Positions 1 to 64,000 are shown, counted from the stretch's first letter. The stretch: 64,000 nucleotides of DNA from Comamonas sp. lk (GCA_945865675.1 CAMBFO010000001.1:1-64000), one strand, 5' to 3'. Program-made: numbers and translations. The notes: generated by a model not told the origin, from the letters alone.

Positions 1-587
1 AGGGCGGCCTTCACTGCGGCGATAGTCTCGTATTCAGCCTGGCCGCGATAGCCTTGCTCGCGCGTACGGCCATGCACCGTGACCATAGCGACACCTGCGC
101 TTTGCGCAGCCAGCGCAATCGACAAGGCATTTTTTTCGCTTTGGCACCAGCCGGTACGCATTTTGAGCGTAACCGGCACGCTGTGCGCAGCGCTGGCTCG
201 CACCACGGCCTCGATGATCTCCAGCGCCAAAGCCTCGTCTTGCATCAGCGCGGAACCGGCCCATTTGTTACACACTTTTTTGGCCGGGCAACCCATGTTG
301 ATGTCGATGATTTGCGCGCCACGGTCGATGTTGTAGCGCGCCGCGTCGCCCATCATGGCCGCATCGGTGCCTGCGATTTGCACTGCGATCGGTCCAGGTT
401 CGCCCTCGTGGTTGGCGCGGCGCGAAGTCTTAAGTGAATCCCATAAGTCGCGCCGCGAAGTGACCATTTCACTGACCGCATAGCCCGCGCCCAGGCGCTT
501 GCACAACTGCCTAAAGGGGCGGTCCGTCACGCCGGCCATAGGCGCGACGAACACCGGATTTTCCAATGCGTAAGGACCGATTTGCAT
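1..587 (-). CDS. dusB: tRNA-dihydrouridine synthase DusB, 3' end outside the window
   Basis: Reverse-strand translation MQIGPYALENPVFVAPMAGVTDRPFRQLCKRLGAGYAVSEMVTS...INMGCPAKKVCNKWAGSALM; Dus family motifs; no stop before the window edge. Confidence 0.9.
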   Translation of the reverse strand, partial: MQIGPYALENPVFVAPMAGVTDRPFRQLCKRLGAGYAVSEMVTSRRDLWDSLKTSRRANHEGEPGPIAVQIAGTDAAMMGDAARYNIDRGAQIIDINMGCPAKKVCNKWAGSALMQDEALALEIIEAVVRASAAHSVPVTLKMRTGWCQSEKNALSIALAAQSAGVAMVTVHGRTREQGYRGQAEYETIAAVKAA

Positions 588-723
588 GTTGAAAATGAGG
601 GGTGGGGACTGCTTCAAGGCCGCGCACACTAGGGGTTTAGCGAGGGCGGGGGACCATTCTATATGCCTAAAATTTCAGCACACTGTCAGGCCGGATGCGC
701 CCCTTACCTATACTGACCGCACA

Positions 724-1200
724 ATGGAAATATGGATGCAATCGCTCTTGGACCTGCTGGCCCTGCCGGCCTATGGTCTGTCCACGGTTTTTGTAGTGTC
801 CTTTATTTCGGCCACCCTGCTGCCCATGGGTTCGGAGCCGGTAGTGCTCGGTGTGATTCACCTCAACCCCGCGCAATTTTGGCCCGTGATTGCCGTGGCT
901 ACCGCGGGCAACACCCTGGGTGGCGCCCTGGATTACGCCATGGGGCGCGGCGCCAGTCATCTTGCACCGCAGGCTAGCAATGCCTCTGTCCAAACACGCG
1001 TCCTGCGCTGGCTGCACCGCCTGGGCCCCAAAGCCTGTTTGCTTGGCTGGCTGCCCCTGGTGGGCGACCCTCTATGCACTTTGGCCGGTTGGCTCAAGTT
1101 GCCCTTCTGGCCTTGCCTGGCCTACATTCTGATCGGAAAATTTCTGCGCTATGTGGTGCTGACTGCCGCTTTTTTTGAAGGTGTTAAGTTAATGCTGTGA
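724..1200 (+). CDS. YqaA/DedA-like (SNARE-associated) membrane protein
   Basis: MEIWMQSLLDLLALPAYGLSTVFVVSFISATLLPMGSEPVVLG...; hydrophobic, GNTLGGALDYAMGR motif. Confidence 0.8.
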   Translation: MEIWMQSLLDLLALPAYGLSTVFVVSFISATLLPMGSEPVVLGVIHLNPAQFWPVIAVATAGNTLGGALDYAMGRGASHLAPQASNASVQTRVLRWLHRLGPKACLLGWLPLVGDPLCTLAGWLKLPFWPCLAYILIGKFLRYVVLTAAFFEGVKLML

Positions 1201-1366
1201 CCGCAAGTCGCAGGGCCTACGCGCACTGAAGTCACCTCTAGCGAGGTCAGGTGCACCAGAAAATCCACCCTGCGAGGCCTCAATCAAATGCGCAAAAGTC
1301 TGCATTTTGGCGATACCGGTGCCAACCAAAGGGCAGGCACTAGGACGTAAGAGTACGAGACCAAGG

Positions 1367-1705
1367 TCAAGTCGCAGCCTTGCGTTGCTTGAAATTGCGG
1401 CACCAACCGTCCACAGGAACCACGCGCTTAAAGAACGAGCAATTACCCGTCGGATCGCCGGCTTTGCTACTGTAGAGTTGGCATTCGCCGCAGCGTTGGG
1501 CAAGCGTGTGTCGCGGATACTTGGTTTGGTCCACATTAGCCGTATTTAAACGAAAGCCCATCGATTTCGGATAGGCATCGGTCTCCTTCACGGCATCCGT
1601 GTCGGTCGCTGCGTGGGCCTGGGGCACAGTAGCTGCGACGCAAGCGCCGGCAAGGGTGTGCAGTATGAATACACGTCGGTTGTGGTTGTGAATATCGAAT
1701 TTCAT
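1367..1705 (-). CDS. High-potential iron-sulfur protein (HiPIP), Tat-type signal
   Basis: RRVFILHTLAGACVAATVPQAHA leader; CGECQLY...GNCSFFKRVVPVDGWCRNF four-Cys HiPIP signature. Confidence 0.9.
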   Translation of the reverse strand: MKFDIHNHNRRVFILHTLAGACVAATVPQAHAATDTDAVKETDAYPKSMGFRLNTANVDQTKYPRHTLAQRCGECQLYSSKAGDPTGNCSFFKRVVPVDGWCRNFKQRKAAT

Positions 1706-1739
1706 TTCAGACTCCATGGTTATCAAAAGGTGCAAGGGT

Positions 1740-2057
1740 TTAGGTAATCAAAGCTTCATCGACACGTGCCTCGCCCTGGTTATCCGTCCAGGCCACGCGA
1801 AGTCGCTCCCCGGCGAGCGCGCCGGAGAATCGAAAATTCAATAGCGGATCTTGTGCCACCGCAAAACTCATGCGGGCAGAGAACACGGTGCGCTCAGCGA
1901 CCGTGACCTTCATGCGCGTGATGAAGTGCGCGGGTTTGGTGGTCCCCGATTCGTCCTGCCGCAAACCCGTCTCCATCGGGTGCGGCATCAGAATCATCAC
2001 ATCCGTGATGCCGTTGCGGACACGTGCGCGGATGCGGATGGGCTTGGGCATGGGCAT
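1740..2057 (-). CDS. soxZ: Thiosulfate oxidation carrier complex protein SoxZ
   Basis: MPMPKPIRIRARVRNGITDVMILMPHPMETGLRQDESG...PAHFITRMKV SoxZ pattern; follows soxY. Confidence 0.88.
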   Translation of the reverse strand: MPMPKPIRIRARVRNGITDVMILMPHPMETGLRQDESGTTKPAHFITRMKVTVAERTVFSARMSFAVAQDPLLNFRFSGALAGERLRVAWTDNQGEARVDEALIT

Positions 2058-2080
2058 GGCGACAATAGCAATAGGGTGTG

Positions 2081-2548
2081 TTAGCCGCAACCGCCAACGC
2101 TGACCTCGATTGCACGCCAGGTGGCAAACAGGCCTTCCTCCGTGCGCACAGCGACATACACAGCGCCGCTATGTGCCATACGGATACGGGTCGCTGCATA
2201 GGCTTCGGTGCCATCGGGGAAGCTGAAACAAGCCGCCAATGGCTGAGGGTTGACATCGACCAAGATCAGGATGTCCCGGGTGCCTCTCAACTGACTTCGA
2301 ACGGTAATCGGCACGAGCGCTCCGTTTTCTGCAAGTTGGGGCAAGTCCAAGCTTATCTGTGCGCTTGCCTCAGGCATGCCACCGAGCGCACCGATCGCCT
2401 CGGTAAAAGTGCGTGCTGCAAACGCCAGTTCCAGGTCTGGCAGTGCCTTCACACTGGCGACCTGCGCAGCACCTGTTGCGCTTGCTGCCGTCCAAGCACC
2501 TGCTGTGAGAAGCAACTGTCGGCGTCCTAAACTGAATTCAGCAAGCAC
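2081..2548 (-). CDS. soxY: Thiosulfate oxidation carrier protein SoxY
   Basis: Signal peptide plus SoxY domain; C-terminus ...VSVGGCG with the terminal carrier cysteine. Confidence 0.88.
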   Translation of the reverse strand: MLAEFSLGRRQLLLTAGAWTAASATGAAQVASVKALPDLELAFAARTFTEAIGALGGMPEASAQISLDLPQLAENGALVPITVRSQLRGTRDILILVDVNPQPLAACFSFPDGTEAYAATRIRMAHSGAVYVAVRTEEGLFATWRAIEVSVGGCG

Positions 2549-2560
2549 TTGGCGCGCCCC

Positions 2561-3154
2561 TTACATCGCATTGCGAACGAGCCGCAGGTAGAAGCGCTCA
2601 TCCTTTCGCGCCGCCAGAACACCCTCCACACCGAAGCTCAATGCAAAGGCAAGATCCTCGGACTTCCCGCCAGGTCGGGCAGTGGACGACCAAAATGCGC
2701 TTGGCGGTGTTCCAGGAAATACCACCAGGTTGGTACGCGGGTTCTTGCAGCCCCGGTCCGTGATCGTTGCCAAATCGCGCAAAGCCGGAACTCGCCAATC
2801 ATTAAAGAAGGCCTCGCCATTGCTACTGATCTGATCAGCCTGGCGGACTGCAGCGGCCCAGTTGTAGCTTGTCGCTTGGCCGGTACACCGTGCGTCGATC
2901 CATCGTTGTCCACTTGGACACCGCATCCACATCAATTTTGAATTGACGTCCGTGACGGTGCCATCTCCGTTATCCTGAAAGCGGGTCAACGGCAGGTTTG
3001 AGTTGGCGGCGACACACGTTTGCTGGAGCGTGGCCCCCTGCGCCGATACCGCGCCCGCCAGCGTTAGCTGGGCCATCAGACAAAGAGTCCAATGCGCCCA
3101 GCCCCCTAAACTTGGACGCTCACTTATCAAAGCCAATTCCGGTGCCTTTGACAT
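2561..3154 (-). CDS. DUF1566-like (Lcl C-terminal domain-like) exported protein
   Basis: RFQDNGDGTVTDVNSKLMWMRCPSGQRW...DWRVPALRDLATI...AFWSSTARPGG...FYLRLVR pattern. Confidence 0.75.
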   Translation of the reverse strand: MSKAPELALISERPSLGGWAHWTLCLMAQLTLAGAVSAQGATLQQTCVAANSNLPLTRFQDNGDGTVTDVNSKLMWMRCPSGQRWIDARCTGQATSYNWAAAVRQADQISSNGEAFFNDWRVPALRDLATITDRGCKNPRTNLVVFPGTPPSAFWSSTARPGGKSEDLAFALSFGVEGVLAARKDERFYLRLVRNAM

Positions 3155-3629
3155 TCAGGCCGCGAGCGCTCTTAGGCTCGGGACCCGCTGTCTGGCGGGT
3201 TTGCAAGCCCGTCTGGATGGCTACGCCGCGGTGCAAATAGTATGAATAGGATTCCAGTGCAACCATGTCGACGCTGCTGACATCCAATGCCTTGCCGGCC
3301 TGTGGGTTCTCGATGCACCAATTCACCATCTCCCGATAGGCCATAACCCTGTCGGCTTGGGGCATGTACTTCGGGAAGGTCTGCGGATTGGTGGCCGCCG
3401 CGTCAGGGTGGCAATTGGCGCAGGCCAGACCGTTGCTCGACATGTCGGCTCGGGCGCCGTACCACATGTCGTAGCCACGCTTGGCGGACTGCGTCAACTT
3501 GTCATCCATGGCCTTGAGCTCATCCTTGGTAAATGGTTCACGCGCAGTTACCAGCGTGGCGGTGGCTACCACCGCTAGGGCGAACAGCGGCGCCACATAG
3601 CGCCGCAGTGATATGGATTGAATCTTCAT
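3120..3629 (-). CDS. Periplasmic monoheme c-type cytochrome (SoxA/TsdA-like heme domain)
   Basis: N-terminal signal; single CANCH heme motif followed by REMVNWCIENPQAGKALDVSSVDMVALESYSYYLHRG. Confidence 0.8.
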   Translation of the reverse strand: MKIQSISLRRYVAPLFALAVVATATLVTAREPFTKDELKAMDDKLTQSAKRGYDMWYGARADMSSNGLACANCHPDAAATNPQTFPKYMPQADRVMAYREMVNWCIENPQAGKALDVSSVDMVALESYSYYLHRGVAIQTGLQTRQTAGPEPKSARGLNVKGTGIGFDK

Positions 3630-3643
3630 AGTCGTATCTCCTT

Positions 3644-4657
3644 TTAAGCTTTGAAGCCATTCTTGATCTTGGGCGGAAGTGAGTCGGCAAAGGGCTGGTA
3701 ATTGACAAAGGAAGCACCCTTTTGGTCGAGGTCAATGGCCGCGCTTCCCATGCCGTCGGAGGTGTTGGACGGGTCGGCTCGGTTTTGCTGGAATTCGGGG
3801 TAGGGCAACTTAACCGGCGGGTAGGGCCACGGCCACGAAGTGCTCATGGTGCCGATGGAGGTCAAGTTGCCAATTTTGTTGTAGACGGTGTGGTGCACAT
3901 GTCCGTGGAAGGCCGTTACGGCAGCGAACTTGCCCAAGATCTGACGGATCTCCTTGGAATCGGAGACCTGGAAGTTCCAGCGCGGGTAGTAATCCCACAA
4001 GGGTGAATGGGTAAAGATTACGACGGGCGTTGCGGGGTCGACGTTGGCCACATCCTTTTTCAACCACTCGCGCTGCTGCTCGCCACAACCCCAAACGCCA
4101 GGTACCGGGCTGTTCAATGGCATGAACCAGTCGCGCCGCTGCTCGGCGCTCAGCTTCGCAGAGGTCCAGAAATCGGGGACCAGAATCGAATTAAGACCGA
4201 TGAAATGCACGCCCTTGTGATTGAATGACCAAGTCTCTTTACCGAAGTTCTCGCGCCAAGAAGCGCCCATATCGAGGTACCAGTCGTGTTCGCCCGGAAT
4301 GGATCGCAATGGAGCCTTGAGCGCGGAGAGGATGCGCTTGCCCTTTTCCATTTGATCCCTCTCGCCATGATGCGCTACATCCCCCGTCACGAGAACAAAG
4401 TCAGGCTGCTTTTTCAGTCCGTTCACTTGCGCAACAGCATCTTCCAATTGCCTGTCAAAGACATGGTCCGTGCCGCTGTAAAGATGGGGGTCGCTAATGA
4501 TGGCAAAGCGGAAAGGTTCGACCTTAGCTTGTGCAGCGCCGGCGACGCCAACCAGGCCCAGATTGACGCCAATGGCCTGCGCCGTCAATGTGGTGAGTCC
4601 TGCCTTGCCGGTGAGGGCCAACATGGATCTTCTGTTCATGTTTTGTCTTTCAGTCAT
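3644..4657 (-). CDS. Tat-exported metallophosphoesterase
   Basis: RRSMLALTGKAG leader; ISDPHLY, VTGDVAHHGE, PGEHDWY, FHGHVHHT calcineurin-like motifs. Confidence 0.85.
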   Translation of the reverse strand: MTERQNMNRRSMLALTGKAGLTTLTAQAIGVNLGLVGVAGAAQAKVEPFRFAIISDPHLYSGTDHVFDRQLEDAVAQVNGLKKQPDFVLVTGDVAHHGERDQMEKGKRILSALKAPLRSIPGEHDWYLDMGASWRENFGKETWSFNHKGVHFIGLNSILVPDFWTSAKLSAEQRRDWFMPLNSPVPGVWGCGEQQREWLKKDVANVDPATPVVIFTHSPLWDYYPRWNFQVSDSKEIRQILGKFAAVTAFHGHVHHTVYNKIGNLTSIGTMSTSWPWPYPPVKLPYPEFQQNRADPSNTSDGMGSAAIDLDQKGASFVNYQPFADSLPPKIKNGFKA

Positions 4658-5113
4658 CGGGATGTCTCCGTTAGTTTGGTTAAGGGTAATCTTTAAAAGG
4701 GGATTGCCGTGGCTGGTTCGCCAAAGCGGGGAACAAGGCTCCCACCGGTTGGCTCAAAGCCATAAAGGATCGCATGCGGCGAATGCCAAATATTGAAGGG
4801 GACGCCCCTAGACGGGAGCGTGAGACGCGTCGCGTACGCGGAGAAGAAAGTGTCAGACCAGCTCCAACCAAGCGCCACAGCACAGCGTCCGCAAAAGCGC
4901 AATTTGCCAAGTCTTGGCAGGAGCCGTATTCGACCGTCCTAATCAGCTTGTTGCCCATCGGATTAACGACTCCCGCGTCTGTGTGGATTGGTGAGGGAAA
5001 GTCTTGCTTTCGCCTTTCTTGCGATCTAACTTGAGCAGAAGTGTAAGGAGGCAAGTGGATATTGAGTAGTTAAAAATTTTGACAATGGCATTTGTTAAAG
5101 CTAATATCATTCC

Positions 5114-6079
5114 ATGCTTTCTAGGATCGCAACGCTCAAGCAGCTCTACGCCTTTCACACCGTTGCAAGGCTGGGCAGTATTTCGCAGGCGGCCCAAGTG
5201 CTGCACCTGACACAGTCGGCGATTTCGATCCAGATCGGTTCTATAGAAGAAACGCTGGGCACCCCACTTGTAATGCGCACCGGTCGGGGCGTACGCCTTA
5301 CCGAAGCAGGCGTGATGCTGCAGGATTACGCCGAGCGCGTCATTGCGCTGTGGAACGAGATGGGCGAGAACATGGATACGTATGCGGGCGCCTTTTTGGG
5401 AACCTTGCGCGTGGGTGCAGTTGCCACCACTGAATACTGGTTGCCCAGCCTGCTGGTGGCCTACGCCAACGAAAATCCCAAGGCCAAGGTCAAGTTGCAT
5501 GTGGGCAATCGCGATGAAATTGTGCGAAGCCTGGAGTCGCAGGAAATCGACGTCGCTGTGATGGGTGACCCGCCGGAAAGCCTCAAGCCGACATCGACGC
5601 GATTTGCAAAAAATTTGATGGGTTTTCTGGCTGCACCTGGTCATCCGCTGATTGCAGAAAGTAAGCTGACCATGGCCAGGCTTGCCAAAGAGCCCATGCT
5701 GGTGCGCGAACGCGGCTCCGGCTCGCGCGCCACATTGACGCGGCTGTTCCGGGAAGCTGGTCATACCCCGCGCATCGGCTCTGAGTTCGCCAGCAATGAA
5801 GCCATCAAGCAGATGTGCATGGCCGGATTTGGTCCGGCCTATCTGCCACTGCACACCTGCGTTCTGGAAATGAAAGCTGGCTTGCTCACCTTGTTGCCCA
5901 TGGAGGGCAACGTCATCGCGCGGGATTGGTTCGTCGTGTACTCGCCGGCGATTAAACCCCTGCCTCAGATGGCGGTCGCGTTTGAGCGTTTTCTCAAGCT
6001 GAACGGACAGAGCAAGATCGATCAGATGCTCGCGCTGCGCGAGGCATTGCCGGGCATGGCGCTGAAGCGAAAGAAGTGA
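5114..6079 (+). CDS. LysR-family transcriptional regulator (CbbR-like)
   Basis: N-terminal wHTH TLKQLYAFHTVARLGSISQAAQVLHLTQSAISIQI plus LysR substrate domain. Confidence 0.88.
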   Translation: MLSRIATLKQLYAFHTVARLGSISQAAQVLHLTQSAISIQIGSIEETLGTPLVMRTGRGVRLTEAGVMLQDYAERVIALWNEMGENMDTYAGAFLGTLRVGAVATTEYWLPSLLVAYANENPKAKVKLHVGNRDEIVRSLESQEIDVAVMGDPPESLKPTSTRFAKNLMGFLAAPGHPLIAESKLTMARLAKEPMLVRERGSGSRATLTRLFREAGHTPRIGSEFASNEAIKQMCMAGFGPAYLPLHTCVLEMKAGLLTLLPMEGNVIARDWFVVYSPAIKPLPQMAVAFERFLKLNGQSKIDQMLALREALPGMALKRKK

Positions 6080-6128
6080 GGCCTGGCCGTACGGCCCATA
6101 GCGCAGACCCAACGCGCGAGGTGTGCAC

Positions 6129-6437
6129 TTAGCCAAGGGTGTCCGCCCAGATATTTTCTGCCTACGCGAGCGCATAGCGGGCCGCCAGCGGGTTCGCAGC
6201 GGCCGACACACCACCAGCGCCAGGAACGGTTTTGTAAGTCCGCTCGGCGGCATCGTATTGATGGACTGATGCGACATGGATGGCCTCCTGCGGCGTGACA
6301 AAGCTGTAGCAAGTGTTCGTCACTGCGGGGCTTGCATTCACTGGCTCACGCTTTAGCAGTTGCAGGACGGCCGCTGCGGCGGCGGCAACCCTGACATGCC
6401 ACTTATGCATCGGATGAACGGCTTCAATAGAGGCCAT
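6129..6437 (-). pseudogene. Remnant of flavocytochrome c sulfide dehydrogenase flavoprotein subunit (FccB/SoxF-like), C-terminal part only
   Basis: HPMHKWHVRVAAAAAAVLQLLKREPVNASPAVTNTCYSFVTPQEAIHVASVHQYDAAERT...ARYALA*AENIWADTLG*; no N-terminal flavin domain upstream; in-frame TAG at 6162-6164. Confidence 0.75.
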
Positions 6438-7539
6438 TGACCAAGCTAGCAGGAGGTACTACCGGATTTTTCACATCGACCAGGGGCGGGGACACATAGC
6501 CGGTATCGATTTGCGGCCCACCGGGTCGCCAAAGCTCTTCGTAGTCCTCTTTCATGCTTTTCCCTAAGAGTGGCTTGAAGGTTCCTTTGTGGCAGGTAGC
6601 ACAACCGACCTTGGGCCCATCGCCATGCTCTCCGAGGCGGTAATCAGGCAAAAGGCCTGCAAGGGGCTGAAGGTAGGCGGTATTCAAATCACGCACCATT
6701 CGCACGCCGTACCATGCGGTAGCCCTCTCTGGCCTGCTATCGGGCCAGCTGCCAAATGCGCGCGTCGAATGACAGTAGGTGCAATTTACCCCCAAGGATT
6801 TGGAAAAGTACATCATCATGGCGTAGGTCGTTTCTGCCTTTTTGACCCCATTGTGCGGATACGGGTTCGCGCCAGCCATCGCTACGATGCCCTGCACCCG
6901 GATATCGTTATCGTCAATAAGGTATCGGGTCAGTGGATCGTAGGGCAGCGAAGAGTTCGCGATATTGGCCACCCCAGGCCTGCCTTGGTAGTCTTTATTG
7001 CCAAGGATAGGAGGTGGTAGATCCGATTTGGCGGTGGTGTACCAATCTCCCGAGGGCACGGGCTGACCACGATGACAAGTCCAGCAGGTGACCCCCGTTT
7101 CAGCGACATGGGATTTCCATTCGGTGTTGATACGACGGGTCATTTTGAGCATCGTCCGCGCCACTCTCTTGGTGTACTTTTCATCGGAGGCCATATTTTC
7201 CGTGTTATGGCAATACTCACATCCCTGCTCGGGGGCAACCCAGGTTGATAGTGCCCCCATCAGCCTTGAAAATTCCAGCACGGTCAGGTCGTTCAGGACC
7301 TGCACGTTTTCGTACTCCTCGCTTACCTTTGGTAGATCCGGGTCAGGCGGGTCAATGGGTTCGGCCTCGGGTATGGAGTTCAACTGAACGCTGGCTGGTA
7401 GCGCTTTAGGTTGGTAGAGCACAAACTGGCCCGTTCCCCGGTAGCCCGTTTGCACACTGATGGTGTGATTTTGGTAGGCAAAGAACAGTATCAGGACCGT
7501 TGCCATGGCAACTAAAAATGTAACGACCATCCGAATCAT
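6424..7539 (-). CDS. pufC: Photosynthetic reaction centre tetraheme cytochrome c subunit
   Basis: N-terminal TM anchor; four heme motifs CEYCH, CWTCH, CTYCH, CATCH; QTGYRGTG and APEQGCEYCHNTENMASDEKYTK PufC-like blocks. Confidence 0.92.
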   Translation of the reverse strand: MIRMVVTFLVAMATVLILFFAYQNHTISVQTGYRGTGQFVLYQPKALPASVQLNSIPEAEPIDPPDPDLPKVSEEYENVQVLNDLTVLEFSRLMGALSTWVAPEQGCEYCHNTENMASDEKYTKRVARTMLKMTRRINTEWKSHVAETGVTCWTCHRGQPVPSGDWYTTAKSDLPPPILGNKDYQGRPGVANIANSSLPYDPLTRYLIDDNDIRVQGIVAMAGANPYPHNGVKKAETTYAMMMYFSKSLGVNCTYCHSTRAFGSWPDSRPERATAWYGVRMVRDLNTAYLQPLAGLLPDYRLGEHGDGPKVGCATCHKGTFKPLLGKSMKEDYEELWRPGGPQIDTGYVSPPLVDVKNPVVPPASLVNGLY

Positions 7540-7711
7540 GACATTACCTCCTATTACGCTCGATATTTCAGAAAACCTACCCCATAAGACCTACCAAAAA
7601 AATGCGGTGACCAGCACACCCTTTGCACCCCTTTCGGGCTCTAAAAAGCACTCAGCGCCAGGGTTCGCTGTCGGAATACGATAACCTTATCTTGTATAGG
7701 TGCATCGTTAC

Positions 7712-7733
7712 ATTGACATAGATTAATGTCAAT
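7712..7733. promoter_or_regulatory. Perfect 8-bp-arm inverted repeat ATTGACAT-agatta-ATGTCAAT upstream of pufC
   Basis: Exact dyad in the AT-rich intergenic region between ccmI and pufC. Confidence 0.4.
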
Positions 7734-7927
7734 TAAAATTTACAACAGATATCAATTTCTAGGGTAAACCCTGATATTTGCGGCCGATCAGAATCGACGT
7801 TTGCAGGGGACATGGGACTTGGAACGATCCCTTTTGGACTTGCCTGGCCAAATAGGCTGACTGCAAATTCCTACGCGATGTGCCTAGGACGGCCGCGTTT
7901 TACGAGGGCATCAAGCGGATGGGTGAT

Positions 7928-9097
7928 TTAGGGTTTCACCATCTCGCGGATATCAATCCGCAGATCTTTAGTGCCCAGCGCCACGGGAACTGACTGGCCT
8001 TGCAGATCGCCAGGCTGGGCGATGGCATTGCCGCTTTTGCTGATACGCGCGCTAATGACCACTTGCGTGGCGCCAGACAAGCGCGCTTGCGGCGACATGG
8101 ATTTACTGTCATCCAAGGTGAATTTATAGGGCAGGTCTTTGACCTGCTTGCGCTCGGCGGCCAAAGGCATGCGGCCATTGGGAGCCTCTTTGGCAAAAAT
8201 AAACACAAAGTCTTCGGGCTTGGCCTGGGCGCGCAGCTCGGGCGACAAACTGACGGTGCCGCTCACCGAGGGCCCACCCGCAGCGGCAGCACCCCCATCG
8301 GCTGTGGCCGACGGTTTGAATGGCGCAGCTGCGGGCGTCGTCTGTGCGGGCAGACCCGCCAGTTTGCGTGCCTCTTGCAAGCTGGCGGCCACACGCTGCA
8401 CCAGCGCATTGTCTGGCGAGCCGACCACTTCGATACGGCTCCAGTATTTCACCGCCAGCGCAAAATCTTTGCGCTCAAAGGCGTCGGCGCCTGCCAGCGC
8501 GAGGCCTTTGATATGGTCCGGCTCCAGCTTGAGCGCACGCGTGATCAAGGCCATGGGTTCACCTTGCAAACTGTGCTGGTTTTTCACCGCCAAGGTGTCG
8601 GCGTAATCGACCAGCAAACCAGCATCGTCTTTTCCCAGGCCAATTGCTTTTTGGTAGGCCGCCAGCGCGTCCTCGTTGCGCTGCATCACGCTGTAAGAGC
8701 GCGCCAGCATGGCCCAGCCGTCGGCATCGTTCGGGTTTTGCTGCATGCGCTCGGCCAGTTGCTCCACCATGGCCACGACCTGGGCCTGGCTGGCACCGCC
8801 GTCGGCGCTCCCTTCATCCCCTTGGGGCGGATTAGCCGAACGGTTATAGGCATAGCCGCCGATAGCAACAACCAGTACCAGGCCCGCCAGGCCCGCTAGC
8901 AAGGGCCAGGAGGGCTTGGCCGGTGCGGGCGCATCCACCGCGCTGTCGTGCAAGAGCATGTCCAACAAACGCCGCTCCAAGCTGGCGCGCTCGGTATCAC
9001 GCTGCGCCTGGCTGAGCGTACCGGCCGCATGCGCTAACTCCAGGTCAGCCAATTGGCGTTTAAAAGGGGCCAGCAAGGTGTTCAGCGCGTCGGTCAT
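7928..9097 (-). CDS. ccmI: Cytochrome c biogenesis protein CcmI (CycH), TPR
   Basis: N-terminal CcmI domain, TPR repeats, last gene of the ccm run. Confidence 0.85.
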   Translation of the reverse strand: MTDALNTLLAPFKRQLADLELAHAAGTLSQAQRDTERASLERRLLDMLLHDSAVDAPAPAKPSWPLLAGLAGLVLVVAIGGYAYNRSANPPQGDEGSADGGASQAQVVAMVEQLAERMQQNPNDADGWAMLARSYSVMQRNEDALAAYQKAIGLGKDDAGLLVDYADTLAVKNQHSLQGEPMALITRALKLEPDHIKGLALAGADAFERKDFALAVKYWSRIEVVGSPDNALVQRVAASLQEARKLAGLPAQTTPAAAPFKPSATADGGAAAAGGPSVSGTVSLSPELRAQAKPEDFVFIFAKEAPNGRMPLAAERKQVKDLPYKFTLDDSKSMSPQARLSGATQVVISARISKSGNAIAQPGDLQGQSVPVALGTKDLRIDIREMVKP

Positions 9098-9105
9098 GGC
9101 GTCTC

Positions 9106-9567
9106 TCAGGAAAGATGGGGGTCTTGCGACGCGTCCTTGTCGTCGGCCTCAAAGGCCTCGTCAGCCAGCCGACTGCGCCGGCGCAAGACCACAAACAAGG
9201 TGCCAAGGCCCAGGACAACCATGGCCCCAGGTCCGATCCAAAGCAAAGCAGTCAGCGCCTTGAAGGGCGGGCGGTAGAGCACAAAGTCGCCGTAGCGCGC
9301 AGTCATATAGTCAATCACCTGTTGCTCGGTCTGGCCGCTTTGCAGCATTTCGCGCACCTGGCGGCGCAAATCCACGGCCAGCTCGGCGTGCGACGCAGCA
9401 ATCGTTTCGTTTTGGCACACCAAACAGCGCAGCTCATTGGAAATTTTCATCACCCGCGCCTCCAAGGCCGGATCATCGCTAGCGGGCAATGCCTCTGCGG
9501 CGAAGGCGCCGACACAGGCCAGCATGCAGACCAGACTGATCCCCAAACGGAATATTATTTGGCGCAT
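9106..9567 (-). CDS. ccmH: Cytochrome c maturation protein CcmH
   Basis: LRCLVCQNETIAASHAELAVDLR motif. Confidence 0.92.
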   Translation of the reverse strand: MRQIIFRLGISLVCMLACVGAFAAEALPASDDPALEARVMKISNELRCLVCQNETIAASHAELAVDLRRQVREMLQSGQTEQQVIDYMTARYGDFVLYRPPFKALTALLWIGPGAMVVLGLGTLFVVLRRRSRLADEAFEADDKDASQDPHLS

Positions 9568-9568
9568 A

Positions 9569-10099
9569 TCAGCTATTGAGTTGCTTGATTAAGGGCACAA
9601 TCGTGTCACGCAGCACCTCGGGCGTGAGCGGGCCGATTTGCTTGTAGCGGATCACGCCTTCGCGGTCGATGACAAAAGTTTCCGGCACGCCATAAACGCC
9701 AAAGTCAATGCCCACGCGCCCGTCCCGGTCGGAAATAGAGACGGTATAGGGGTTACCAAAATCAGCCAACCATTTCATACCCGCTGCACGCTCGTCTTTG
9801 TAATTGAGGCCATAAATAGGCACCTTGGCTTGCTTTGCATATTGCACCAGCAGTGGATGCTCCTGACGGCAGGCCACGCACCAAGAGGCCCAGACATTCA
9901 GCAGCCACACCTGGCCGCGCATATCATCGCGGCTGATGCGCAGCTCAGGCTGGTCTAGGCGCGGCAAGGAAAACGCAGGCGCCGGTTTACCGATCAGCGG
10001 CGAAGGCACTTCTTTGGGATTGAGCGTAAGGCCTGCCCGCAAAAAATACAACAAGACCAACAAGATGCCCATGGGCACCAGATAGCGCACATGCTTCAT
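9569..10099 (-). CDS. ccmG: Thiol:disulfide interchange protein CcmG/DsbE
   Basis: Thioredoxin fold with WASWCVACRQEHP active site; operon context. Confidence 0.9.
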   Translation of the reverse strand: MKHVRYLVPMGILLVLLYFLRAGLTLNPKEVPSPLIGKPAPAFSLPRLDQPELRISRDDMRGQVWLLNVWASWCVACRQEHPLLVQYAKQAKVPIYGLNYKDERAAGMKWLADFGNPYTVSISDRDGRVGIDFGVYGVPETFVIDREGVIRYKQIGPLTPEVLRDTIVPLIKQLNS

Positions 10100-12048
10100 C
10101 ACTGCGCCTCCACCGGGCGGCGATAGCGCCTGTCGGTAACAGCCAGCAAACCGCCCAGCGCCATGAAAAGGCAACCGAACCAAATCCAGTCGATAAACGG
10201 CTTGACATAGACCCGCACAATCCAGGCACCGCCTGCAACTTGTTCACCCAGGGAGACATACAAATCCCGTGTCAGGCCGGAATCAATCGCCGCCTCGGTC
10301 ATGGGGTTTTGCTGCACCCGGTAGATGCGCTTTTCCGGACGCAAGTCCGCGATCGGGTGGCCATCGCGCGAAACGCGCATCTGGCCTTGGGCCGCCACAT
10401 AATTTGGGCCTTGAAGTTCCTTGATACCGTCAAATGTAAAGGTATAGCCGCGCACCGTGGTGCTGTCGCCCACCAACATCTTGACATCGCTCTCGACCTC
10501 GTAGGTTTTAACCATCACCACGCCGATGCAAAACACCGCGATACCTAAATGCGCCACCATCATGCCCGCCAGGGCACGCGGAATCTGGCGCATACGCGCA
10601 GGCGCCTGCGCCCAATCGAGGCCGTGCGGATGTACGCGGCCCCACAAGTCGGTGGCTACCGAGCCCACGATCCAATAAGCCATAACCAGACCCAATGTGG
10701 CGACCAGGCGCACTTCACCGGCCAGCGCGCCGGTCAGCACCGCACCAACGATGGCCACGGCTGCAGCCCATCGCAAGCGCATCGCCAGCGCTGGCAACTC
10801 AGCGTTTTTCCAGCGCGCCAGGGGGCCGATGCCCATAAGAAACACGGTAGGCGCCATCAGCGGCATAAACACTGCATCAAAGTAGGGTGGTCCGACCGAA
10901 ATCTTGCCCATGCCCAGGGCGTCGATCACCAAGGGGTATAGCGTGCCTAGCATCACCGCCAGAGCGGCCACCACCAACAAGACGTTGTTACCCAGCAAGG
11001 CCGATTCTTTGGACCACAAGCCAAAGCGTTTACCAATGCCGACCTCGGGCGCGCGCCAGGCATACAGTGAAAAAGAACCGCCCACCACCACCGCCAAAAA
11101 GGCCAAGATAAACTGGCCGCGGGCCGGATCGGTAGCAAAAGCATGCACCGAAGACAGCACCCCCGAGCGCACCAGAAAAGTCCCCAAGAGCGAAAATGAA
11201 AACGCCAAAATAGCCAACAACACCGTCCAGGACTTGAAACTATTGCGCTTTTCAGTAACGGCCAGCGAATGGATTAAGGCGGTGCCCAACAGCCAGGGCA
11301 TCAGTGAGGCGTTTTCCACCGGGTCCCAAAACCACCAACCACCCCAGCCCAGCTCGTAATACGCCCATGCGCTGCCCAGCGCAATGCCGATGGTCAAAAA
11401 CATCCAGGCCACTGTGGTCCAAGGCCGGGTCCAGCGGGCCCAGGTAGCGTCCAGCGTACCGCCAATCAAGGCGGCAATGGCAAAAGCAAAGGCCACCGAA
11501 AAGCCGACATAGCCCATATAAAGCATCGGCGGATGGAACACCATGCCTGGATCTTGTAACAAGGGGTTGAGGTCGCGGCCCTCGAGCGGCGCCGGGAACA
11601 AGCGGTCAAAGGGGTTGGAGGTGAGCAGCATGAAGAGCAAAAAGCCCACTGCTACCAGCCCCATGATCGCCAATATGCGTGCAAGCACCTCTTTCGGTAA
11701 ATGGCGGCTAAACAGGGCGACGGCCACGGTCCAAAGCACCAGCATCTGCACCCACAAAAGCAAAGAGCCTTCGTGCCCGCCCCAGACACCGGCGATGCGG
11801 TACTCCAAGGGCAAGGCGGTATTGGATAGCGCAGCCACGTAGCGCACCGAAAAATCATGCCCCACAAAAGAGACTGTCAGGCAGGCATAAGCCAAGGCCA
11901 CAAAGAAAAATAACAGATATGACAGCGGGCGCGCCAGCGCCATCAAGTCCGCACGCCCGGTCTGCGCTCCAAGCAAGGGGACGGAACCCAGCACGAGCGC
12001 CATGCCCAATGCGAGCCAGATAGAAAAGTGTCCGATTTCAGGAATCAT
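10099..12048 (-). CDS. ccmF: Heme lyase CcmF
   Basis: GGHEGSLLLWV, WWFWDPVENASLMPW motifs, polytopic. Confidence 0.95.
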   Translation of the reverse strand: MIPEIGHFSIWLALGMALVLGSVPLLGAQTGRADLMALARPLSYLLFFFVALAYACLTVSFVGHDFSVRYVAALSNTALPLEYRIAGVWGGHEGSLLLWVQMLVLWTVAVALFSRHLPKEVLARILAIMGLVAVGFLLFMLLTSNPFDRLFPAPLEGRDLNPLLQDPGMVFHPPMLYMGYVGFSVAFAFAIAALIGGTLDATWARWTRPWTTVAWMFLTIGIALGSAWAYYELGWGGWWFWDPVENASLMPWLLGTALIHSLAVTEKRNSFKSWTVLLAILAFSFSLLGTFLVRSGVLSSVHAFATDPARGQFILAFLAVVVGGSFSLYAWRAPEVGIGKRFGLWSKESALLGNNVLLVVAALAVMLGTLYPLVIDALGMGKISVGPPYFDAVFMPLMAPTVFLMGIGPLARWKNAELPALAMRLRWAAAVAIVGAVLTGALAGEVRLVATLGLVMAYWIVGSVATDLWGRVHPHGLDWAQAPARMRQIPRALAGMMVAHLGIAVFCIGVVMVKTYEVESDVKMLVGDSTTVRGYTFTFDGIKELQGPNYVAAQGQMRVSRDGHPIADLRPEKRIYRVQQNPMTEAAIDSGLTRDLYVSLGEQVAGGAWIVRVYVKPFIDWIWFGCLFMALGGLLAVTDRRYRRPVEAQ

Positions 12049-12050
12049 AT

Positions 12051-12506
12051 TCAGGGGCTCGTGACCACCGAGGTGGCAGTTTTGGCATTGATTTTGGCGG
12101 CGTTTTTCAAAGCCTCGGCGGCTTCGGGCGGCATATAGTTTTCATCGTGCTTGGCCAGCACCTCTTTGGCTTGGAAGACACCGTTTTCCAGCTTGCCTTG
12201 GGCCACCACGCCTTTGCCTTCTTTGAACAAATCGGGCAGGATGCCCGAGAACTGCACCGGCACGGTGGTGGCGGTATCCGTCACTTCAAAGCGTACCAGC
12301 ACGCCTTCGCGCTGCACACTGCCTTCAAGCACCAAGCCACCGAGGCGAAAGGTGCGGCCCACCGGCGCTTCCTTGGCCACGATTTGCGAAGGCGAATAGA
12401 AAAAAACCAGATTGCTCTGAAAGGCGTTGAGCACCAAAGCGGTGGCACCACCGACCACAGCAAGAATGCCCAAGGCGATAGCAAAGCGTTTACGGCGTGG
12501 CGTCAT
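12051..12506 (-). CDS. ccmE: Cytochrome c maturation chaperone CcmE
   Basis: [14 protein letters not shown]..., [24 protein letters not shown]. Confidence 0.95.
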
Positions 12507-12678
12507 GCGCAGTTTCCTGTTCCCTGAATTCACGTGCGGTTTGCACACTTGCGCGCTGCCCAGCACGTGCGAGTGCGATTTCGAGCAACAAGCATATCAG
12601 CACTACGGCATACGAGCCCCAGACATACAGGCCATAGCCGCCCATGGCCCAAAACGCATCCCAACTCTCCCAGATCAT
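12490..12678 (-). CDS. ccmD: Heme exporter protein CcmD
   Basis: Short single-[43 protein letters not shown] between ccmC and ccmE. Confidence 0.8.
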
Positions 12679-13415
12679 GCGACCACCTCCTGCACCCAGC
12701 GGGCGTGGCGCTCGCGTTGCAAAATAATTCCGCGCACCCGGTACAAAGCCATGGCGATGCTGTAGGCCCAAAAGGCCAAGGCCATCAGCAGCATGGCCCA
12801 CAGCATGGTCTGGGCCATGCTCGAACCCTTGGTGACGGATACCGAGGCACCTTGGTGCAAAGTGTTCCACCACTTCACCGAGAAATAAATAATCGGCACG
12901 TTGACCGCGCCTACCAAAGCCAGCAGGCCACCGGCGCGGTCGGCACGGCGCGGATCGTCGATGGCACTGGTCAGGGCGATGTAGCCCATGTACAAAAAGA
13001 ACAAAATCAATTCGGAGGTCAGGCGCGCATCCCACACCCACCAGGTGCCCCACATCGGCTTACCCCAGAGCGCGCCGGTCCATAAAGACAAAAAGGTGAA
13101 CATGGCCCCAGTTGGTGCCAGCGCCTGGGTCATCATGCCCGAGATACGTGTATTGAAAGTAAAGCCCAGAAAAGCCCAAAACGCCATGGCCAGGTAAATG
13201 ATCATGGACATCCAGGATGCGGGTACGTGGACAAAAATGATGCGGTAACCCTCGCCCTGCTGAAAATCGGTGGGTGCAATAAAGAAGCCCATATAAAGGC
13301 CCACCAGCGCCAATGCACCTGCCAAGCCGGCAAACCAGGGCCAGAGCCTGCCGGCCAGAGGATAGAAGGACTGCGGTGCAGCCCATTGAAACCAGCGAAT
13401 TCTTAAATATTCCAT
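12675..13415 (-). CDS. ccmC: Heme transporter CcmC
   Basis: FVHVPASWMSM, MWGTWWVWDARLTSELILFFLYMGY motifs. Confidence 0.95.
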   Translation of the reverse strand: MEYLRIRWFQWAAPQSFYPLAGRLWPWFAGLAGALALVGLYMGFFIAPTDFQQGEGYRIIFVHVPASWMSMIIYLAMAFWAFLGFTFNTRISGMMTQALAPTGAMFTFLSLWTGALWGKPMWGTWWVWDARLTSELILFFLYMGYIALTSAIDDPRRADRAGGLLALVGAVNVPIIYFSVKWWNTLHQGASVSVTKGSSMAQTMLWAMLLMALAFWAYSIAMALYRVRGIILQRERHARWVQEVVA

Positions 13416-14081
13416 TTACTCAAGCGCTATGCGCAAAGCCAGGGCACAGGCCCACGGCCCGAAAAAACCGGCCAGCAGCAGCATGGCCATCAATATCGAC
13501 ATCTGCGCACCATACTCCAGTCCGCTGAGCTGGGCCTCCACGGCACCTGAGCCAAACACCAGTGCCGGAATATACAGAGGCAGCACCAGCAGGGATAACA
13601 ACACCTCGCCACCGCGCACCCCGAGCGTTAAAGCCGCCCCCACGGCCCCGATAAACGAGAGCAAAGGCGTGCCCACCAGCAGGGACAGCAGCAAGACCCC
13701 CATGGTCGGCGCATCCAAGCCAAACTGCAGCGCCAAGAGCGGCGAGAGCAGCGTCAGCGGCAGGCCCGAGAGCAGCCAATGCGCAGTGACCTTGGCCGCC
13801 ACCAGCACCGGCAGCGGAGCTTTGGACAAACTCATTTGCTCCAGCGAGCCGTCCTGATAGTCCGGTGCGAACAAACGACCTAGCGACAATAAACTGGCCA
13901 GCATTGCCCCTACCCACAATATGCCCGGTGCGATCTTGCGCAAGGTCTCCGGTTCGGGTCCGATCGCCAGCGGGAACAAAGTCGCCACCACTACAAAAAA
14001 GAACACCGCCGTCAGCACCTCGCTTTTGCGACGCAGCGCCAACTGCAGGTCACGCTGCAAGATGGCCATAAATGCGCTCAT
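13416..14081 (-). CDS. ccmB: Heme exporter protein CcmB
   Basis: MSAFMAILQRDLQLALRRKSEVLTAVFFFVVVATLFPLAIGPE. Confidence 0.92.
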   Translation of the reverse strand: MSAFMAILQRDLQLALRRKSEVLTAVFFFVVVATLFPLAIGPEPETLRKIAPGILWVGAMLASLLSLGRLFAPDYQDGSLEQMSLSKAPLPVLVAAKVTAHWLLSGLPLTLLSPLLALQFGLDAPTMGVLLLSLLVGTPLLSFIGAVGAALTLGVRGGEVLLSLLVLPLYIPALVFGSGAVEAQLSGLEYGAQMSILMAMLLLAGFFGPWACALALRIALE

Positions 14082-14692
14082 GCGCCCAGGCGGTAGCTGC
14101 GGCTCCGCCCCCCGATGTCCACCGGCTGGTGACTGGTAAACAAGGCCATGCCACCGCGCGCTAGGTGTTCCTCCATAAAACTTGCGACCAGTTGCTGTGC
14201 CGGACCATCCAGCGCCACAAAAGGCTCGTCCAGCAACCACAGCGGCTGGGCCTGTATCAAAAGCCGGGCAAGCGCCACGCGCCGCTTTTGCCCCTGCGAC
14301 AGCACCCGCACCGGTAGTGCCGCTCGACTACTAAGCCCCACGCCCTGTAAGGCCGCTAAAGCGGCGTCCAGGCTGACCGGCGTGCCGGCAATGGCGGCGC
14401 CCGCTTGCAGGTTTTCTAGGGCATTGAGTTCTTCTTTAAGGGCCAGCTGGTGGCCCAGGTAGAGCAAATCTTGGCTCAGGCGGCACGCGCTGTTTCCCAG
14501 CAGCTCACCCTGCCAACGCACCTGGCCCTGGGCCGCTGGCGAGAAGCCGGCCAAGATGCGCAGCAAACTCGTCTTACCCACGCCATTGCCGCCCTCCAGG
14601 TGCAGACACTCGCCAGGCGCCAAGTCAAAACCCACCCCGCGAAACAGGGTGTGGTCTGCGCGAACACAGGAAAGATTGGAAACAGACAGCAT
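14078..14692 (-). CDS. ccmA: Heme ABC exporter ATP-binding protein CcmA
   Basis: GGNGVGKTSLLRILAG Walker A; LSQGQKRRVALARL signature. Confidence 0.92.
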   Translation of the reverse strand: MLSVSNLSCVRADHTLFRGVGFDLAPGECLHLEGGNGVGKTSLLRILAGFSPAAQGQVRWQGELLGNSACRLSQDLLYLGHQLALKEELNALENLQAGAAIAGTPVSLDAALAALQGVGLSSRAALPVRVLSQGQKRRVALARLLIQAQPLWLLDEPFVALDGPAQQLVASFMEEHLARGGMALFTSHQPVDIGGRSRSYRLGA

Positions 14693-14806
14693 GCAAAAAC
14701 AACCGGGCAGGTAGGCCATTAGTCAGAAAAGCCCTAAGGTGCCCCCACAAATCTAGGCGGGTGACCTAATGTAGCAGAGCGTTTTCCATTCGTAAGGTGC
14801 AAAACT

Positions 14807-16801
14807 CTAGGGCCGCCCCACCGCCCGCGCTGTGACCACCGCCTGCATGAGCCCGCGCTCGTCCACCGCATTGGGGTAGTAGCTTTTGTGTTCGGACACT
14901 TCCACTTCGGGCTGCGCGGCACCCATGCCCTTGACCGCCGCCAATGCCGCTTGTTCCGCGGCGCTATGGGCCGCTTGCAAAGCCGCTTGCGCATCGCCAA
15001 AGCTCTGCGTGTCGGCAAGCCCGGTAAGGCGGAACAAGCCGCTGCCGTCGCCATGCACTTCCACCACGGCGGTGTAGGCCACCACACCAGTGGCCGCACC
15101 AACCGCATTGGCCACATCGCAGTTGGGCGGGAACACCACTTCGCAGCCCAGGCGGCGCGCCAACTCGCCGTAAAACACTTTCACAGGCCCACCCACCGCC
15201 ACCACCGGCACCGAGGGTTTGATGCTGACCTGCGCCAGCCCCACCAGCGAATCGCCATTGCAAATGGCCTGGCTGATGCGGTCATCGGGCAGGCTGAAAC
15301 CTAAGGCGGTGTCCAGAATCACGCGGGCACTGAGACGCACGGTTTCACTCCACACCCCGTGCGCATAAGCGCGGGTGCGCTCTTCGGTAGGCATCTTCAT
15401 CTCACGTAAGCGGCAGCCCAGTTGCGCCGCCAAGTAGGCGCCCTCGCGCGACCAGTTGGCTTGCATGTCCAGCACATGGGCAGCGTCCGAAGGGGTAAAT
15501 CCGGCCACTTGAATAAGCCCTTTGCGTTGCAAGGATGCAATGGCTCGCTGCGCGTTCATGGACGTAGCCAGCACACGCATAGGCGTGGGGCCTGGGCGCA
15601 CCTGCGCCAGCAATTCACTCTCGCGCGCCGAGAGTTCGTCCGACAGGCGCGGCCCTTTGGCGCCAAAAGGTAGCAACACGAAACGGCCTTGCAGGGAATT
15701 ACCACCATCCACATCGGCCAGGTCCGCTTGCAGCATCGCGGTAGTTTGCGGGTAGCGCGCTGCCAGCAGCGATATAGGCACGATGCGCTGAGGCCGCACT
15801 TCCAAGCGGCCGTTACCCGCCAGCGCCACTTCGCTGTCGCCACCCAGGCCAATGGTGCGCACATCAATCGCGCGCACCATGGTGCGCCAACCGCCCACTT
15901 CGGCACCGTCCAGATTGACGCGCGGCAGGCCGTCGATCAGCGCACCCACATCGGTGGTGGTGCCGCCCATATCCGACAAAATGAAATTGTCCAGGCCGCT
16001 GAGCCAGCGCGCCCCGACCAGACTGGCCGCCGGGCCGGAGAGCACCGTTTCTATCGGCCGCTTAGCCACGCTATGGGCCAGCGCGAGCGTGCCGTCGCCT
16101 TTGACAATCATCAGCGGACACTGAATCTGCAACTGCGCCATGGCGCACTGCACTGCCTCGATCAAATGGGTGACCCGCGAAATCAGGCGGGCATTGAGCG
16201 TGGCGGTGAGCGCGCGGCGCGGCGCGTCCAGGCTGGAAGACAGCTCGGTAGACAAGGTAACGGGCTTGCCGGTTTTTTCCACAATGCGCGTGCGCACCAG
16301 TTGCTCATGCGCCGGGTTGCGCACCGCAAAAGCAGCGGCTACTGCAAACGCGTCCACCTGCGGCGCCATACGCTCTATGGCTTCGTCCAGGGCGTCCAGG
16401 TCCAGGGGCGCGGCCTGCTCACCGTTGTGGTCATGCCCCCCTCTGATGCGTTCAATGGCCATGCCGGGAAAGGCTTTGCTAATGCCGGTGCGCTCGGCCA
16501 TGCTGGCGTCAAAACCCACCAGCAACACACCTACTGCGCTGCCATGGCCTTCCACCACGGCATTGGTGGCCAGGGTGGTGGACACCGAGACCAGCGCAAT
16601 ATCTTGCGCCCGCAGGCCCTGGGGCAAGGCGGCAATGGCCTGGGTAATGGCATCGGCCACGCCCAGAGACAAATCACCTTTGGTGGTAATGGACTTGGCC
16701 GTGGCTATAACGCGCTGGCCTGCGGCTTCGATAATGGCCGCGTCGGTATAGGTGCCGCCGGTGTCAACGCCTATCAGGTACTGGGGGGAAACTGGATTCA
16801 T
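14807..16801 (-). CDS. Hydantoinase/oxoprolinase family protein (HyuA-like)
   Basis: YLIGVDTGGTYTDAAII, STTLATNAVVEG, LSDMGGTTTDV motifs. Confidence 0.85.
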   Translation of the reverse strand: MNPVSPQYLIGVDTGGTYTDAAIIEAAGQRVIATAKSITTKGDLSLGVADAITQAIAALPQGLRAQDIALVSVSTTLATNAVVEGHGSAVGVLLVGFDASMAERTGISKAFPGMAIERIRGGHDHNGEQAAPLDLDALDEAIERMAPQVDAFAVAAAFAVRNPAHEQLVRTRIVEKTGKPVTLSTELSSSLDAPRRALTATLNARLISRVTHLIEAVQCAMAQLQIQCPLMIVKGDGTLALAHSVAKRPIETVLSGPAASLVGARWLSGLDNFILSDMGGTTTDVGALIDGLPRVNLDGAEVGGWRTMVRAIDVRTIGLGGDSEVALAGNGRLEVRPQRIVPISLLAARYPQTTAMLQADLADVDGGNSLQGRFVLLPFGAKGPRLSDELSARESELLAQVRPGPTPMRVLATSMNAQRAIASLQRKGLIQVAGFTPSDAAHVLDMQANWSREGAYLAAQLGCRLREMKMPTEERTRAYAHGVWSETVRLSARVILDTALGFSLPDDRISQAICNGDSLVGLAQVSIKPSVPVVAVGGPVKVFYGELARRLGCEVVFPPNCDVANAVGAATGVVAYTAVVEVHGDGSGLFRLTGLADTQSFGDAQAALQAAHSAAEQAALAAVKGMGAAQPEVEVSEHKSYYPNAVDERGLMQAVVTARAVGRP

Positions 16802-16891
16802 GAATGCTTCACGCAAATAGGGGAAGATCAGCCTGCAGGCAGCCCGCTCGGCAAAACCCCGTATTGTGACCACGCCACCCCCCATAAACGT

Positions 16892-18391
16892 ATGGCCAGC
16901 CAATTACCTCAAATGCCCGCAGGGGCAAAGCCCGCGCTGCAAGACTACATCGTGCGCAGCGAGCTGGGCGGCCACAGCCCGCAGGGCAGCGGTCACACCC
17001 TGCTCAGCCTGGTGCACATCAGCGACGCGCATGTGATGGACAGTGCCTCGCCGGCGCGCTGCGAATGGGTGGAGCTGCGCGGGCAAGAGCCGCTGTGGCC
17101 GCCGCTCTTGCACATGCACCGCCCTTATGAAGCGCTCACGCACTTTGCCCTGGCGGCGCATATAGACAGGCTGGGCGCAAACCCCCTGGCCCCGGCCAGC
17201 GGCCGTCCGTATGACCTGGCGCTGTTCACCGGCGACAACATTGATAACGCGCAGGCCAATGAATTGCAGGTCTTTATCGCCTTGGTGCGCGGCGGACAGG
17301 CGTCTTTGTCCGCCTATGGCGGCGTGCATGACGTCGCAGGCGCGCAGGACTGGCTGGCCACGCAGCCCGATGGCCTGTGGCCATATTGGTGCCCGCAAAG
17401 CGAAGTCCCCTGCGCTGGCAAGGCCCTGGGTTTGCCGGTCATAGAAGACTTTTTGGCGCGCGCCAGCGCAGTGATCAGCAGCCGCGGCCTGGGCTTTGCT
17501 TGGACCAGCGTCGCTGGCAACCACGATGTTCTGCGCCAAGGCACGGCCCTGAGCAACGCAGCCCTGGAGACCATCGCCACCGGCGCGCTAAAAACCCTGG
17601 CGCAACCGGCGGACTTTGCGCCGGCCGATCCGCTGCACGCTTTTTTGGACCAGCCCGAAGCGTTTTCGCAAACCGCGGCAGGCCCTGGCACCCGGGCGAT
17701 TACGCCCGATGCCGGGCGGCGCATCATCAGCGCCCAAGAATTCGTCGATGGACATGCGTTAGCGGGCGCGCAGGGTTACGCACAGCTCGCACCGGGGCAG
17801 CGTGACACCTACATTGACACCGAACATGTGCGCATCATCCTGCTGGACACCAACCACCCCTTGGGCGATTACCAGGGCAGCGTGGGCAAGCAGCAACTGG
17901 CCTGGCTGGACGATTGCTTGCACGAGGTGGGTCGCACGCCGGGGCGCATGGCCATGCTGGCCAGCCACCATGGCTGCGCCTTACTGGTGAACCGGCGCGG
18001 ACATGACCCGGAACGCGCACACGCCCAGGCACTGACCGATGTGCTGCACCGCCATGCCTGCGTGCTGGCCTGGCTGGTAGGCCACCGCCACATCCACCGC
18101 ATCGACGCGCACCCGCCGCGCACGCAAGCCCGCGCCGGTGGCGGGCGGGGCTTTTGGGAAATTGCCACCGCCTCCCTCATCGATTGGCCCAGCCAGGCGC
18201 GCGCTATCGAGTTAGTCCGCCATAACGACGGCAGCTTGGAGCTCATCTGCACACCGTTGGACCACCGTAGCCCGGCCGGCACGCTGGCGGCTTTGCACCA
18301 TGCCCTGGCGCTGCGCTTGGCCGGTGCCCAAGCGCAGGTCATGCAAGGCCGTGCCCAGGATGGGCGGGTACGTCTGGTTTTCCCGATTTGA
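16892..18391 (+). CDS. Metallophosphoesterase (TIGR03767-like)
   Basis: LVHISDAHVMD, FTGDNIDN, VAGNHDV, VGHRHIHR motifs; ATG at 16892 preferred over the 15689 track start. Confidence 0.8.
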   Translation: MASQLPQMPAGAKPALQDYIVRSELGGHSPQGSGHTLLSLVHISDAHVMDSASPARCEWVELRGQEPLWPPLLHMHRPYEALTHFALAAHIDRLGANPLAPASGRPYDLALFTGDNIDNAQANELQVFIALVRGGQASLSAYGGVHDVAGAQDWLATQPDGLWPYWCPQSEVPCAGKALGLPVIEDFLARASAVISSRGLGFAWTSVAGNHDVLRQGTALSNAALETIATGALKTLAQPADFAPADPLHAFLDQPEAFSQTAAGPGTRAITPDAGRRIISAQEFVDGHALAGAQGYAQLAPGQRDTYIDTEHVRIILLDTNHPLGDYQGSVGKQQLAWLDDCLHEVGRTPGRMAMLASHHGCALLVNRRGHDPERAHAQALTDVLHRHACVLAWLVGHRHIHRIDAHPPRTQARAGGGRGFWEIATASLIDWPSQARAIELVRHNDGSLELICTPLDHRSPAGTLAALHHALALRLAGAQAQVMQGRAQDGRVRLVFPI

Positions 18392-20445
18392 CAGGGCGCA
18401 TGGCGGGCGCTAAGGTCGCCGCCATGAAAACTCTACGCAAATTCCCCCGAGCGGTGCGCGAAATCGCGCACCAAATCATTCCCATGCCCGATGGCACCGA
18501 GTTGTCCGCGCGCATCTGGCTGCCCAAAGATGCCGCCAAGAACCCGGTGCCCGCCATTCTGGAGCATTTGCCCTACCGCAAGCGCGACGGCACCATCGTG
18601 CGAGACGCCCTCACCCACCCCTATCTGGCGGGCCATGGGTATGCCTGCATCCGCGTAGACATGCGCGGCAACGGCGACTCGCAAGGCCTGATGCACGACG
18701 AATACAGCGAGCAGGAATTACAGGACGCGGAATCTGTCATCGCCTGGCTGCGCCAGCAGCCCTGGTGTACCGGGCGGGTGGGCATGATGGGGATTTCCTG
18801 GGGTGGCTTTAATAGCCTGCAGGTGGCAGCGCGCCAACCCGAAGGCTTGGAAGCCATCATCACTTTGTGCTCTACGGACGACCGCTATACCGACGACATC
18901 CATTACAAAGGCGGCTGTCTGTTGTCGGAAAACATGGGCTGGTCGGCCACGATGTTTGGCTACTCCTCGCGGCCGCCAGACCCAGCATTGGTGGGTAAGG
19001 CATGGCGCGCCATGTGGCTGGAACGCCTGAACACGGAGCCCCTGTTGGCCATTGACTGGCTACAACACCCGCACCGCGATGCCTACTGGAAGCGCGGTTC
19101 GGTGAACCAAGACATAGGCGCCATCAAAGCGGCAGTGTTGGCTTTTGGTGGCTGGAATGACGCCTATACCAATGCGGTGCCACGTCTGGTGGGCTCAGTG
19201 CAAAGCCCGGTCAAAGGCATCATCGGCCCCTGGGCGCACAAATACCCGCACTTTGCCGTGCCCGAGCCGCGTATCGGCTTTTTGCAAGAGGCGCTGCGTT
19301 GGTGGGACCGCTGGCTCAAAGGCGCGCAAACCGGCGTGGAGCAGGACCCCGCTTTTCGCACCTACATCATGGAGGTGCAGCGGCCGGGCGCCAGCATCAG
19401 CCGCATTGAGGGTCGCTGGGTGAGCGACACCGTCTGGCCCAATGCCAAAGACCTGGGCCAGCGCCTGCACCTCAATGCCGACGGCCTGGGCGCAGAGCGT
19501 GCCAGCGCGCACAAGCAAACGATTAGCTCGCCACAGCACACGGGCGCGGACAGCGGCGAGTACTGCATTATTTGGCTGGGGCCAGAATTTCCTGGCGACC
19601 AGCGCCAGGACGATTCCGGATCCCTGTGCTTTGACGGCAACCCCTTGGGCCAGGACATCGACCTGGTGGGCGCGCCGGTACTAACGCTTAAGTTCAGCGT
19701 GGACCAGCCAGTGGCGCATGTGGCGGTGCGGCTCAACAGCATCTGGCCCGATGGCGCAGTATCGCGTCTGACCTACGCGGTGGCCAATCTGACGCATTTG
19801 CACGCTGACGCCAGCCACGACCAGCCGCAGGCCCTAGAGCCGGGTAAGGTCTATACCGTGAAAATCCAATTGGACGAGGTGGCCTACCGCATCCCCAAGG
19901 GGCACACGCTGCGGGTATCGCTGTCCACCAGCTACTGGCCGCTGATCTGGCCGGCGCCGACCCCGGTAAGGCTGACGGTGCATACCGGCGCCAGCCACAT
20001 GGACATGCCAGTGCGCCCCAAAGTACGCGGTGAAAAAGCCCCGCATTTTGAGCCGGCCGAGGCTGCACCGGCCGTCCGCTTAAAGACGCTGGACGCCCCT
20101 TGGAACAAACGGGAAGTCACGATTGACCAAGCCACCGGCGAGCGACGCATGGTGATTGAAGACGACTTTGGCCGCATCACCAACATGGAGCATGGTCTTA
20201 CGACCTGGGGGCGCGGGCGGGAACGCTACAGCATCCTGCCCGATGACCCTTTATCAGCCCGCCAGGAGTGCCACTGGAGCATGGAAACCTCGCGCGGCGA
20301 TTGGGTGACGCGCACCGAAACCCATAGCACCATGAGCGCCAGCGCTACCCATTTCCGCGTCACCGGTCGCTTAGAAGCCTACGAGGGCGACAAGCAAATT
20401 TTGGTGCGGCATTGGGACAAGAAAGTCAAGCGGCGCTTGCTCTGA
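18388..20445 (+). CDS. CocE/NonD family hydrolase (X-Pro dipeptidyl-peptidase-like); start may be 18424
   Basis: DGTELSARIWLP, VDMRGNGDSQG, GMMGISWGGFNSLQVA nucleophile elbow. Confidence 0.88.
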   Translation: MTGRMAGAKVAAMKTLRKFPRAVREIAHQIIPMPDGTELSARIWLPKDAAKNPVPAILEHLPYRKRDGTIVRDALTHPYLAGHGYACIRVDMRGNGDSQGLMHDEYSEQELQDAESVIAWLRQQPWCTGRVGMMGISWGGFNSLQVAARQPEGLEAIITLCSTDDRYTDDIHYKGGCLLSENMGWSATMFGYSSRPPDPALVGKAWRAMWLERLNTEPLLAIDWLQHPHRDAYWKRGSVNQDIGAIKAAVLAFGGWNDAYTNAVPRLVGSVQSPVKGIIGPWAHKYPHFAVPEPRIGFLQEALRWWDRWLKGAQTGVEQDPAFRTYIMEVQRPGASISRIEGRWVSDTVWPNAKDLGQRLHLNADGLGAERASAHKQTISSPQHTGADSGEYCIIWLGPEFPGDQRQDDSGSLCFDGNPLGQDIDLVGAPVLTLKFSVDQPVAHVAVRLNSIWPDGAVSRLTYAVANLTHLHADASHDQPQALEPGKVYTVKIQLDEVAYRIPKGHTLRVSLSTSYWPLIWPAPTPVRLTVHTGASHMDMPVRPKVRGEKAPHFEPAEAAPAVRLKTLDAPWNKREVTIDQATGERRMVIEDDFGRITNMEHGLTTWGRGRERYSILPDDPLSARQECHWSMETSRGDWVTRTETHSTMSASATHFRVTGRLEAYEGDKQILVRHWDKKVKRRLL

Positions 20446-20508
20446 ATCAAGTGCGGCCCGCGCCGGTGCGAACAAGCGTTCGGCACCGGGCCGGGTGGCC
20501 TTAGCCGC

Positions 20509-20670
20509 TTATTTTTTCTCGGCAGGGGTAAAAATACCCTTTACCGTGTCGCCGGCCTTGGCGGCTGTATCAACCACGGTAGACCCTAGCGCACTGATAC
20601 TGGCGCAGCCAGTCAAGGTCAGTACCAACATAGTTGCACCAGCAATTTTCGAAAAAGCATTGAAGTTCAT
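20509..20670 (-). CDS. Small lipoprotein, 53 aa
   Basis: MNFNAFSKIAGATMLVLTLTGCASISALGSTVVDTAAKAGDTVKGIFTPAEKK with LTGC lipobox; absent from the ORF track. Confidence 0.65.
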   Translation of the reverse strand: MNFNAFSKIAGATMLVLTLTGCASISALGSTVVDTAAKAGDTVKGIFTPAEKK

Positions 20671-20843
20671 CGTCATCCATCCTTTTTGGGCATTGTGTTA
20701 TTGCGGACTGGAGGGCCTAGTGGCACATCGCAAATTCCGAACGAAGTCTCGAAACGACCTAGGGCCGAACCCCCACTATAAATGCAAGACGCGAGTTGGC
20801 TGAAAAATACCAATCACCAAGGGCCGGGAAATCCGATGCGCGA

Positions 20844-21101
20844 TCATTGGCTGCCCGCTTCCTGCGCACACCAACCGCGCGCCTTGGCCTCGAAATCGCT
20901 GCGGGTTTGCCCGGTGGACTCAGAAATGCGCCAGGGTGTTTTTTCGGAATGCGCGTCCCAGACTTTGAGGCGGGATTTGACGCAGCGGTCTTGCGGGGAT
21001 TCTTCGCAGGCGGTCAAGTTCAGGCAGACCAAAGCACAGGCGATCGCCAGTGCGCTGCACGAAGACCTCTGCGATCCTTTTTGCTGCTTGTCCATGCCCA
21101 T
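20844..21101 (-). CDS. Hypothetical lipoprotein
   Basis: MGMDKQQKGSQRSSCSALAIACALVCLNLTACEESPQDRC...; lipobox LTAC. Confidence 0.6.
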   Translation of the reverse strand: MGMDKQQKGSQRSSCSALAIACALVCLNLTACEESPQDRCVKSRLKVWDAHSEKTPWRISESTGQTRSDFEAKARGWCAQEAGSQ

Positions 21102-21222
21102 GCTCCATATCCATTCAATTTCCAGTCCGTCCTTCTGTCCCTCGCACAATGGGTGTCATTTTCAGGGAAGCTACACCCGATAAAATCGGCTTCGGCGAAT
21201 TCGGCGCTAGCGGAGAAACGTC

Positions 21223-21312
21223 ATGCTCAAAACTATTGTCCAAGTACTCGCAGTATGGCTGGCTGCCATGTGCCTGTTGTTCTTTTTTTTGGCAATTGGG
21301 GGCGACATCTAA
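21223..21312 (+). CDS. Putative 29-aa single-TM protein
   Basis: MLKTIVQVLAVWLAAMCLLFFFLAIGGDI preceded by GGAGAAACGTC; below ORF-track size. Confidence 0.45.
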   Translation: MLKTIVQVLAVWLAAMCLLFFFLAIGGDI

Positions 21313-21363
21313 ATTCGCCGCGTCATCGCTATTTACACGCACAAAAAAACCAGCCATCGCTGC

Positions 21364-21398
21364 GCGATGCTGGCTTTCAAAATGGTGCCGATTATCGG
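21364..21398. repeat. Left att direct repeat GCGATGCTGGCTTTCAAAATGGTGCCGATTATCGG
   Basis: Identical to 28094-28128. Confidence 0.9.
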
Positions 21399-21495
21399 CA
21401 TCACACTACGCCATTAAGCTATTGAAAGATAAGGATATTTTTGGGAACGTCATTCACAATGCCCCCAATAATACCCCCATCTGGAGAAAGTACCC

Positions 21496-22716
21496 ATGAG
21501 CAAGGCAACCAACAAACTCAGCGACACCAAAGCCAAGACGGTTAAGGCGCCGGGCAAGTATGCCGACGGTGAGGGCTTGTACCTCGAGGTAACGGCCAAA
21601 GGCTCAAAACTATGGCGACTAAAGTACCGCATCGCGGGCATAGAAAAATCCCTTTCCATCGGGCCCTACCCTGCAATTGGGATAGCGCAGGCGAGGGAAT
21701 CCAAGAACCAGGCCAGAAAGCAAATAGCCCAGGGGGTTGACCCATCGGCAACCAAGCAAGCGGCCAAAGCTCGCAAAGCCTTGGATGCAGCCCAGACCGT
21801 CCAATCGTGCGCTAGGGCTTGGATAGAACACCAAAAAGCTAAGTGGGGTCAAGGCACCTTAAAGGCAGTCGAATCAAGCTTTGAGCGAGATGTCTATCCA
21901 TTGATGGGGCAGCGGGCGATATCAAGCCTTACGGCGGAGGACGTCATCAAGGCCACCAAGATGGTGACCGCACGTGGCGCCAAAGACCAAGCCGCCAGGC
22001 TCCTCCAAAGGCTGAAATCATTTTCAAGATGGGCCACTGTAAACCGATTGATAACTGTAAACCCTGGCGGAGATATCAAGCCAGACGACATATTGGAGCG
22101 GCGCGAAGTCAAGCATCGTCCCGCCCTAGGTCAAGAACAACTGAGCGACTTCATGCAGAGACTTGCCGCCTACGACGGCGACATTGTGGTGGCCGAAGGT
22201 TTAAGGTTCTTGGCCCTGACCGCTTTGCGCCCAGGCGAGGTGCGCGGACTGCTTTGGACTGACCTTGATATCGGGAAGGCGATGCTCACCATACCCGCTT
22301 CGCGGATGAAAATGGGGCGAAACCATAGGGTACCCCTATCTACCCAAGCATTGGCCGTTGTAGAGCGTATTCGGCCGCTTAACGGCCACAGAAAACTAGT
22401 CTTTTCTTCGGTGCGAAAGCCTGGCTTCCCTATGAGCGAAAACACACTTAATTTGGGATTGCAGCGTATGGGATTTCAAGCTACAAGCCACGGTATGAGG
22501 TCGACGTTTTCCACCATAGCGAATGAAAGTCTGAACTTCAAGCGTGAGGTCATCGAGGCAGCGTTAGCTCACATGGACGGGAACAAGGTAGCCGCAGCCT
22601 ACAACCGCACCGATTTCTACAACGAACGAATCCGCCTCATGCAGTGGTGGGCTAACTTTTTGGATTCAAATGCCAGGTTGAATCAAGTGCAAAGTGGCGC
22701 GATAGCAACAACTTAG
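21496..22716 (+). CDS. Tyrosine integrase, DUF4102/P4-like
   Basis: Arm-binding N-terminus KYADGEGLYLEVTAKGSKLWRLKYRIAG; ALRPGEVRGLLW, HGMRSTFSTIANE, ALAHMDGNKVAAAYNRTDF catalytic blocks. Confidence 0.93.
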   Translation: MSKATNKLSDTKAKTVKAPGKYADGEGLYLEVTAKGSKLWRLKYRIAGIEKSLSIGPYPAIGIAQARESKNQARKQIAQGVDPSATKQAAKARKALDAAQTVQSCARAWIEHQKAKWGQGTLKAVESSFERDVYPLMGQRAISSLTAEDVIKATKMVTARGAKDQAARLLQRLKSFSRWATVNRLITVNPGGDIKPDDILERREVKHRPALGQEQLSDFMQRLAAYDGDIVVAEGLRFLALTALRPGEVRGLLWTDLDIGKAMLTIPASRMKMGRNHRVPLSTQALAVVERIRPLNGHRKLVFSSVRKPGFPMSENTLNLGLQRMGFQATSHGMRSTFSTIANESLNFKREVIEAALAHMDGNKVAAAYNRTDFYNERIRLMQWWANFLDSNARLNQVQSGAIATT

Positions 22717-23069
22717 GTTCTTCTAATTGACTAATCAGGCAACTGTATTACCTTGCTATTGACTAATTCATCAACTATTTTGCGGCAATAGATCAATGAA
22801 CATTTTCAGTCGTAAATAAATTCATTACACGATAGAAAAACTCGATTATGATTTACGCAGAATCCCACCTAGCTCCAAGAGCACACTGTGACTGAGTCGG
22901 CGCCATAAGACCACTCATACTTATACAGACTCTCACCTAGGTGCCGGGGCACCTCCTTCATGTCAAGCATACGGCCACCCATTGGCAAGGGCAAGGCGAC
23001 ATGACACAACACATCCGAACCTTTTAGGCGGCACTACGTTTGCAGTGCTACCGACTCATGGAGATAGAT

Positions 23070-23273
23070 ATGTCAGATCAACTTTTGCGATTCCCCGAAG
23101 TCATTGCCCTGGTAAAGAAATCAAGGGGAACTATTTACGTAGACATGAAGCGCGGCGATTTTCCAATGTCCATCAGCATCGGCCGTAGAGCCGTTGCTTG
23201 GAAGCGTACCGAACTTGAGACTTGGCTCAGTGCGCGCCCGCAGTCCTCAGCCGCCCACCCGCCTGGCGCGTAG
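23070..23273 (+). CDS. AlpA-family regulator/excisionase-like
   Basis: MSDQLLRFPEVIALVKKSRGTIYVDMKRGDFPMSISIGRRAVAWKRTELETWL. Confidence 0.8.
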   Translation: MSDQLLRFPEVIALVKKSRGTIYVDMKRGDFPMSISIGRRAVAWKRTELETWLSARPQSSAAHPPGA

Positions 23274-23410
23274 CCCCCCAGGGTAGGCGACAGTACCGGG
23301 GCGGCTGCTACAGCCCCCCCTACCTACCCCGCCAAAGCGGGGCGCAGCAACACAAAAAAAATCCACCAAGCTTTAAAGACTGGTGGACAAGATTTGAGAG
23401 AGGTCATTGT

Positions 23411-24925
23411 ATGACTGAACAACTATGCCTGAAAGAAAAATGGGCGCGGATGGGTAACGGCGGGCCTTTGAAAGCCTTAGAGGGTTCCCAGAAAAGCCAA
23501 TGGCTGATTGATGGGATCATTGCCCCCAACACGATCAACTGGTTGGTGGCGCCCCCAGAATCCTACAAAACATTCATTGCTTTAGATATGGGCGCGTGTA
23601 TTGCAAGTGGCAGACCTTGGCATGGCCTACCAACTCAGAGGACGGGAGTACTTTATCTATCTGCCGAAGGCGGCGACGATATTCACATCCGAAGGGCGGC
23701 CATTGATACGGCAGCCAATGACGCCTCAGAACAACTATGGATTGCCCAAGCGCGGCCACGAATAGATGATGAAGAGGGCTTCGGCTTCTTGTGTGGCGCG
23801 GCATTAAATGGCTACTTTAAATATGCTCAATGTCAAAATCTTCGCGTTGGAAATGATTACTTCCAAGTAGCAAAAATTAAATATTTCAATGCAGAAGAAA
23901 AAAAACGCTGGGAGGCACTTGGCGGTAAATTGGCAGAACCTACAAACGATGACTGTTTTATTGATTTAGAAAATTTCAAGAAAAAAAATATAGAAAAATG
24001 GAATGCAGTCTGCGAAGTTTTCGACTATGAAATGTGGGATGAAAGTCTGCCGCCAAATAAGCAAATAAAACATCCATACCTCGAAGTGTACGTAGACGAA
24101 GATAACAACGACAAGTGCTGGCAGCTAACAAACCTTGACGATTACTTGGCTGACTTGGATATCACGCACCGCTACAAGGGGTATGACCTTGGATATGCAC
24201 AAGCTGAAAGTTTGCAGATTGATGCCCGGCTGTCCGGCCGAATTGAAGTCGACAGCGATACAGGCGAAAAGAAATATTTCAGTAAAGGCCGCAGCCTATT
24301 GATCATCATCGACACATATTCGCAAACAAGCAGTGACGATGAAAAAGGCACCGTTAGCCGGTACATCAAAACCTTGAGGGATGTTCAGGATAAGGCTGTC
24401 AAGCTTGGAGTCTCCATCACTTTTTTAGTGATAGATCACACCACCAAGCAAGGTGATACCTATATGGGAAGTGGTGCCAAGCATGGCGACTGTGATGTCA
24501 TGATGAAGGTCGAACGGCCAAGCAAAGGCTCATCTGCAATTGTCAAATGTTTTAAACAGAAAGTGGGCACCCCATTTGCGCCCGTCCGCCTTGAACTCAA
24601 GCCAATCGAAATAGAAGGATTCTTAGACGGCATGGGCAGGCCCATCTCAAGCCTTTACGTTGACAGTGTGAATGGGGGCCTTCAATCGCGCCAGGCAGCG
24701 GCCGACATGACTGACACTGCTGCCGCTATTGCCCTTAGGCTGATTAATGCATCTGGCTCCATCAAGTCAGAAGACGCCAGGCAGAAATTCTTTGACCTGG
24801 AAATCAATCGGGGTAAGAAACCCGAATCCGTCAAAAGAGCGTTTATCCGAGCGCTGGACAGTCTCAAAGCAAAAAACCTGGTCTTCGAAGATTGGGAGGG
24901 ATACCTGTCCGATAAATCCACATGA
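23411..24925 (+). CDS. RepA-like RecA-superfamily ATPase (AAA_25-like) with internal insertion
   Basis: WLVAPPESYKTFIALDMGACIASGRPWHGLP...VLYLSAEGGDD; Walker B SLLIIIDTYSQTS; ITFLVIDHTTKQG. Confidence 0.72.
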   Translation: MTEQLCLKEKWARMGNGGPLKALEGSQKSQWLIDGIIAPNTINWLVAPPESYKTFIALDMGACIASGRPWHGLPTQRTGVLYLSAEGGDDIHIRRAAIDTAANDASEQLWIAQARPRIDDEEGFGFLCGAALNGYFKYAQCQNLRVGNDYFQVAKIKYFNAEEKKRWEALGGKLAEPTNDDCFIDLENFKKKNIEKWNAVCEVFDYEMWDESLPPNKQIKHPYLEVYVDEDNNDKCWQLTNLDDYLADLDITHRYKGYDLGYAQAESLQIDARLSGRIEVDSDTGEKKYFSKGRSLLIIIDTYSQTSSDDEKGTVSRYIKTLRDVQDKAVKLGVSITFLVIDHTTKQGDTYMGSGAKHGDCDVMMKVERPSKGSSAIVKCFKQKVGTPFAPVRLELKPIEIEGFLDGMGRPISSLYVDSVNGGLQSRQAAADMTDTAAAIALRLINASGSIKSEDARQKFFDLEINRGKKPESVKRAFIRALDSLKAKNLVFEDWEGYLSDKST

Positions 24926-25276
24926 CGAACCTAATTCGATAGGCTTGGACATCGGACACCCCACCCCCCTTAAAAGGGGGGGGATGTCTGTCCACCCTGT
25001 CTAGTCCGTCTCCAATAGGACAGACATTGATTTATGGTGGCCTAGACTCGTCCGCCTTCGTGGCGATATTTGTAATGCTTTGACGCTGAAATAGCGATTT
25101 CACCCTCGAGGATGAGGGTTAACGGTTAATGCTATTGAATCACTTTTGTTCAAATTGAACATTGTCTGTAAAGCTGCCATACTTCTATTGCAAACTGAAC
25201 CAACGTTACGAAACTTGTAGCAACTTCTACCTTGGTTCTGCCCACAACTTCATGTGAATTTTTATGGAGAGTCCAA

Positions 25277-25426
25277 GTGACCGATAAAGACTTTGTAGAT
25301 ATGGCCCTTGAAAAGGCGCAAATAATTGAAGCAAACCCATCAAATGATGAGGCATTTGAATTGTGCCAAATCATCATCGGGCTTGTTGACGTTATCAATA
25401 GGTTGGAATCTCAGACCTCACCATAA
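25277..25426 (+). CDS. Small hypothetical protein, GTG start, 49 aa
   Basis: VTDKDFVDMALEKAQIIEANPSNDEAFELCQIIIGLVDVINRLESQTSP; RBS-like GGAGAG upstream. Confidence 0.5.
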   Translation: MTDKDFVDMALEKAQIIEANPSNDEAFELCQIIIGLVDVINRLESQTSP

Positions 25427-25507
25427 GTTTGACTGGCTCCTCCAGGTCCAAACCAACACCAAACCAAGACGCGATCCAATGATTAGCGCGTTTTATGGAG
25501 AGTACAA

Positions 25508-25873
25508 GTGACTAAAAAAGACAAACAAGCCAGGATTATTACTTGGGAAAACAACACAAGATTTATTGAAGTCGCGTATGTCCAGAGAGATGGCCAGGAA
25601 GTAATTGGAATGTACGAAAAATGTGGTTGGACTCAGCCACTATCTGGAGATCTGCAAGATTTGCAAGATGTGCATAAGGACAAACCATCTAGTGTTCTTT
25701 CCTGGAAAAATAATTCAAAATTTATTGAAGTGGCATACATACAAAAAGACGGCCAGGAAGTAATCGGAAAGTACGAAAGATGGGGTTGGATTCAGCCACC
25801 GTATAAAGTGGTGCAAAGTGTACTCAAAAGTCTTAGTAACGGTCCTCGCCGCGTAGTAGGCCGCCAGAAGTAG
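25508..25873 (+). CDS. Hypothetical protein with two tandem ~38-aa repeats, GTG start
   Basis: ARIITWENNTRFIEVAYVQRDGQEVIGMYEKCGWTQPL and SSVLSWKNNSKFIEVAYIQKDGQEVIGKYERWGWIQPP. Confidence 0.65.
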   Translation: MTKKDKQARIITWENNTRFIEVAYVQRDGQEVIGMYEKCGWTQPLSGDLQDLQDVHKDKPSSVLSWKNNSKFIEVAYIQKDGQEVIGKYERWGWIQPPYKVVQSVLKSLSNGPRRVVGRQK

Positions 25874-25896
25874 GCATCGTCGTTGATGGGAGTGGT

Positions 25897-27360
25897 TCAA
25901 GCACGGTCGTTATGAATCCCCTGTTGAATTTGCATGTCTAGGATCGTGAAAATCATTGGACTGAATACTGCCCCTTGGCTGCAAACTTCATACAAGGTCT
26001 GGCGCAGAAGTCGTGCGTTGTAGTTGTATTTGTTCGACATCTGGTGCGCCGCGCACATTTCTAGCAACAGCCTTTGCTCTTTATTGGAATCTTTTTGGGC
26101 AGCAGTAAATGCGTTATTCCACCACCTAAAAAGGGTAAATCCGGTAGCCACCACCCACGCTGCAATCACGTTTTCATTGGTGATGGCAAATGACGCCAAA
26201 ACCGTTAGTCCGATCTTTATAACTTCTATGAAAAATCCCCACAACAAGTACCCTAACGTTTTCAGTTCAGATTGCTCTTTCTTACGAACCTTTGACGGAA
26301 CCCGTATCCCAAACATTTTTTCTTTGGACAGGACGTTCCGGGCGAATTCAATGGTTTCGGCATAGATCAAAGCGTTAACCAATATGCTTTCGAGCGTTGG
26401 CGATCTCAGTGGACGAAGGGCAATCATTTGGGTTGCAACCGACTCTAGTTCTTCGGGTTTAGGATCGAAGCCGCTTTGAAACGCGCTGTGACCATCCTCA
26501 CCACCTGAGATGACACTTACTAGATCGAAAGTGCCCCATACTGTATCAAACTGCTGCATCAATTCTTTTTGACGAGCAACATTGAGATGAGAGATTTTTC
26601 TCTGAAATTCATCGACACTGTGAAACCAAAATTTTGAGTAATCAGTATCGTCTGCAGGTTCGGGTTCGCGTTTCCTCAGTGCTGCTTTTAAGTCCGAAAT
26701 GATTTCTGCAATTTTTGAAATGTCTTTACCGTTATGCCGCAATGGCTTGTCGAACTTAGCCGCGCTTTGACTTAGTTCCGATATAATTTTTTGAACTTGG
26801 CTATAGCTTGGAGCTGCAAGCTTCACCAAAAGAATAGTCGCTTGCTTTTCCAAGCTATCTGCGTACCAGCTCGGATTTTTGGACGTACCGACGTGGTAAT
26901 AAACCTGCGAATCAAATATCTCTGATTTAACCCAAAGATAGTCGGCTAATGTGGTTAGCGATCTCTCCAAATAAAATGAAAAAGTTGCCGTAAGTCCGTG
27001 TTTCTGCCTTTCCATGAAGATTGGAAATTCAGCCGCCGGTAAATCCATAAAAATAGTGGCAGAGCAGTCAAACTTCGAGACGACCCCTTCTTTATTTTTA
27101 TAGGCATTGTCGATAGTCGCCTCAATGAAAGCCCTCGGCTCATTTAAATTTTTAAAGGAAACCACCAAATCTGCGACATATGTTTTTTGCATGCAGCCGT
27201 TGTGCTCAACTTCTAAGCCTTCAGAGAGGATGAGTTCCGCGCGTGCAATTGGCACCTCTTCATTTTGGCCAATGACCAACGTCGCGGGGACAGCGGAAAT
27301 ATCGACTGCTTTTTGCCTGGTAATTGTTAGGCTTTCTAATCTGGCAAATCCGTGAACCAT
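25897..27360 (-). CDS. Uncharacterised 487-aa protein with C-terminal TM segments
   Basis: Long ORF; hydrophobic stretch LGYLLWGFFIEVIKIGLTVLASFAITNENVIAAWVVATGFTLFRWW. Confidence 0.75.
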   Translation of the reverse strand: MVHGFARLESLTITRQKAVDISAVPATLVIGQNEEVPIARAELILSEGLEVEHNGCMQKTYVADLVVSFKNLNEPRAFIEATIDNAYKNKEGVVSKFDCSATIFMDLPAAEFPIFMERQKHGLTATFSFYLERSLTTLADYLWVKSEIFDSQVYYHVGTSKNPSWYADSLEKQATILLVKLAAPSYSQVQKIISELSQSAAKFDKPLRHNGKDISKIAEIISDLKAALRKREPEPADDTDYSKFWFHSVDEFQRKISHLNVARQKELMQQFDTVWGTFDLVSVISGGEDGHSAFQSGFDPKPEELESVATQMIALRPLRSPTLESILVNALIYAETIEFARNVLSKEKMFGIRVPSKVRKKEQSELKTLGYLLWGFFIEVIKIGLTVLASFAITNENVIAAWVVATGFTLFRWWNNAFTAAQKDSNKEQRLLLEMCAAHQMSNKYNYNARLLRQTLYEVCSQGAVFSPMIFTILDMQIQQGIHNDRA

Positions 27361-27535
27361 CTCGCATCCTTAATTTTTGGTAGCTCTGATAAGTTGCCGT
27401 TAAAGCCTTCGCTTAGACCTTTTCGATCTCAGTAAAGTTCGCGGAATTTCGCTGAGCTACAGCTTTGAGATGGTTAAAGGCAGTAACACAGGGGTGCAGT
27501 ACACCACGAACCCCATGATACGCGTGCGCGAACCC

Positions 27536-27913
27536 TCAACGAAGGTGGTTTGGAACGATGCCAAAGAACGTGTAGAGCGGGTTACGCTTCCAGTGCCGCC
27601 AAGCCATTTGCTTGGAGCGCTTTTCCCTGCCACCGGCATCTAACCAGGCCCCGAGCCCCGCCAGAGCCTTTTCCTTGCCTCCTGAGGCCATACGGTGCCT
27701 AGTAGCCTGGGAGATGGCATTGCGGCCTTCTAGCGTCTTTGGGCCGGTGCTCAAACCACCATGGTTGCGGCAACGGCCATTGGGGAGCGCCTTGGCCCGA
27801 CAAGGCTCACCTGTGCTGCGGGCATGGGCACCGCACCTTGGCGCGTCTGGATTGGCCCCATTCAGCAACCAGGGCAAGTGCAAATTGTCTTGACGATGGT
27901 CAGTTTGGCTCAT
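27536..27913 (-). CDS. HGGxSTG domain-containing protein
   Basis: CGAHARSTGEPCRAKALPNGRCRNHGGLSTGPKTLEGRNAIS. Confidence 0.75.
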   Translation of the reverse strand: MSQTDHRQDNLHLPWLLNGANPDAPRCGAHARSTGEPCRAKALPNGRCRNHGGLSTGPKTLEGRNAISQATRHRMASGGKEKALAGLGAWLDAGGREKRSKQMAWRHWKRNPLYTFFGIVPNHLR

Positions 27914-28073
27914 GAAATTGGGCTAATAAAGCCTCAATGTTACCGAAATACCCCCAACATTTTTCACGTTACCCCCAAAAATACCCCCACCTTTCACGAG
28001 ATAAAGCTAAACTTAATTTGACGTTCAAAGACGCTAATCAAGAATTTCCCCAATGAAAGCAAGGCTAGAAAAG

Positions 28074-28105
28074 AAAAAACCAGCCATCGCAAAGCGATGC
28101 TGGCT
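28074..28105 (-). terminator. Rho-independent terminator after tRNA-Thr
   Basis: Minus strand GCCAGCATCGC-TTT-GCGATGGCTGG-TTTTTTC. Confidence 0.7.
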
Positions 28106-28128
28106 TTCAAAATGGTGCCGATTATCGG
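28094..28128. repeat. Right att direct repeat, overlaps intact tRNA-Thr
   Basis: Identical to 21364-21398. Confidence 0.9.
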
Positions 28129-28188
28129 ATTCGAACTGATGACCTACCGCTTACAAGGCGGTTGCTCTACCAACTGAGCTAAATCGGC
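28113..28188 (-). tRNA. tRNA-Thr (anticodon TGT), CCA encoded
   Basis: GCCGATTTAGCTCAGTTGGTAGAGCAACCGCCTTGTAAGCGGTAGGTCATCAGTTCGAATCCGATAATCGGCACCA folds as cloverleaf. Confidence 0.96.
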
Positions 28189-28266
28189 ATTGGGTGAATT
28201 CTAACGTAGGGACCGCAAGAAACATTGCACTTGAAGGTCTCGCACCAAGCCTTGCGCAAGCCCAGC

Positions 28267-28776
28267 TTATTTGATGCGCGTCAGCGCCGGGCGCGGACTG
28301 CCGCCCGGGGGCTTGGGGTCTTGGCGCGCGTTCTCGCCCGACGGAGCCCGCTTGGATTTGGTGGCGCTAGGTTTTGCAGGTACACCACTCAAGATAGGCC
28401 CTGCTGCCACAGGCTGCGCGGGCGAGGACGCTTCGGGCTTGGCGGCTACGACCTCGATGGGGAAGGTCATGCCCTGCCCGTTTTCACGCGCATAGATGGC
28501 CGACACGCGCCCCATGGGCACGCTGATCTCACGCGCCACGCCGCCAAAGCGTGCTTTGAAATCAATATAGTCATTGCTCAGCGTCAGGCTGCTAGTCGCG
28601 CCCATGCTGATGTTGAGCACAATTTCACCATCGCGCACAAACTCCGTTGGAACGCGCACACTGGCATCTACGGCCACCACGATAAACGGGGTAAGTTGGT
28701 TATCCACACACCAGTCGTACATGGCGCGCACCATGTACGGCCTCGTGGAACTGACAACGGGACTTTGCGACATCAC
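28267..28776 (-). CDS. sspB: ClpXP protease specificity-enhancing factor SspB
   Basis: STRPYMVRAMYDWCVDNQLTPFIVV...LNISMGATSSLTLSNDYIDFKARFGGVAREISVPMGRVSAIYARENGQGM. Confidence 0.92.
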   Translation of the reverse strand: MMSQSPVVSSTRPYMVRAMYDWCVDNQLTPFIVVAVDASVRVPTEFVRDGEIVLNISMGATSSLTLSNDYIDFKARFGGVAREISVPMGRVSAIYARENGQGMTFPIEVVAAKPEASSPAQPVAAGPILSGVPAKPSATKSKRAPSGENARQDPKPPGGSPRPALTRIK

Positions 28777-28804
28777 TGGCGCTCTATGGCTAGGTCAGAG
28801 GGCC

Positions 28805-29416
28805 TTATTTACGCATGACCTTTTCGGAGGGCGTCAACGCTTCAATATAGGCGGGGCGCGAAAAAATGCGCTCGGCATATTTGAGCAAGGGCGCCGCGTT
28901 TTTGCTCAGATCGATGCCGTAGTACTCCAAGCGCCATAACAGCGGCGCGATCGCAACGTCGAGCATCGAGAAGTTCTCGCCCATCATGAATTTGTTTTTC
29001 AGGAATACCGGCGCTAATTGGGTCAAGCGGTCGCGAATGTGGGCGCGGGCTTTGTCCAAGGCCTTGTCATTGTTCTTGCTGCCACGCGACTCCAAGGTCG
29101 TCACATGCACAAACAATTCTTTCTCGAAATTGAGCAGGAACAAACGCACACGGGCGCGGTCCACCGGGTCACCGGGCATCAGTTGGGGGTGCGGGAAGCG
29201 CTCATCGATGTACTCATTAATGATGTTCGATTCGTACAAAATCAGGTCGCGCTCAACCAAAATCGGAACCTGCCCGTAGGGGTTCATGACGTTGATATCT
29301 TCGGGCTTGTTGTACAAGTCCACGTCGCGGATTTCAAAGTCCATGCCTTTTTCAAAAAGCACAAAACGGCAGCGGTGAGAAAAAGGGCAGGTTGTTCCTG
29401 AATACAGCACCATCAT
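28805..29416 (-). CDS. sspA: Stringent starvation protein A (GST-like)
   Basis: MMVLYSGTTCPFSHRCRFVLFEKGMDFEIRDVDLYNKPEDINVMNPYGQVPILVERD. Confidence 0.9.
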   Translation of the reverse strand: MMVLYSGTTCPFSHRCRFVLFEKGMDFEIRDVDLYNKPEDINVMNPYGQVPILVERDLILYESNIINEYIDERFPHPQLMPGDPVDRARVRLFLLNFEKELFVHVTTLESRGSKNNDKALDKARAHIRDRLTQLAPVFLKNKFMMGENFSMLDVAIAPLLWRLEYYGIDLSKNAAPLLKYAERIFSRPAYIEALTPSEKVMRK

Positions 29417-29521
29417 GGCGGGGGACTCCTAAAAATTAAAAAGAGTGGGTGCGCTTTGCAGACCCACTCTGACACTTGGCACCGGTCTGACTAGCAAACC
29501 GGCGCACATTGCACCTTTGAA

Positions 29522-30316
29522 TTACTTCACGTCTTTCCAGAAGGCAGCATTGAGGCGCCAGGTGAATACGGTCATCACGGTCAGGAAGATCAAGACCCAG
29601 ACGCCTACCTGCACGCGCTTGCTTTGCGACGGCTCGGACATCCACTGCAGATAGCCCACCAGGTCGCCCACCATGTGGTCGTATTCCAGCGGGGTCATCT
29701 TGCCGGGGCTCACTTGCTCCCAACCCTTAAAGATTTCCGTCTCATGGCCGTGGACGACTTCTTTGCCATAGACCGGCACGCGCTTGCCCTGCAATTCCCA
29801 CAACACATGGGGCATGCCCACGTTAGGAAATGCCAGGTTGTTCCAGCCCGTCGCCTTGGTGTCGTCCGGGTAGTAGCTGCGTAAATAGGTATAGAGGTAA
29901 TCAGCACCGCTACCCTGGCCCGAAGAGCGCGAGCGCGCTATCACCGTCAGGTCCGGTGGATTGCCGCCAAACCATTCTTTAGCCTGGCGCGGGTCCATAG
30001 AGACCTTCATGGTCTCACCCACTTTATCGGTCGTGAACAAGAGGTTGTCTTTAATCTGTTGCTCGGTCAGGCCAATGTCCGTCAAGCGGTTAAAGCGCAT
30101 AAAAGCCGCTGCATGGCAGTTGAGACAGTAGTTGACAAACACTTTGGCGCCGTTTTGCAAGGAGCCCATGTCGTTCAGGTTGTTGGGCGCTTTGTCCCAC
30201 GTGATGCCGCCGGTGCCAGCCTGTGCGCCCGAAACCAGGGCGAACACAGTCAAAAAGCTGAGTACAAATTTTTTCATTTTCAATATCTCCCGCTTAGTGC
30301 GCAGCAAAAACAACAC
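29522..30316 (-). CDS. petC: Cytochrome c1 of the bc1 complex
   Basis: GAKVFVNYCLNCHAAAFMRFNRL; C-terminal TM anchor. Confidence 0.92.
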   Translation of the reverse strand: MLFLLRTKREILKMKKFVLSFLTVFALVSGAQAGTGGITWDKAPNNLNDMGSLQNGAKVFVNYCLNCHAAAFMRFNRLTDIGLTEQQIKDNLLFTTDKVGETMKVSMDPRQAKEWFGGNPPDLTVIARSRSSGQGSGADYLYTYLRSYYPDDTKATGWNNLAFPNVGMPHVLWELQGKRVPVYGKEVVHGHETEIFKGWEQVSPGKMTPLEYDHMVGDLVGYLQWMSEPSQSKRVQVGVWVLIFLTVMTVFTWRLNAAFWKDVK

Positions 30317-31706
30317 GGCTTGGCACCGGTTTGGATTGGCCGATTTGGCTCCACCAGGGCATTAGCAGGAAAAATCCGAAATAGAACAGGGTTCCCACTT
30401 GCGACACCCGCTCGCCAATTTGCGAAGGTGGTTGCACGCCCAGGTAAGCAAGAATGACGAAGTTGATGACAAAAACACCGTACATGTACTTATGCCAATC
30501 GGGGCGGTAGCGGATGGACTTGACGTCGCAATTGTCCAGCCAGGGCAAGAAAAACAAAATCACCACCGCGCCACCCATAACCACCACACCCCAGAACTTG
30601 GCGTCGGTGTTGAGCATCATGACGGTGACAGCCGCCGCCGCACCGAGCGCGACCACTTTGAACAAAGCGGCGAATTTGCCACGGGTTACGGCCAGTAGCG
30701 CAGCAAGCCAGATACAGCCGATCAGCACATAGACCATTTCAGCAGTGATGGCGCGCAGCATCGAGTAATAAGGCGTGAAGTACCAGACCGGCGCAATATG
30801 CAAAGGGGTTTTGAGCGGGTCGGCCGGTATGAAATTGTTGTACTCCAAGAAGTAGCCGCCAAATTCAGGCGCAAAAAAGATGATGGCAGTGAACACCATC
30901 AGAAACATGCTGACTGCAAAAATGTCGTGCACTGTGTAGTAGGGGTGAAAAGGGATACCGTCTAAAGGTTTGCCTTTGGCGTCCTTGGGGGCGTTGGGGC
31001 CCTTGATTTCAACGCCATCGGGGTTGTTGGAACCCACGTCGTGCAGAGCGAGCAAATGCGCCACCACCAATCCCAGCAAAACCAAAGGCACGGCGATCAC
31101 GTGGAAAGCGAAGAAACGGTTGAGCGTGGCGTCGCCCACCACGTAGTCACCACGGATCAGCAGCGCCAGGTCGGGACCAACGAAAGGCACGGCGGCGAAC
31201 AAGTTCACGATCACTTGCGCACCCCAGTAGCTCATCTGGCCCCAGGGCAGCAGGTAGCCCATAAAGGCTTCGGCCATCAGGCACAAAAAGATGGCGCAAC
31301 CAAACAACCAGACCAGTTCGCGCGGCTTGCGGTAGCTGCCGTAGATCAGGCCGCGAAACATATGCAGGTACACCACGACAAAGAAGGCCGAGGCGCCGGT
31401 GGAGTGCATATAGCGTATCAGCCAACCCCAGGGCACATCACGCATGATGTATTCGACGGAGCCGAAGGCCAGAGCGGCATCAGGCTTGTAATGCATGACC
31501 AGGAAGATACCGGTCACGATCTGGATCACCAGCACCAGTATCGACAAGCCGCCAAAAATATAAAAAAAGTTGAAGTTTTTGGGCGCGTAGTATTCAGACA
31601 GATGAACGCGATAGGCGTCAAAGGCCGAAGGAAAACGGTTTTCTAGCCAGTTGCCCAGCTTGGCGCCGGCAGGCGCATTGGGGGAGATTTCTTTGAATTC
31701 AGCCAT
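30294..31706 (-). CDS. petB: Cytochrome b of the bc1 complex
   Basis: HSTGASAFFVVVYLHMFRGLIYGSYRKPRELVW, GYLLPWGQMSYWGAQVI. Confidence 0.95.
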   Translation of the reverse strand: MAEFKEISPNAPAGAKLGNWLENRFPSAFDAYRVHLSEYYAPKNFNFFYIFGGLSILVLVIQIVTGIFLVMHYKPDAALAFGSVEYIMRDVPWGWLIRYMHSTGASAFFVVVYLHMFRGLIYGSYRKPRELVWLFGCAIFLCLMAEAFMGYLLPWGQMSYWGAQVIVNLFAAVPFVGPDLALLIRGDYVVGDATLNRFFAFHVIAVPLVLLGLVVAHLLALHDVGSNNPDGVEIKGPNAPKDAKGKPLDGIPFHPYYTVHDIFAVSMFLMVFTAIIFFAPEFGGYFLEYNNFIPADPLKTPLHIAPVWYFTPYYSMLRAITAEMVYVLIGCIWLAALLAVTRGKFAALFKVVALGAAAAVTVMMLNTDAKFWGVVVMGGAVVILFFLPWLDNCDVKSIRYRPDWHKYMYGVFVINFVILAYLGVQPPSQIGERVSQVGTLFYFGFFLLMPWWSQIGQSKPVPSRVVFAAH

Positions 31707-31728
31707 GGTGTGCTCCGAAGGCGTAGGG

Positions 31729-32358
31729 TCAAGCTTGTTTGTCTTCGCCGATCAGCAACTTGCTGTCGGAGATGTACATATGCGGCGGCACCTCAAGATT
31801 GTCCGGCGCAGGCTTGTTTTTAAAGACGCGGCCGGCCATGTCAAAGGTCGAGCCGTGGCAAGGGCACAAAAAGCCGCCATTCCAGTCATCGGGTAGCGAC
31901 GGTTGTGCGCCAATTTGAAACTTGTCCGAAGGCGAACAGCCCAGGTGGCTGCAAATACCGACCACTACCAGAAACTCTGGTTTGATGGAGCGCGCCGGGT
32001 TGCGGGCGTATTTGGGAGTGAGTTCGTTAGGATTGCGCTGCGATTGAGGATCGGCCAATGCACCATCGAGCGATTCCAGTGACGCCAACTGTTCTGGCGT
32101 GCGTCGCACGATCCACACCGGCTTGCCACGCCATTCAACCGTCAGCTTTTCACCGGGCTTGACCGCCGAAATATCGACTTCAACCGCTGCGCCGGCGGCT
32201 TTGGCACGCTCGGAAGGTTGGAAAGAACTGACAAAGGGCACTACGGCAGTCAAAGCACCGGCTGCGCCTACGCAGGAAGAGGCGATGAGCCAGGTCCGTT
32301 TGCTCGAGTCGTGGGATGGGGTACTGGCGAGGGTGTCGCTCATGAGAATCCTCAGCAA
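31729..32358 (-). CDS. petA: Ubiquinol-cytochrome c reductase Rieske subunit
   Basis: CSHLGCSP and CPCHGSTFD cluster motifs. Confidence 0.95.
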   Translation of the reverse strand: MLRILMSDTLASTPSHDSSKRTWLIASSCVGAAGALTAVVPFVSSFQPSERAKAAGAAVEVDISAVKPGEKLTVEWRGKPVWIVRRTPEQLASLESLDGALADPQSQRNPNELTPKYARNPARSIKPEFLVVVGICSHLGCSPSDKFQIGAQPSLPDDWNGGFLCPCHGSTFDMAGRVFKNKPAPDNLEVPPHMYISDSKLLIGEDKQA

Positions 32359-32456
32359 AAATCACAAAAAGGTAACCGCTCATTGTAGCTGAGCATCAGT
32401 TGCCCGATTTGCCCCGCTCGAGCGCAGCAAACCCGTCGGCGCGGTCGCAAAAGCCC

Positions 32457-33527
32457 TCAGCCCTGGGCTGCGCTGGCCCACTGGCGCGCCATCCGCACCG
32501 CGGCCAGCAGGCTGGAGGCATCGGCCTGTCCCTGGCCGGCAATGTCAAAAGCCGTGCCGTGGTCCGGGCTGGTGCGCACAAAGGGCAGACCCAGCGTCAG
32601 GTTCACGCCCTGCTCCACCCCCATATATTTCACCGGAATCAATCCCTGATCGTGGTACATGGCAATCACGACGTCAAAGCGTACCTGCGCGCCGGTGGCA
32701 CGCGCTTGCATAAAAACCGTGTCCGGCGGCCAGGGGCCACTGGCGTCGCAGCCTTCCTCCCGCGCAGCGGCAATTGCCGGGCCGATGATGCTGCGCTCCT
32801 CATCGCCGAATAAACCGCCCTCGCCCGCATGGGGGTTGAGCCCGGCCACGGCGATGCGCGGCGCCCGGCCCAACACCGGACGCAAGGCGGCGTCGGTAAT
32901 GCGAATAGTCTCCAGCACCGCCAATTGCGTCACGGCCTCGATAGCCTGGCGCAAGGACAGGTGGATACTGACCAGTACCGTACGCAAGTCCTCGTTGGCC
33001 AGCATCATGCGCACCGGCAGACGCGCCACCGGCAGACCCGCGTGCCGGGCGGCCAGCGCCTGCAAGATTTCGGTATGGCCGGGAAAATTATCAAACGGCG
33101 GCCCCGCAGCCGACAGACTTTGCTTATTCAGCGGCGCGGTCACCACGGCGGCGATTGCGCCATCGAGCGCCTGCTGCGCGGCCCATCGCACACAGCGGCC
33201 GGCAAACTCACCAGCCACCGCACTGACCTGGCCGTAGGGTACCGGCTGCATGGGCGCGCCCACTTGCAAAACGGCAATACAGCGAGGCGGCAGATGCAGG
33301 GCCTCTTGCGGATCGCTGATTTGCACTACCGGCCAGGCCAGCCCTTGGGCCCCCTGGGCCACCAGGGCGCTGGCGCGGCGCATGGCCTGGACGTCACCAG
33401 CTACAAAACTAGCGCGCATCTGCGCGGGCTGCGCGGCATAGGCTTTGGCAATAATTTCCGGGCCAATGCCTGCCGCATCGCCCATGGTAATGGCCAAGGG
33501 TTTGGCCGGAAAAATCGATTGCGCCAT
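32457..33527 (-). CDS. pdxA: 4-hydroxythreonine-4-phosphate dehydrogenase
   Basis: LAITMGDAAGIGPEIIAKA; GLNPHAGEGGLFGDEE; MYHDQGLIPVKYMGVEQGVNLTLGLPFVRTSPDHGTAFDIAG. Confidence 0.93.
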   Translation of the reverse strand: MAQSIFPAKPLAITMGDAAGIGPEIIAKAYAAQPAQMRASFVAGDVQAMRRASALVAQGAQGLAWPVVQISDPQEALHLPPRCIAVLQVGAPMQPVPYGQVSAVAGEFAGRCVRWAAQQALDGAIAAVVTAPLNKQSLSAAGPPFDNFPGHTEILQALAARHAGLPVARLPVRMMLANEDLRTVLVSIHLSLRQAIEAVTQLAVLETIRITDAALRPVLGRAPRIAVAGLNPHAGEGGLFGDEERSIIGPAIAAAREEGCDASGPWPPDTVFMQARATGAQVRFDVVIAMYHDQGLIPVKYMGVEQGVNLTLGLPFVRTSPDHGTAFDIAGQGQADASSLLAAVRMARQWASAAQG

Positions 33528-33538
33528 GCTGCGAGCCT

Positions 33539-34294
33539 TCAGGCCGGGTTGTCCACGTCGATGAAAGCGTGCGCAATGCCTACTTGCTGCGCCACCTGCC
33601 CCGCCACGGCAGGCGCGCCATAGCGCTCGCTGGCGTGGTGGCCACAGGCTATAAAAGTCACGCCGCACTCGCGGGCATAGTGCGCCTGGGGCTCGGATAT
33701 TTCGCCCGTGATAAACGCCTCGGCCCCGGCCGCAATCGCCGCCTCGAAATAGCCTTGGGCTCCGCCGGTACACCAGGCGATGCGTTGCACAGGCCCAGCC
33801 TTGCCCGCCACCATCACCACCGGGCGGCCCAGCACGGACTGCACATGGTCGGCCAACGCCTGCGAATGGGCCAAAGCACCGGCCTGGGGTACACCCAGCC
33901 AGCCCAAGTCCTGCTCGCCAAAACGCGATTGGGCTTGCAAACCCAAACGCTGACCCAACTGCGCGTTATTGCCCCATTGCGGATGGGCGTCCAGGGGCAG
34001 GTGGTAGGCAAACAAGTGGATGTCATGGGCCAGCAACAAGGCCAAGCGCTGGCGCAGCCAGCCGGTCACCCGCCCGTCGTGGCCGCGCCAAAACAGACCA
34101 TGGTGGACAAAAATCGCATCTGCATCCTGTGCGATGGCGGCCTCGATCAGCGCCAGGCTGGCGGTGACGCCGGAGACCAGTTTGCGCACCGGGCGGCGCC
34201 CCTCTACCTGCAAGCCGTTTGGCCCGTAGTCTTTGAAACGCTGGGGCTCCAACAGGGCGTCAAAAGCGGCAAGCAGTGTAAGGTGGTCGGTCAT
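33539..34294 (-). CDS. Nif3-like dinuclear metal centre hexameric protein
   Basis: YGPNGLQVEG, DADAIFVHHGLFWRG, HLPLDAHPQWGNNAQL. Confidence 0.88.
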   Translation of the reverse strand: MTDHLTLLAAFDALLEPQRFKDYGPNGLQVEGRRPVRKLVSGVTASLALIEAAIAQDADAIFVHHGLFWRGHDGRVTGWLRQRLALLLAHDIHLFAYHLPLDAHPQWGNNAQLGQRLGLQAQSRFGEQDLGWLGVPQAGALAHSQALADHVQSVLGRPVVMVAGKAGPVQRIAWCTGGAQGYFEAAIAAGAEAFITGEISEPQAHYARECGVTFIACGHHASERYGAPAVAGQVAQQVGIAHAFIDVDNPA

Positions 34295-34486
34295 GGGCTG
34301 GCGCATAGGGTAGGTAGTTGTGCCGTAGGGGCGCTAGGGGCGGATTATCTGCGCCACGGACTCACACCGGAGGCGCATGAGCCAGCCAAGGCTGGCACAC
34401 AGCGACGTGACGAAGGCTCATGCATTGCCAAGCCTACAATTTGCCGCTTGTGCGCCGCCTTCCGGCGCAAGCCTTTGGGTAAGTTC

Positions 34487-35626
34487 ATGAAGCGTTACTG
34501 GTTACTTTTTGCCCAAAGCATCACCGTGCTGCTGGCAGCATATTTTGTGGTGCTGACCCTTAAGCCTGCCTGGCTGGCGCCGCAGGGCGCAGGCGTCATG
34601 GGCTTGGTGCAGGCACCGACCCTGGTCAAGGGCGAAGTACCGTTGGGCAGCTTTCGCACGGCCGCGCACAACGCAGCGCAGGCGGTGGTCAGCATCAGCG
34701 TCAGCAAAGGACAAACTGGCGATAAAAATACGCTGCCCCCCTGGGAACGCTTTTTCAACGACCCCGACGCCGACCCCGATGAGCCGTCCTCGGGCATAGG
34801 CAGCGGCGTGATCGTCAGTAGCACAGGCTACCTGTTGACCAATAACCATGTGGTGGAAGGGGCGCAGCAGATTGAAGTCGTGCTCAACGACCGGCGCCGC
34901 ACCCGCGCCAAAGTTATAGGCACCGATCCCGATAGCGATTTGGCGGTGCTCAAAATCGAGCTGGACAAACTACCGGTCATGGTCTTGGGAGACTCGGAAA
35001 ACGCCCAGGTGGGTGACCTGGTGCTGGCCATTGGAAACCCCTTCGGTGTGGGCCAAACGGTCACCAGCGGCATCATCAGTGCGCTGGGGCGTAACCAGCG
35101 CATCAACACATTTGAAAATTTCATCCAAACCGACGCCGCTATCAACCCCGGCAATTCGGGTGGCGCTTTGGTCGATAGCCAAGGGCGTTTGCTGGGCATA
35201 AATACCGCCATCTACTCGCGCTCGGGCGGCAGCTTGGGCATTGGCTTTGCCATTCCGATTTCCACCGCCAAGCAGGTGTTGGAAAGCATTGTGCGAGACG
35301 GTCAGGTCACGCGCGGCTGGATCGGCATCGAGCCCAATGAGCTGGCACCTGAAGTCGCCGAAGCCTTTGGCATCGTGGCCGAGCGTGGCGTCGCCGTCAC
35401 GGGGGTGCTGCAAGGCGGCCCGGCGGGTAAAGCGGGCATGGCGCCGGGCGATGTGGTGTTGTCGATTGGCGGAACACCGGTAGAGGATGTAGCACATTTG
35501 CTATCGGCCGTGGCAGTGCTCAAACCCGGTGTACCCGCCACGGTTGAGATTCAACGCAAGAAAACCGTGCTGGCCCTGAGCATCACCCCTGGTGTTCGAC
35601 CCAGACCGGGCAAGCTGCCGCGTTAA
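34487..35626 (+). CDS. DegQ/AlgW-like S1C serine protease with PDZ
   Basis: SGVIVSSTGYLLTNNHVVEGA, DSDLAVLKIE, TDAAINPGNSGGALVDSQG; C-terminal PDZ. Confidence 0.92.
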   Translation: MKRYWLLFAQSITVLLAAYFVVLTLKPAWLAPQGAGVMGLVQAPTLVKGEVPLGSFRTAAHNAAQAVVSISVSKGQTGDKNTLPPWERFFNDPDADPDEPSSGIGSGVIVSSTGYLLTNNHVVEGAQQIEVVLNDRRRTRAKVIGTDPDSDLAVLKIELDKLPVMVLGDSENAQVGDLVLAIGNPFGVGQTVTSGIISALGRNQRINTFENFIQTDAAINPGNSGGALVDSQGRLLGINTAIYSRSGGSLGIGFAIPISTAKQVLESIVRDGQVTRGWIGIEPNELAPEVAEAFGIVAERGVAVTGVLQGGPAGKAGMAPGDVVLSIGGTPVEDVAHLLSAVAVLKPGVPATVEIQRKKTVLALSITPGVRPRPGKLPR

Positions 35627-36432
35627 CTGCCGGTGTTGGATGCGCCTTCGGGCGCTGGCGGCTCTTCGGGTGCCTGGGTATGGCGGATGAAGATTTGGGC
35701 CGCAATAATGCCCAACTCGTAGAGCAGGCACATGGGGACCAGCAAGGCGATCATGGAGACCGGATCGGGCGGCGTCACCAGGCCAGCCACCGCGGCCGCT
35801 GCAACAATGAAATAGCTGCGGAAATTACGCAGCTGCACGACCGTGACCACGCCCATACGCGCCAGAATCACCACCACAATCGGCACCTCGAAGGCCACGC
35901 CAAAGGCGATGAACATGGTCACCACAAAGTCCAGGTAGGCCTCGATATCCGGGCTCACGGCGACCGACATAGGCGCCATTTTTTGAATCGCCGGAAAGGC
36001 CTGGCCGAACACAAAAAAGTAGCAAAACGCAGCGCCGGTGTAAAAGAGCAAGGTGCTGGCGGCCACCAGCGGCATGACCAGCTTTTTTTCATGCTTGTAC
36101 AAACCCGGCGCCACAAAGGCCCACATCTGGTAAAAGATCCAGGGCAGCGCCAACGCGATCGAGGCCAGCACGGTCACTTTAATGGGCACCAAAAATGGCG
36201 ACACCACACCCACCGCAATCATCTTGGAGCCTTCGGGCAAGGCCTTGACTAAGGGCATGGCCAAGTAGTCGTACAACTTGGACGGGCCGGGGAAAAAGGC
36301 CAGCACGGCAAATATCGCGGCGATGCCATAGACCGCGCGCAGCAAGCGATCGCGCAGCTCGAACAAATGCTGCACGAAAGGCTGCTCGGTGCCGGCCAGC
36401 TCGTCGTCAGGAGGCTTGTTATCGCTCATCAA
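35623..36432 (-). CDS. tatC: Twin-arginine translocase TatC
   Basis: QHLFELRDRLLRAVYGIA; PWIFYQMWAFVAPGLYKHEKK. Confidence 0.95.
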   Translation of the reverse strand: MMSDNKPPDDELAGTEQPFVQHLFELRDRLLRAVYGIAAIFAVLAFFPGPSKLYDYLAMPLVKALPEGSKMIAVGVVSPFLVPIKVTVLASIALALPWIFYQMWAFVAPGLYKHEKKLVMPLVAASTLLFYTGAAFCYFFVFGQAFPAIQKMAPMSVAVSPDIEAYLDFVVTMFIAFGVAFEVPIVVVILARMGVVTVVQLRNFRSYFIVAAAAVAGLVTPPDPVSMIALLVPMCLLYELGIIAAQIFIRHTQAPEEPPAPEGASNTGS

Positions 36433-36884
36433 AGGGCTTTAGGTGGCCGAAAGCGGGCCACACGCGCAGCACCGGAAAGCGCCCGTGTGCGCACACCGTT
36501 GCGCGCCTTGTACCAATTGGGGGTGGCGCCGATCTTGGCACGCCAGCGTTTTTTCACCGGACGGTAAAAGGAGTAATAAGGTACGGGTTCGCTATCGGCG
36601 TCCAGGGCAGTGGCCTGGGCAATGGTATTTTCGATAGCGGCAGTACTTTGGTCTAGGGAGCTTTGCACGGCCTGGGCTGCGTCTTGCAAGCTGGCCTGCG
36701 CCTTGCGCAACTCGTCCAGGTCCATGGAGCGGTTGACCTCCTCTTTGACATCGGCCACGTAGCGCCGCGCGCGACCCAGCATAGTTCCAAAGGTACGCGC
36801 CAGGCCGGGAAGTTTTTCCGGGCCAATGACGATCAAGGCAATGCCGCCGATGATGGCGATCTTGGTGACGCCAATATCAAACAC
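36429..36884 (-). CDS. tatB: Twin-arginine translocase TatB
   Basis: MFDIGVTKIAIIGGIALIVIGPEKLPGLARTFG. Confidence 0.93.
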   Translation of the reverse strand: MFDIGVTKIAIIGGIALIVIGPEKLPGLARTFGTMLGRARRYVADVKEEVNRSMDLDELRKAQASLQDAAQAVQSSLDQSTAAIENTIAQATALDADSEPVPYYSFYRPVKKRWRAKIGATPNWYKARNGVRTRALSGAARVARFRPPKAL

Positions 36885-36928
36885 TTAAATAAATCTCACA
36901 CACAGGCGGCAGACCCACAGACCGGGGC

Positions 36929-37174
36929 TTAGTGCTTGGCCTTGGCTTCGACGTCGATCGCGTCTTTGTTGGCGGAGGGCGGGTTAGCAGCGACTTGCTG
37001 CGCTGGGGCAGCGGGCGCAGCTTCAGCCGGCTTGTCGCCGCTGTTACCCATGCCGTCTTTAAAACCTTTGACTGCGCCACCCAGGTCCGAGCCTATGTTG
37101 CGCAGTTTTTTGGTACCGAAGATCACCACAATGATGACCAGAAAAATGATCAAGTGCGTTGTTGACAAACCCAT
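36929..37174 (-). CDS. tatA: Twin-arginine translocase TatA
   Basis: [35 protein letters not shown]. Confidence 0.93.
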
Positions 37175-37238
37175 ACGGTTCTCCTAAGTGAGGGGGAATT
37201 CTAGTCGCGCAGGATATGCCCGCGCCGTTTGCGTGTTT

Positions 37239-37616
37239 TCAGCCCCGCAGCCAGGGCCTGGGGCCACCCATGACGTGGAAATGCAGGTGGCGCACCTCCT
37301 GCCCGCCCTGGGCGCCGGTATTGGTTACCAGGCGAAAGCCCCCGTCCGGATAAGGGTTGCAGCCTTCCTGTGAGGCCAGCACCGGCACCAGGGCCATCAT
37401 ACGGCCCATCAGCGCCGCGTCACCCGGCCCGACCTGCGCCATAGACGGGATATGCAGCTTGGGAATGATCAGAAAGTGCACCGGCGCCCAGGGGGCTATG
37501 TCGTGAAAGGCATAAAAATCATCGTCCTCATACACGGCGCGCGAGGGAATCTGCTTGGCGACGATTTTGCAAAACAGGCAGTTGGGGTCGTGGGCGGTGT
37601 GCGAATGGGTGGCCAT
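37239..37616 (-). CDS. HIT family protein (HinT-like)
   Basis: CLFCKIVAKQIPSRAVYEDDDFYAFHDIAPWAPVHFLIIPK; HLHFHVMGG. Confidence 0.93.
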   Translation of the reverse strand: MATHSHTAHDPNCLFCKIVAKQIPSRAVYEDDDFYAFHDIAPWAPVHFLIIPKLHIPSMAQVGPGDAALMGRMMALVPVLASQEGCNPYPDGGFRLVTNTGAQGGQEVRHLHFHVMGGPRPWLRG

Positions 37617-37675
37617 GGCGGGGATGCAAAACAATGCGGTTGTTGGACCGCACTATATTAAATCAGGGCTTTAAG

Positions 37676-38062
37676 TCAGGGCTCTTGGGCTTCGCGTTGC
37701 AGGGCTTTGCGCAGGGCTTTTTCTTCGATACCGCTAATGCCTTCGCGCCGGCGCAGCTCGGCGATCACGTCCGACGGGTGTAAACCGTAATGGGCTAGCG
37801 CCACCAGGCAGTGGAACCACAGATCCGCCACCTCGCCCACCAGCTTGGTTTTGTCACCGCCGTGGTCCACGTCTTTGGCGGCCATCACTACTTCGGTGGC
37901 CTCCTCGCCAATTTTTTTCAAAAAAGCGTCTGGACCCTTATGAAAAAGGCGGGCGACGTAGCTGGTCTGCGGGTCGCCACCGTGTGCGACTTTGCGGCTT
38001 TCGATGATGGCGGCTAATTGGGCCAGCGCGTCTTGTGAAATTTCTTTGTCCGAACTGTCCAT
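37676..38062 (-). CDS. hisE: Phosphoribosyl-ATP pyrophosphatase HisE
   Basis: [30 protein letters not shown]. Confidence 0.94.
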
Positions 38063-38461
38063 TTAATTGCCTTTGGGGTAAATCGTTGCAGGATCTTTGA
38101 GCACCGGTTCCACCGGCTGCCATTGCCCGTTTTGCAGCATGCTAAAAAAACAACTGTGGCGCCCGGTGTGGCAGGCAATGCCAGGATCGTGGCCTTGTTG
38201 GGTGACAGTCAGCAGCACCACGTCAGCATCGCAATCTATACGAATCTCGTGCACCAACTGCACATGGCCGGATTCTTCGCCCTTGTGCCACAACTTGTTG
38301 CGCGAGCGGCTGAAATACACCGCACGGCCCAGCTCCACCGTTTTTTGCAGCGCCTGCCGGTTCATCCAGGCAAACATCAGAACGTCCTTGCTCCCCTGCT
38401 CCTGGGCAATAACAGGCACCAGGCCCTGGGCGTCCCATGTGATAGCGTCTAAATAAGTCAT
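38063..38461 (-). CDS. hisI: Phosphoribosyl-AMP cyclohydrolase HisI
   Basis: [53 protein letters not shown]. Confidence 0.95.
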
Positions 38462-38659
38462 AAGGGGGGATGTTAAGGGCTGTTGTTCATCGGCTGCAGG
38501 CCTAGGCCATGGCCCGCTTCACCGCATCAAGGTCTGGCAATCGAACCTGTAATGCCACACCAATCGGGCAGCATCGCATTTGATTAGGCAGGTGGGAAAT
38601 AGATGGGTTAAGCCCATTCATTGGCGCCTCGTACAGCAGCGCTAATTATTTCATTCGCG

Positions 38660-39112
38660 CTATTTCGACCTGCGCGACGACCAGTGAATTGAACGGATAA
38701 CCCAGCCAGTAGGGTTTCTTGTGAGGACCATTAGCTCGGCACCAACCAGATTTACCGCCTTGGACTCGTAGGTGCCTTGCGTTACGCTCGTTGAAATTGC
38801 CCAGGCAACATCTCCACTCAGGGTCACGTCAATTTTGCTCTGGCGGGTGGGCACGGCCTGCGCAAACTTGATATCCGCCTGGAGGTGGTGTTCAAGGTAT
38901 TCTTTTCTGGATTCACGATCGCCGCTCTCGAGGATCACCGCATCCGGCGCAAGGAGCCTAGAAACCGCCTGCGTGTCTGCCGCCAAAAGCGCAGCATGGT
39001 AGTTGCGAACTACCGCCGCAACTGCTGTAGCCTCGGAATCCCCACTCTGCGCTTGCGCCAGACATGTTGATGTCAGAAAGAGAAGGGCCACGATGCGGGG
39101 GATGTGAATCAT
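38660..39112 (-). CDS. Exported SnoaL/NTF2-like protein (cassette-like gene)
   Basis: Signal peptide plus VRNYHAALLAADTQAVSRLLAPDAVILESGD...WSSRRSK. Confidence 0.65.
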   Translation of the reverse strand: MIHIPRIVALLFLTSTCLAQAQSGDSEATAVAAVVRNYHAALLAADTQAVSRLLAPDAVILESGDRESRKEYLEHHLQADIKFAQAVPTRQSKIDVTLSGDVAWAISTSVTQGTYESKAVNLVGAELMVLTRNPTGWVIRSIHWSSRRSK

Positions 39113-39143
39113 TGACGTACTTCTAAAGGAATAGATCTCCGCA

Positions 39144-39273
39144 GCCTAATGTGGGACCTGGGAGGACTGGTTAATCCACATTATGGGGTGGCACTGCAAC
39201 GCGCTGACTAAAGCTGGAAGTGAGACGTGCCTGGTGACCTGCCCTTGGGCCTCTCCTCGACAAGGGGTTAGGC
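39144..39273. repeat. attC-like site, degenerate
   Basis: Plus strand GCCTAAT...GTTAGGC outer boxes; inner GAGGA/TCCTC arms; lies between the 39268 stop and the 39112 start. Confidence 0.5.
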
Positions 39274-39801
39274 CGCATTCGCCGCAGCCAGGGCTGGCTT
39301 GACCAGAACCAGTTCGTCAGGCTCGTCTCGATGCTGGGCTGCCTGTTCGTTGCTGGCTGGGACAAAGCCCAGCTTGCGCAACAGAGCCTCCGAACGATAG
39401 TTACGTGCCTTCAGAACCGCGATGAAGGTTGCGACACCGTACTGATCGCGAAGCTCTTGGAGCACCGCCCGAACGGCGCTGCTTCCGATGCCTTGGCGCC
39501 AGTATTGACTATGGAGTTCGTACGCGACGTAAGCAGAACCGTCTTGAAATACCGTGGCTTGCACGTAGCCGGCCAGCTTACCGACTGGAAGACGAATGAC
39601 CCAGTTGAGCCACTGTTGCGTCCCGTCGCTTGAGCCCCGACTTTCAAGGCCTGCGAAGCGCTTCCTCAGCCACTCTTCGTCGATCGGTGGTGCGTTCTCG
39701 AACTCGTAGATGGCCGGATCGCTCAGCACGGTGAACATCTCCTGCGCGTGCGCAGCGAGTTGGGGTTCTAGGACAAAGGGCGGTGCGGCTAGGGTTCGCA
39801 T
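39268..39801 (-). CDS. GNAT family N-acetyltransferase (cassette-like gene)
   Basis: Acetyl-CoA-binding region SQYWRQGIGSSAVRAVLQEL; LKARNYRSEALLRKLGFV. Confidence 0.8.
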   Translation of the reverse strand: MRTLAAPPFVLEPQLAAHAQEMFTVLSDPAIYEFENAPPIDEEWLRKRFAGLESRGSSDGTQQWLNWVIRLPVGKLAGYVQATVFQDGSAYVAYELHSQYWRQGIGSSAVRAVLQELRDQYGVATFIAVLKARNYRSEALLRKLGFVPASNEQAAQHRDEPDELVLVKPALAAANAA

Positions 39802-39804
39802 AGG

Positions 39805-39915
39805 GCCTAAGTTTGAAGGTGAGGCGCCGAAGCCAGTTGGCCGCTCGGAGCTGAAAATATACAGGCAGCGTAGCGCGGCCAGTTGACGGCGGACCACTCA
39901 AGCGACCGGTCAGAC
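39805..39915. repeat. attC-like site
   Basis: Plus strand GCCTAAG...GTCAGAC; long imperfect inner dyad ending TTGGCCGC/GCGGCCAGTTG. Confidence 0.5.
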
Positions 39916-39945
39916 CGCGGCCTGGATTGGCTTCTGTTTCGCAAA

Positions 39946-40158
39946 CTAGGAACTCGCCCTAAGCAAGCGGCGGTAAACCGCAGGAGCAAGCCACCACGAG
40001 ACGGGGCCAAGAAACCCGGCGGAGACCACTGCGGCGGCAATGAACGAATGGTTGAGGATGCCCGCAAGAACTATCAAGATCAGGCCCTCGACGGCGGCAC
40101 ATACGCACACCGTTTGAAGCGCTGCAGTGAAGCGGGGATTTTGTTCAAAGTAAGTCAT
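39946..40158 (-). CDS. Small membrane protein (cassette-like gene)
   Basis: MTYFEQNPRFTAALQTVCVCAAVEGLILIVLAGILNHSFIAAAVVSAGFLGPVSWWLAPAVYRRLLRASS; starts 3 bp after the attC-like site. Confidence 0.55.
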   Translation of the reverse strand: MTYFEQNPRFTAALQTVCVCAAVEGLILIVLAGILNHSFIAAAVVSAGFLGPVSWWLAPAVYRRLLRASS

Positions 40159-40160
40159 AG

Positions 40161-40276
40161 GCGGCATAACGTCGTAGTTCCGACACGAGTGGCGACTGGG
40201 CGCGGAAGGCAAGAATGAAATGAAGGCTTGGAGCGGCCAGCCGTTGCAAGCCGGATCGAACGCGAGGTTATGCCGC
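40161..40276. repeat. attC-like recombination site, best example
   Basis: Perfect 10-bp outer arms GCGGCATAAC/GTTATGCCGC; minus strand GCATAAC-ctcgc-GTTCGATCCGGC...GTCGGAAC-tacgac-GTTATGC fits R''-L''-L'-R' layout. Confidence 0.75.
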
Positions 40277-40327
40277 ACGAGCGTAGTTCCAAGCTAAGAA
40301 GTCAAAACTAGCGGCAAGATACGCATA

Positions 40328-40498
40328 TCAGGCTCGGAACAGCGTACCAAAGACCGCAATGCCGATCGCTGTGACCCAGAACACAAGTTCGACGATCGAT
40401 AGCTTCCAAATCGCCCGCAGTGACAAGAGGCGATTTGCAATCCTCTCTCTATGGGAGGCCTCGGGCTTGCAGGGCATGTCTGGCTCTTTGCTTTGCAT
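40328..40498 (-). CDS. Small single-TM protein (cassette-like gene)
   Basis: MQSKEPDMPCKPEASHRERIANRLLSLRAIWKLSIVELVFWVTAIGIAVFGTLFRA. Confidence 0.5.
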   Translation of the reverse strand: MQSKEPDMPCKPEASHRERIANRLLSLRAIWKLSIVELVFWVTAIGIAVFGTLFRA

Positions 40499-40536
40499 CA
40501 AAACTCCTTTGCCGAACCCGTACTTATTCTTTCTTG

Positions 40537-40691
40537 CCGCATAACGTTGAAACACGTGAATGATCTGCATTTTTTTCAGGCACAAATGCTCCACAAAACT
40601 CGGCACCCCTTATTTGCAGTCCACTCGTCCGTCTAACCAAGAGCGCGCTGCTTGATCGAGTGCTTAAGGTCACTGGGGAGCGCTTATGCGG
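40537..40691. repeat. Possible attC-like site
   Basis: CCGCATAA...TTATGCGG outer arms between two cassette-like genes; inner arms weak. Confidence 0.35.
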
Positions 40692-40752
40692 TGGCAGGGT
40701 GGTACTGCTCCGCTGTAGGGCGTTTGCAAACAGGCTCATCGGAGAAATATCC

Positions 40753-41121
40753 TCATGGAATAGTGCTGCTTGTGCTGTGCAGCATCTTTAAACCAACGAT
40801 TCCTGCAACGATGGCGAAGATACAAACAATACGACCTGCGGAAGCGGGCTCATTGAAAAAAACTATACCTAAAATGGCTGCGCCTACAGCACCGATTCCT
40901 GTCCACACCGCGTAAGCAGTGCCAAGCGGAAGCGACTGCATCGCCATTCCGAGTAGCCAGAAGCTCAACCATGCGGCAATGAAGGTAATGCCAGTGTATA
41001 GATGTTTGGTATAGCCGTCCGAGGCCTTCATGCTACAGGACCAAACGACCTCCAATACTCCCGCTATAAGCAGAAGGATCCAAGCGGTGGTTGCGGTAGA
41101 AATTGACAGCATGGCAATCAC
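40753..41121 (-). CDS. SMR family efflux/guanidinium exporter-like protein
   Basis: LLIAGVLEVVWSCSMKASDGYT...LPLGTAYAVWTGIGAVGAAILGIVFFNEP. Confidence 0.9.
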   Translation of the reverse strand: MIAMLSISTATTAWILLLIAGVLEVVWSCSMKASDGYTKHLYTGITFIAAWLSFWLLGMAMQSLPLGTAYAVWTGIGAVGAAILGIVFFNEPASAGRIVCIFAIVAGIVGLKMLHSTSSTIP

Positions 41122-41178
41122 ATCCTTTCGTTGAGGAGAAGAAAAAGCTTTGCAGGGAGGCCCTATGCATAAATAAGG

Positions 41179-41736
41179 TCACGCGACGGGCCGTTGCCAA
41201 GGGGCACGCTCTTTGAACCCTGCCAAACGGAAAGCACTGACCATGGGGTGATTGTTCGTACCGGTATCGCAGAACAGCCTCCAGCAGTTTGCAAGTTGGC
41301 TGGTGCGGACGGCCTCTTCCAGTAGTTCTTGGCCGTAACCGCGGCCTCGATAGGCTGGTAGCAAGCCCATGTAGAAGATCGTCGCTTCCGGACGTCCGTC
41401 CTTCCAGGTCTCGTCTCCCTTGAATAGTACCGACAGTACAAATCCAACCCTGTTACTTTCTGCGTCCTTGGCTACTTGCCACCAGCCAGGCGGCATGTCG
41501 AAATATTGCGGCGCCATGGTGATGAGTTCGCTTGCCGCTTGATTTTGCCCGTTTTGTGAAACCGCGTAAATATCTGACTCATCCAAGGAACTTGCCATCG
41601 TCTGCGCCACGGCAAACGTCAGCCACTCGCCATCAGCTACCCCATAGCTCAGACGTGAGCTAGCCTTGGGCGCCGGACACCCCTCTTCCCAGACAAAGGG
41701 AGTTTTCCAGTAGTGACCAGACCGAAGATCTTCCAT
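41179..41736 (-). CDS. GNAT family N-acetyltransferase
   Basis: IFYMGLLPAYRGRGYGQELLEEAV; TGTNNHPMVSAFRLAGFKE. Confidence 0.8.
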   Translation of the reverse strand: MEDLRSGHYWKTPFVWEEGCPAPKASSRLSYGVADGEWLTFAVAQTMASSLDESDIYAVSQNGQNQAASELITMAPQYFDMPPGWWQVAKDAESNRVGFVLSVLFKGDETWKDGRPEATIFYMGLLPAYRGRGYGQELLEEAVRTSQLANCWRLFCDTGTNNHPMVSAFRLAGFKERAPWQRPVA

Positions 41737-42039
41737 GTGAGCCTTACATCAATATTTTTATAAAATGTACTATATACTGAAAATTAATAATAGTTTCTAA
41801 TTAACTTTGCCCGGCGTATTGAAGCAGGCTGCTTGTGAGGCTTTTTTTCATCCCGGAAGTTCGCCCAGGTTGTGTCCCGCGTATGTTCACCTTGGTGACG
41901 CGAGCCACGTACATCGCGTGATGTTTTCGGCCTAGTTGCTTGAGTATGCTTACTTGAGCGGTTGATTTTTTAATCTTCGAACGTTTCGCAGCCCTGCCGC
42001 TTTAGGATTCGTTCGAACATAGGGCGAAAAGTTCGTTGA

Positions 42040-42840
42040 TTACAACCTAACCGGAATCCCCCGCTCCCGCATCCTCGCCTTCGCCTGCCCTACGGTGTAC
42101 TCACCGTAGTGGAAGATGCTGGCGGCCAGGACGGCATCAGCACCGCCTTGTTGGATGCCGTCGGCCAGGTGGTCCAGGTTGCCCACACCGCCCGATGCGA
42201 TGACGGGCACGGGTACAGCGTCGCTGACTGCGCGGGTCAGCGCCAGATCAAAGCCGCTTTTGGTGCCGTCGCGGTCCATGCTGGTGAGCAATATTTCTCC
42301 CGCGCCGTAGTCCGCCATTTGCGTGGCCCAAGCCACCGCGTCCAGGCCCACGTTTTTGCGGCCGCCGTGGCTGTACACGTCCCAGCCCGGGCCAATAGGT
42401 AAACCATTCGCGCCGATGCGTTGCTCGTCTTCTGCGCTGCGGCGTTTGGCGTCGATAGCCACCACGATGCATTGCGCGCCGTACTTGGCCGAGGCGTCGC
42501 GGATGACTTGCGGGTTGGCAATGGCCGCCGAGTTAAAGCTGGTTTTGTCGGCCCCGGCGTTGAGCAATCTGCGCACGTCTTCGACGGTGCGCACACCGCC
42601 GCCCACGGTGAGCGGGATGAACACCTGGCTGGCCACGGCTTCGATGATGTGCAAGATCACATCGCGCCCGTCGCTGGTGGCGGTGATGTCCAAGAAAGTC
42701 AGCTCATCCGCGCCTTGCTCGTTGTAGCGGGCCGCGATTTCTACCGGGTCTCCCGCGTCGCGCAGTTCGACAAAGTTCACGCCCTTGACCACGCGGCCAC
42801 CGGTCACATCCAGGCAAGGGATGATGCGTTTAGCCAGCAT
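42040..42840 (-). CDS. hisF: Imidazole glycerol phosphate synthase subunit HisF
   Basis: [52 protein letters not shown]. Confidence 0.97.
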
Positions 42841-42843
42841 GCT

Positions 42844-43722
42844 TCAAACCCCTAAAACGCGCAAACGCTGGCTGCCGCTCCAGTGACCGCCTGCCGCCAC
42901 GGTAATAGGCTCGAACACTTGTGCCGCCTCCACGCACAGCATGCGTTCAAACGCGTCGGGCGTCATGTCAGGCATAAGAGCGCAGCCCGCTGCGCCAGGG
43001 TTCCACACCACGCAGTCTGCCCAGCCCGCGCTGTTGCTAATCTCCAAAGCACCAAGTGGGTCGTGTAAATGCATGGGCGCGGGCGGGGCGCTGTAGACCC
43101 GGTCAAACGGGCCCACGCATTGCAAACTGTCGGCAGCGCGCTGGTGCACGTCTGCGCGCGAATCCCATTCTTTTTGTCCGCCCAAACCGGATAGGCGCAC
43201 TTGCGCAATATCGCTCACGGCCAGGTAGGAATGCAGCGCGCCGGTAAAGCGCAAAGCTTGCGTGCCCAGATTGCGCACCTCCAGGGTTACGCAAAGTTGT
43301 TCTGGCAGCAAGTCCACGCGCAAGCGGGTTTCAAACTCGGCGGGCCAAATGGCGCGGGTGTTGTCATCTGCATTGAAGCCAAAGCACAAGCTGGCTGGTG
43401 ACTCGCCCGCCTCTGCGTCCAGCAAGGCCCAGGGCAGATTGCGCACAAAACCATGTTTGGGTAAATCGCCGCGCTGGTTGAACTGCGGAAAGCAAATGGG
43501 GATGCCACCGCGAATCGCGGTGTGCCCGTCCCACACGGAATGGGGGCTGACGAACAGGCGCTCGCGCCCACCCTGGAGCCAAGAAATGACATGCGCGCCT
43601 TGCAGCGCCACCAGCACGCTGTCTCCATCGGCCAGCGTCAGGCGGTGGCAGGGCTGGCCTTGGAAAAGTTCTTCGCTGCGCGTGGCTAGGGCCGCGCCGG
43701 GCTCAGCCATTGCATTAGCCAT
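42844..43722 (-). CDS. D-hexose-6-phosphate mutarotase-like (aldose 1-epimerase family)
   Basis: [47 protein letters not shown]. Confidence 0.85.
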
Positions 43723-44455
43723 TGAGTTCGTCAGCGCGGGCTTGGCCGGCGGCAAAGTCCAGGTCGCCGGTGTAAATCGCGCGCCCGCAGATCACGCCCT
43801 CCACGCCTTCGTCTTCCACTTCGCACAGGGCTTCGATGTCGGCCATATTGGAGAGGCCCCCCGAGGCGATAACCGGAATCGAGAGTGCTTGCGCCAGCGC
43901 CACGGTGGCCGGGATGTTGATGCCGGTGAGCATGCCGTCGCGGCCTATGTCGGTGTAGATGATGGATTCGACGCCGTAGTCTTCAAACTTTTTACCCAGA
44001 TCGACTACATCGTGGCGGGTGAGTTTGCTCCAGCCGTCGGTGGCGACTTTGCCTTCTTTAGCGTCTAGGCCGACGATGATGTGGCCGCCAAATGCGGTAC
44101 AAGCATCTTGCAAAAAGCCGGGGTTTTTGACCGCGGCGGTGCCGATGATGACGTAGCGCAGGCCGGCGTCGAGATAGCGCTCAATCGTGTCCAGGTCGCG
44201 GATGCCGCCGCCGAGTTGCACATCGACTTCGCTACCGACTTCTTTGAGGATGCGACGAATGGCTGCCTCGTTTTTCGGGTGCCCGGCAAAGGCGCCGTTC
44301 AGGTCCACCAGATGCAAGCGCCTGGCGCCCTTGTCCACCCAGCTGCGCGCTATGGCGACCGGGTCTTCCCCGAAAGTGGTGGATTGATCCATATCGCCTT
44401 GTTGCAGGCGAACGCAGTGGCCGTCTTTGAGGTCAATAGCGGGGATAAGCAGCAT
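43715..44455 (-). CDS. hisA: HisA isomerase
   Basis: [32 protein letters not shown]. Confidence 0.97.
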
Positions 44456-44543
44456 GGTGCAGTGGCGGTGGGTAGTAAAAATGAAAGGAAGGGATAAGAA
44501 AAACTAGGCGAACCATACACGCAAGCGGGCCAAATAGGGCCTT

Positions 44544-45215
44544 TCAAGGCTCCCAGCGCAGAAAATTGCGGTACAAGGCCAGGCCCTGGGCGGCGCTTTT
44601 TTCCGGGTGGAACTGCGTGGCGAAAATATTATCGCGGGCCAGTGCCGAGCAAAAACGCCCGCCGTAATCCGTCTGGCCAGCACAGTGCGCGGCGGTCTGC
44701 GGATCGGCGTAATAGCTGTGCACAAAATAAAAGTAACTGCCGTCGGGTACGCCCGCCCACACCGGGTGCGCGCCCTTTCCGTGATCGGCCTGCCAGACTT
44801 GGTTCCAACCCATTTGCGGTACTTTATAGCGACTGCCGTCGTCCTGCAAGCGCCCTTCTAGAAAAAATTTGCGCACCGTCCCGGGCATCAAGCCCAGGCC
44901 GGGCGTGTCCAATTCCTCGCTGTGGTCCAGCAGCATTTGCATACCCACGCACACACCCATGAGCGGTTTGTGCGCCGCAGCATGCAGCACCGCGGCCAGC
45001 ATACCGCTGGCGCGCAGTTCGGCCATGCAGTCGCGCATACCTCCCTGGCCGGGCAGCACCACACGCTCGGCGTCCATGACTTCTTGCGGGCTGCGTGCCC
45101 ATATGGCTTGCACGCCTTCCTGCGCGGCGGCGTGCATGACCGCCTGGGTGACCGAGCGCAAATTACCCATGCCGTAATCGACGATAGCAACGGATTTCAT
45201 GGCGGGGTGGCGCAA
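44544..45215 (-). CDS. hisH: Imidazole glycerol phosphate synthase subunit HisH
   Basis: [39 protein letters not shown]. Confidence 0.96.
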
Positions 45216-45236
45216 GCCTCCGGGCGGGGTGTCACG

Positions 45237-45884
45237 TCAGAGCGAACCTTTGGTGGACGGGATGGTGCCAGCGGCGCGCGGGTCGCGCTCCACCGCCATG
45301 CGCAAAGCGCGGGCAAAGGCTTTGAACACGGTTTCGCACTGGTGGTGCGCGTTCTCGCCTTTGAGGTTGTCTATGTGCAGGGTGGCACCGGCATGGTTGA
45401 CAAAGCCTTGGAAAAATTCGTGCGCCAACTGGCTGTCAAAGCCGCCGATCATGCCGCTCTTGAAAGGCACGTCCATTTCCAAACCGGGGCGGCCTGAGAG
45501 GTCGATGACCACGCGCGAGAGGGCTTCGTCCAGCGGTACATAGGCGTGGCCGTAGCGGCGTATGCCTTTTTTCTCGCCCAGCGCCTTGGCAAAAGCCTGG
45601 CCGAGGGTGATGCCTACATCTTCCACGGTATGGTGGCCGTCGATATGCAAATCGCCTTGGGCTTGGATGTCCAGGTCGATCAAGCCGTGGCGGGCGATCT
45701 GGTCGAGCATATGGTCAAAAAAGCCGATACCCGTGGACAACTGGGCCTGGCCGCTACCGTCCAAATTCAGGGCGACCCGGATGCGGGTTTCGGCGGTGTT
45801 GCGTGTCACTTCGGCGCTGCGGGCGCTGCCCTCACCCGTAGGCTGGGGCAGCACGCTTACCAGGCTGGAAGCTGTGTCAGTCAT
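45237..45884 (-). CDS. hisB: Imidazoleglycerol-phosphate dehydratase
   Basis: [28 protein letters not shown]. Confidence 0.96.
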
Positions 45885-46987
45885 AAAGAGGCCTCGAGCG
45901 CTGCAAGGAGCAGCGTGTTTTCAGGGGCTGTGCCCACCGTCAGTCGCAGACAGTTGGCCAGCAGCGGATGCATTGTAGAAACGTTCTTCACCAAAATCTG
46001 ACGCTTTTTCAGCGCCTCATGCAGACGCGCCGCCGCGCCGGGCTCGCCCGACACGCGCAGCAGAATCATATTCGCCTGGCTGGGAAAGGGCTGCAGGCCG
46101 GGCAGCGTGCCCAGGGCGGCCAGCAGGCGCTCGCGTTCGCTGCAGATTAATTGCGCCTGCGCGGCAAACACAGCCGCATGCGCCAGGGCGAAGAGCGCGC
46201 ATTCGGCATTGAGCACGCTGACGTTATAGGGCGGGCGCACTTTGTCCATCTGCGCCAGCAGGGCCGCCGGGGCTAACGCATAGCCCAGACGCACACCGGC
46301 CAGGCCGAATTTGGACAGGGTGCGCATGAGCACGACTTGCTTATTAGCAGCCGGATCGGCGCGGATTTCGTCCAGCCAGGTGCTGTCCGCAAAGGGCTGG
46401 TAGGCCTCGTCCACCACCACCAGCGCGCCGTAGGCGCTGGCTTGGGAAATAAGACGACGCAGCACTGCGGCGTCCCACAAATTGGCGGTGGGGTTGTTGG
46501 GGTAAGCCAAGTACACGATGGCCGGTTGGTGCTGCGCGATGGCGGCGGACATGGCCGCTTCGTCCAGCGAAAAATCCGCCTTTAGGGGCACGCCTACAAA
46601 GCCCAAGCCCTGCAATTGCGCAGACATGGCGTACATCACAAAGCCAGGCTCGGGCGCAAGAATGCAAGTGCCGGGCCGGGCACAAGCCATGGCCAGCATG
46701 GAAATGAGCTCGTCCGAGCCATTGCCCAGCGTCAGCCCATAGCCTGCAGGCAGGTCCACATAGCGCGCCAAGGCGGCGTGCAAATCTTGGATGCGCGCGC
46801 CCGGGTAGCGATTCAGAGCGACCCGGCCCAAACGCTCGCCCAATTGCGCTTGCAAGTCTGGCGGTAAGGCGTAGGGGTTTTCCATGGCGTCGAGCTTGAC
46901 CATGCCCGCGGCATCTTGCACCGCATACGCGTGCATGGCTTGCACATCGTCGCGGATAAAGCGCAAATCGGGTGTTAGCACTTTCAT
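45881..46987 (-). CDS. hisC: Histidinol-phosphate aminotransferase
   Basis: [45 protein letters not shown]. Confidence 0.95.
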
Positions 46988-48375
46988 GCTTGGTTCCCGT
47001 GCATACGCATTTCTGCCGCGCGCGCATGGGCTTGTAAGCCTTCGCCATGCGCCAACACCGAAGCCGTCTGGCCCAGTGTTTGCGCACCCGCCTCGGACAC
47101 CTCAATCAAGCTGCTGCGCTTTTGAAAATCGTAGACCCCCAAGGGCGAAGAAAACCGCGCCGTGCCGGAGGTGGGCAACACATGGTTGGGGCCAGCGCAA
47201 TAGTCGCCTAGGCTTTCGCTGGTGAAGGCGCCCAGAAAAATCGCGCCTGCGTGAATCAGCAAAGGCTCCCACTGGTGCGGGTCGCGGCTGCTCACTTCCA
47301 GATGTTCGGGTGCGATGCGGTTGCTGATGGCGCAGGCCTCTTGCATGCTGCGCGTGTGTATCAGGGCGCCACGCCCGTTGAGCGAGGCGGCGATGATATC
47401 GCGCCGGGGCATCTCGGGCAGCAGTTTGTCGATGGACGCTTGCACCGCATCCATATAGTCCGCATCTGGGCACAGCAATATGCTTTGCGCCAGTTCATCA
47501 TGCTCGGCCTGGCTGAACAAATCCATGGCTACCCAGTCGGGCGGCGTGCTGCCGTCAGCCAGCACGAGTATTTCTGAGGGTCCCGCAATCATGTCGATGC
47601 CCACCGTGCCGAACACGCGGCGCTTGGCCGCTGCCACATAGGCGTTGCCCGGCCCGGTGATTTTGTCGACGCGGGGCACTGTGGCCGTGCCGTAGGCCAT
47701 GGCGGCTATCGCTTGCGCGCCGCCGATGGTGAAGGCGCGGCTGACTCCGGCGACAAAGGCCGCAGCCAGCACCAACTCGTTGCGCTCGCCGCGCGCGGCT
47801 GTCTTACCGCTGCCCGCCGCGCCGCCGGTGGCTACGCTGCCGCGCACCGGGGTGGGCACCACCATGATGATTTCGCCCACGCCGGCTACGTGCGCGGGAA
47901 TGGCGTTCATGAGCAAGCTCGACGGGTAGGCCGCTTTGCCGCCGGGCACGTAAATACCGGCACGGTCCAGCGGTGTGACTTTCTGGCCAAGCAAACTGCC
48001 GTCGGCGTCGCGGTACTGCCAGCTTTCGCCGCAGGCTTTCTTTTGTGCCTCGTGGTAGCTGCGTATGCGTGCAGCGGCGTCTTGCAAGGCGCGTTTTTGG
48101 GCTTCGGGTAGGCCATCGAAAGCGGCTTTGAAATCGGCTTGGTGCAACTCCAGCTCGGCCACAGCAGCGGCCTGCAAGCCGTCAAAGCGTGCGGTGTAGT
48201 CCAACACCGCAGCATCGCCACGCGCTTTCACATCGGCCAGGATGTCGGCCACGCGCTGCTCGATGGCCGCATCGGTATCGGCCGACCAATGCAGGCGCTG
48301 TTGAAACAAGGTTTCGAAATCTGCCTGGGCAGTGGACAGGCGTAAGGGTCGGGCGTTCATGCTGGAGAGCACCAT
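46984..48375 (-). CDS. hisD: Histidinol dehydrogenase
   Basis: [48 protein letters not shown]. Confidence 0.96.
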
Positions 48376-48380
48376 GCTGT

Positions 48381-49055
48381 TTATGCGCCGCTGGGTCCGC
48401 TTGCGCCCACGACCACGCCAAAGGCGTCGATGATGCGGCGTATGGGTTCGCGCTTGAGCTTTAAAGCTGCCTGGTTGACGATCAGGCGCGAACTGATGTC
48501 CATGATGCGCTCGACCTCGATCAAATTATTGGCACGCAAAGTGTTACCGGTGGACACCAAATCGACGATGGCATCGGACAGGCCCACCAGGGGCGCTAGC
48601 TCCATACTGCCGTACAGCTTGATCAAGTCCACATGCACGCCTTTGCTGGCAAAAAACTCGCGCGCAATCGCCACGTATTTGGTAGCCACGCGCAGGCGCG
48701 CACCCTGGCGCACGGCGTAGGCGTAATCAAAATCCGCGCGCACCGCCACGCTGATGCGGCACTTGGCAATTTGCAAATCCAGCGGTTGAAATAAACCGGC
48801 GCTGCCGCCACCCCAATCGCCGCCATGCTCCAGCAAAGTATCTTTGCCAGTGATGCCCATATCGGCGCCGCCGAACTGCACATAAGTGGGTACATCAGTG
48901 GCACGCACCACCAGCACACGCACATCGGGCTGGTTGGTATCGAGAATGAGCTTGCGCGAACTTTCCGGATCGTCGAGCACGCGGATGCCCGCCGACGCCA
49001 ACAAGGGCACGGTCTCTTCAAAAATGCGGCCTTTGGACAAGGCGATGGTGATCAT
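48381..49055 (-). CDS. hisG: ATP phosphoribosyltransferase catalytic subunit (short form)
   Basis: [40 protein letters not shown]. Confidence 0.95.
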
Positions 49056-49085
49056 GAATGGGCTTCTTTAAGTGGGCCAAACCAT

Positions 49086-50351
49086 TTAACGGATGCGCTC
49101 AATATCGGCGCCCAGGCCGCGCAGCTTGCTTTCCATGCGGTCGTAGCCACGGTCCAGATGGTAAATGCGGTCCACCACGGTCTCGCCTTCGGCTACCAGC
49201 CCGGCAATGACCAAGCTGGCCGAGGCGCGCAAATCGGTCGCCATCACGGTGGCGCCAGACAAGCGTTGCACACCCTGCACCACCGCCACTTTGCCTTCAA
49301 TCTGGATATTGGCGCCCAGGCGCAGCAATTCATTGACATGCATAAAGCGGTTTTCAAAAATCGTCTCGGTGCTGCGCGAGGCACCTTCGGAAATACAGTT
49401 CAGGGCCATGAACTGCGCTTGCATATCGGTAGGAAAACCGGGGTACTCGGTGGTGCGAAAACTCTGCGCTTGCAAACGGCCCTGCGCCTGGATGCGGATA
49501 CCGCCTTCCACCGCCTGTACCTGGGCACCGGCAGCTAGTAGCTTCTCGATCACCGCGTCCAAATGGTCGGCGCGCCCGTCTTTGAGAAACACCTCGCCAC
49601 CGGTTGCGGCAACGGCGCATAAAAAAGTGCCCGCTTCGATACGGTCCGCCACCACCTGGTGGGTGCAGCCTTGCAAAGCCTCCACGCCCTGGATACGGAT
49701 ACGGCGGCTGCCGTGGCCTTCGATGCGCGCGCCCATGGCAATCAGCATTTCAGCCAGATCGGGAATCTCAGGCTCTTGTGCGGCGTTTTCCAAAATGGTC
49801 TCGCCTTCGGCCAGGGCTGCAGCCATCAAAAAGTTTTCGGTGCCCGTGACGGTAACCATGTCGGTAGTGATGCGCGCGCCTTTGAGGCGCTTGCGCCCGC
49901 CACCAATGCGCGCGATCATATAGCCATGTTCCACGGCAATCTCAGCGCCCATGGCCGTCAGGCCTTTGAGGTGCTGGTCCACCGGACGCGAACCAATCGC
50001 ACAACCTCCGGGCAGGGAGACCTTGGCATGGCCGAAACGCGCGAGCAAGGGACCTAGCGCCAGCACCGAAGCGCGCATGGTTTTGACCAACTCATAAGGG
50101 GCTTCGGGCGTGTGCAAGGTGCCGGCATTGATGCGTAGTTCGCTGCCAACCTGCTCACTCACCTGCACGCCCATGTTGAGCAAAAGCTTGCGCATAGTGG
50201 AGACGTCCTGCAAGCGCGGGACGTTGCGCAGGTGTACCGGCTCAGACGTCAACAGCGCGGCGCACAGCTCGGGAAGGGTGGCGTTTTTGGCGCCGGAAAT
50301 CTGCACTTCGCCCTGCAGGCTGCGGCCACCGCGAATCAATAGCTTGTCCAT
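49086..50351 (-). CDS. murA: UDP-N-acetylglucosamine 1-carboxyvinyltransferase
   Basis: [49 protein letters not shown]. Confidence 0.97.
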
Positions 50352-50361
50352 CGCCTCGGCC

Positions 50362-50604
50362 TTAAGAATTCTGGGCTGCCCACTCGGCAGGGGTGAAAGT
50401 TTTCATGGACAAGGCATGCACCTCATCGGTCTGCATGCGGGTGCCTAAGGTGGCATAAACCTGCTGGTGGCGCGCGATCAGGCGTTTGCCTTCAAAGGCG
50501 CCCGACACGATCGTGGCATACCAATGGCGTCCGTCACCTTCGAGCGCAATATGGGTGCAAGGCAGGCCAGCGGTTATGAGGGCTTGGAGTTGTTCTGCGG
50601 TCAT
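50362..50604 (-). CDS. BolA family protein
   Basis: [54 protein letters not shown]. Confidence 0.9.
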
Positions 50605-50617
50605 AAAGAAAAAAGTT

Positions 50618-51373
50618 TTAGCTGCGGATTCTGTAACCGGTGCGCAGCAAATACAGCGCATTGGCGAAAACCAGCAGCGTAGAGCCGCCCACTACTGCCA
50701 GGCTTAACCAGGGCGATACATCGCTGACGCCAAAAAAGCCGTAGCGCAAACCATCAATCATGTAAAAGAAGGGATTGCAATGGCTGACGACTTGCCAGAA
50801 CGGCGGCAGCGAGTGGATGGAATAAAACACGCCGCTCAAAAAAGTCATAGGCATGATCACGAAGTTTTGAAATGCCGCCAACTGGTCAAACTTCTCAGCC
50901 CACAGGCCGGCAATCAGCCCCAGTGTGCCCATCATGGCCGCGCCCATGACCGCAAACAGGAAAATAAACAGCGGCTGGGCAAAGCTGATCTGCGTGAAAA
51001 ACGAAGCAATCGCATATACCCCCAAGCCCACCACCAGACCGCGCACCACGGCAGCGCCGACGTAGGCTACGAACCAGTGCCAGTACGACAAAGGCGTGAG
51101 CAGAATAAAGACCAGGTTACCCATCACTTTGCTCATGATGAGCGAAGACGAGCTATTGGCAAAGGCGTTTTGCAAGAGGCTCATCATCGCCAGGCCGGGC
51201 ACCAAAAAGGCGGTGTAACTCACCTGGTCATACACTTTCACATGGTCTTCCAAGGCGTGGCCGAAGATCAGCAAATACAGCATGGCGGTGAGCACCGGAC
51301 CGGCGATGGTTTGGAAAGCGACTTTCCAAAAACGCAGCACTTCTTTGTAGAGCAAGGTTTGCCAGCCGTTCAT
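50618..51373 (-). CDS. ABC-2 type transporter permease (YadH-like)
   Basis: Six-TM ABC-2 permease; TFLSGVFYSIHSLPPFWQ. Confidence 0.9.
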   Translation of the reverse strand: MNGWQTLLYKEVLRFWKVAFQTIAGPVLTAMLYLLIFGHALEDHVKVYDQVSYTAFLVPGLAMMSLLQNAFANSSSSLIMSKVMGNLVFILLTPLSYWHWFVAYVGAAVVRGLVVGLGVYAIASFFTQISFAQPLFIFLFAVMGAAMMGTLGLIAGLWAEKFDQLAAFQNFVIMPMTFLSGVFYSIHSLPPFWQVVSHCNPFFYMIDGLRYGFFGVSDVSPWLSLAVVGGSTLLVFANALYLLRTGYRIRS

Positions 51374-52332
51374 GCTACTGCCCCTGCGGTGGCTGTCACC
51401 GACTGGCCGGCTTTGCCCGAATGCTTTTGCATCACGTCCAAAAACACGTCTTCCAAATCGGCTTTGCGGATTTCCACATCCTCGGCGTGCAGGCCGGCTT
51501 CGCGTACCGCTGCCAGATAACGCTCGATCTCCAGTGCATCATGCGCCGGGAACTGCACGATGCGCCCGGTGACACGCGCCTGCGCGCGCAAGGCCTCGGG
51601 CAGCACGCCCTCGACTTTGAAGCGCAGCACATTGCTGGAGGCTGCTTTGAGCAGTTCGCTGGTATGGTCCAGAGCCACAATGCGCCCAGACTTGAGCATG
51701 GCGATACGGCCACACAGGGCTTCAGCCTCTTCCAGGTAATGGGTGGTGAGCAAGACGGTATGGCCTTGCTTATTGAGTTTGGCAATAAATTGCCACAAGG
51801 TTTGGCGCAATTCCACATCCACCCCAGCCGTCGGCTCGTCCAGCACAATGACCGGCGGCTTGTGCACCAGGGCTTGCGCCACCAGAAAACGCCGCTTCAT
51901 GCCACCCGACAACTGGCGCATATTGGCCTGGGCTTTGTCGGCCAGGCCCAGGCTCTCCAGCAATTCGTCAATCCAGGCGTCGTTATTGCGCACGCCGAAA
52001 TACCCCGACTGGATACGCAAGGCTTCGCGAATATTGAAAAAAGGGTCAAACACCAGCTCTTGCGGCACCACGCCGAGTTTGCGCCGGGCCTGTGCATAGT
52101 CGCGCTGTACATCGCTGCCCAGGACGCTGACGCTACCGGCGCTGGGTCGGGTCAGACCAGCGAGCATGCTGATCATGGTGGTTTTACCAGCGCCGTTGGG
52201 GCCGAGCAAACCGAAAAACTCACCTTGCTCAATATCCAGACTCACCTGGTCAACGGCTAGGAATGTGCTGCCTGGCGGGCCTTTGGGCGAGGCATACGCC
52301 TTGGAAATCGACTGGAAGGAAATGGCAAGCAT
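51370..52332 (-). CDS. ABC transporter ATP-binding protein (YadG-like)
   Basis: LLGPNGAGKTTMISMLAG; LSGGMKRRFLVAQALVHKPPVIVLDEPTAGVD. Confidence 0.93.
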   Translation of the reverse strand: MLAISFQSISKAYASPKGPPGSTFLAVDQVSLDIEQGEFFGLLGPNGAGKTTMISMLAGLTRPSAGSVSVLGSDVQRDYAQARRKLGVVPQELVFDPFFNIREALRIQSGYFGVRNNDAWIDELLESLGLADKAQANMRQLSGGMKRRFLVAQALVHKPPVIVLDEPTAGVDVELRQTLWQFIAKLNKQGHTVLLTTHYLEEAEALCGRIAMLKSGRIVALDHTSELLKAASSNVLRFKVEGVLPEALRAQARVTGRIVQFPAHDALEIERYLAAVREAGLHAEDVEIRKADLEDVFLDVMQKHSGKAGQSVTATAGAVA

Positions 52333-52388
52333 AAACGCCCGATTTTACGCCCGCAAGCCCAGCAGCCCTTTGTCGCCAGGCGAAAGGC

Positions 52389-52694
52389 CTAAAGCGGCGT
52401 GGGTTCCAAGCTTGTAGCGCTTGCTGGATCGCCGCTTTCGAGCAAAGCCCGCACGCCGTACAGTGCGGCCAAATGCATCAGTCGCTCAGGCGCGCCTTGG
52501 ATGTGCAGTTGCTTACCCCGGCGCAGGCAAGCGCGACGCAGCTCCAGCAAAACGGCCAGTGCCGACGAGTCGAAATCCTGTAGGGGCTGCGCATCGAGTA
52601 CCACCTGCTTGGGGCCGGTTGAAATGCCGGCAGCCAACTGCTCCAGGCAGGGGCCGGCCTGGGCATGGGTCAGAACGGCGGGTAGGGCGAGCAC
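52389..52694 (-). CDS. mlaB: MlaB-like STAS protein
   Basis: VVLDAQPLQDFDSSALAVLLELRR; mla operon position. Confidence 0.85.
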   Translation of the reverse strand: MLALPAVLTHAQAGPCLEQLAAGISTGPKQVVLDAQPLQDFDSSALAVLLELRRACLRRGKQLHIQGAPERLMHLAALYGVRALLESGDPASATSLEPTPL

Positions 52695-52695
52695 C

Positions 52696-53361
52696 TCAAT
52701 TCTTTTTCGTATTGGATTTATTGCGCGCTGCCAGCGATTCGATCAGGCCGTCCACGCCCTTGGCATTGATTTCCTGGGCGAACTGGCTTTTGTAAGTTTC
52801 GACCAACCAAACGCCCATCACGTTGATATTAAAAATCCGCCAGCCAGAGCCCTGGCCGGGCGTTTTTTCCAGGCGGTAATCCAGCTGGATCGGCTCACCA
52901 CTGCCGCGCACTTCGCTGCGCACCACCACTTCTTTGTCCTCGGGCGCAGCGCGCAAAGGCTTTAATGCGATGACCTGGTCGCTGATTTGGGACAGGGCCC
53001 CGGCGTAGGTGCGCACCAGCAAAATTTTGAACTCCTCTTGCAAGCGTTTTTGCTGCTCAGGCGTCGCCTGGCGCCAACCCGGGCCTGTGGCCGAAGCCGT
53101 CATGCGCTGAAAATCCACATGCGGCATGATGCGCGTGTCCACCAGTGCAACCACTTTGGCGATGTCGCCGCTACGCATGGACTTGTCCGCTTTGATAACG
53201 TCCAACACCTCGGTGGACATGCGCTTGATAAAGACATCAGCGGCCTCATCCTGCGCCCATGCGCTGCCAGCCGACAGCGCCCCCCAAAGAAGCATCAGTA
53301 CTACGCCCAACTGCTTGAAATATCGAAAACTCACTATTTTTCTCCCTGCGAATGGCGCCAC
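52696..53361 (-). CDS. mlaC: Phospholipid-binding protein MlaC
   Basis: Signal peptide plus MlaC domain; operon context. Confidence 0.9.
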   Translation of the reverse strand: MAPFAGRKIVSFRYFKQLGVVLMLLWGALSAGSAWAQDEAADVFIKRMSTEVLDVIKADKSMRSGDIAKVVALVDTRIMPHVDFQRMTASATGPGWRQATPEQQKRLQEEFKILLVRTYAGALSQISDQVIALKPLRAAPEDKEVVVRSEVRGSGEPIQLDYRLEKTPGQGSGWRIFNINVMGVWLVETYKSQFAQEINAKGVDGLIESLAARNKSNTKKN

Positions 53362-53399
53362 TCAGGTTGACCCTTGCTTGTGCCGCATTTAGATGGATT

Positions 53400-54134
53400 C
53401 TACGGTCGATCTTCCATGCTACCTGCGCTTTCCCCGTCGTTTTGCAGATAGACCCTACGCTGCAAATAGGAATCCCGCTTAAAGGAATACTGATCCAGGG
53501 CCACCGCATTGACGACATCGTCAGCCTGCAGGTAGCTAGCCCGCAAATCGGTAAAGCTGACAGCCATCATCAGGTCGCGCAGCACCACATCGTCCACATG
53601 GTTGGCCAGGTTGCCCTTCCAGTCCAGGGGATAGACCACAACCTCGATCAAAGTACGCGGGCCCAGCAAGGGCACCATGACAAAAGGCCCGGAGGGCACG
53701 CCCCAGCGGTTGAGCATCAGGCCGAAATCGGCCGGGTGCTTGTCGATGTCCAGCTTGCTAGCCACATCCACCAAGCCCAGCAAACCCACGGTGCTGTTGA
53801 CTGCCACGCGCTTGATGCTGTCCACCGTGGCCTTGGGCCGCAAAGACAATGCATTGTTCGGTATCGACCAGACATCGGCCAGATTGCCAAAAAAATGGCT
53901 CACGCTATTGCGCATCCAGCGCGGCAGCAACTCGGTGTAAGCAATGGCTACAGGGCGCATCACCGCATGATCGAGCACTTCATTGAAAGCGTAGATGCCG
54001 CGATTGATGCCTTCAAAAGGATCTACCAGATTGGCCGGCTTGGCCGTTTGCGCCCAAGCGCCGGATGCAGCACAAGCGATGGCCCCGATACAGGCCCAGG
54101 ACCGTAAGCGGCCAAGGAAATAAACACTAGGCAT
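53400..54134 (-). CDS. mlaA: Outer-membrane lipoprotein MlaA/VacJ
   Basis: DPFEGINRGIYAFNEVLDHAVMRPVA; GVPSGPFVMVPLLGPRT. Confidence 0.92.
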   Translation of the reverse strand: MPSVYFLGRLRSWACIGAIACAASGAWAQTAKPANLVDPFEGINRGIYAFNEVLDHAVMRPVAIAYTELLPRWMRNSVSHFFGNLADVWSIPNNALSLRPKATVDSIKRVAVNSTVGLLGLVDVASKLDIDKHPADFGLMLNRWGVPSGPFVMVPLLGPRTLIEVVVYPLDWKGNLANHVDDVVLRDLMMAVSFTDLRASYLQADDVVNAVALDQYSFKRDSYLQRRVYLQNDGESAGSMEDRP

Positions 54135-54613
54135 TAGTCTGCTTCTTTGGGCCCGGCGCTGGCTGCGGCTTTGCTATACAAAAACTGGCTGATCAGGCTC
54201 TCCAGTACGACCGCCGATTGGGTGGTGGTGATCATGGCGCCAGCGGCCAAAATCGCCTCCTCGGCGCCCGCCTCAATACCGAGGTATTGCTCTCCGAGCA
54301 AGCCGCTGGTCAAAATTTTGAGTGAGCTGTCTTTGGGGAAACGGTAACGACTTTCCATCGCAATATGCACCTGGGCCTGGAAACTTTTATCGTCGAACAC
54401 AATTTTTTCCACCCGCCCCACGACCACACCCGCACTGCGCACCGCCGCTTTGGCTTTAAGGCCGCCCACATTATCGAACTTGGCCGTCACTTTGTAGGTG
54501 GACTGGAAATTGAGACTGAGCAAATTGGCCGACTGCAAGGCCAGAAACAAAATGGCGACTGCGCCAATGAGCACAAACAGGCCAACCCACAGATCATTTT
54601 TTGAGCGTTGCAT
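54134..54613 (-). CDS. mlaD: MlaD substrate-binding (MCE) protein
   Basis: NDLWVGLFVLIGAVAILFLALQSANL; VRSAGVVVGRVEKI; GLLGEQYLGIEAG. Confidence 0.93.
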   Translation of the reverse strand: MQRSKNDLWVGLFVLIGAVAILFLALQSANLLSLNFQSTYKVTAKFDNVGGLKAKAAVRSAGVVVGRVEKIVFDDKSFQAQVHIAMESRYRFPKDSSLKILTSGLLGEQYLGIEAGAEEAILAAGAMITTTQSAVVLESLISQFLYSKAAASAGPKEAD

Positions 54614-54639
54614 GCGAATTCTTTCTGGATAAGCGGTCG

Positions 54640-55422
54640 CTAAATCGTAAACATCATGGCGGTGAGGACAAAGTCCATGACCAACACCGACAAAGAGGCC
54701 ATCACCACGGTGCGGGTGGTGGCGCTGGCCACCCCTTCGGGGGTTGCTTGCGCGACATAGCCTTGCAATAGTGCGACGTAGGTAACGGCAAAACCAAAAA
54801 TGATGCTCTTGATGATGCCATTGCCCACATCACGCCAAACGTCCACGCCGCCCTGAATCTGGCTCCAAAAGGAGCCGGAATCCACACCTATCATCACCAC
54901 GCCGACCACCCAGCCGCCCACAATACCCATGGCGCTGAACACTGCGGCAAGCAAGGGCATGGCAATCACACCGCCCCAAAAGCGTGGCGCCAGTACCCGT
55001 AGCACGGGATCCACTGCCATCATTTCCATGACGCTGATTTGTTCGCCGGCTTTCATTAAGCCGATTTCTGCGGTCAGCGAGGTGCCGGCACGCCCGGCGA
55101 AAAGCAAAGCCGTGACCACCGGCCCCAACTCGCGCACCAGGCTGAGCGCCACCAGCAGGCCAAGGGCCTCGGAGGAGCCATAGCGCTGCAAGGTGTAGTA
55201 ACCCTGTAAGCCAAACACAAAGCCCACAAACAAACCGGAAAACGCAATGATGACCAGCGAATAATTGCCCAAAAAATGAATCTGGTCGCGGATCAGTCCA
55301 AAGCGCTGCAAACTAGAGCGCAAGGTAAGCAGCAAACGCACAAACAAGCGCGCGCCGTAGCCGATGTGCGCCAACTTTTCGCGCACTGCAAAACCTAGAT
55401 TGCGCAGGGCTTGGGCCATCAT
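54640..55422 (-). CDS. mlaE: MlaE permease
   Basis: LVRELGPVVTALLFAGRAGTSLTAEIGLMKAGEQISVMEMMAVDP. Confidence 0.95.
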   Translation of the reverse strand: MMAQALRNLGFAVREKLAHIGYGARLFVRLLLTLRSSLQRFGLIRDQIHFLGNYSLVIIAFSGLFVGFVFGLQGYYTLQRYGSSEALGLLVALSLVRELGPVVTALLFAGRAGTSLTAEIGLMKAGEQISVMEMMAVDPVLRVLAPRFWGGVIAMPLLAAVFSAMGIVGGWVVGVVMIGVDSGSFWSQIQGGVDVWRDVGNGIIKSIIFGFAVTYVALLQGYVAQATPEGVASATTRTVVMASLSVLVMDFVLTAMMFTI

Positions 55423-56234
55423 GGCGCTGTCTCCACGCCAAAGTCTTGCGCCATCTCGAGCGCGGGGTAGTGAAAGCGCACCGGGCCATCGGTCCGTGCA
55501 TGTACGTACTGGTATACCAAGGGATCGGTGCTTTCGCGCACATGCTGGGGCGTACCTTCGGTGGCGACACGGCCATTGGCCAAAATTACCACATGGTCGG
55601 CAATACCAAAGGTTTGTTCCAACTCGTGGGACACAAAAATACTGGTCAGGCCCATGGTGTCATTAAGCTGGCGAATTAAATGCGCTGAGGTACCCAGGGA
55701 AATCGGATCCAGGCCGGAAAAGGGTTCGTCATACATCACCAGTTCCGGGTCGAGCGCTATCGCGCGCGCCAAGGCAATGCGCCTGGCCATACCGCCAGAG
55801 ACTTCGCTGGGCATCAGATCGCGCGCACCGCGCAGGCCCACGGCCTGCAACTTCATCAACACGATGTCCCGAATGAGCGGCTCGGGCAGCGCAGTGTGTT
55901 CGCGCAGGGGGAAAGCTACATTGTCAAAAACCGAAAGGTCTGCAAACAAGGCACCAAACTGAAAAAGCATACCCATGCGCCGGCGCGCTTCGTACAAAGC
56001 ACTTTGCTCCATAGCGCAGATGTCCTGGCCATCAAAAAGTACCCGGCCGCTTTGGGCCCGGATTTGTCCGCCGATCAGGCGCAACAAGGTAGTTTTTCCG
56101 CCGCCGCTGGCACCCATCAGCGCCGTCACTTTACCGCGCGGCACGCTAAAACTAGTGCCATCCAAAATCAGGCGTTCGTGGTAGGCGAAGCTCAGATTGT
56201 CAATGCGTACAAGGGGGTCGGAGGCAGCAGGCAT
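55419..56234 (-). CDS. mlaF: MlaF ATPase
   Basis: LMGASGGGKTTLLRLIGG; EVSGGMARRIALARAIALDPELVMYDEPFSGLDPIS. Confidence 0.95.
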   Translation of the reverse strand: MPAASDPLVRIDNLSFAYHERLILDGTSFSVPRGKVTALMGASGGGKTTLLRLIGGQIRAQSGRVLFDGQDICAMEQSALYEARRRMGMLFQFGALFADLSVFDNVAFPLREHTALPEPLIRDIVLMKLQAVGLRGARDLMPSEVSGGMARRIALARAIALDPELVMYDEPFSGLDPISLGTSAHLIRQLNDTMGLTSIFVSHELEQTFGIADHVVILANGRVATEGTPQHVRESTDPLVYQYVHARTDGPVRFHYPALEMAQDFGVETAP

Positions 56235-56352
56235 GGTGCGATAGGGTAGGCTCGCATCATAAGGGCTAGGCCGACCTCTAACCCGCGCTTTGGCAGTCTT
56301 GGCGAAAAGTTAGGCCGGACATTTACTAAGATTTACACGCGCGGGCATGCGC

Positions 56353-57819
56353 CTAGCGCGGCAGCTCGCTCGTGCCCATCAAAAATTCATCGATCGCGCG
56401 TGCCGCCTGGCGCCCCTCGCGGATCGCCCAAACCACCAAGGACTGACCGCGCCGCATATCGCCCGCGGCAAACACCCTGGGCAGGTTGGTGGCATAGGCG
56501 CTAGCGCCTTCGGTGGACGCTTTGGCGTTAGAGCGACCGTCCTTGACCACACCAAAAGCGTCCAGCACGCTGGCCACCGGATGCACAAAGCCCATTGCTA
56601 GCAGCACCAAATCCGCCTGGTAGGTTTTCTCCGTGCCAGGCACTTCCACCAACTTGCCGGCTTTCATTTCCACGTGCACCGTGGTCAGGGTTTTGACCTT
56701 GCCTTTTTCACCGGAAAAGGACTTGGTGGACACCGCAAATTCGCGCCCGCAGCCTTCTTCGTGGCTGGAACTGGTGCGCAATTTCAGAGGCCAGTAAGGC
56801 CAGGTAAGAGGCCGGTCTTCCACTTCGGGCGGCTGCGGCATCACTTCAAACTGGGTGACACTGGCCGCGCCATGGCGGTTGCTAGTGCCTACGCAGTCCG
56901 AGCCGGTATCGCCGCCGCCAATAACGATGACATGCTTGCCGTCGGCACGCAATTGGCCGGGAAATTTATCGCCGGCGTTGACTTTGTTTTGCTGGGGCAA
57001 AAACTCCATGGCGAAATGGATTCCATCGAGCTCGCGGCCCGGCACCGGTAAGTCACGCGACTGCTCCGAACCACCGGCGAGCAATACCGCATCAAAGTCT
57101 TTTTGCAATTGTGCTGCGGACACCGTTTCTTGGGCCCAGTTGGTAACTTTGGAATCCTTGGGCAACTCGCCCACCAGCACGCCAGTGCGCACGCTTACCC
57201 CTTCGGCCTGCAACTGCGCCATGCGCCGGTCGATATGGCCCTTGTCCATTTTGAAGTCCGGAATGCCGTAGCGCAGCAGGCCGCCGACGCGGTCATTTTT
57301 TTCAAACACCGTGACTGCATGGCCGACGCGCGCCAGTTGCTGCGCTGCTGCCAGACCGGCAGGGCCGGAGCCAATGACAGCTACTTTTTTACCCGTCTGC
57401 TGCGCTGCGGGCTGGGCCTGCACCCAGCCCTCAGTCCAGGCGCGGTCGATGATGGCGTGCTCAATGGACTTGATCCCCACCGCGTCGTCATTCACATTTA
57501 AGGTACACGCCGCCTCGCAGGGCGCGGGGCAGATCCGGCCAGTGAACTCGGGAAAATTATTGGTGCTGTGTAAGACCTCGATAGCCGCTTTCCAGTCGTC
57601 GCGGAACACCAGGTCATTGAAGTCCGGAATGATGTTGTTGACTGGGCAGCCGTTATTGCAAAACGGCGTGCCGCAATCCATGCAGCGCGCGCTTTGGGTC
57701 TTGGCCTGTCGGTCATTCAGACCGATCACAAATTCTTTGTAATTTTTGAGTCGCTCGGGCACAGGCGCATAGCCCTCTTGGACGCGTGCAAACTCCATGA
57801 ATCCGGTAATTTTTCCCAT
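56353..57819 (-). CDS. gltD: Glutamate synthase small subunit
   Basis: [71 protein letters not shown]. Confidence 0.97.
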
Positions 57820-57851
57820 GATGCTGATCCTGTGTAATCGGTAATGCGCGC

Positions 57852-60800
57852 TTATACCGCTGCGCTGCGCTTGGCCTTGGCCGCGGTTGGAGTCTTAGCC
57901 ACTGCGGATTTTTTGGCATGAATTTCGACCAGCGCACGCTTGTATTCCAGAGGGAATACCTTCACGAATTTTGCGCGCGCGCTGTCCCACTGGTCCAGCA
58001 ATTCGCGGGCGCGCTTGCTGCCGGTCCAGCGGTTGTGGTCCTCCAGCAATTTACGCAATTGCGCTTCATCGGATTGAACCCCGTGCCACACGGCTTTGTC
58101 GATCTGCGCTTCTTGCTCCTTGGCACTTAGCACCGGCTCCATGCTGACCATGGCGGTATTGCAGCGGCTGGCGAATTGACCGTCCTCGTCATAGACATAA
58201 GCGATGCCCCCGCTCATACCGGCGGCAAAGTTACGCCCGGTTCTTCCCAAGACCAGCACGGTGCCGCCCGTCATGTATTCGCAGCCATGGTCGCCGGTGC
58301 CTTCAACGACCGCCGTCGCACCCGATAGGCGGACCGCAAAGCGCTCACCGGCCACGCCGCTGAAAAAGGCTTCGCCGCTGGTGGCGCCGTACAGCACGGT
58401 ATTGCCCACAATGGTATTGCGGATGGCTTCGCCCCGGAAATCAATGCTCGGGCGTACCACCACGCGCCCGCCGGACAAGCCCTTGCCGGTGTAGTCATTG
58501 GCGTCGCCTATCAGGTACAGCGTTACGCCCTTGCATAAAAAGGCGCCAAAGGACTGGCCGCCCGTGCCTTCGAGCTGGATACGGATACTGTCATCAGGCA
58601 GGCCTTCAGGGTGCACCTTGGTAATCGCGCCCGACAGCATGGCTCCCACGGAGCGGTTCACATTGCGCGCCGCTTCCATGAACTGTATTTTTTCGCCTTT
58701 GTCGATAGCGGCGCGGCTTTTTTCTATCAGACGCACGTCCAGCGCATTTTCCAGGCCATGGTCCTGCGCTTGATTTTGAAAACGGGACACGCTGGCAGGC
58801 ACTTGCGGCTGCGCAAACAAGCGGCTGAAATCCAGGCCGCTGGACTTCCAATGGTCGATGCCCTTGCGCATGTCCAGCAGATCGGCCCGGCCAATCAAAT
58901 CGTCGAACTTACGTATGCCCAGCTGCGCCATGATGTGGCGCACTTCTTCAGCCACGAAGAAAAAGTAGTTCACGACATGCTCGGGCTTGCCGGAGAATTT
59001 TTTGCGCAGCACCGGGTCTTGCGTTGCCACGCCGACTGGGCAGGTGTTGAGATGGCATTTGCGCATCATGATGCAGCCTTCAACCACCAGCGGCGCAGTG
59101 GCAAAGCCGAACTCATCGGCGCCGAGCAAGGCGCCAATGGCCACGTCGCGGCCGGTTTTCATCTGGCCGTCTACCTGCACCCGGATGCGGCTGCGCAAAC
59201 GGTTAAGTACCAGCACTTGCTGCGTCTCGGCCAAGCCGATTTCCCAGGGGCTGCCCGCGTGTTTGATCGAGGACCAGGGCGAGGCACCGGTGCCGCCGTC
59301 ATGCCCAGCAATCACCACATGGTCAGCCTTGCATTTGGCCACACCGGCCGCCACCGTGCCCACGCCGATCTCGGAGACCAGCTTGACACTGATGTCGGAA
59401 TGGGGAGCGACGTTTTTGAGGTCGTGAATCAATTGCGCCAGGTCTTCAATGGAATAAATATCGTGGTGGGGGGGCGGCGAGATCAGGCCGACACCGGGCA
59501 CCGAGTAGCGCAGTTTGCCGATGTATTCGGACACTTTGCCACCAGGCAACTGCCCGCCTTCGCCGGGCTTAGCGCCTTGGGCCATCTTGATCTGAATCTG
59601 GTCGGCGCTGACCAGGTATTCCGCTGTCACACCAAAGCGGCCCGAAGCCACCTGCTTGATTTTGGAGCGCATCGAGTCGCCTGCTTGCAATTCGTAGTCG
59701 ACCTCGAAAATTTCCTTGCCCAAGAGGTCGGACATGGTCTGTCCTTGCTGGATGGGAATGCCTTTGAGCTCATTGCGGTAGCGCAGCGGGTCTTCACCGC
59801 CTTCGCCGGTATTGCTCTTGCCGCCAATGCGGTTCATGGCCACTGCCAGCGTGCTGTGCGCCTCAGTAGAAATAGAGCCCAGCGACATCGCGCCAGTAGC
59901 AAAACGTTTGACAATTTCGGCCGCTGGCTCTACCTCGTCGATGGAGATAGCTTTGGCCGGGTCGATGCGAAATTCAAACAGGCCGCGCAAAGTGAGTTGG
60001 CGGCGCGTCTGGTCATTAATGATTTGGGAGTACTCTTTATAGGTGCCCCAGTTGTTGGCGCGCGTACTGTGTTGCAGCTTGGCAATCGCGTCGGGCGTCC
60101 ACATATGCTCTTCGCCACGCACGCGCCAGGCGTATTCGCCACCGGCATCCAGGGCCTGGGCCAGCACCGGGTCTTTGCCAAAGGCCAGTTTATGGGTGCG
60201 TATGGCTTCTTCAGCGATTTCAAAAACGCCTATGCCTTCAACGCGGCTGGGGGTGCCTGTGAAGTATTTGCGTGCAGTTTCGCTGGACAGGCCGATCGCC
60301 TCGAACAACTGCGCGCCGCAGTAGCTCATATAGGTGCTGACGCCCATCTTGGACATGATTTTGGACAGCCCTTTGCCCACGGCTTTGACGTAGTTGTAGA
60401 TCGCTTTGTCGGCACTGAGCGCACCGGGCAGGCCCTCGCTCATCTGCACCAGTGTTTCCATCGCCAAGTAAGGATGCACCGCTTCGGCGCCGTAGCCGGC
60501 GAGCACCGCGAAATGGTGCACCTCGCGCGCGCTGCCGGTTTCCACCACCAGCCCGGCGGTGGTGCGCAAGCCTTCGAGCACCAGGTGCTGGTGGATGGCG
60601 GACAAAGCCAGCAAAGCAGGTATGGCGACCTGGGTAGCGCCCATGGCGCGGTCACTGACGATGAGAATATTGTTGCCGCTCTTGATGGCATCGACTGCCT
60701 CGGCGCACAGCGAAGCGAGTTTGGCCTCCACGCCTTCGCGGCCCCAGGCCAGCGGGTAGGTGATATCCAGGGTGTAGCTGCGAAATTTGCCCTGGGTGTG

Positions 60801-62576
60801 GCGCTCTATGTCGCGCAACTTGGCCATGTCGGTGAAGTCGAGCACAGGCTGGGAGACTTCCAGGCGCATCGGCGGGTTAACTTGGTTGATGTCCAACAAA
60901 TTGGGCTTGGGGCCCACAAAAGACACCAAGGACATCACGATGGCTTCGCGAATTGGGTCAATCGGCGGATTAGTGACTTGGGCAAACAGCTGTTTGAAGT
61001 AGCTATACAGCGGCTTATTCTTGTCGCTCAGAACGGCCAAGGGGCTGTCGTTGCCCATCGAGCCCAAGGCCTCTTCACCCAGACTGGCCATGGGGGCAAT
61101 CAGGAACTTCAAGTCTTCCTGGGTGTAGCCAAAAGCTTGTTGGCGGTCGAGCAAGCTGGCCGCATGGGGCGCTACAGCCGGTGCGGCTTCTTCGCTCGCC
61201 ACATGGTCGATCTTGATGCGCAGGTTTTCAATCCACTGCTTGTAGGGACGGCTATTGGCCAAACCCGATTTGAGTTCTTCGTCATCGATCATGCGGCCCT
61301 GTTCCAGGTCGATCAGGAACATCTTGCCTGGCTGCAAGCGCCATTTGCGCACGATTTTGTTTTCCGGCACCGGTAGTACGCCGGATTCCGAGCCCATGAT
61401 CACCAAATCATCGTCGGTAATGCAATAGCGCGAGGGGCGCAGGCCATTGCGGTCCAGCGTAGCGCCGATCTGGCGACCATCGGTAAAAACGATAGAAGCC
61501 GGGCCATCCCAAGGTTCGAGCATGGCGGCGTGGTATTCGTAAAAAGCACGGCGGCGCTCGTCCATAGTGCCGTGGTTTTCCCAGGGCTCGGGGATCATCA
61601 TCATCATGGCCTGGCTGATGGGGTAGCCGGCCATGGTCAGCAGTTCCAGACAGTTGTCAAAAGTGGCCGTGTCGGACTGACCGGCAAAGCTGATGGGATA
61701 CAGCTTTTTCAGGTCGGCGGCGAGCACGGGCGAGGACATCACGCCCTCGCGGGCTTTCATCCAGTTGTAATTGCCTTTGACGGTGTTGATTTCGCCGTTA
61801 TGCGCCACGTAGCGGTAAGGGTGGGCCAGCGGCCATTCCGGAAAGGTGTTGGTGGAAAAACGCTGGTGCACCAGGCCCAGTGCGGAAATGCAGCGCGCGT
61901 CTTCCAAGTCTTTGAAGTAGGTGCCCACCTGGTCAGCCAGCAGCAAACCTTTGTAGATCACCGTGCGGCTGGACATGCTGGGAACATAGTATTCCTTGCT
62001 GTGCTTGAGGTTGAGGTGCTGGATAGCGGCGCTGGCGGTTTTTCGGATCACATAGAGCTTGCGCTCGAGCGCGTCCTGCACAATCACATCGTTACCGCGT
62101 CCGATAAACACCTGGCGTATCACCGGCTCTTTATCCCGCACCGTGGGGGACATGGGCATCTCGGCATTGAGCGGCACATCGCGCCAGCCCAAAAGCACCT
62201 GGCCTTCGGCCTTGATAGCGCGTTCCATTTCCTGCTCACAGGCCAGACGTGAGGCATGCTCTTTGGGCAGGAATATCATGCCAACGCCGTATTCGCCAGC
62301 GGCGGGTAATTGCACCCCCTGGGCCGCCATTTCTTCGCGGTAGAGCGCATCGGGCAATTGAATCAATATGCCGGCGCCATCGCCCATGAGTTTGTCTGCG
62401 CCCACCGCACCGCGATGGTCCAGGTTTTCCAGAATCTTGAGTGCGTTGCTGACAATGCTATGGCTCTTCTCGCCCCGGATGTGCGCCACAAAGCCCACGC
62501 CACAAGCGTCATGCTCCTGCTCCCCCGCATACAAACCAAATTGCTGCAAATGCTCCCTCTCGGCCGCCGTGGTCAT
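57852..62576 (-). CDS. gltB: Glutamate synthase large subunit
   Basis: 1574 aa; [16 protein letters not shown]-terminal class II GATase; [34 protein letters not shown]. Confidence 0.98.
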
Positions 62577-62642
62577 AACCCGCTCCTGGAAAATTACAAA
62601 GGACGATAAGCATACTGCAATGCAGCATCTTTCATTGAAAAA

Positions 62643-62710
62643 TAATTGGGGTCAGATCCCAATTAAATCAAAAGGGAACGGAATTCTGATTAATTGGGGA
62701 CAGATTAAAT
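62643..62710. repeat. Two copies of TAATTGGGG(T/A)CAGAT, the first within a dyad TAATTGGG-gtcagat-CCCAATTA
   Basis: 62643-62665 and 62691-62705; next to a REP-associated transposase gene. Confidence 0.6.
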
Positions 62711-62819
62711 TCACCGTTCAGTTCGCTGCCCGCAAATACCTAACTAAATAGGTGGGGCGGGCATCTCGGGCGGAGCATGCATCATCCGCCGCCCCACAGA
62801 AAATCGAGTGGGCAGGCAA

Positions 62820-63521
62820 TTACGGAATTTCGGGCCGCGCCGCAGCAGGCCTGCCGGCCTTGGACTTGCTGATGCGGCGGTCGGTTCGTTTTTGCAAATC
62901 TGCAACAAAATCCGGCTCACCCAGCGCCCAACCGCTGAGGGTTGCGTCGGTCAGGGCTTGCTGTGCGGCGCCATCCACCCCGGATTGCACCCAGGCCTGG
63001 TAAGCAGCCTCGCGGGCGAAGGGGGTGTTGCCCATTTCCCAATACAGAGGGTGCGGGTTGACCAAGGGGTCGGCGCGCACCCCGGTGTAATGCGCATACG
63101 AGGACCAGGGATAGTCTTGCGGCCCTGCCACCATGCCCGCGCGCACCGGGTTCAAGTCGATATAGGCCATGCACTGCAATAAATAGCGCTCCGTTTGCAG
63201 CACGGTGGAGCGGTAACGCCCTTCCCATAAGGTGCCGGTACGCGCTTGTTTGCGGTTGAAATACTGCACATAGCTGCGGCCCACAGCTTGCATCATGCGC
63301 GGCAGGCCTTCGGATTCCTCGGGGGTGAGTAACAGATGGAAATGGTTGCTCATCAGCACATAGGAATGCACCGCCACCTGGCATTCACGGGCCTGCGTGC
63401 GCAGCAAGTCCAGCAAATAGCGGTAATCGGCGGCGCTGGTAAATATCGCCTGCCGGTTGTTGCCCCGCTGAATAATGTGGTGCGGGTAGCCGGACAGACT
63501 GAGGCGGGGTAGGCGGGCCAT
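62820..63521 (-). CDS. REP-associated tyrosine transposase (Y1/HUH)
   Basis: LPRLSLSGYPHHIIQRGNNRQAIF; HSYVLMSNHFHLLLTP; TGTLWEGRYRSTVLQTERYLLQCMAYIDLNPVRAGMV. Confidence 0.92.
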   Translation of the reverse strand: MARLPRLSLSGYPHHIIQRGNNRQAIFTSAADYRYLLDLLRTQARECQVAVHSYVLMSNHFHLLLTPEESEGLPRMMQAVGRSYVQYFNRKQARTGTLWEGRYRSTVLQTERYLLQCMAYIDLNPVRAGMVAGPQDYPWSSYAHYTGVRADPLVNPHPLYWEMGNTPFAREAAYQAWVQSGVDGAAQQALTDATLSGWALGEPDFVADLQKRTDRRISKSKAGRPAAARPEIP

Positions 63522-63595
63522 AGGCGATGGGGTGGGTTTGCCCCATCTTATCCCTAACCCGTCCCTAATTTACCGTGTCGGCCCGCGCCATCTCG

Positions 63596-64000
63596 TTAGC
63601 GTGGAGCCCGGGTCACGCGCACCTTGCCGCCGGAAGTCACGATGATGACAGCGTCACCCGCCAAAAGGGTTTCATTGCCCTTAGCCTGTACGATGGCACG
63701 GCGATCGCCATTGCGCAATTGGACGATGATTTCAACGGCCTCTTCCTTGGTTCCCATGCGCTCGATCGCATTGCCGACTATTGCGCCGGCCACGCCGGCC
63801 AAGATACCAAGGCTGGTTTTTTCACGCTCAATGCTGCTGCCACCACTGCCGACCATGGCGCCAACCACACCGCCTGCGGCTGCACCCATACCGGACTGGC
63901 TACCGTCAACGGTAACGGGCCGGATGGTAATAATCACGCCGTCCTGCACCAGGGCGGCCACTTGGGCGTCTTGGCGGCTGATCACATCCGGACTGCTGGT
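63596..64000 (-). CDS. Glycine-zipper outer-membrane lipoprotein (SlyB-like), 5' end outside window
   Basis: GAAAGGVVGAMVGSGG...GILAGVAGAIVGNAIE; frame open to window end. Confidence 0.8.
   Translation of the reverse strand, partial: TSSPDVISRQDAQVAALVQDGVIITIRPVTVDGSQSGMGAAAGGVVGAMVGSGGSSIEREKTSLGILAGVAGAIVGNAIERMGTKEEAVEIIVQLRNGDRRAIVQAKGNETLLAGDAVIIVTSGGKVRVTRAPR

Follow-up and report, generated by a model that had tools for sequence, protein, structure and literature searches.

An exported phosphoesterase-cytochrome pair joined in purple phototrophs to HiPIP and a second reaction-centre cytochrome: an apparently undescribed operon

An ancient gene pair, coding for an exported metallophosphoesterase (MPE) and a monoheme c-type cytochrome of the SoxA/TsdA type (CYT), has been joined in purple phototrophs to the genes for a high-potential iron-sulfur protein (HiPIP) and a second type of tetraheme reaction-centre cytochrome (PufC2), making what is apparently an undescribed operon. 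The core of this operon is the MPE-CYT pair, not Sox. One copy lies in the window, the whole 64,000-nucleotide stretch of Comamonas sp. lk DNA that was analysed. Full-text searches of one open-access library turned up no account of the operon or of the second PufC clade. A first-pass annotation of the window had read the locus as an alternative SoxYZ pathway; it contained neither the divergent LysR-type gene nor the PufC-type cytochrome that is part of the system, nor the link to photosynthesis.

The operon in the window

Six open reading frames run along the minus strand at 1367-4657. MPE (3644-4657), a Tat-exported single-domain calcineurin-like phosphoesterase (PF00149 Metallophos, 9e-16), is followed by CYT (3120-3629; PF21342 SoxA-TsdA_cyt-c, 1.6e-10), by an exported DUF1566/Lcl_C-domain protein that is the third gene of the proteobacterial version (2561-3154; PF07603, 4e-25), by SoxY with a Tat signal and a C-terminal GGCG (2081-2548; PF13501, 1e-25), by SoxZ (1740-2090; PF08770, 2e-28) and by the Tat-exported HiPIP (1367-1735; PF01355, 1e-12). 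From MPE to HiPIP the intergenic gaps are 14, -35, 12, -10 and 4 bp, and given this spacing the six genes are likely a single transcription unit. Reading frames, gaps and Pfam matches thus bear out the earlier description of six close or overlapping genes on one strand. The conservation of their order, proposed at that stage as a check, also held up: the identical order recurs in many other genomes, so the arrangement in the window is not a product of chance.

Divergent from the operon lies a LysR-type regulator gene (5114-6079, plus strand; PF00126/PF03466), CbbR-like in that its top NCBIfam match is CbbR, under the cut-off; its position upstream of MPE is kept in Burkholderiales. PufC2 (6424-7539, minus strand; PF02276, 3e-118) lies upstream of LysR in the window and downstream of HiPIP in most loci. 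The next gene past PufC2 encodes the cytochrome c maturation protein CcmI/CycH (7928-9097, by Pfam). The DUF1566 gene, present in 48 of 80 loci, is an addition made in Proteobacteria, and HiPIP, with its four-cysteine Fe4S4 pattern conserved, is found in 28 loci of the phototroph clade.

Distribution of the pair

Among 84,980 species genomes scanned, MPE had 182 relatives, and 80 of the 182 loci were analysed. Of these, 79 have CYT directly beside MPE and in the same orientation; the sole exception stops at a contig edge. The two proteins co-evolve (r=0.89 between their pairwise distances over 78 loci, uncorrected for shared ancestry). The loci span nine phyla, namely Pseudomonadota (Burkholderiales, Chromatiaceae, Gallionellaceae and others), Aquificota, Spirochaetota, Acidobacteriota, Nitrospirota, Nitrospinota, Planctomycetota, Myxococcota and Binatota. 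Within the window's own family the operon is rare, with strong MPE matches in 3 of 301 genomes, its own included, and the three other genomes of its genus have no strong match. A Thioalkalivibrio arsenic-island "MPE" (PMC6620896) was set aside as a match in the word alone.

What surrounds the pair varies by lineage. In 25 loci, which form one side of a branch among the labelled rows of the MPE tree, a gene for a diheme peroxidase of the CCP_MauG family lies directly upstream of MPE (two examples confirmed by Pfam). Loci of Aquificota and Leptospira carry an extra cupredoxin-like protein (c10), read as such from the sequence, of which Pfam matches only a CarboxypepD_reg part. These neighbours bear on the possibility that MPE and CYT form a stress or detoxification module that removes reactive species, its acceptors being swapped from lineage to lineage: CCP/MauG in Aquificota, Spirochaetota, Acidobacteriota, Planctomycetota and Myxococcota, HiPIP-PufC2 in phototrophs. 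Besides the peroxidase gene and the cupredoxin-like protein, rubrerythrin-like genes (by eye) near MPE in L017, L064 and L078 fit such a role, as do zinc-finger anti-sigma factors encoded upstream of MPE-CYT in L069 (6751-7653) and L079 (7758-8573), whose C-terminal part has a CxxCH motif and which are possibly heme-binding sensors. However, no peroxidase gene adjoins MPE in the phototroph clade, the rubrerythrin-like genes are confined to those three loci, and the presence of a dedicated cytochrome of the reaction-centre type speaks rather for energy metabolism. Detoxification is consequently regarded as unlikely.

A further neighbour was rejected as informative. In a Gallionella locus (L033) an alternative complex III-like operon (48-6670) stands upstream of MPE, beside SspA/SspB-like genes, in the place taken by bc1-like genes in the window; given that an SspA/SspB-like pair (by eye) adjoins both the complex III-like genes of L033 and the bc1-like genes of the window, this neighbourhood is probably coincidental.

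The phosphoesterase

MPE had been proposed to play a SoxB-like role, and this part of the earlier reading is not supported. The predicted model (pLDDT 77.5, with the signal region disordered) finds its best fold match in GpdQ (3d03, E=2e-14), with Rv0805 and purple acid phosphatases among the further matches, and the profile search agrees, its matches and those of the fold search including GpdQ, Rv0805, PAP and Mre11. SoxB is absent from the top 50 fold matches and from the profile matches; a single 5'-nucleotidase appears, at rank 44. As judged from sequence profiles and the model, MPE thus resembles the GpdQ/Rv0805 class and not the 5'-nucleotidase/SoxB class.

Across 82 aligned sequences D56xH58, D93, E123-H124-D125, H217 and H253xH255 are conserved, so that all of the motifs DxH, GD, GNH(D/E), H and GHxH are present except for the asparagine of GNHD, which is glutamate (GEHD, followed by WYLD) in 82 of 82. 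This substitution in every homolog, together with the strict pairing with CYT, would be expected if MPE helped CYT, HiPIP or PufC2 to mature, or served them as a scaffold, and were not an enzyme acting on a substrate. Yet the remaining metal-motif residues do not vary across 40 diverse sequences, ECF-linked paralogs included, which suggests catalysis and makes the maturation role very unlikely. The paralogs in question form a GEHD family that lacks WYLD; elsewhere in the window's family its genes are found close to those for ECF sigma factors (L085 1411-2388, L086 1087-1989, L087 1471-2373, L089 1225-2394, L090 1516-2403); in L086 a cupredoxin-like gene (by eye) lies nearby.

The cytochrome

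CYT is a protein of 169 aa with one CxxCH and no second electron-transfer heme domain. C70xxC73H74, K87, M101, W104 and C105 are retained in 81 of 81 sequences, and the invariant C105 aligns to the heme-ligand cysteine of both SoxA domains and of TsdA, in keeping with the SoxA/TsdA-like label given to it at first. Profile matches to SoxA (1h31, 2.7e-18) and TsdA (2e-9) point the same way, and TsdA and SoxA are its only fold matches above noise, weak as these are (best E 5.6e-3). By sequence, CYT is a genuine SoxA/TsdA relative, and its heme is probably Cys/His-ligated.

Whether it also plays a SoxAX-like role, as had been suggested, is where kinship and residues part. In TsdA a thiosulfonate intermediate forms at the heme-ligand cysteine, whose reactivity, like the binding of substrate, is shaped by Arg109, Arg119 and Ser127 (PMC4423706). 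These Arg/Arg/Ser residues are not found in CYT at offsets -14, -4 and +4 from its cysteine, where a variable Q/N/M, an invariant M and a P stand instead; TsdA-like thiosulfate binding is therefore not supported. CYT also scores 41 bits against SoxA TIGR04484, for which the cut-off is 110, below the level of a SoxAX catalytic cytochrome, and it is nearer to the SoxA N-terminal domain (46 bits) than to the catalytic domain (21 bits). The conserved cysteine makes sulfur chemistry possible, but given the missing substrate residues and the closeness to the N-terminal domain, CYT may be only an electron-transfer protein.

SoxYZ as an optional component

SoxY of the window ends in VGGCG, with the carrier cysteine present, and its 114 bits fall just under the NCBIfam cut-off of 125; SoxZ scores above the cut-off set for "true SoxZ" by NCBIfam (TIGR04490, 98.5 bits vs 76). 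Nearly all complete SoxY homologs encoded at operon loci have a C-terminal GGC(G/A/S/R/V), with SGCS in L003. SoxYZ is optional. It is found locally in 17 loci and the window; within the 32-row HiPIP/PufC2 clade of the MPE tree 19 labelled rows have it and 11 do not (L034, on a short contig, counting among the latter by assumption). Some SoxYZ-less copies are nested among SoxYZ-bearing ones, a pattern that takes at least 4-5 gains or losses. A census of 50 genomes found some SoxY in all HiPIP/PufC2-type genomes and all five Aquificota, and none in the 11 other outer-branch genomes (L059, L063, L064, L067-L070, L073, L074, L077, L079), which rules out that MPE-CYT needs SoxYZ. In L035/L043-type genomes SoxY lies elsewhere, in a separate SoxXYZA-like cluster beside a xanthine-dehydrogenase-like gene. 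Similarly, L122 (1715-5958) and L124 (6-4129) carry SoxX-like, SoxY, SoxZ and SoxA genes beside a xanthine-dehydrogenase-like molybdoprotein gene (by eye); the SoxY encoded there ends in AAC(I/V)DNG, and their genomes have no detectable SoxB.

The case for a variant SoxYZ pathway of thiosulfate oxidation, in which MPE would take the part of SoxB and CYT that of SoxAX, draws on the loci in which SoxYZ retains its carrier cysteine. Family searches of the window's metagenome-assembled genome (MAG; G000, 89% complete) found no SoxB over the TIGR04486 cut-off and no second SoxA/TsdA-family protein, CYT being the sole PF21342 match, so that the absence of soxB and of a further SoxA-type cytochrome noted in the window extends to this assembly. 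SoxB likewise went undetected in G302, G306, G307, G324, G325, G327, G351 and G352, and four genomes (G000, G302, G351 and G352) combine local SoxYZ with no detectable SoxB. Erythrobacter flavus, which uses TsdA and SoxB without SoxYZ, offers a precedent (PMC7608252). Against this, all of these SoxB-negative genomes are draft MAGs, and every one of the Chromatiaceae tested has true SoxB, as do many operon-bearing Burkholderiales, so that the operon-bearing Chromatiaceae already own the enzyme that MPE would replace. Taken with the dispensability of SoxYZ, the dissimilarity of MPE to SoxB, the Asn-to-Glu change at its metal site and the lack of TsdA substrate residues in CYT, this renders a Sox-like pathway improbable.

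The operon and photosynthesis

The HiPIP/PufC2 version of the operon is confined to one 32-row clade (support 100/100) of purple beta- and gammaproteobacteria, Burkholderiales and Chromatiaceae. All members with a long enough contig carry both HiPIP and PufC2, apart from L005, which is an additional copy from the L004 genome; this second MPE-CYT-DUF1566 copy (9001-11331) lies on another contig with a SoxZ-like gene. Nearly all carriers are phototrophs, PufLM being found in 27 of the 30 distinct clade genomes searched (G006 and G305 are one genome). PufLM was not found in G302, in G327 or in the 89%-complete MAG of the window; since the latter has BchY (E=2e-212), it is most likely a bacteriochlorophyll phototroph whose PufLM was lost to an assembly gap.

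Most clade genomes have two PufC by PF02276 search, one beside pufLM and one in the operon. In a FastTree phylogeny of 46 sequences the 20 PufC1 and 26 PufC2 are reciprocally monophyletic (0.964 / 1.0), with 50% identity between the clades, and the window's PufC2 (NF040706, 408 bits vs a cut-off of 150) is 93% identical to the PufC2 of L002 vs 50% to the puf-operon PufC. PufC2 retains the CxxCH motifs, and M94, M130/M133, M242 and H144, to which a ligand role is assigned by analogy, are conserved with PufC1. Given its fixed differences from PufC1, PufC2 may not bind the reaction centre. In most Chromatiaceae PufC2 is extended in one open frame to an OmpA domain far downstream (L014, L018, L022 and L027 by Pfam, L016 by eye), L026 being without it. 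By sequence reading, the puf-operon PufC of genome G075 (L119 358-1881) apparently also has a C-terminal OmpA-like extension.

In L027 pufLMC, whose PufC is the puf-operon copy, lies about 2.5 kb from the operon on the same contig, and in L119 pufM-pufC1, LysR and MPE stand in a row. Together with the PufLM, BchY and PufC2 data, these neighbourhoods tie the operon to photosynthesis. That a second PufC clade is kept beside a conserved oxidation operon in most clade genomes suggests a separate, unrecognised entry of electrons into the reaction centre.

A proposed mechanism

The favoured reading, held tentatively and at a little under an even chance, is that of a periplasmic oxidation module. Hydrolysis and oxidation of a periplasmic substrate would be the joint work of MPE and CYT; this substrate is likely a reduced sulfur species, either inorganic or bound to a thiol, for which SoxYZ could serve as an optional covalent carrier. 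CYT would then hand electrons to the operon's HiPIP, which fits the early suggestion of HiPIP as electron acceptor; HiPIP would pass them to the dedicated PufC2, and PufC2, presumably docked on the photo-oxidised reaction centre, would deliver them there. The HiPIP-to-cytochrome step has a model in the structurally established docking of HiPIP on the tetraheme subunit (PMC7889895).

More broadly, non-phototrophs ranging from Aquificota to Planctomycetota have MPE-CYT as well. Given that the pair is found in organisms without a reaction centre or SoxYZ, the core reaction need not concern sulfur. A wider proposal, possible but rather doubtful, is that in many phyla the GEHD phosphoesterase and the Cys-ligated cytochrome work as a single enzyme, which oxidises some periplasmic compound and gives the electrons to interchangeable acceptors, either cupredoxin and peroxidase or HiPIP with a second reaction-centre cytochrome evolved for the purpose; in purple bacteria it would be an unrecognised photosynthetic electron donor. 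Identifying the substrate in one tractable organism, for instance Thiocapsa roseopersicina, whose strain DSM 217 has the operon (L024), would also suggest what the pair does in many uncultured groups.

Relation to known systems

The likeness to the Sox system (SoxAX, SoxYZ, SoxB) lies in the SoxYZ carrier, in a SoxA-family cytochrome with the heme-ligand cysteine position, and in a periplasmic protein of metallophosphoesterase fold. Here, however, SoxYZ is optional and the operon has no SoxX, CYT is a single domain without the catalytic arginine, and MPE is of the GpdQ/Rv0805 class. With class III cyclic nucleotide phosphodiesterases and GpdQ, MPE shares the fold and most metal ligands, whereas it is Tat-exported, has GEHD for GNHD and is encoded alongside a redox protein. 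PufC-HiPIP donation to the purple reaction centre (PMC7889895) likewise involves HiPIP and a tetraheme cytochrome of PufC type in which the heme-ligand positions are conserved, but here the cytochrome comes from a second PufC clade, is encoded outside the puf operon, is tied to MPE-CYT and in most Chromatiaceae shares one long frame with an OmpA domain. By analogy, the nearest described logic is that of Erythrobacter flavus 21-3, in which a Cys-ligated cytochrome and a hydrolase of metallophosphoesterase fold likewise dispense with SoxYZ; the partners there are a true diheme TsdA and a true SoxB, whereas here they come from other families and are accompanied by parts for photosynthetic electron delivery.
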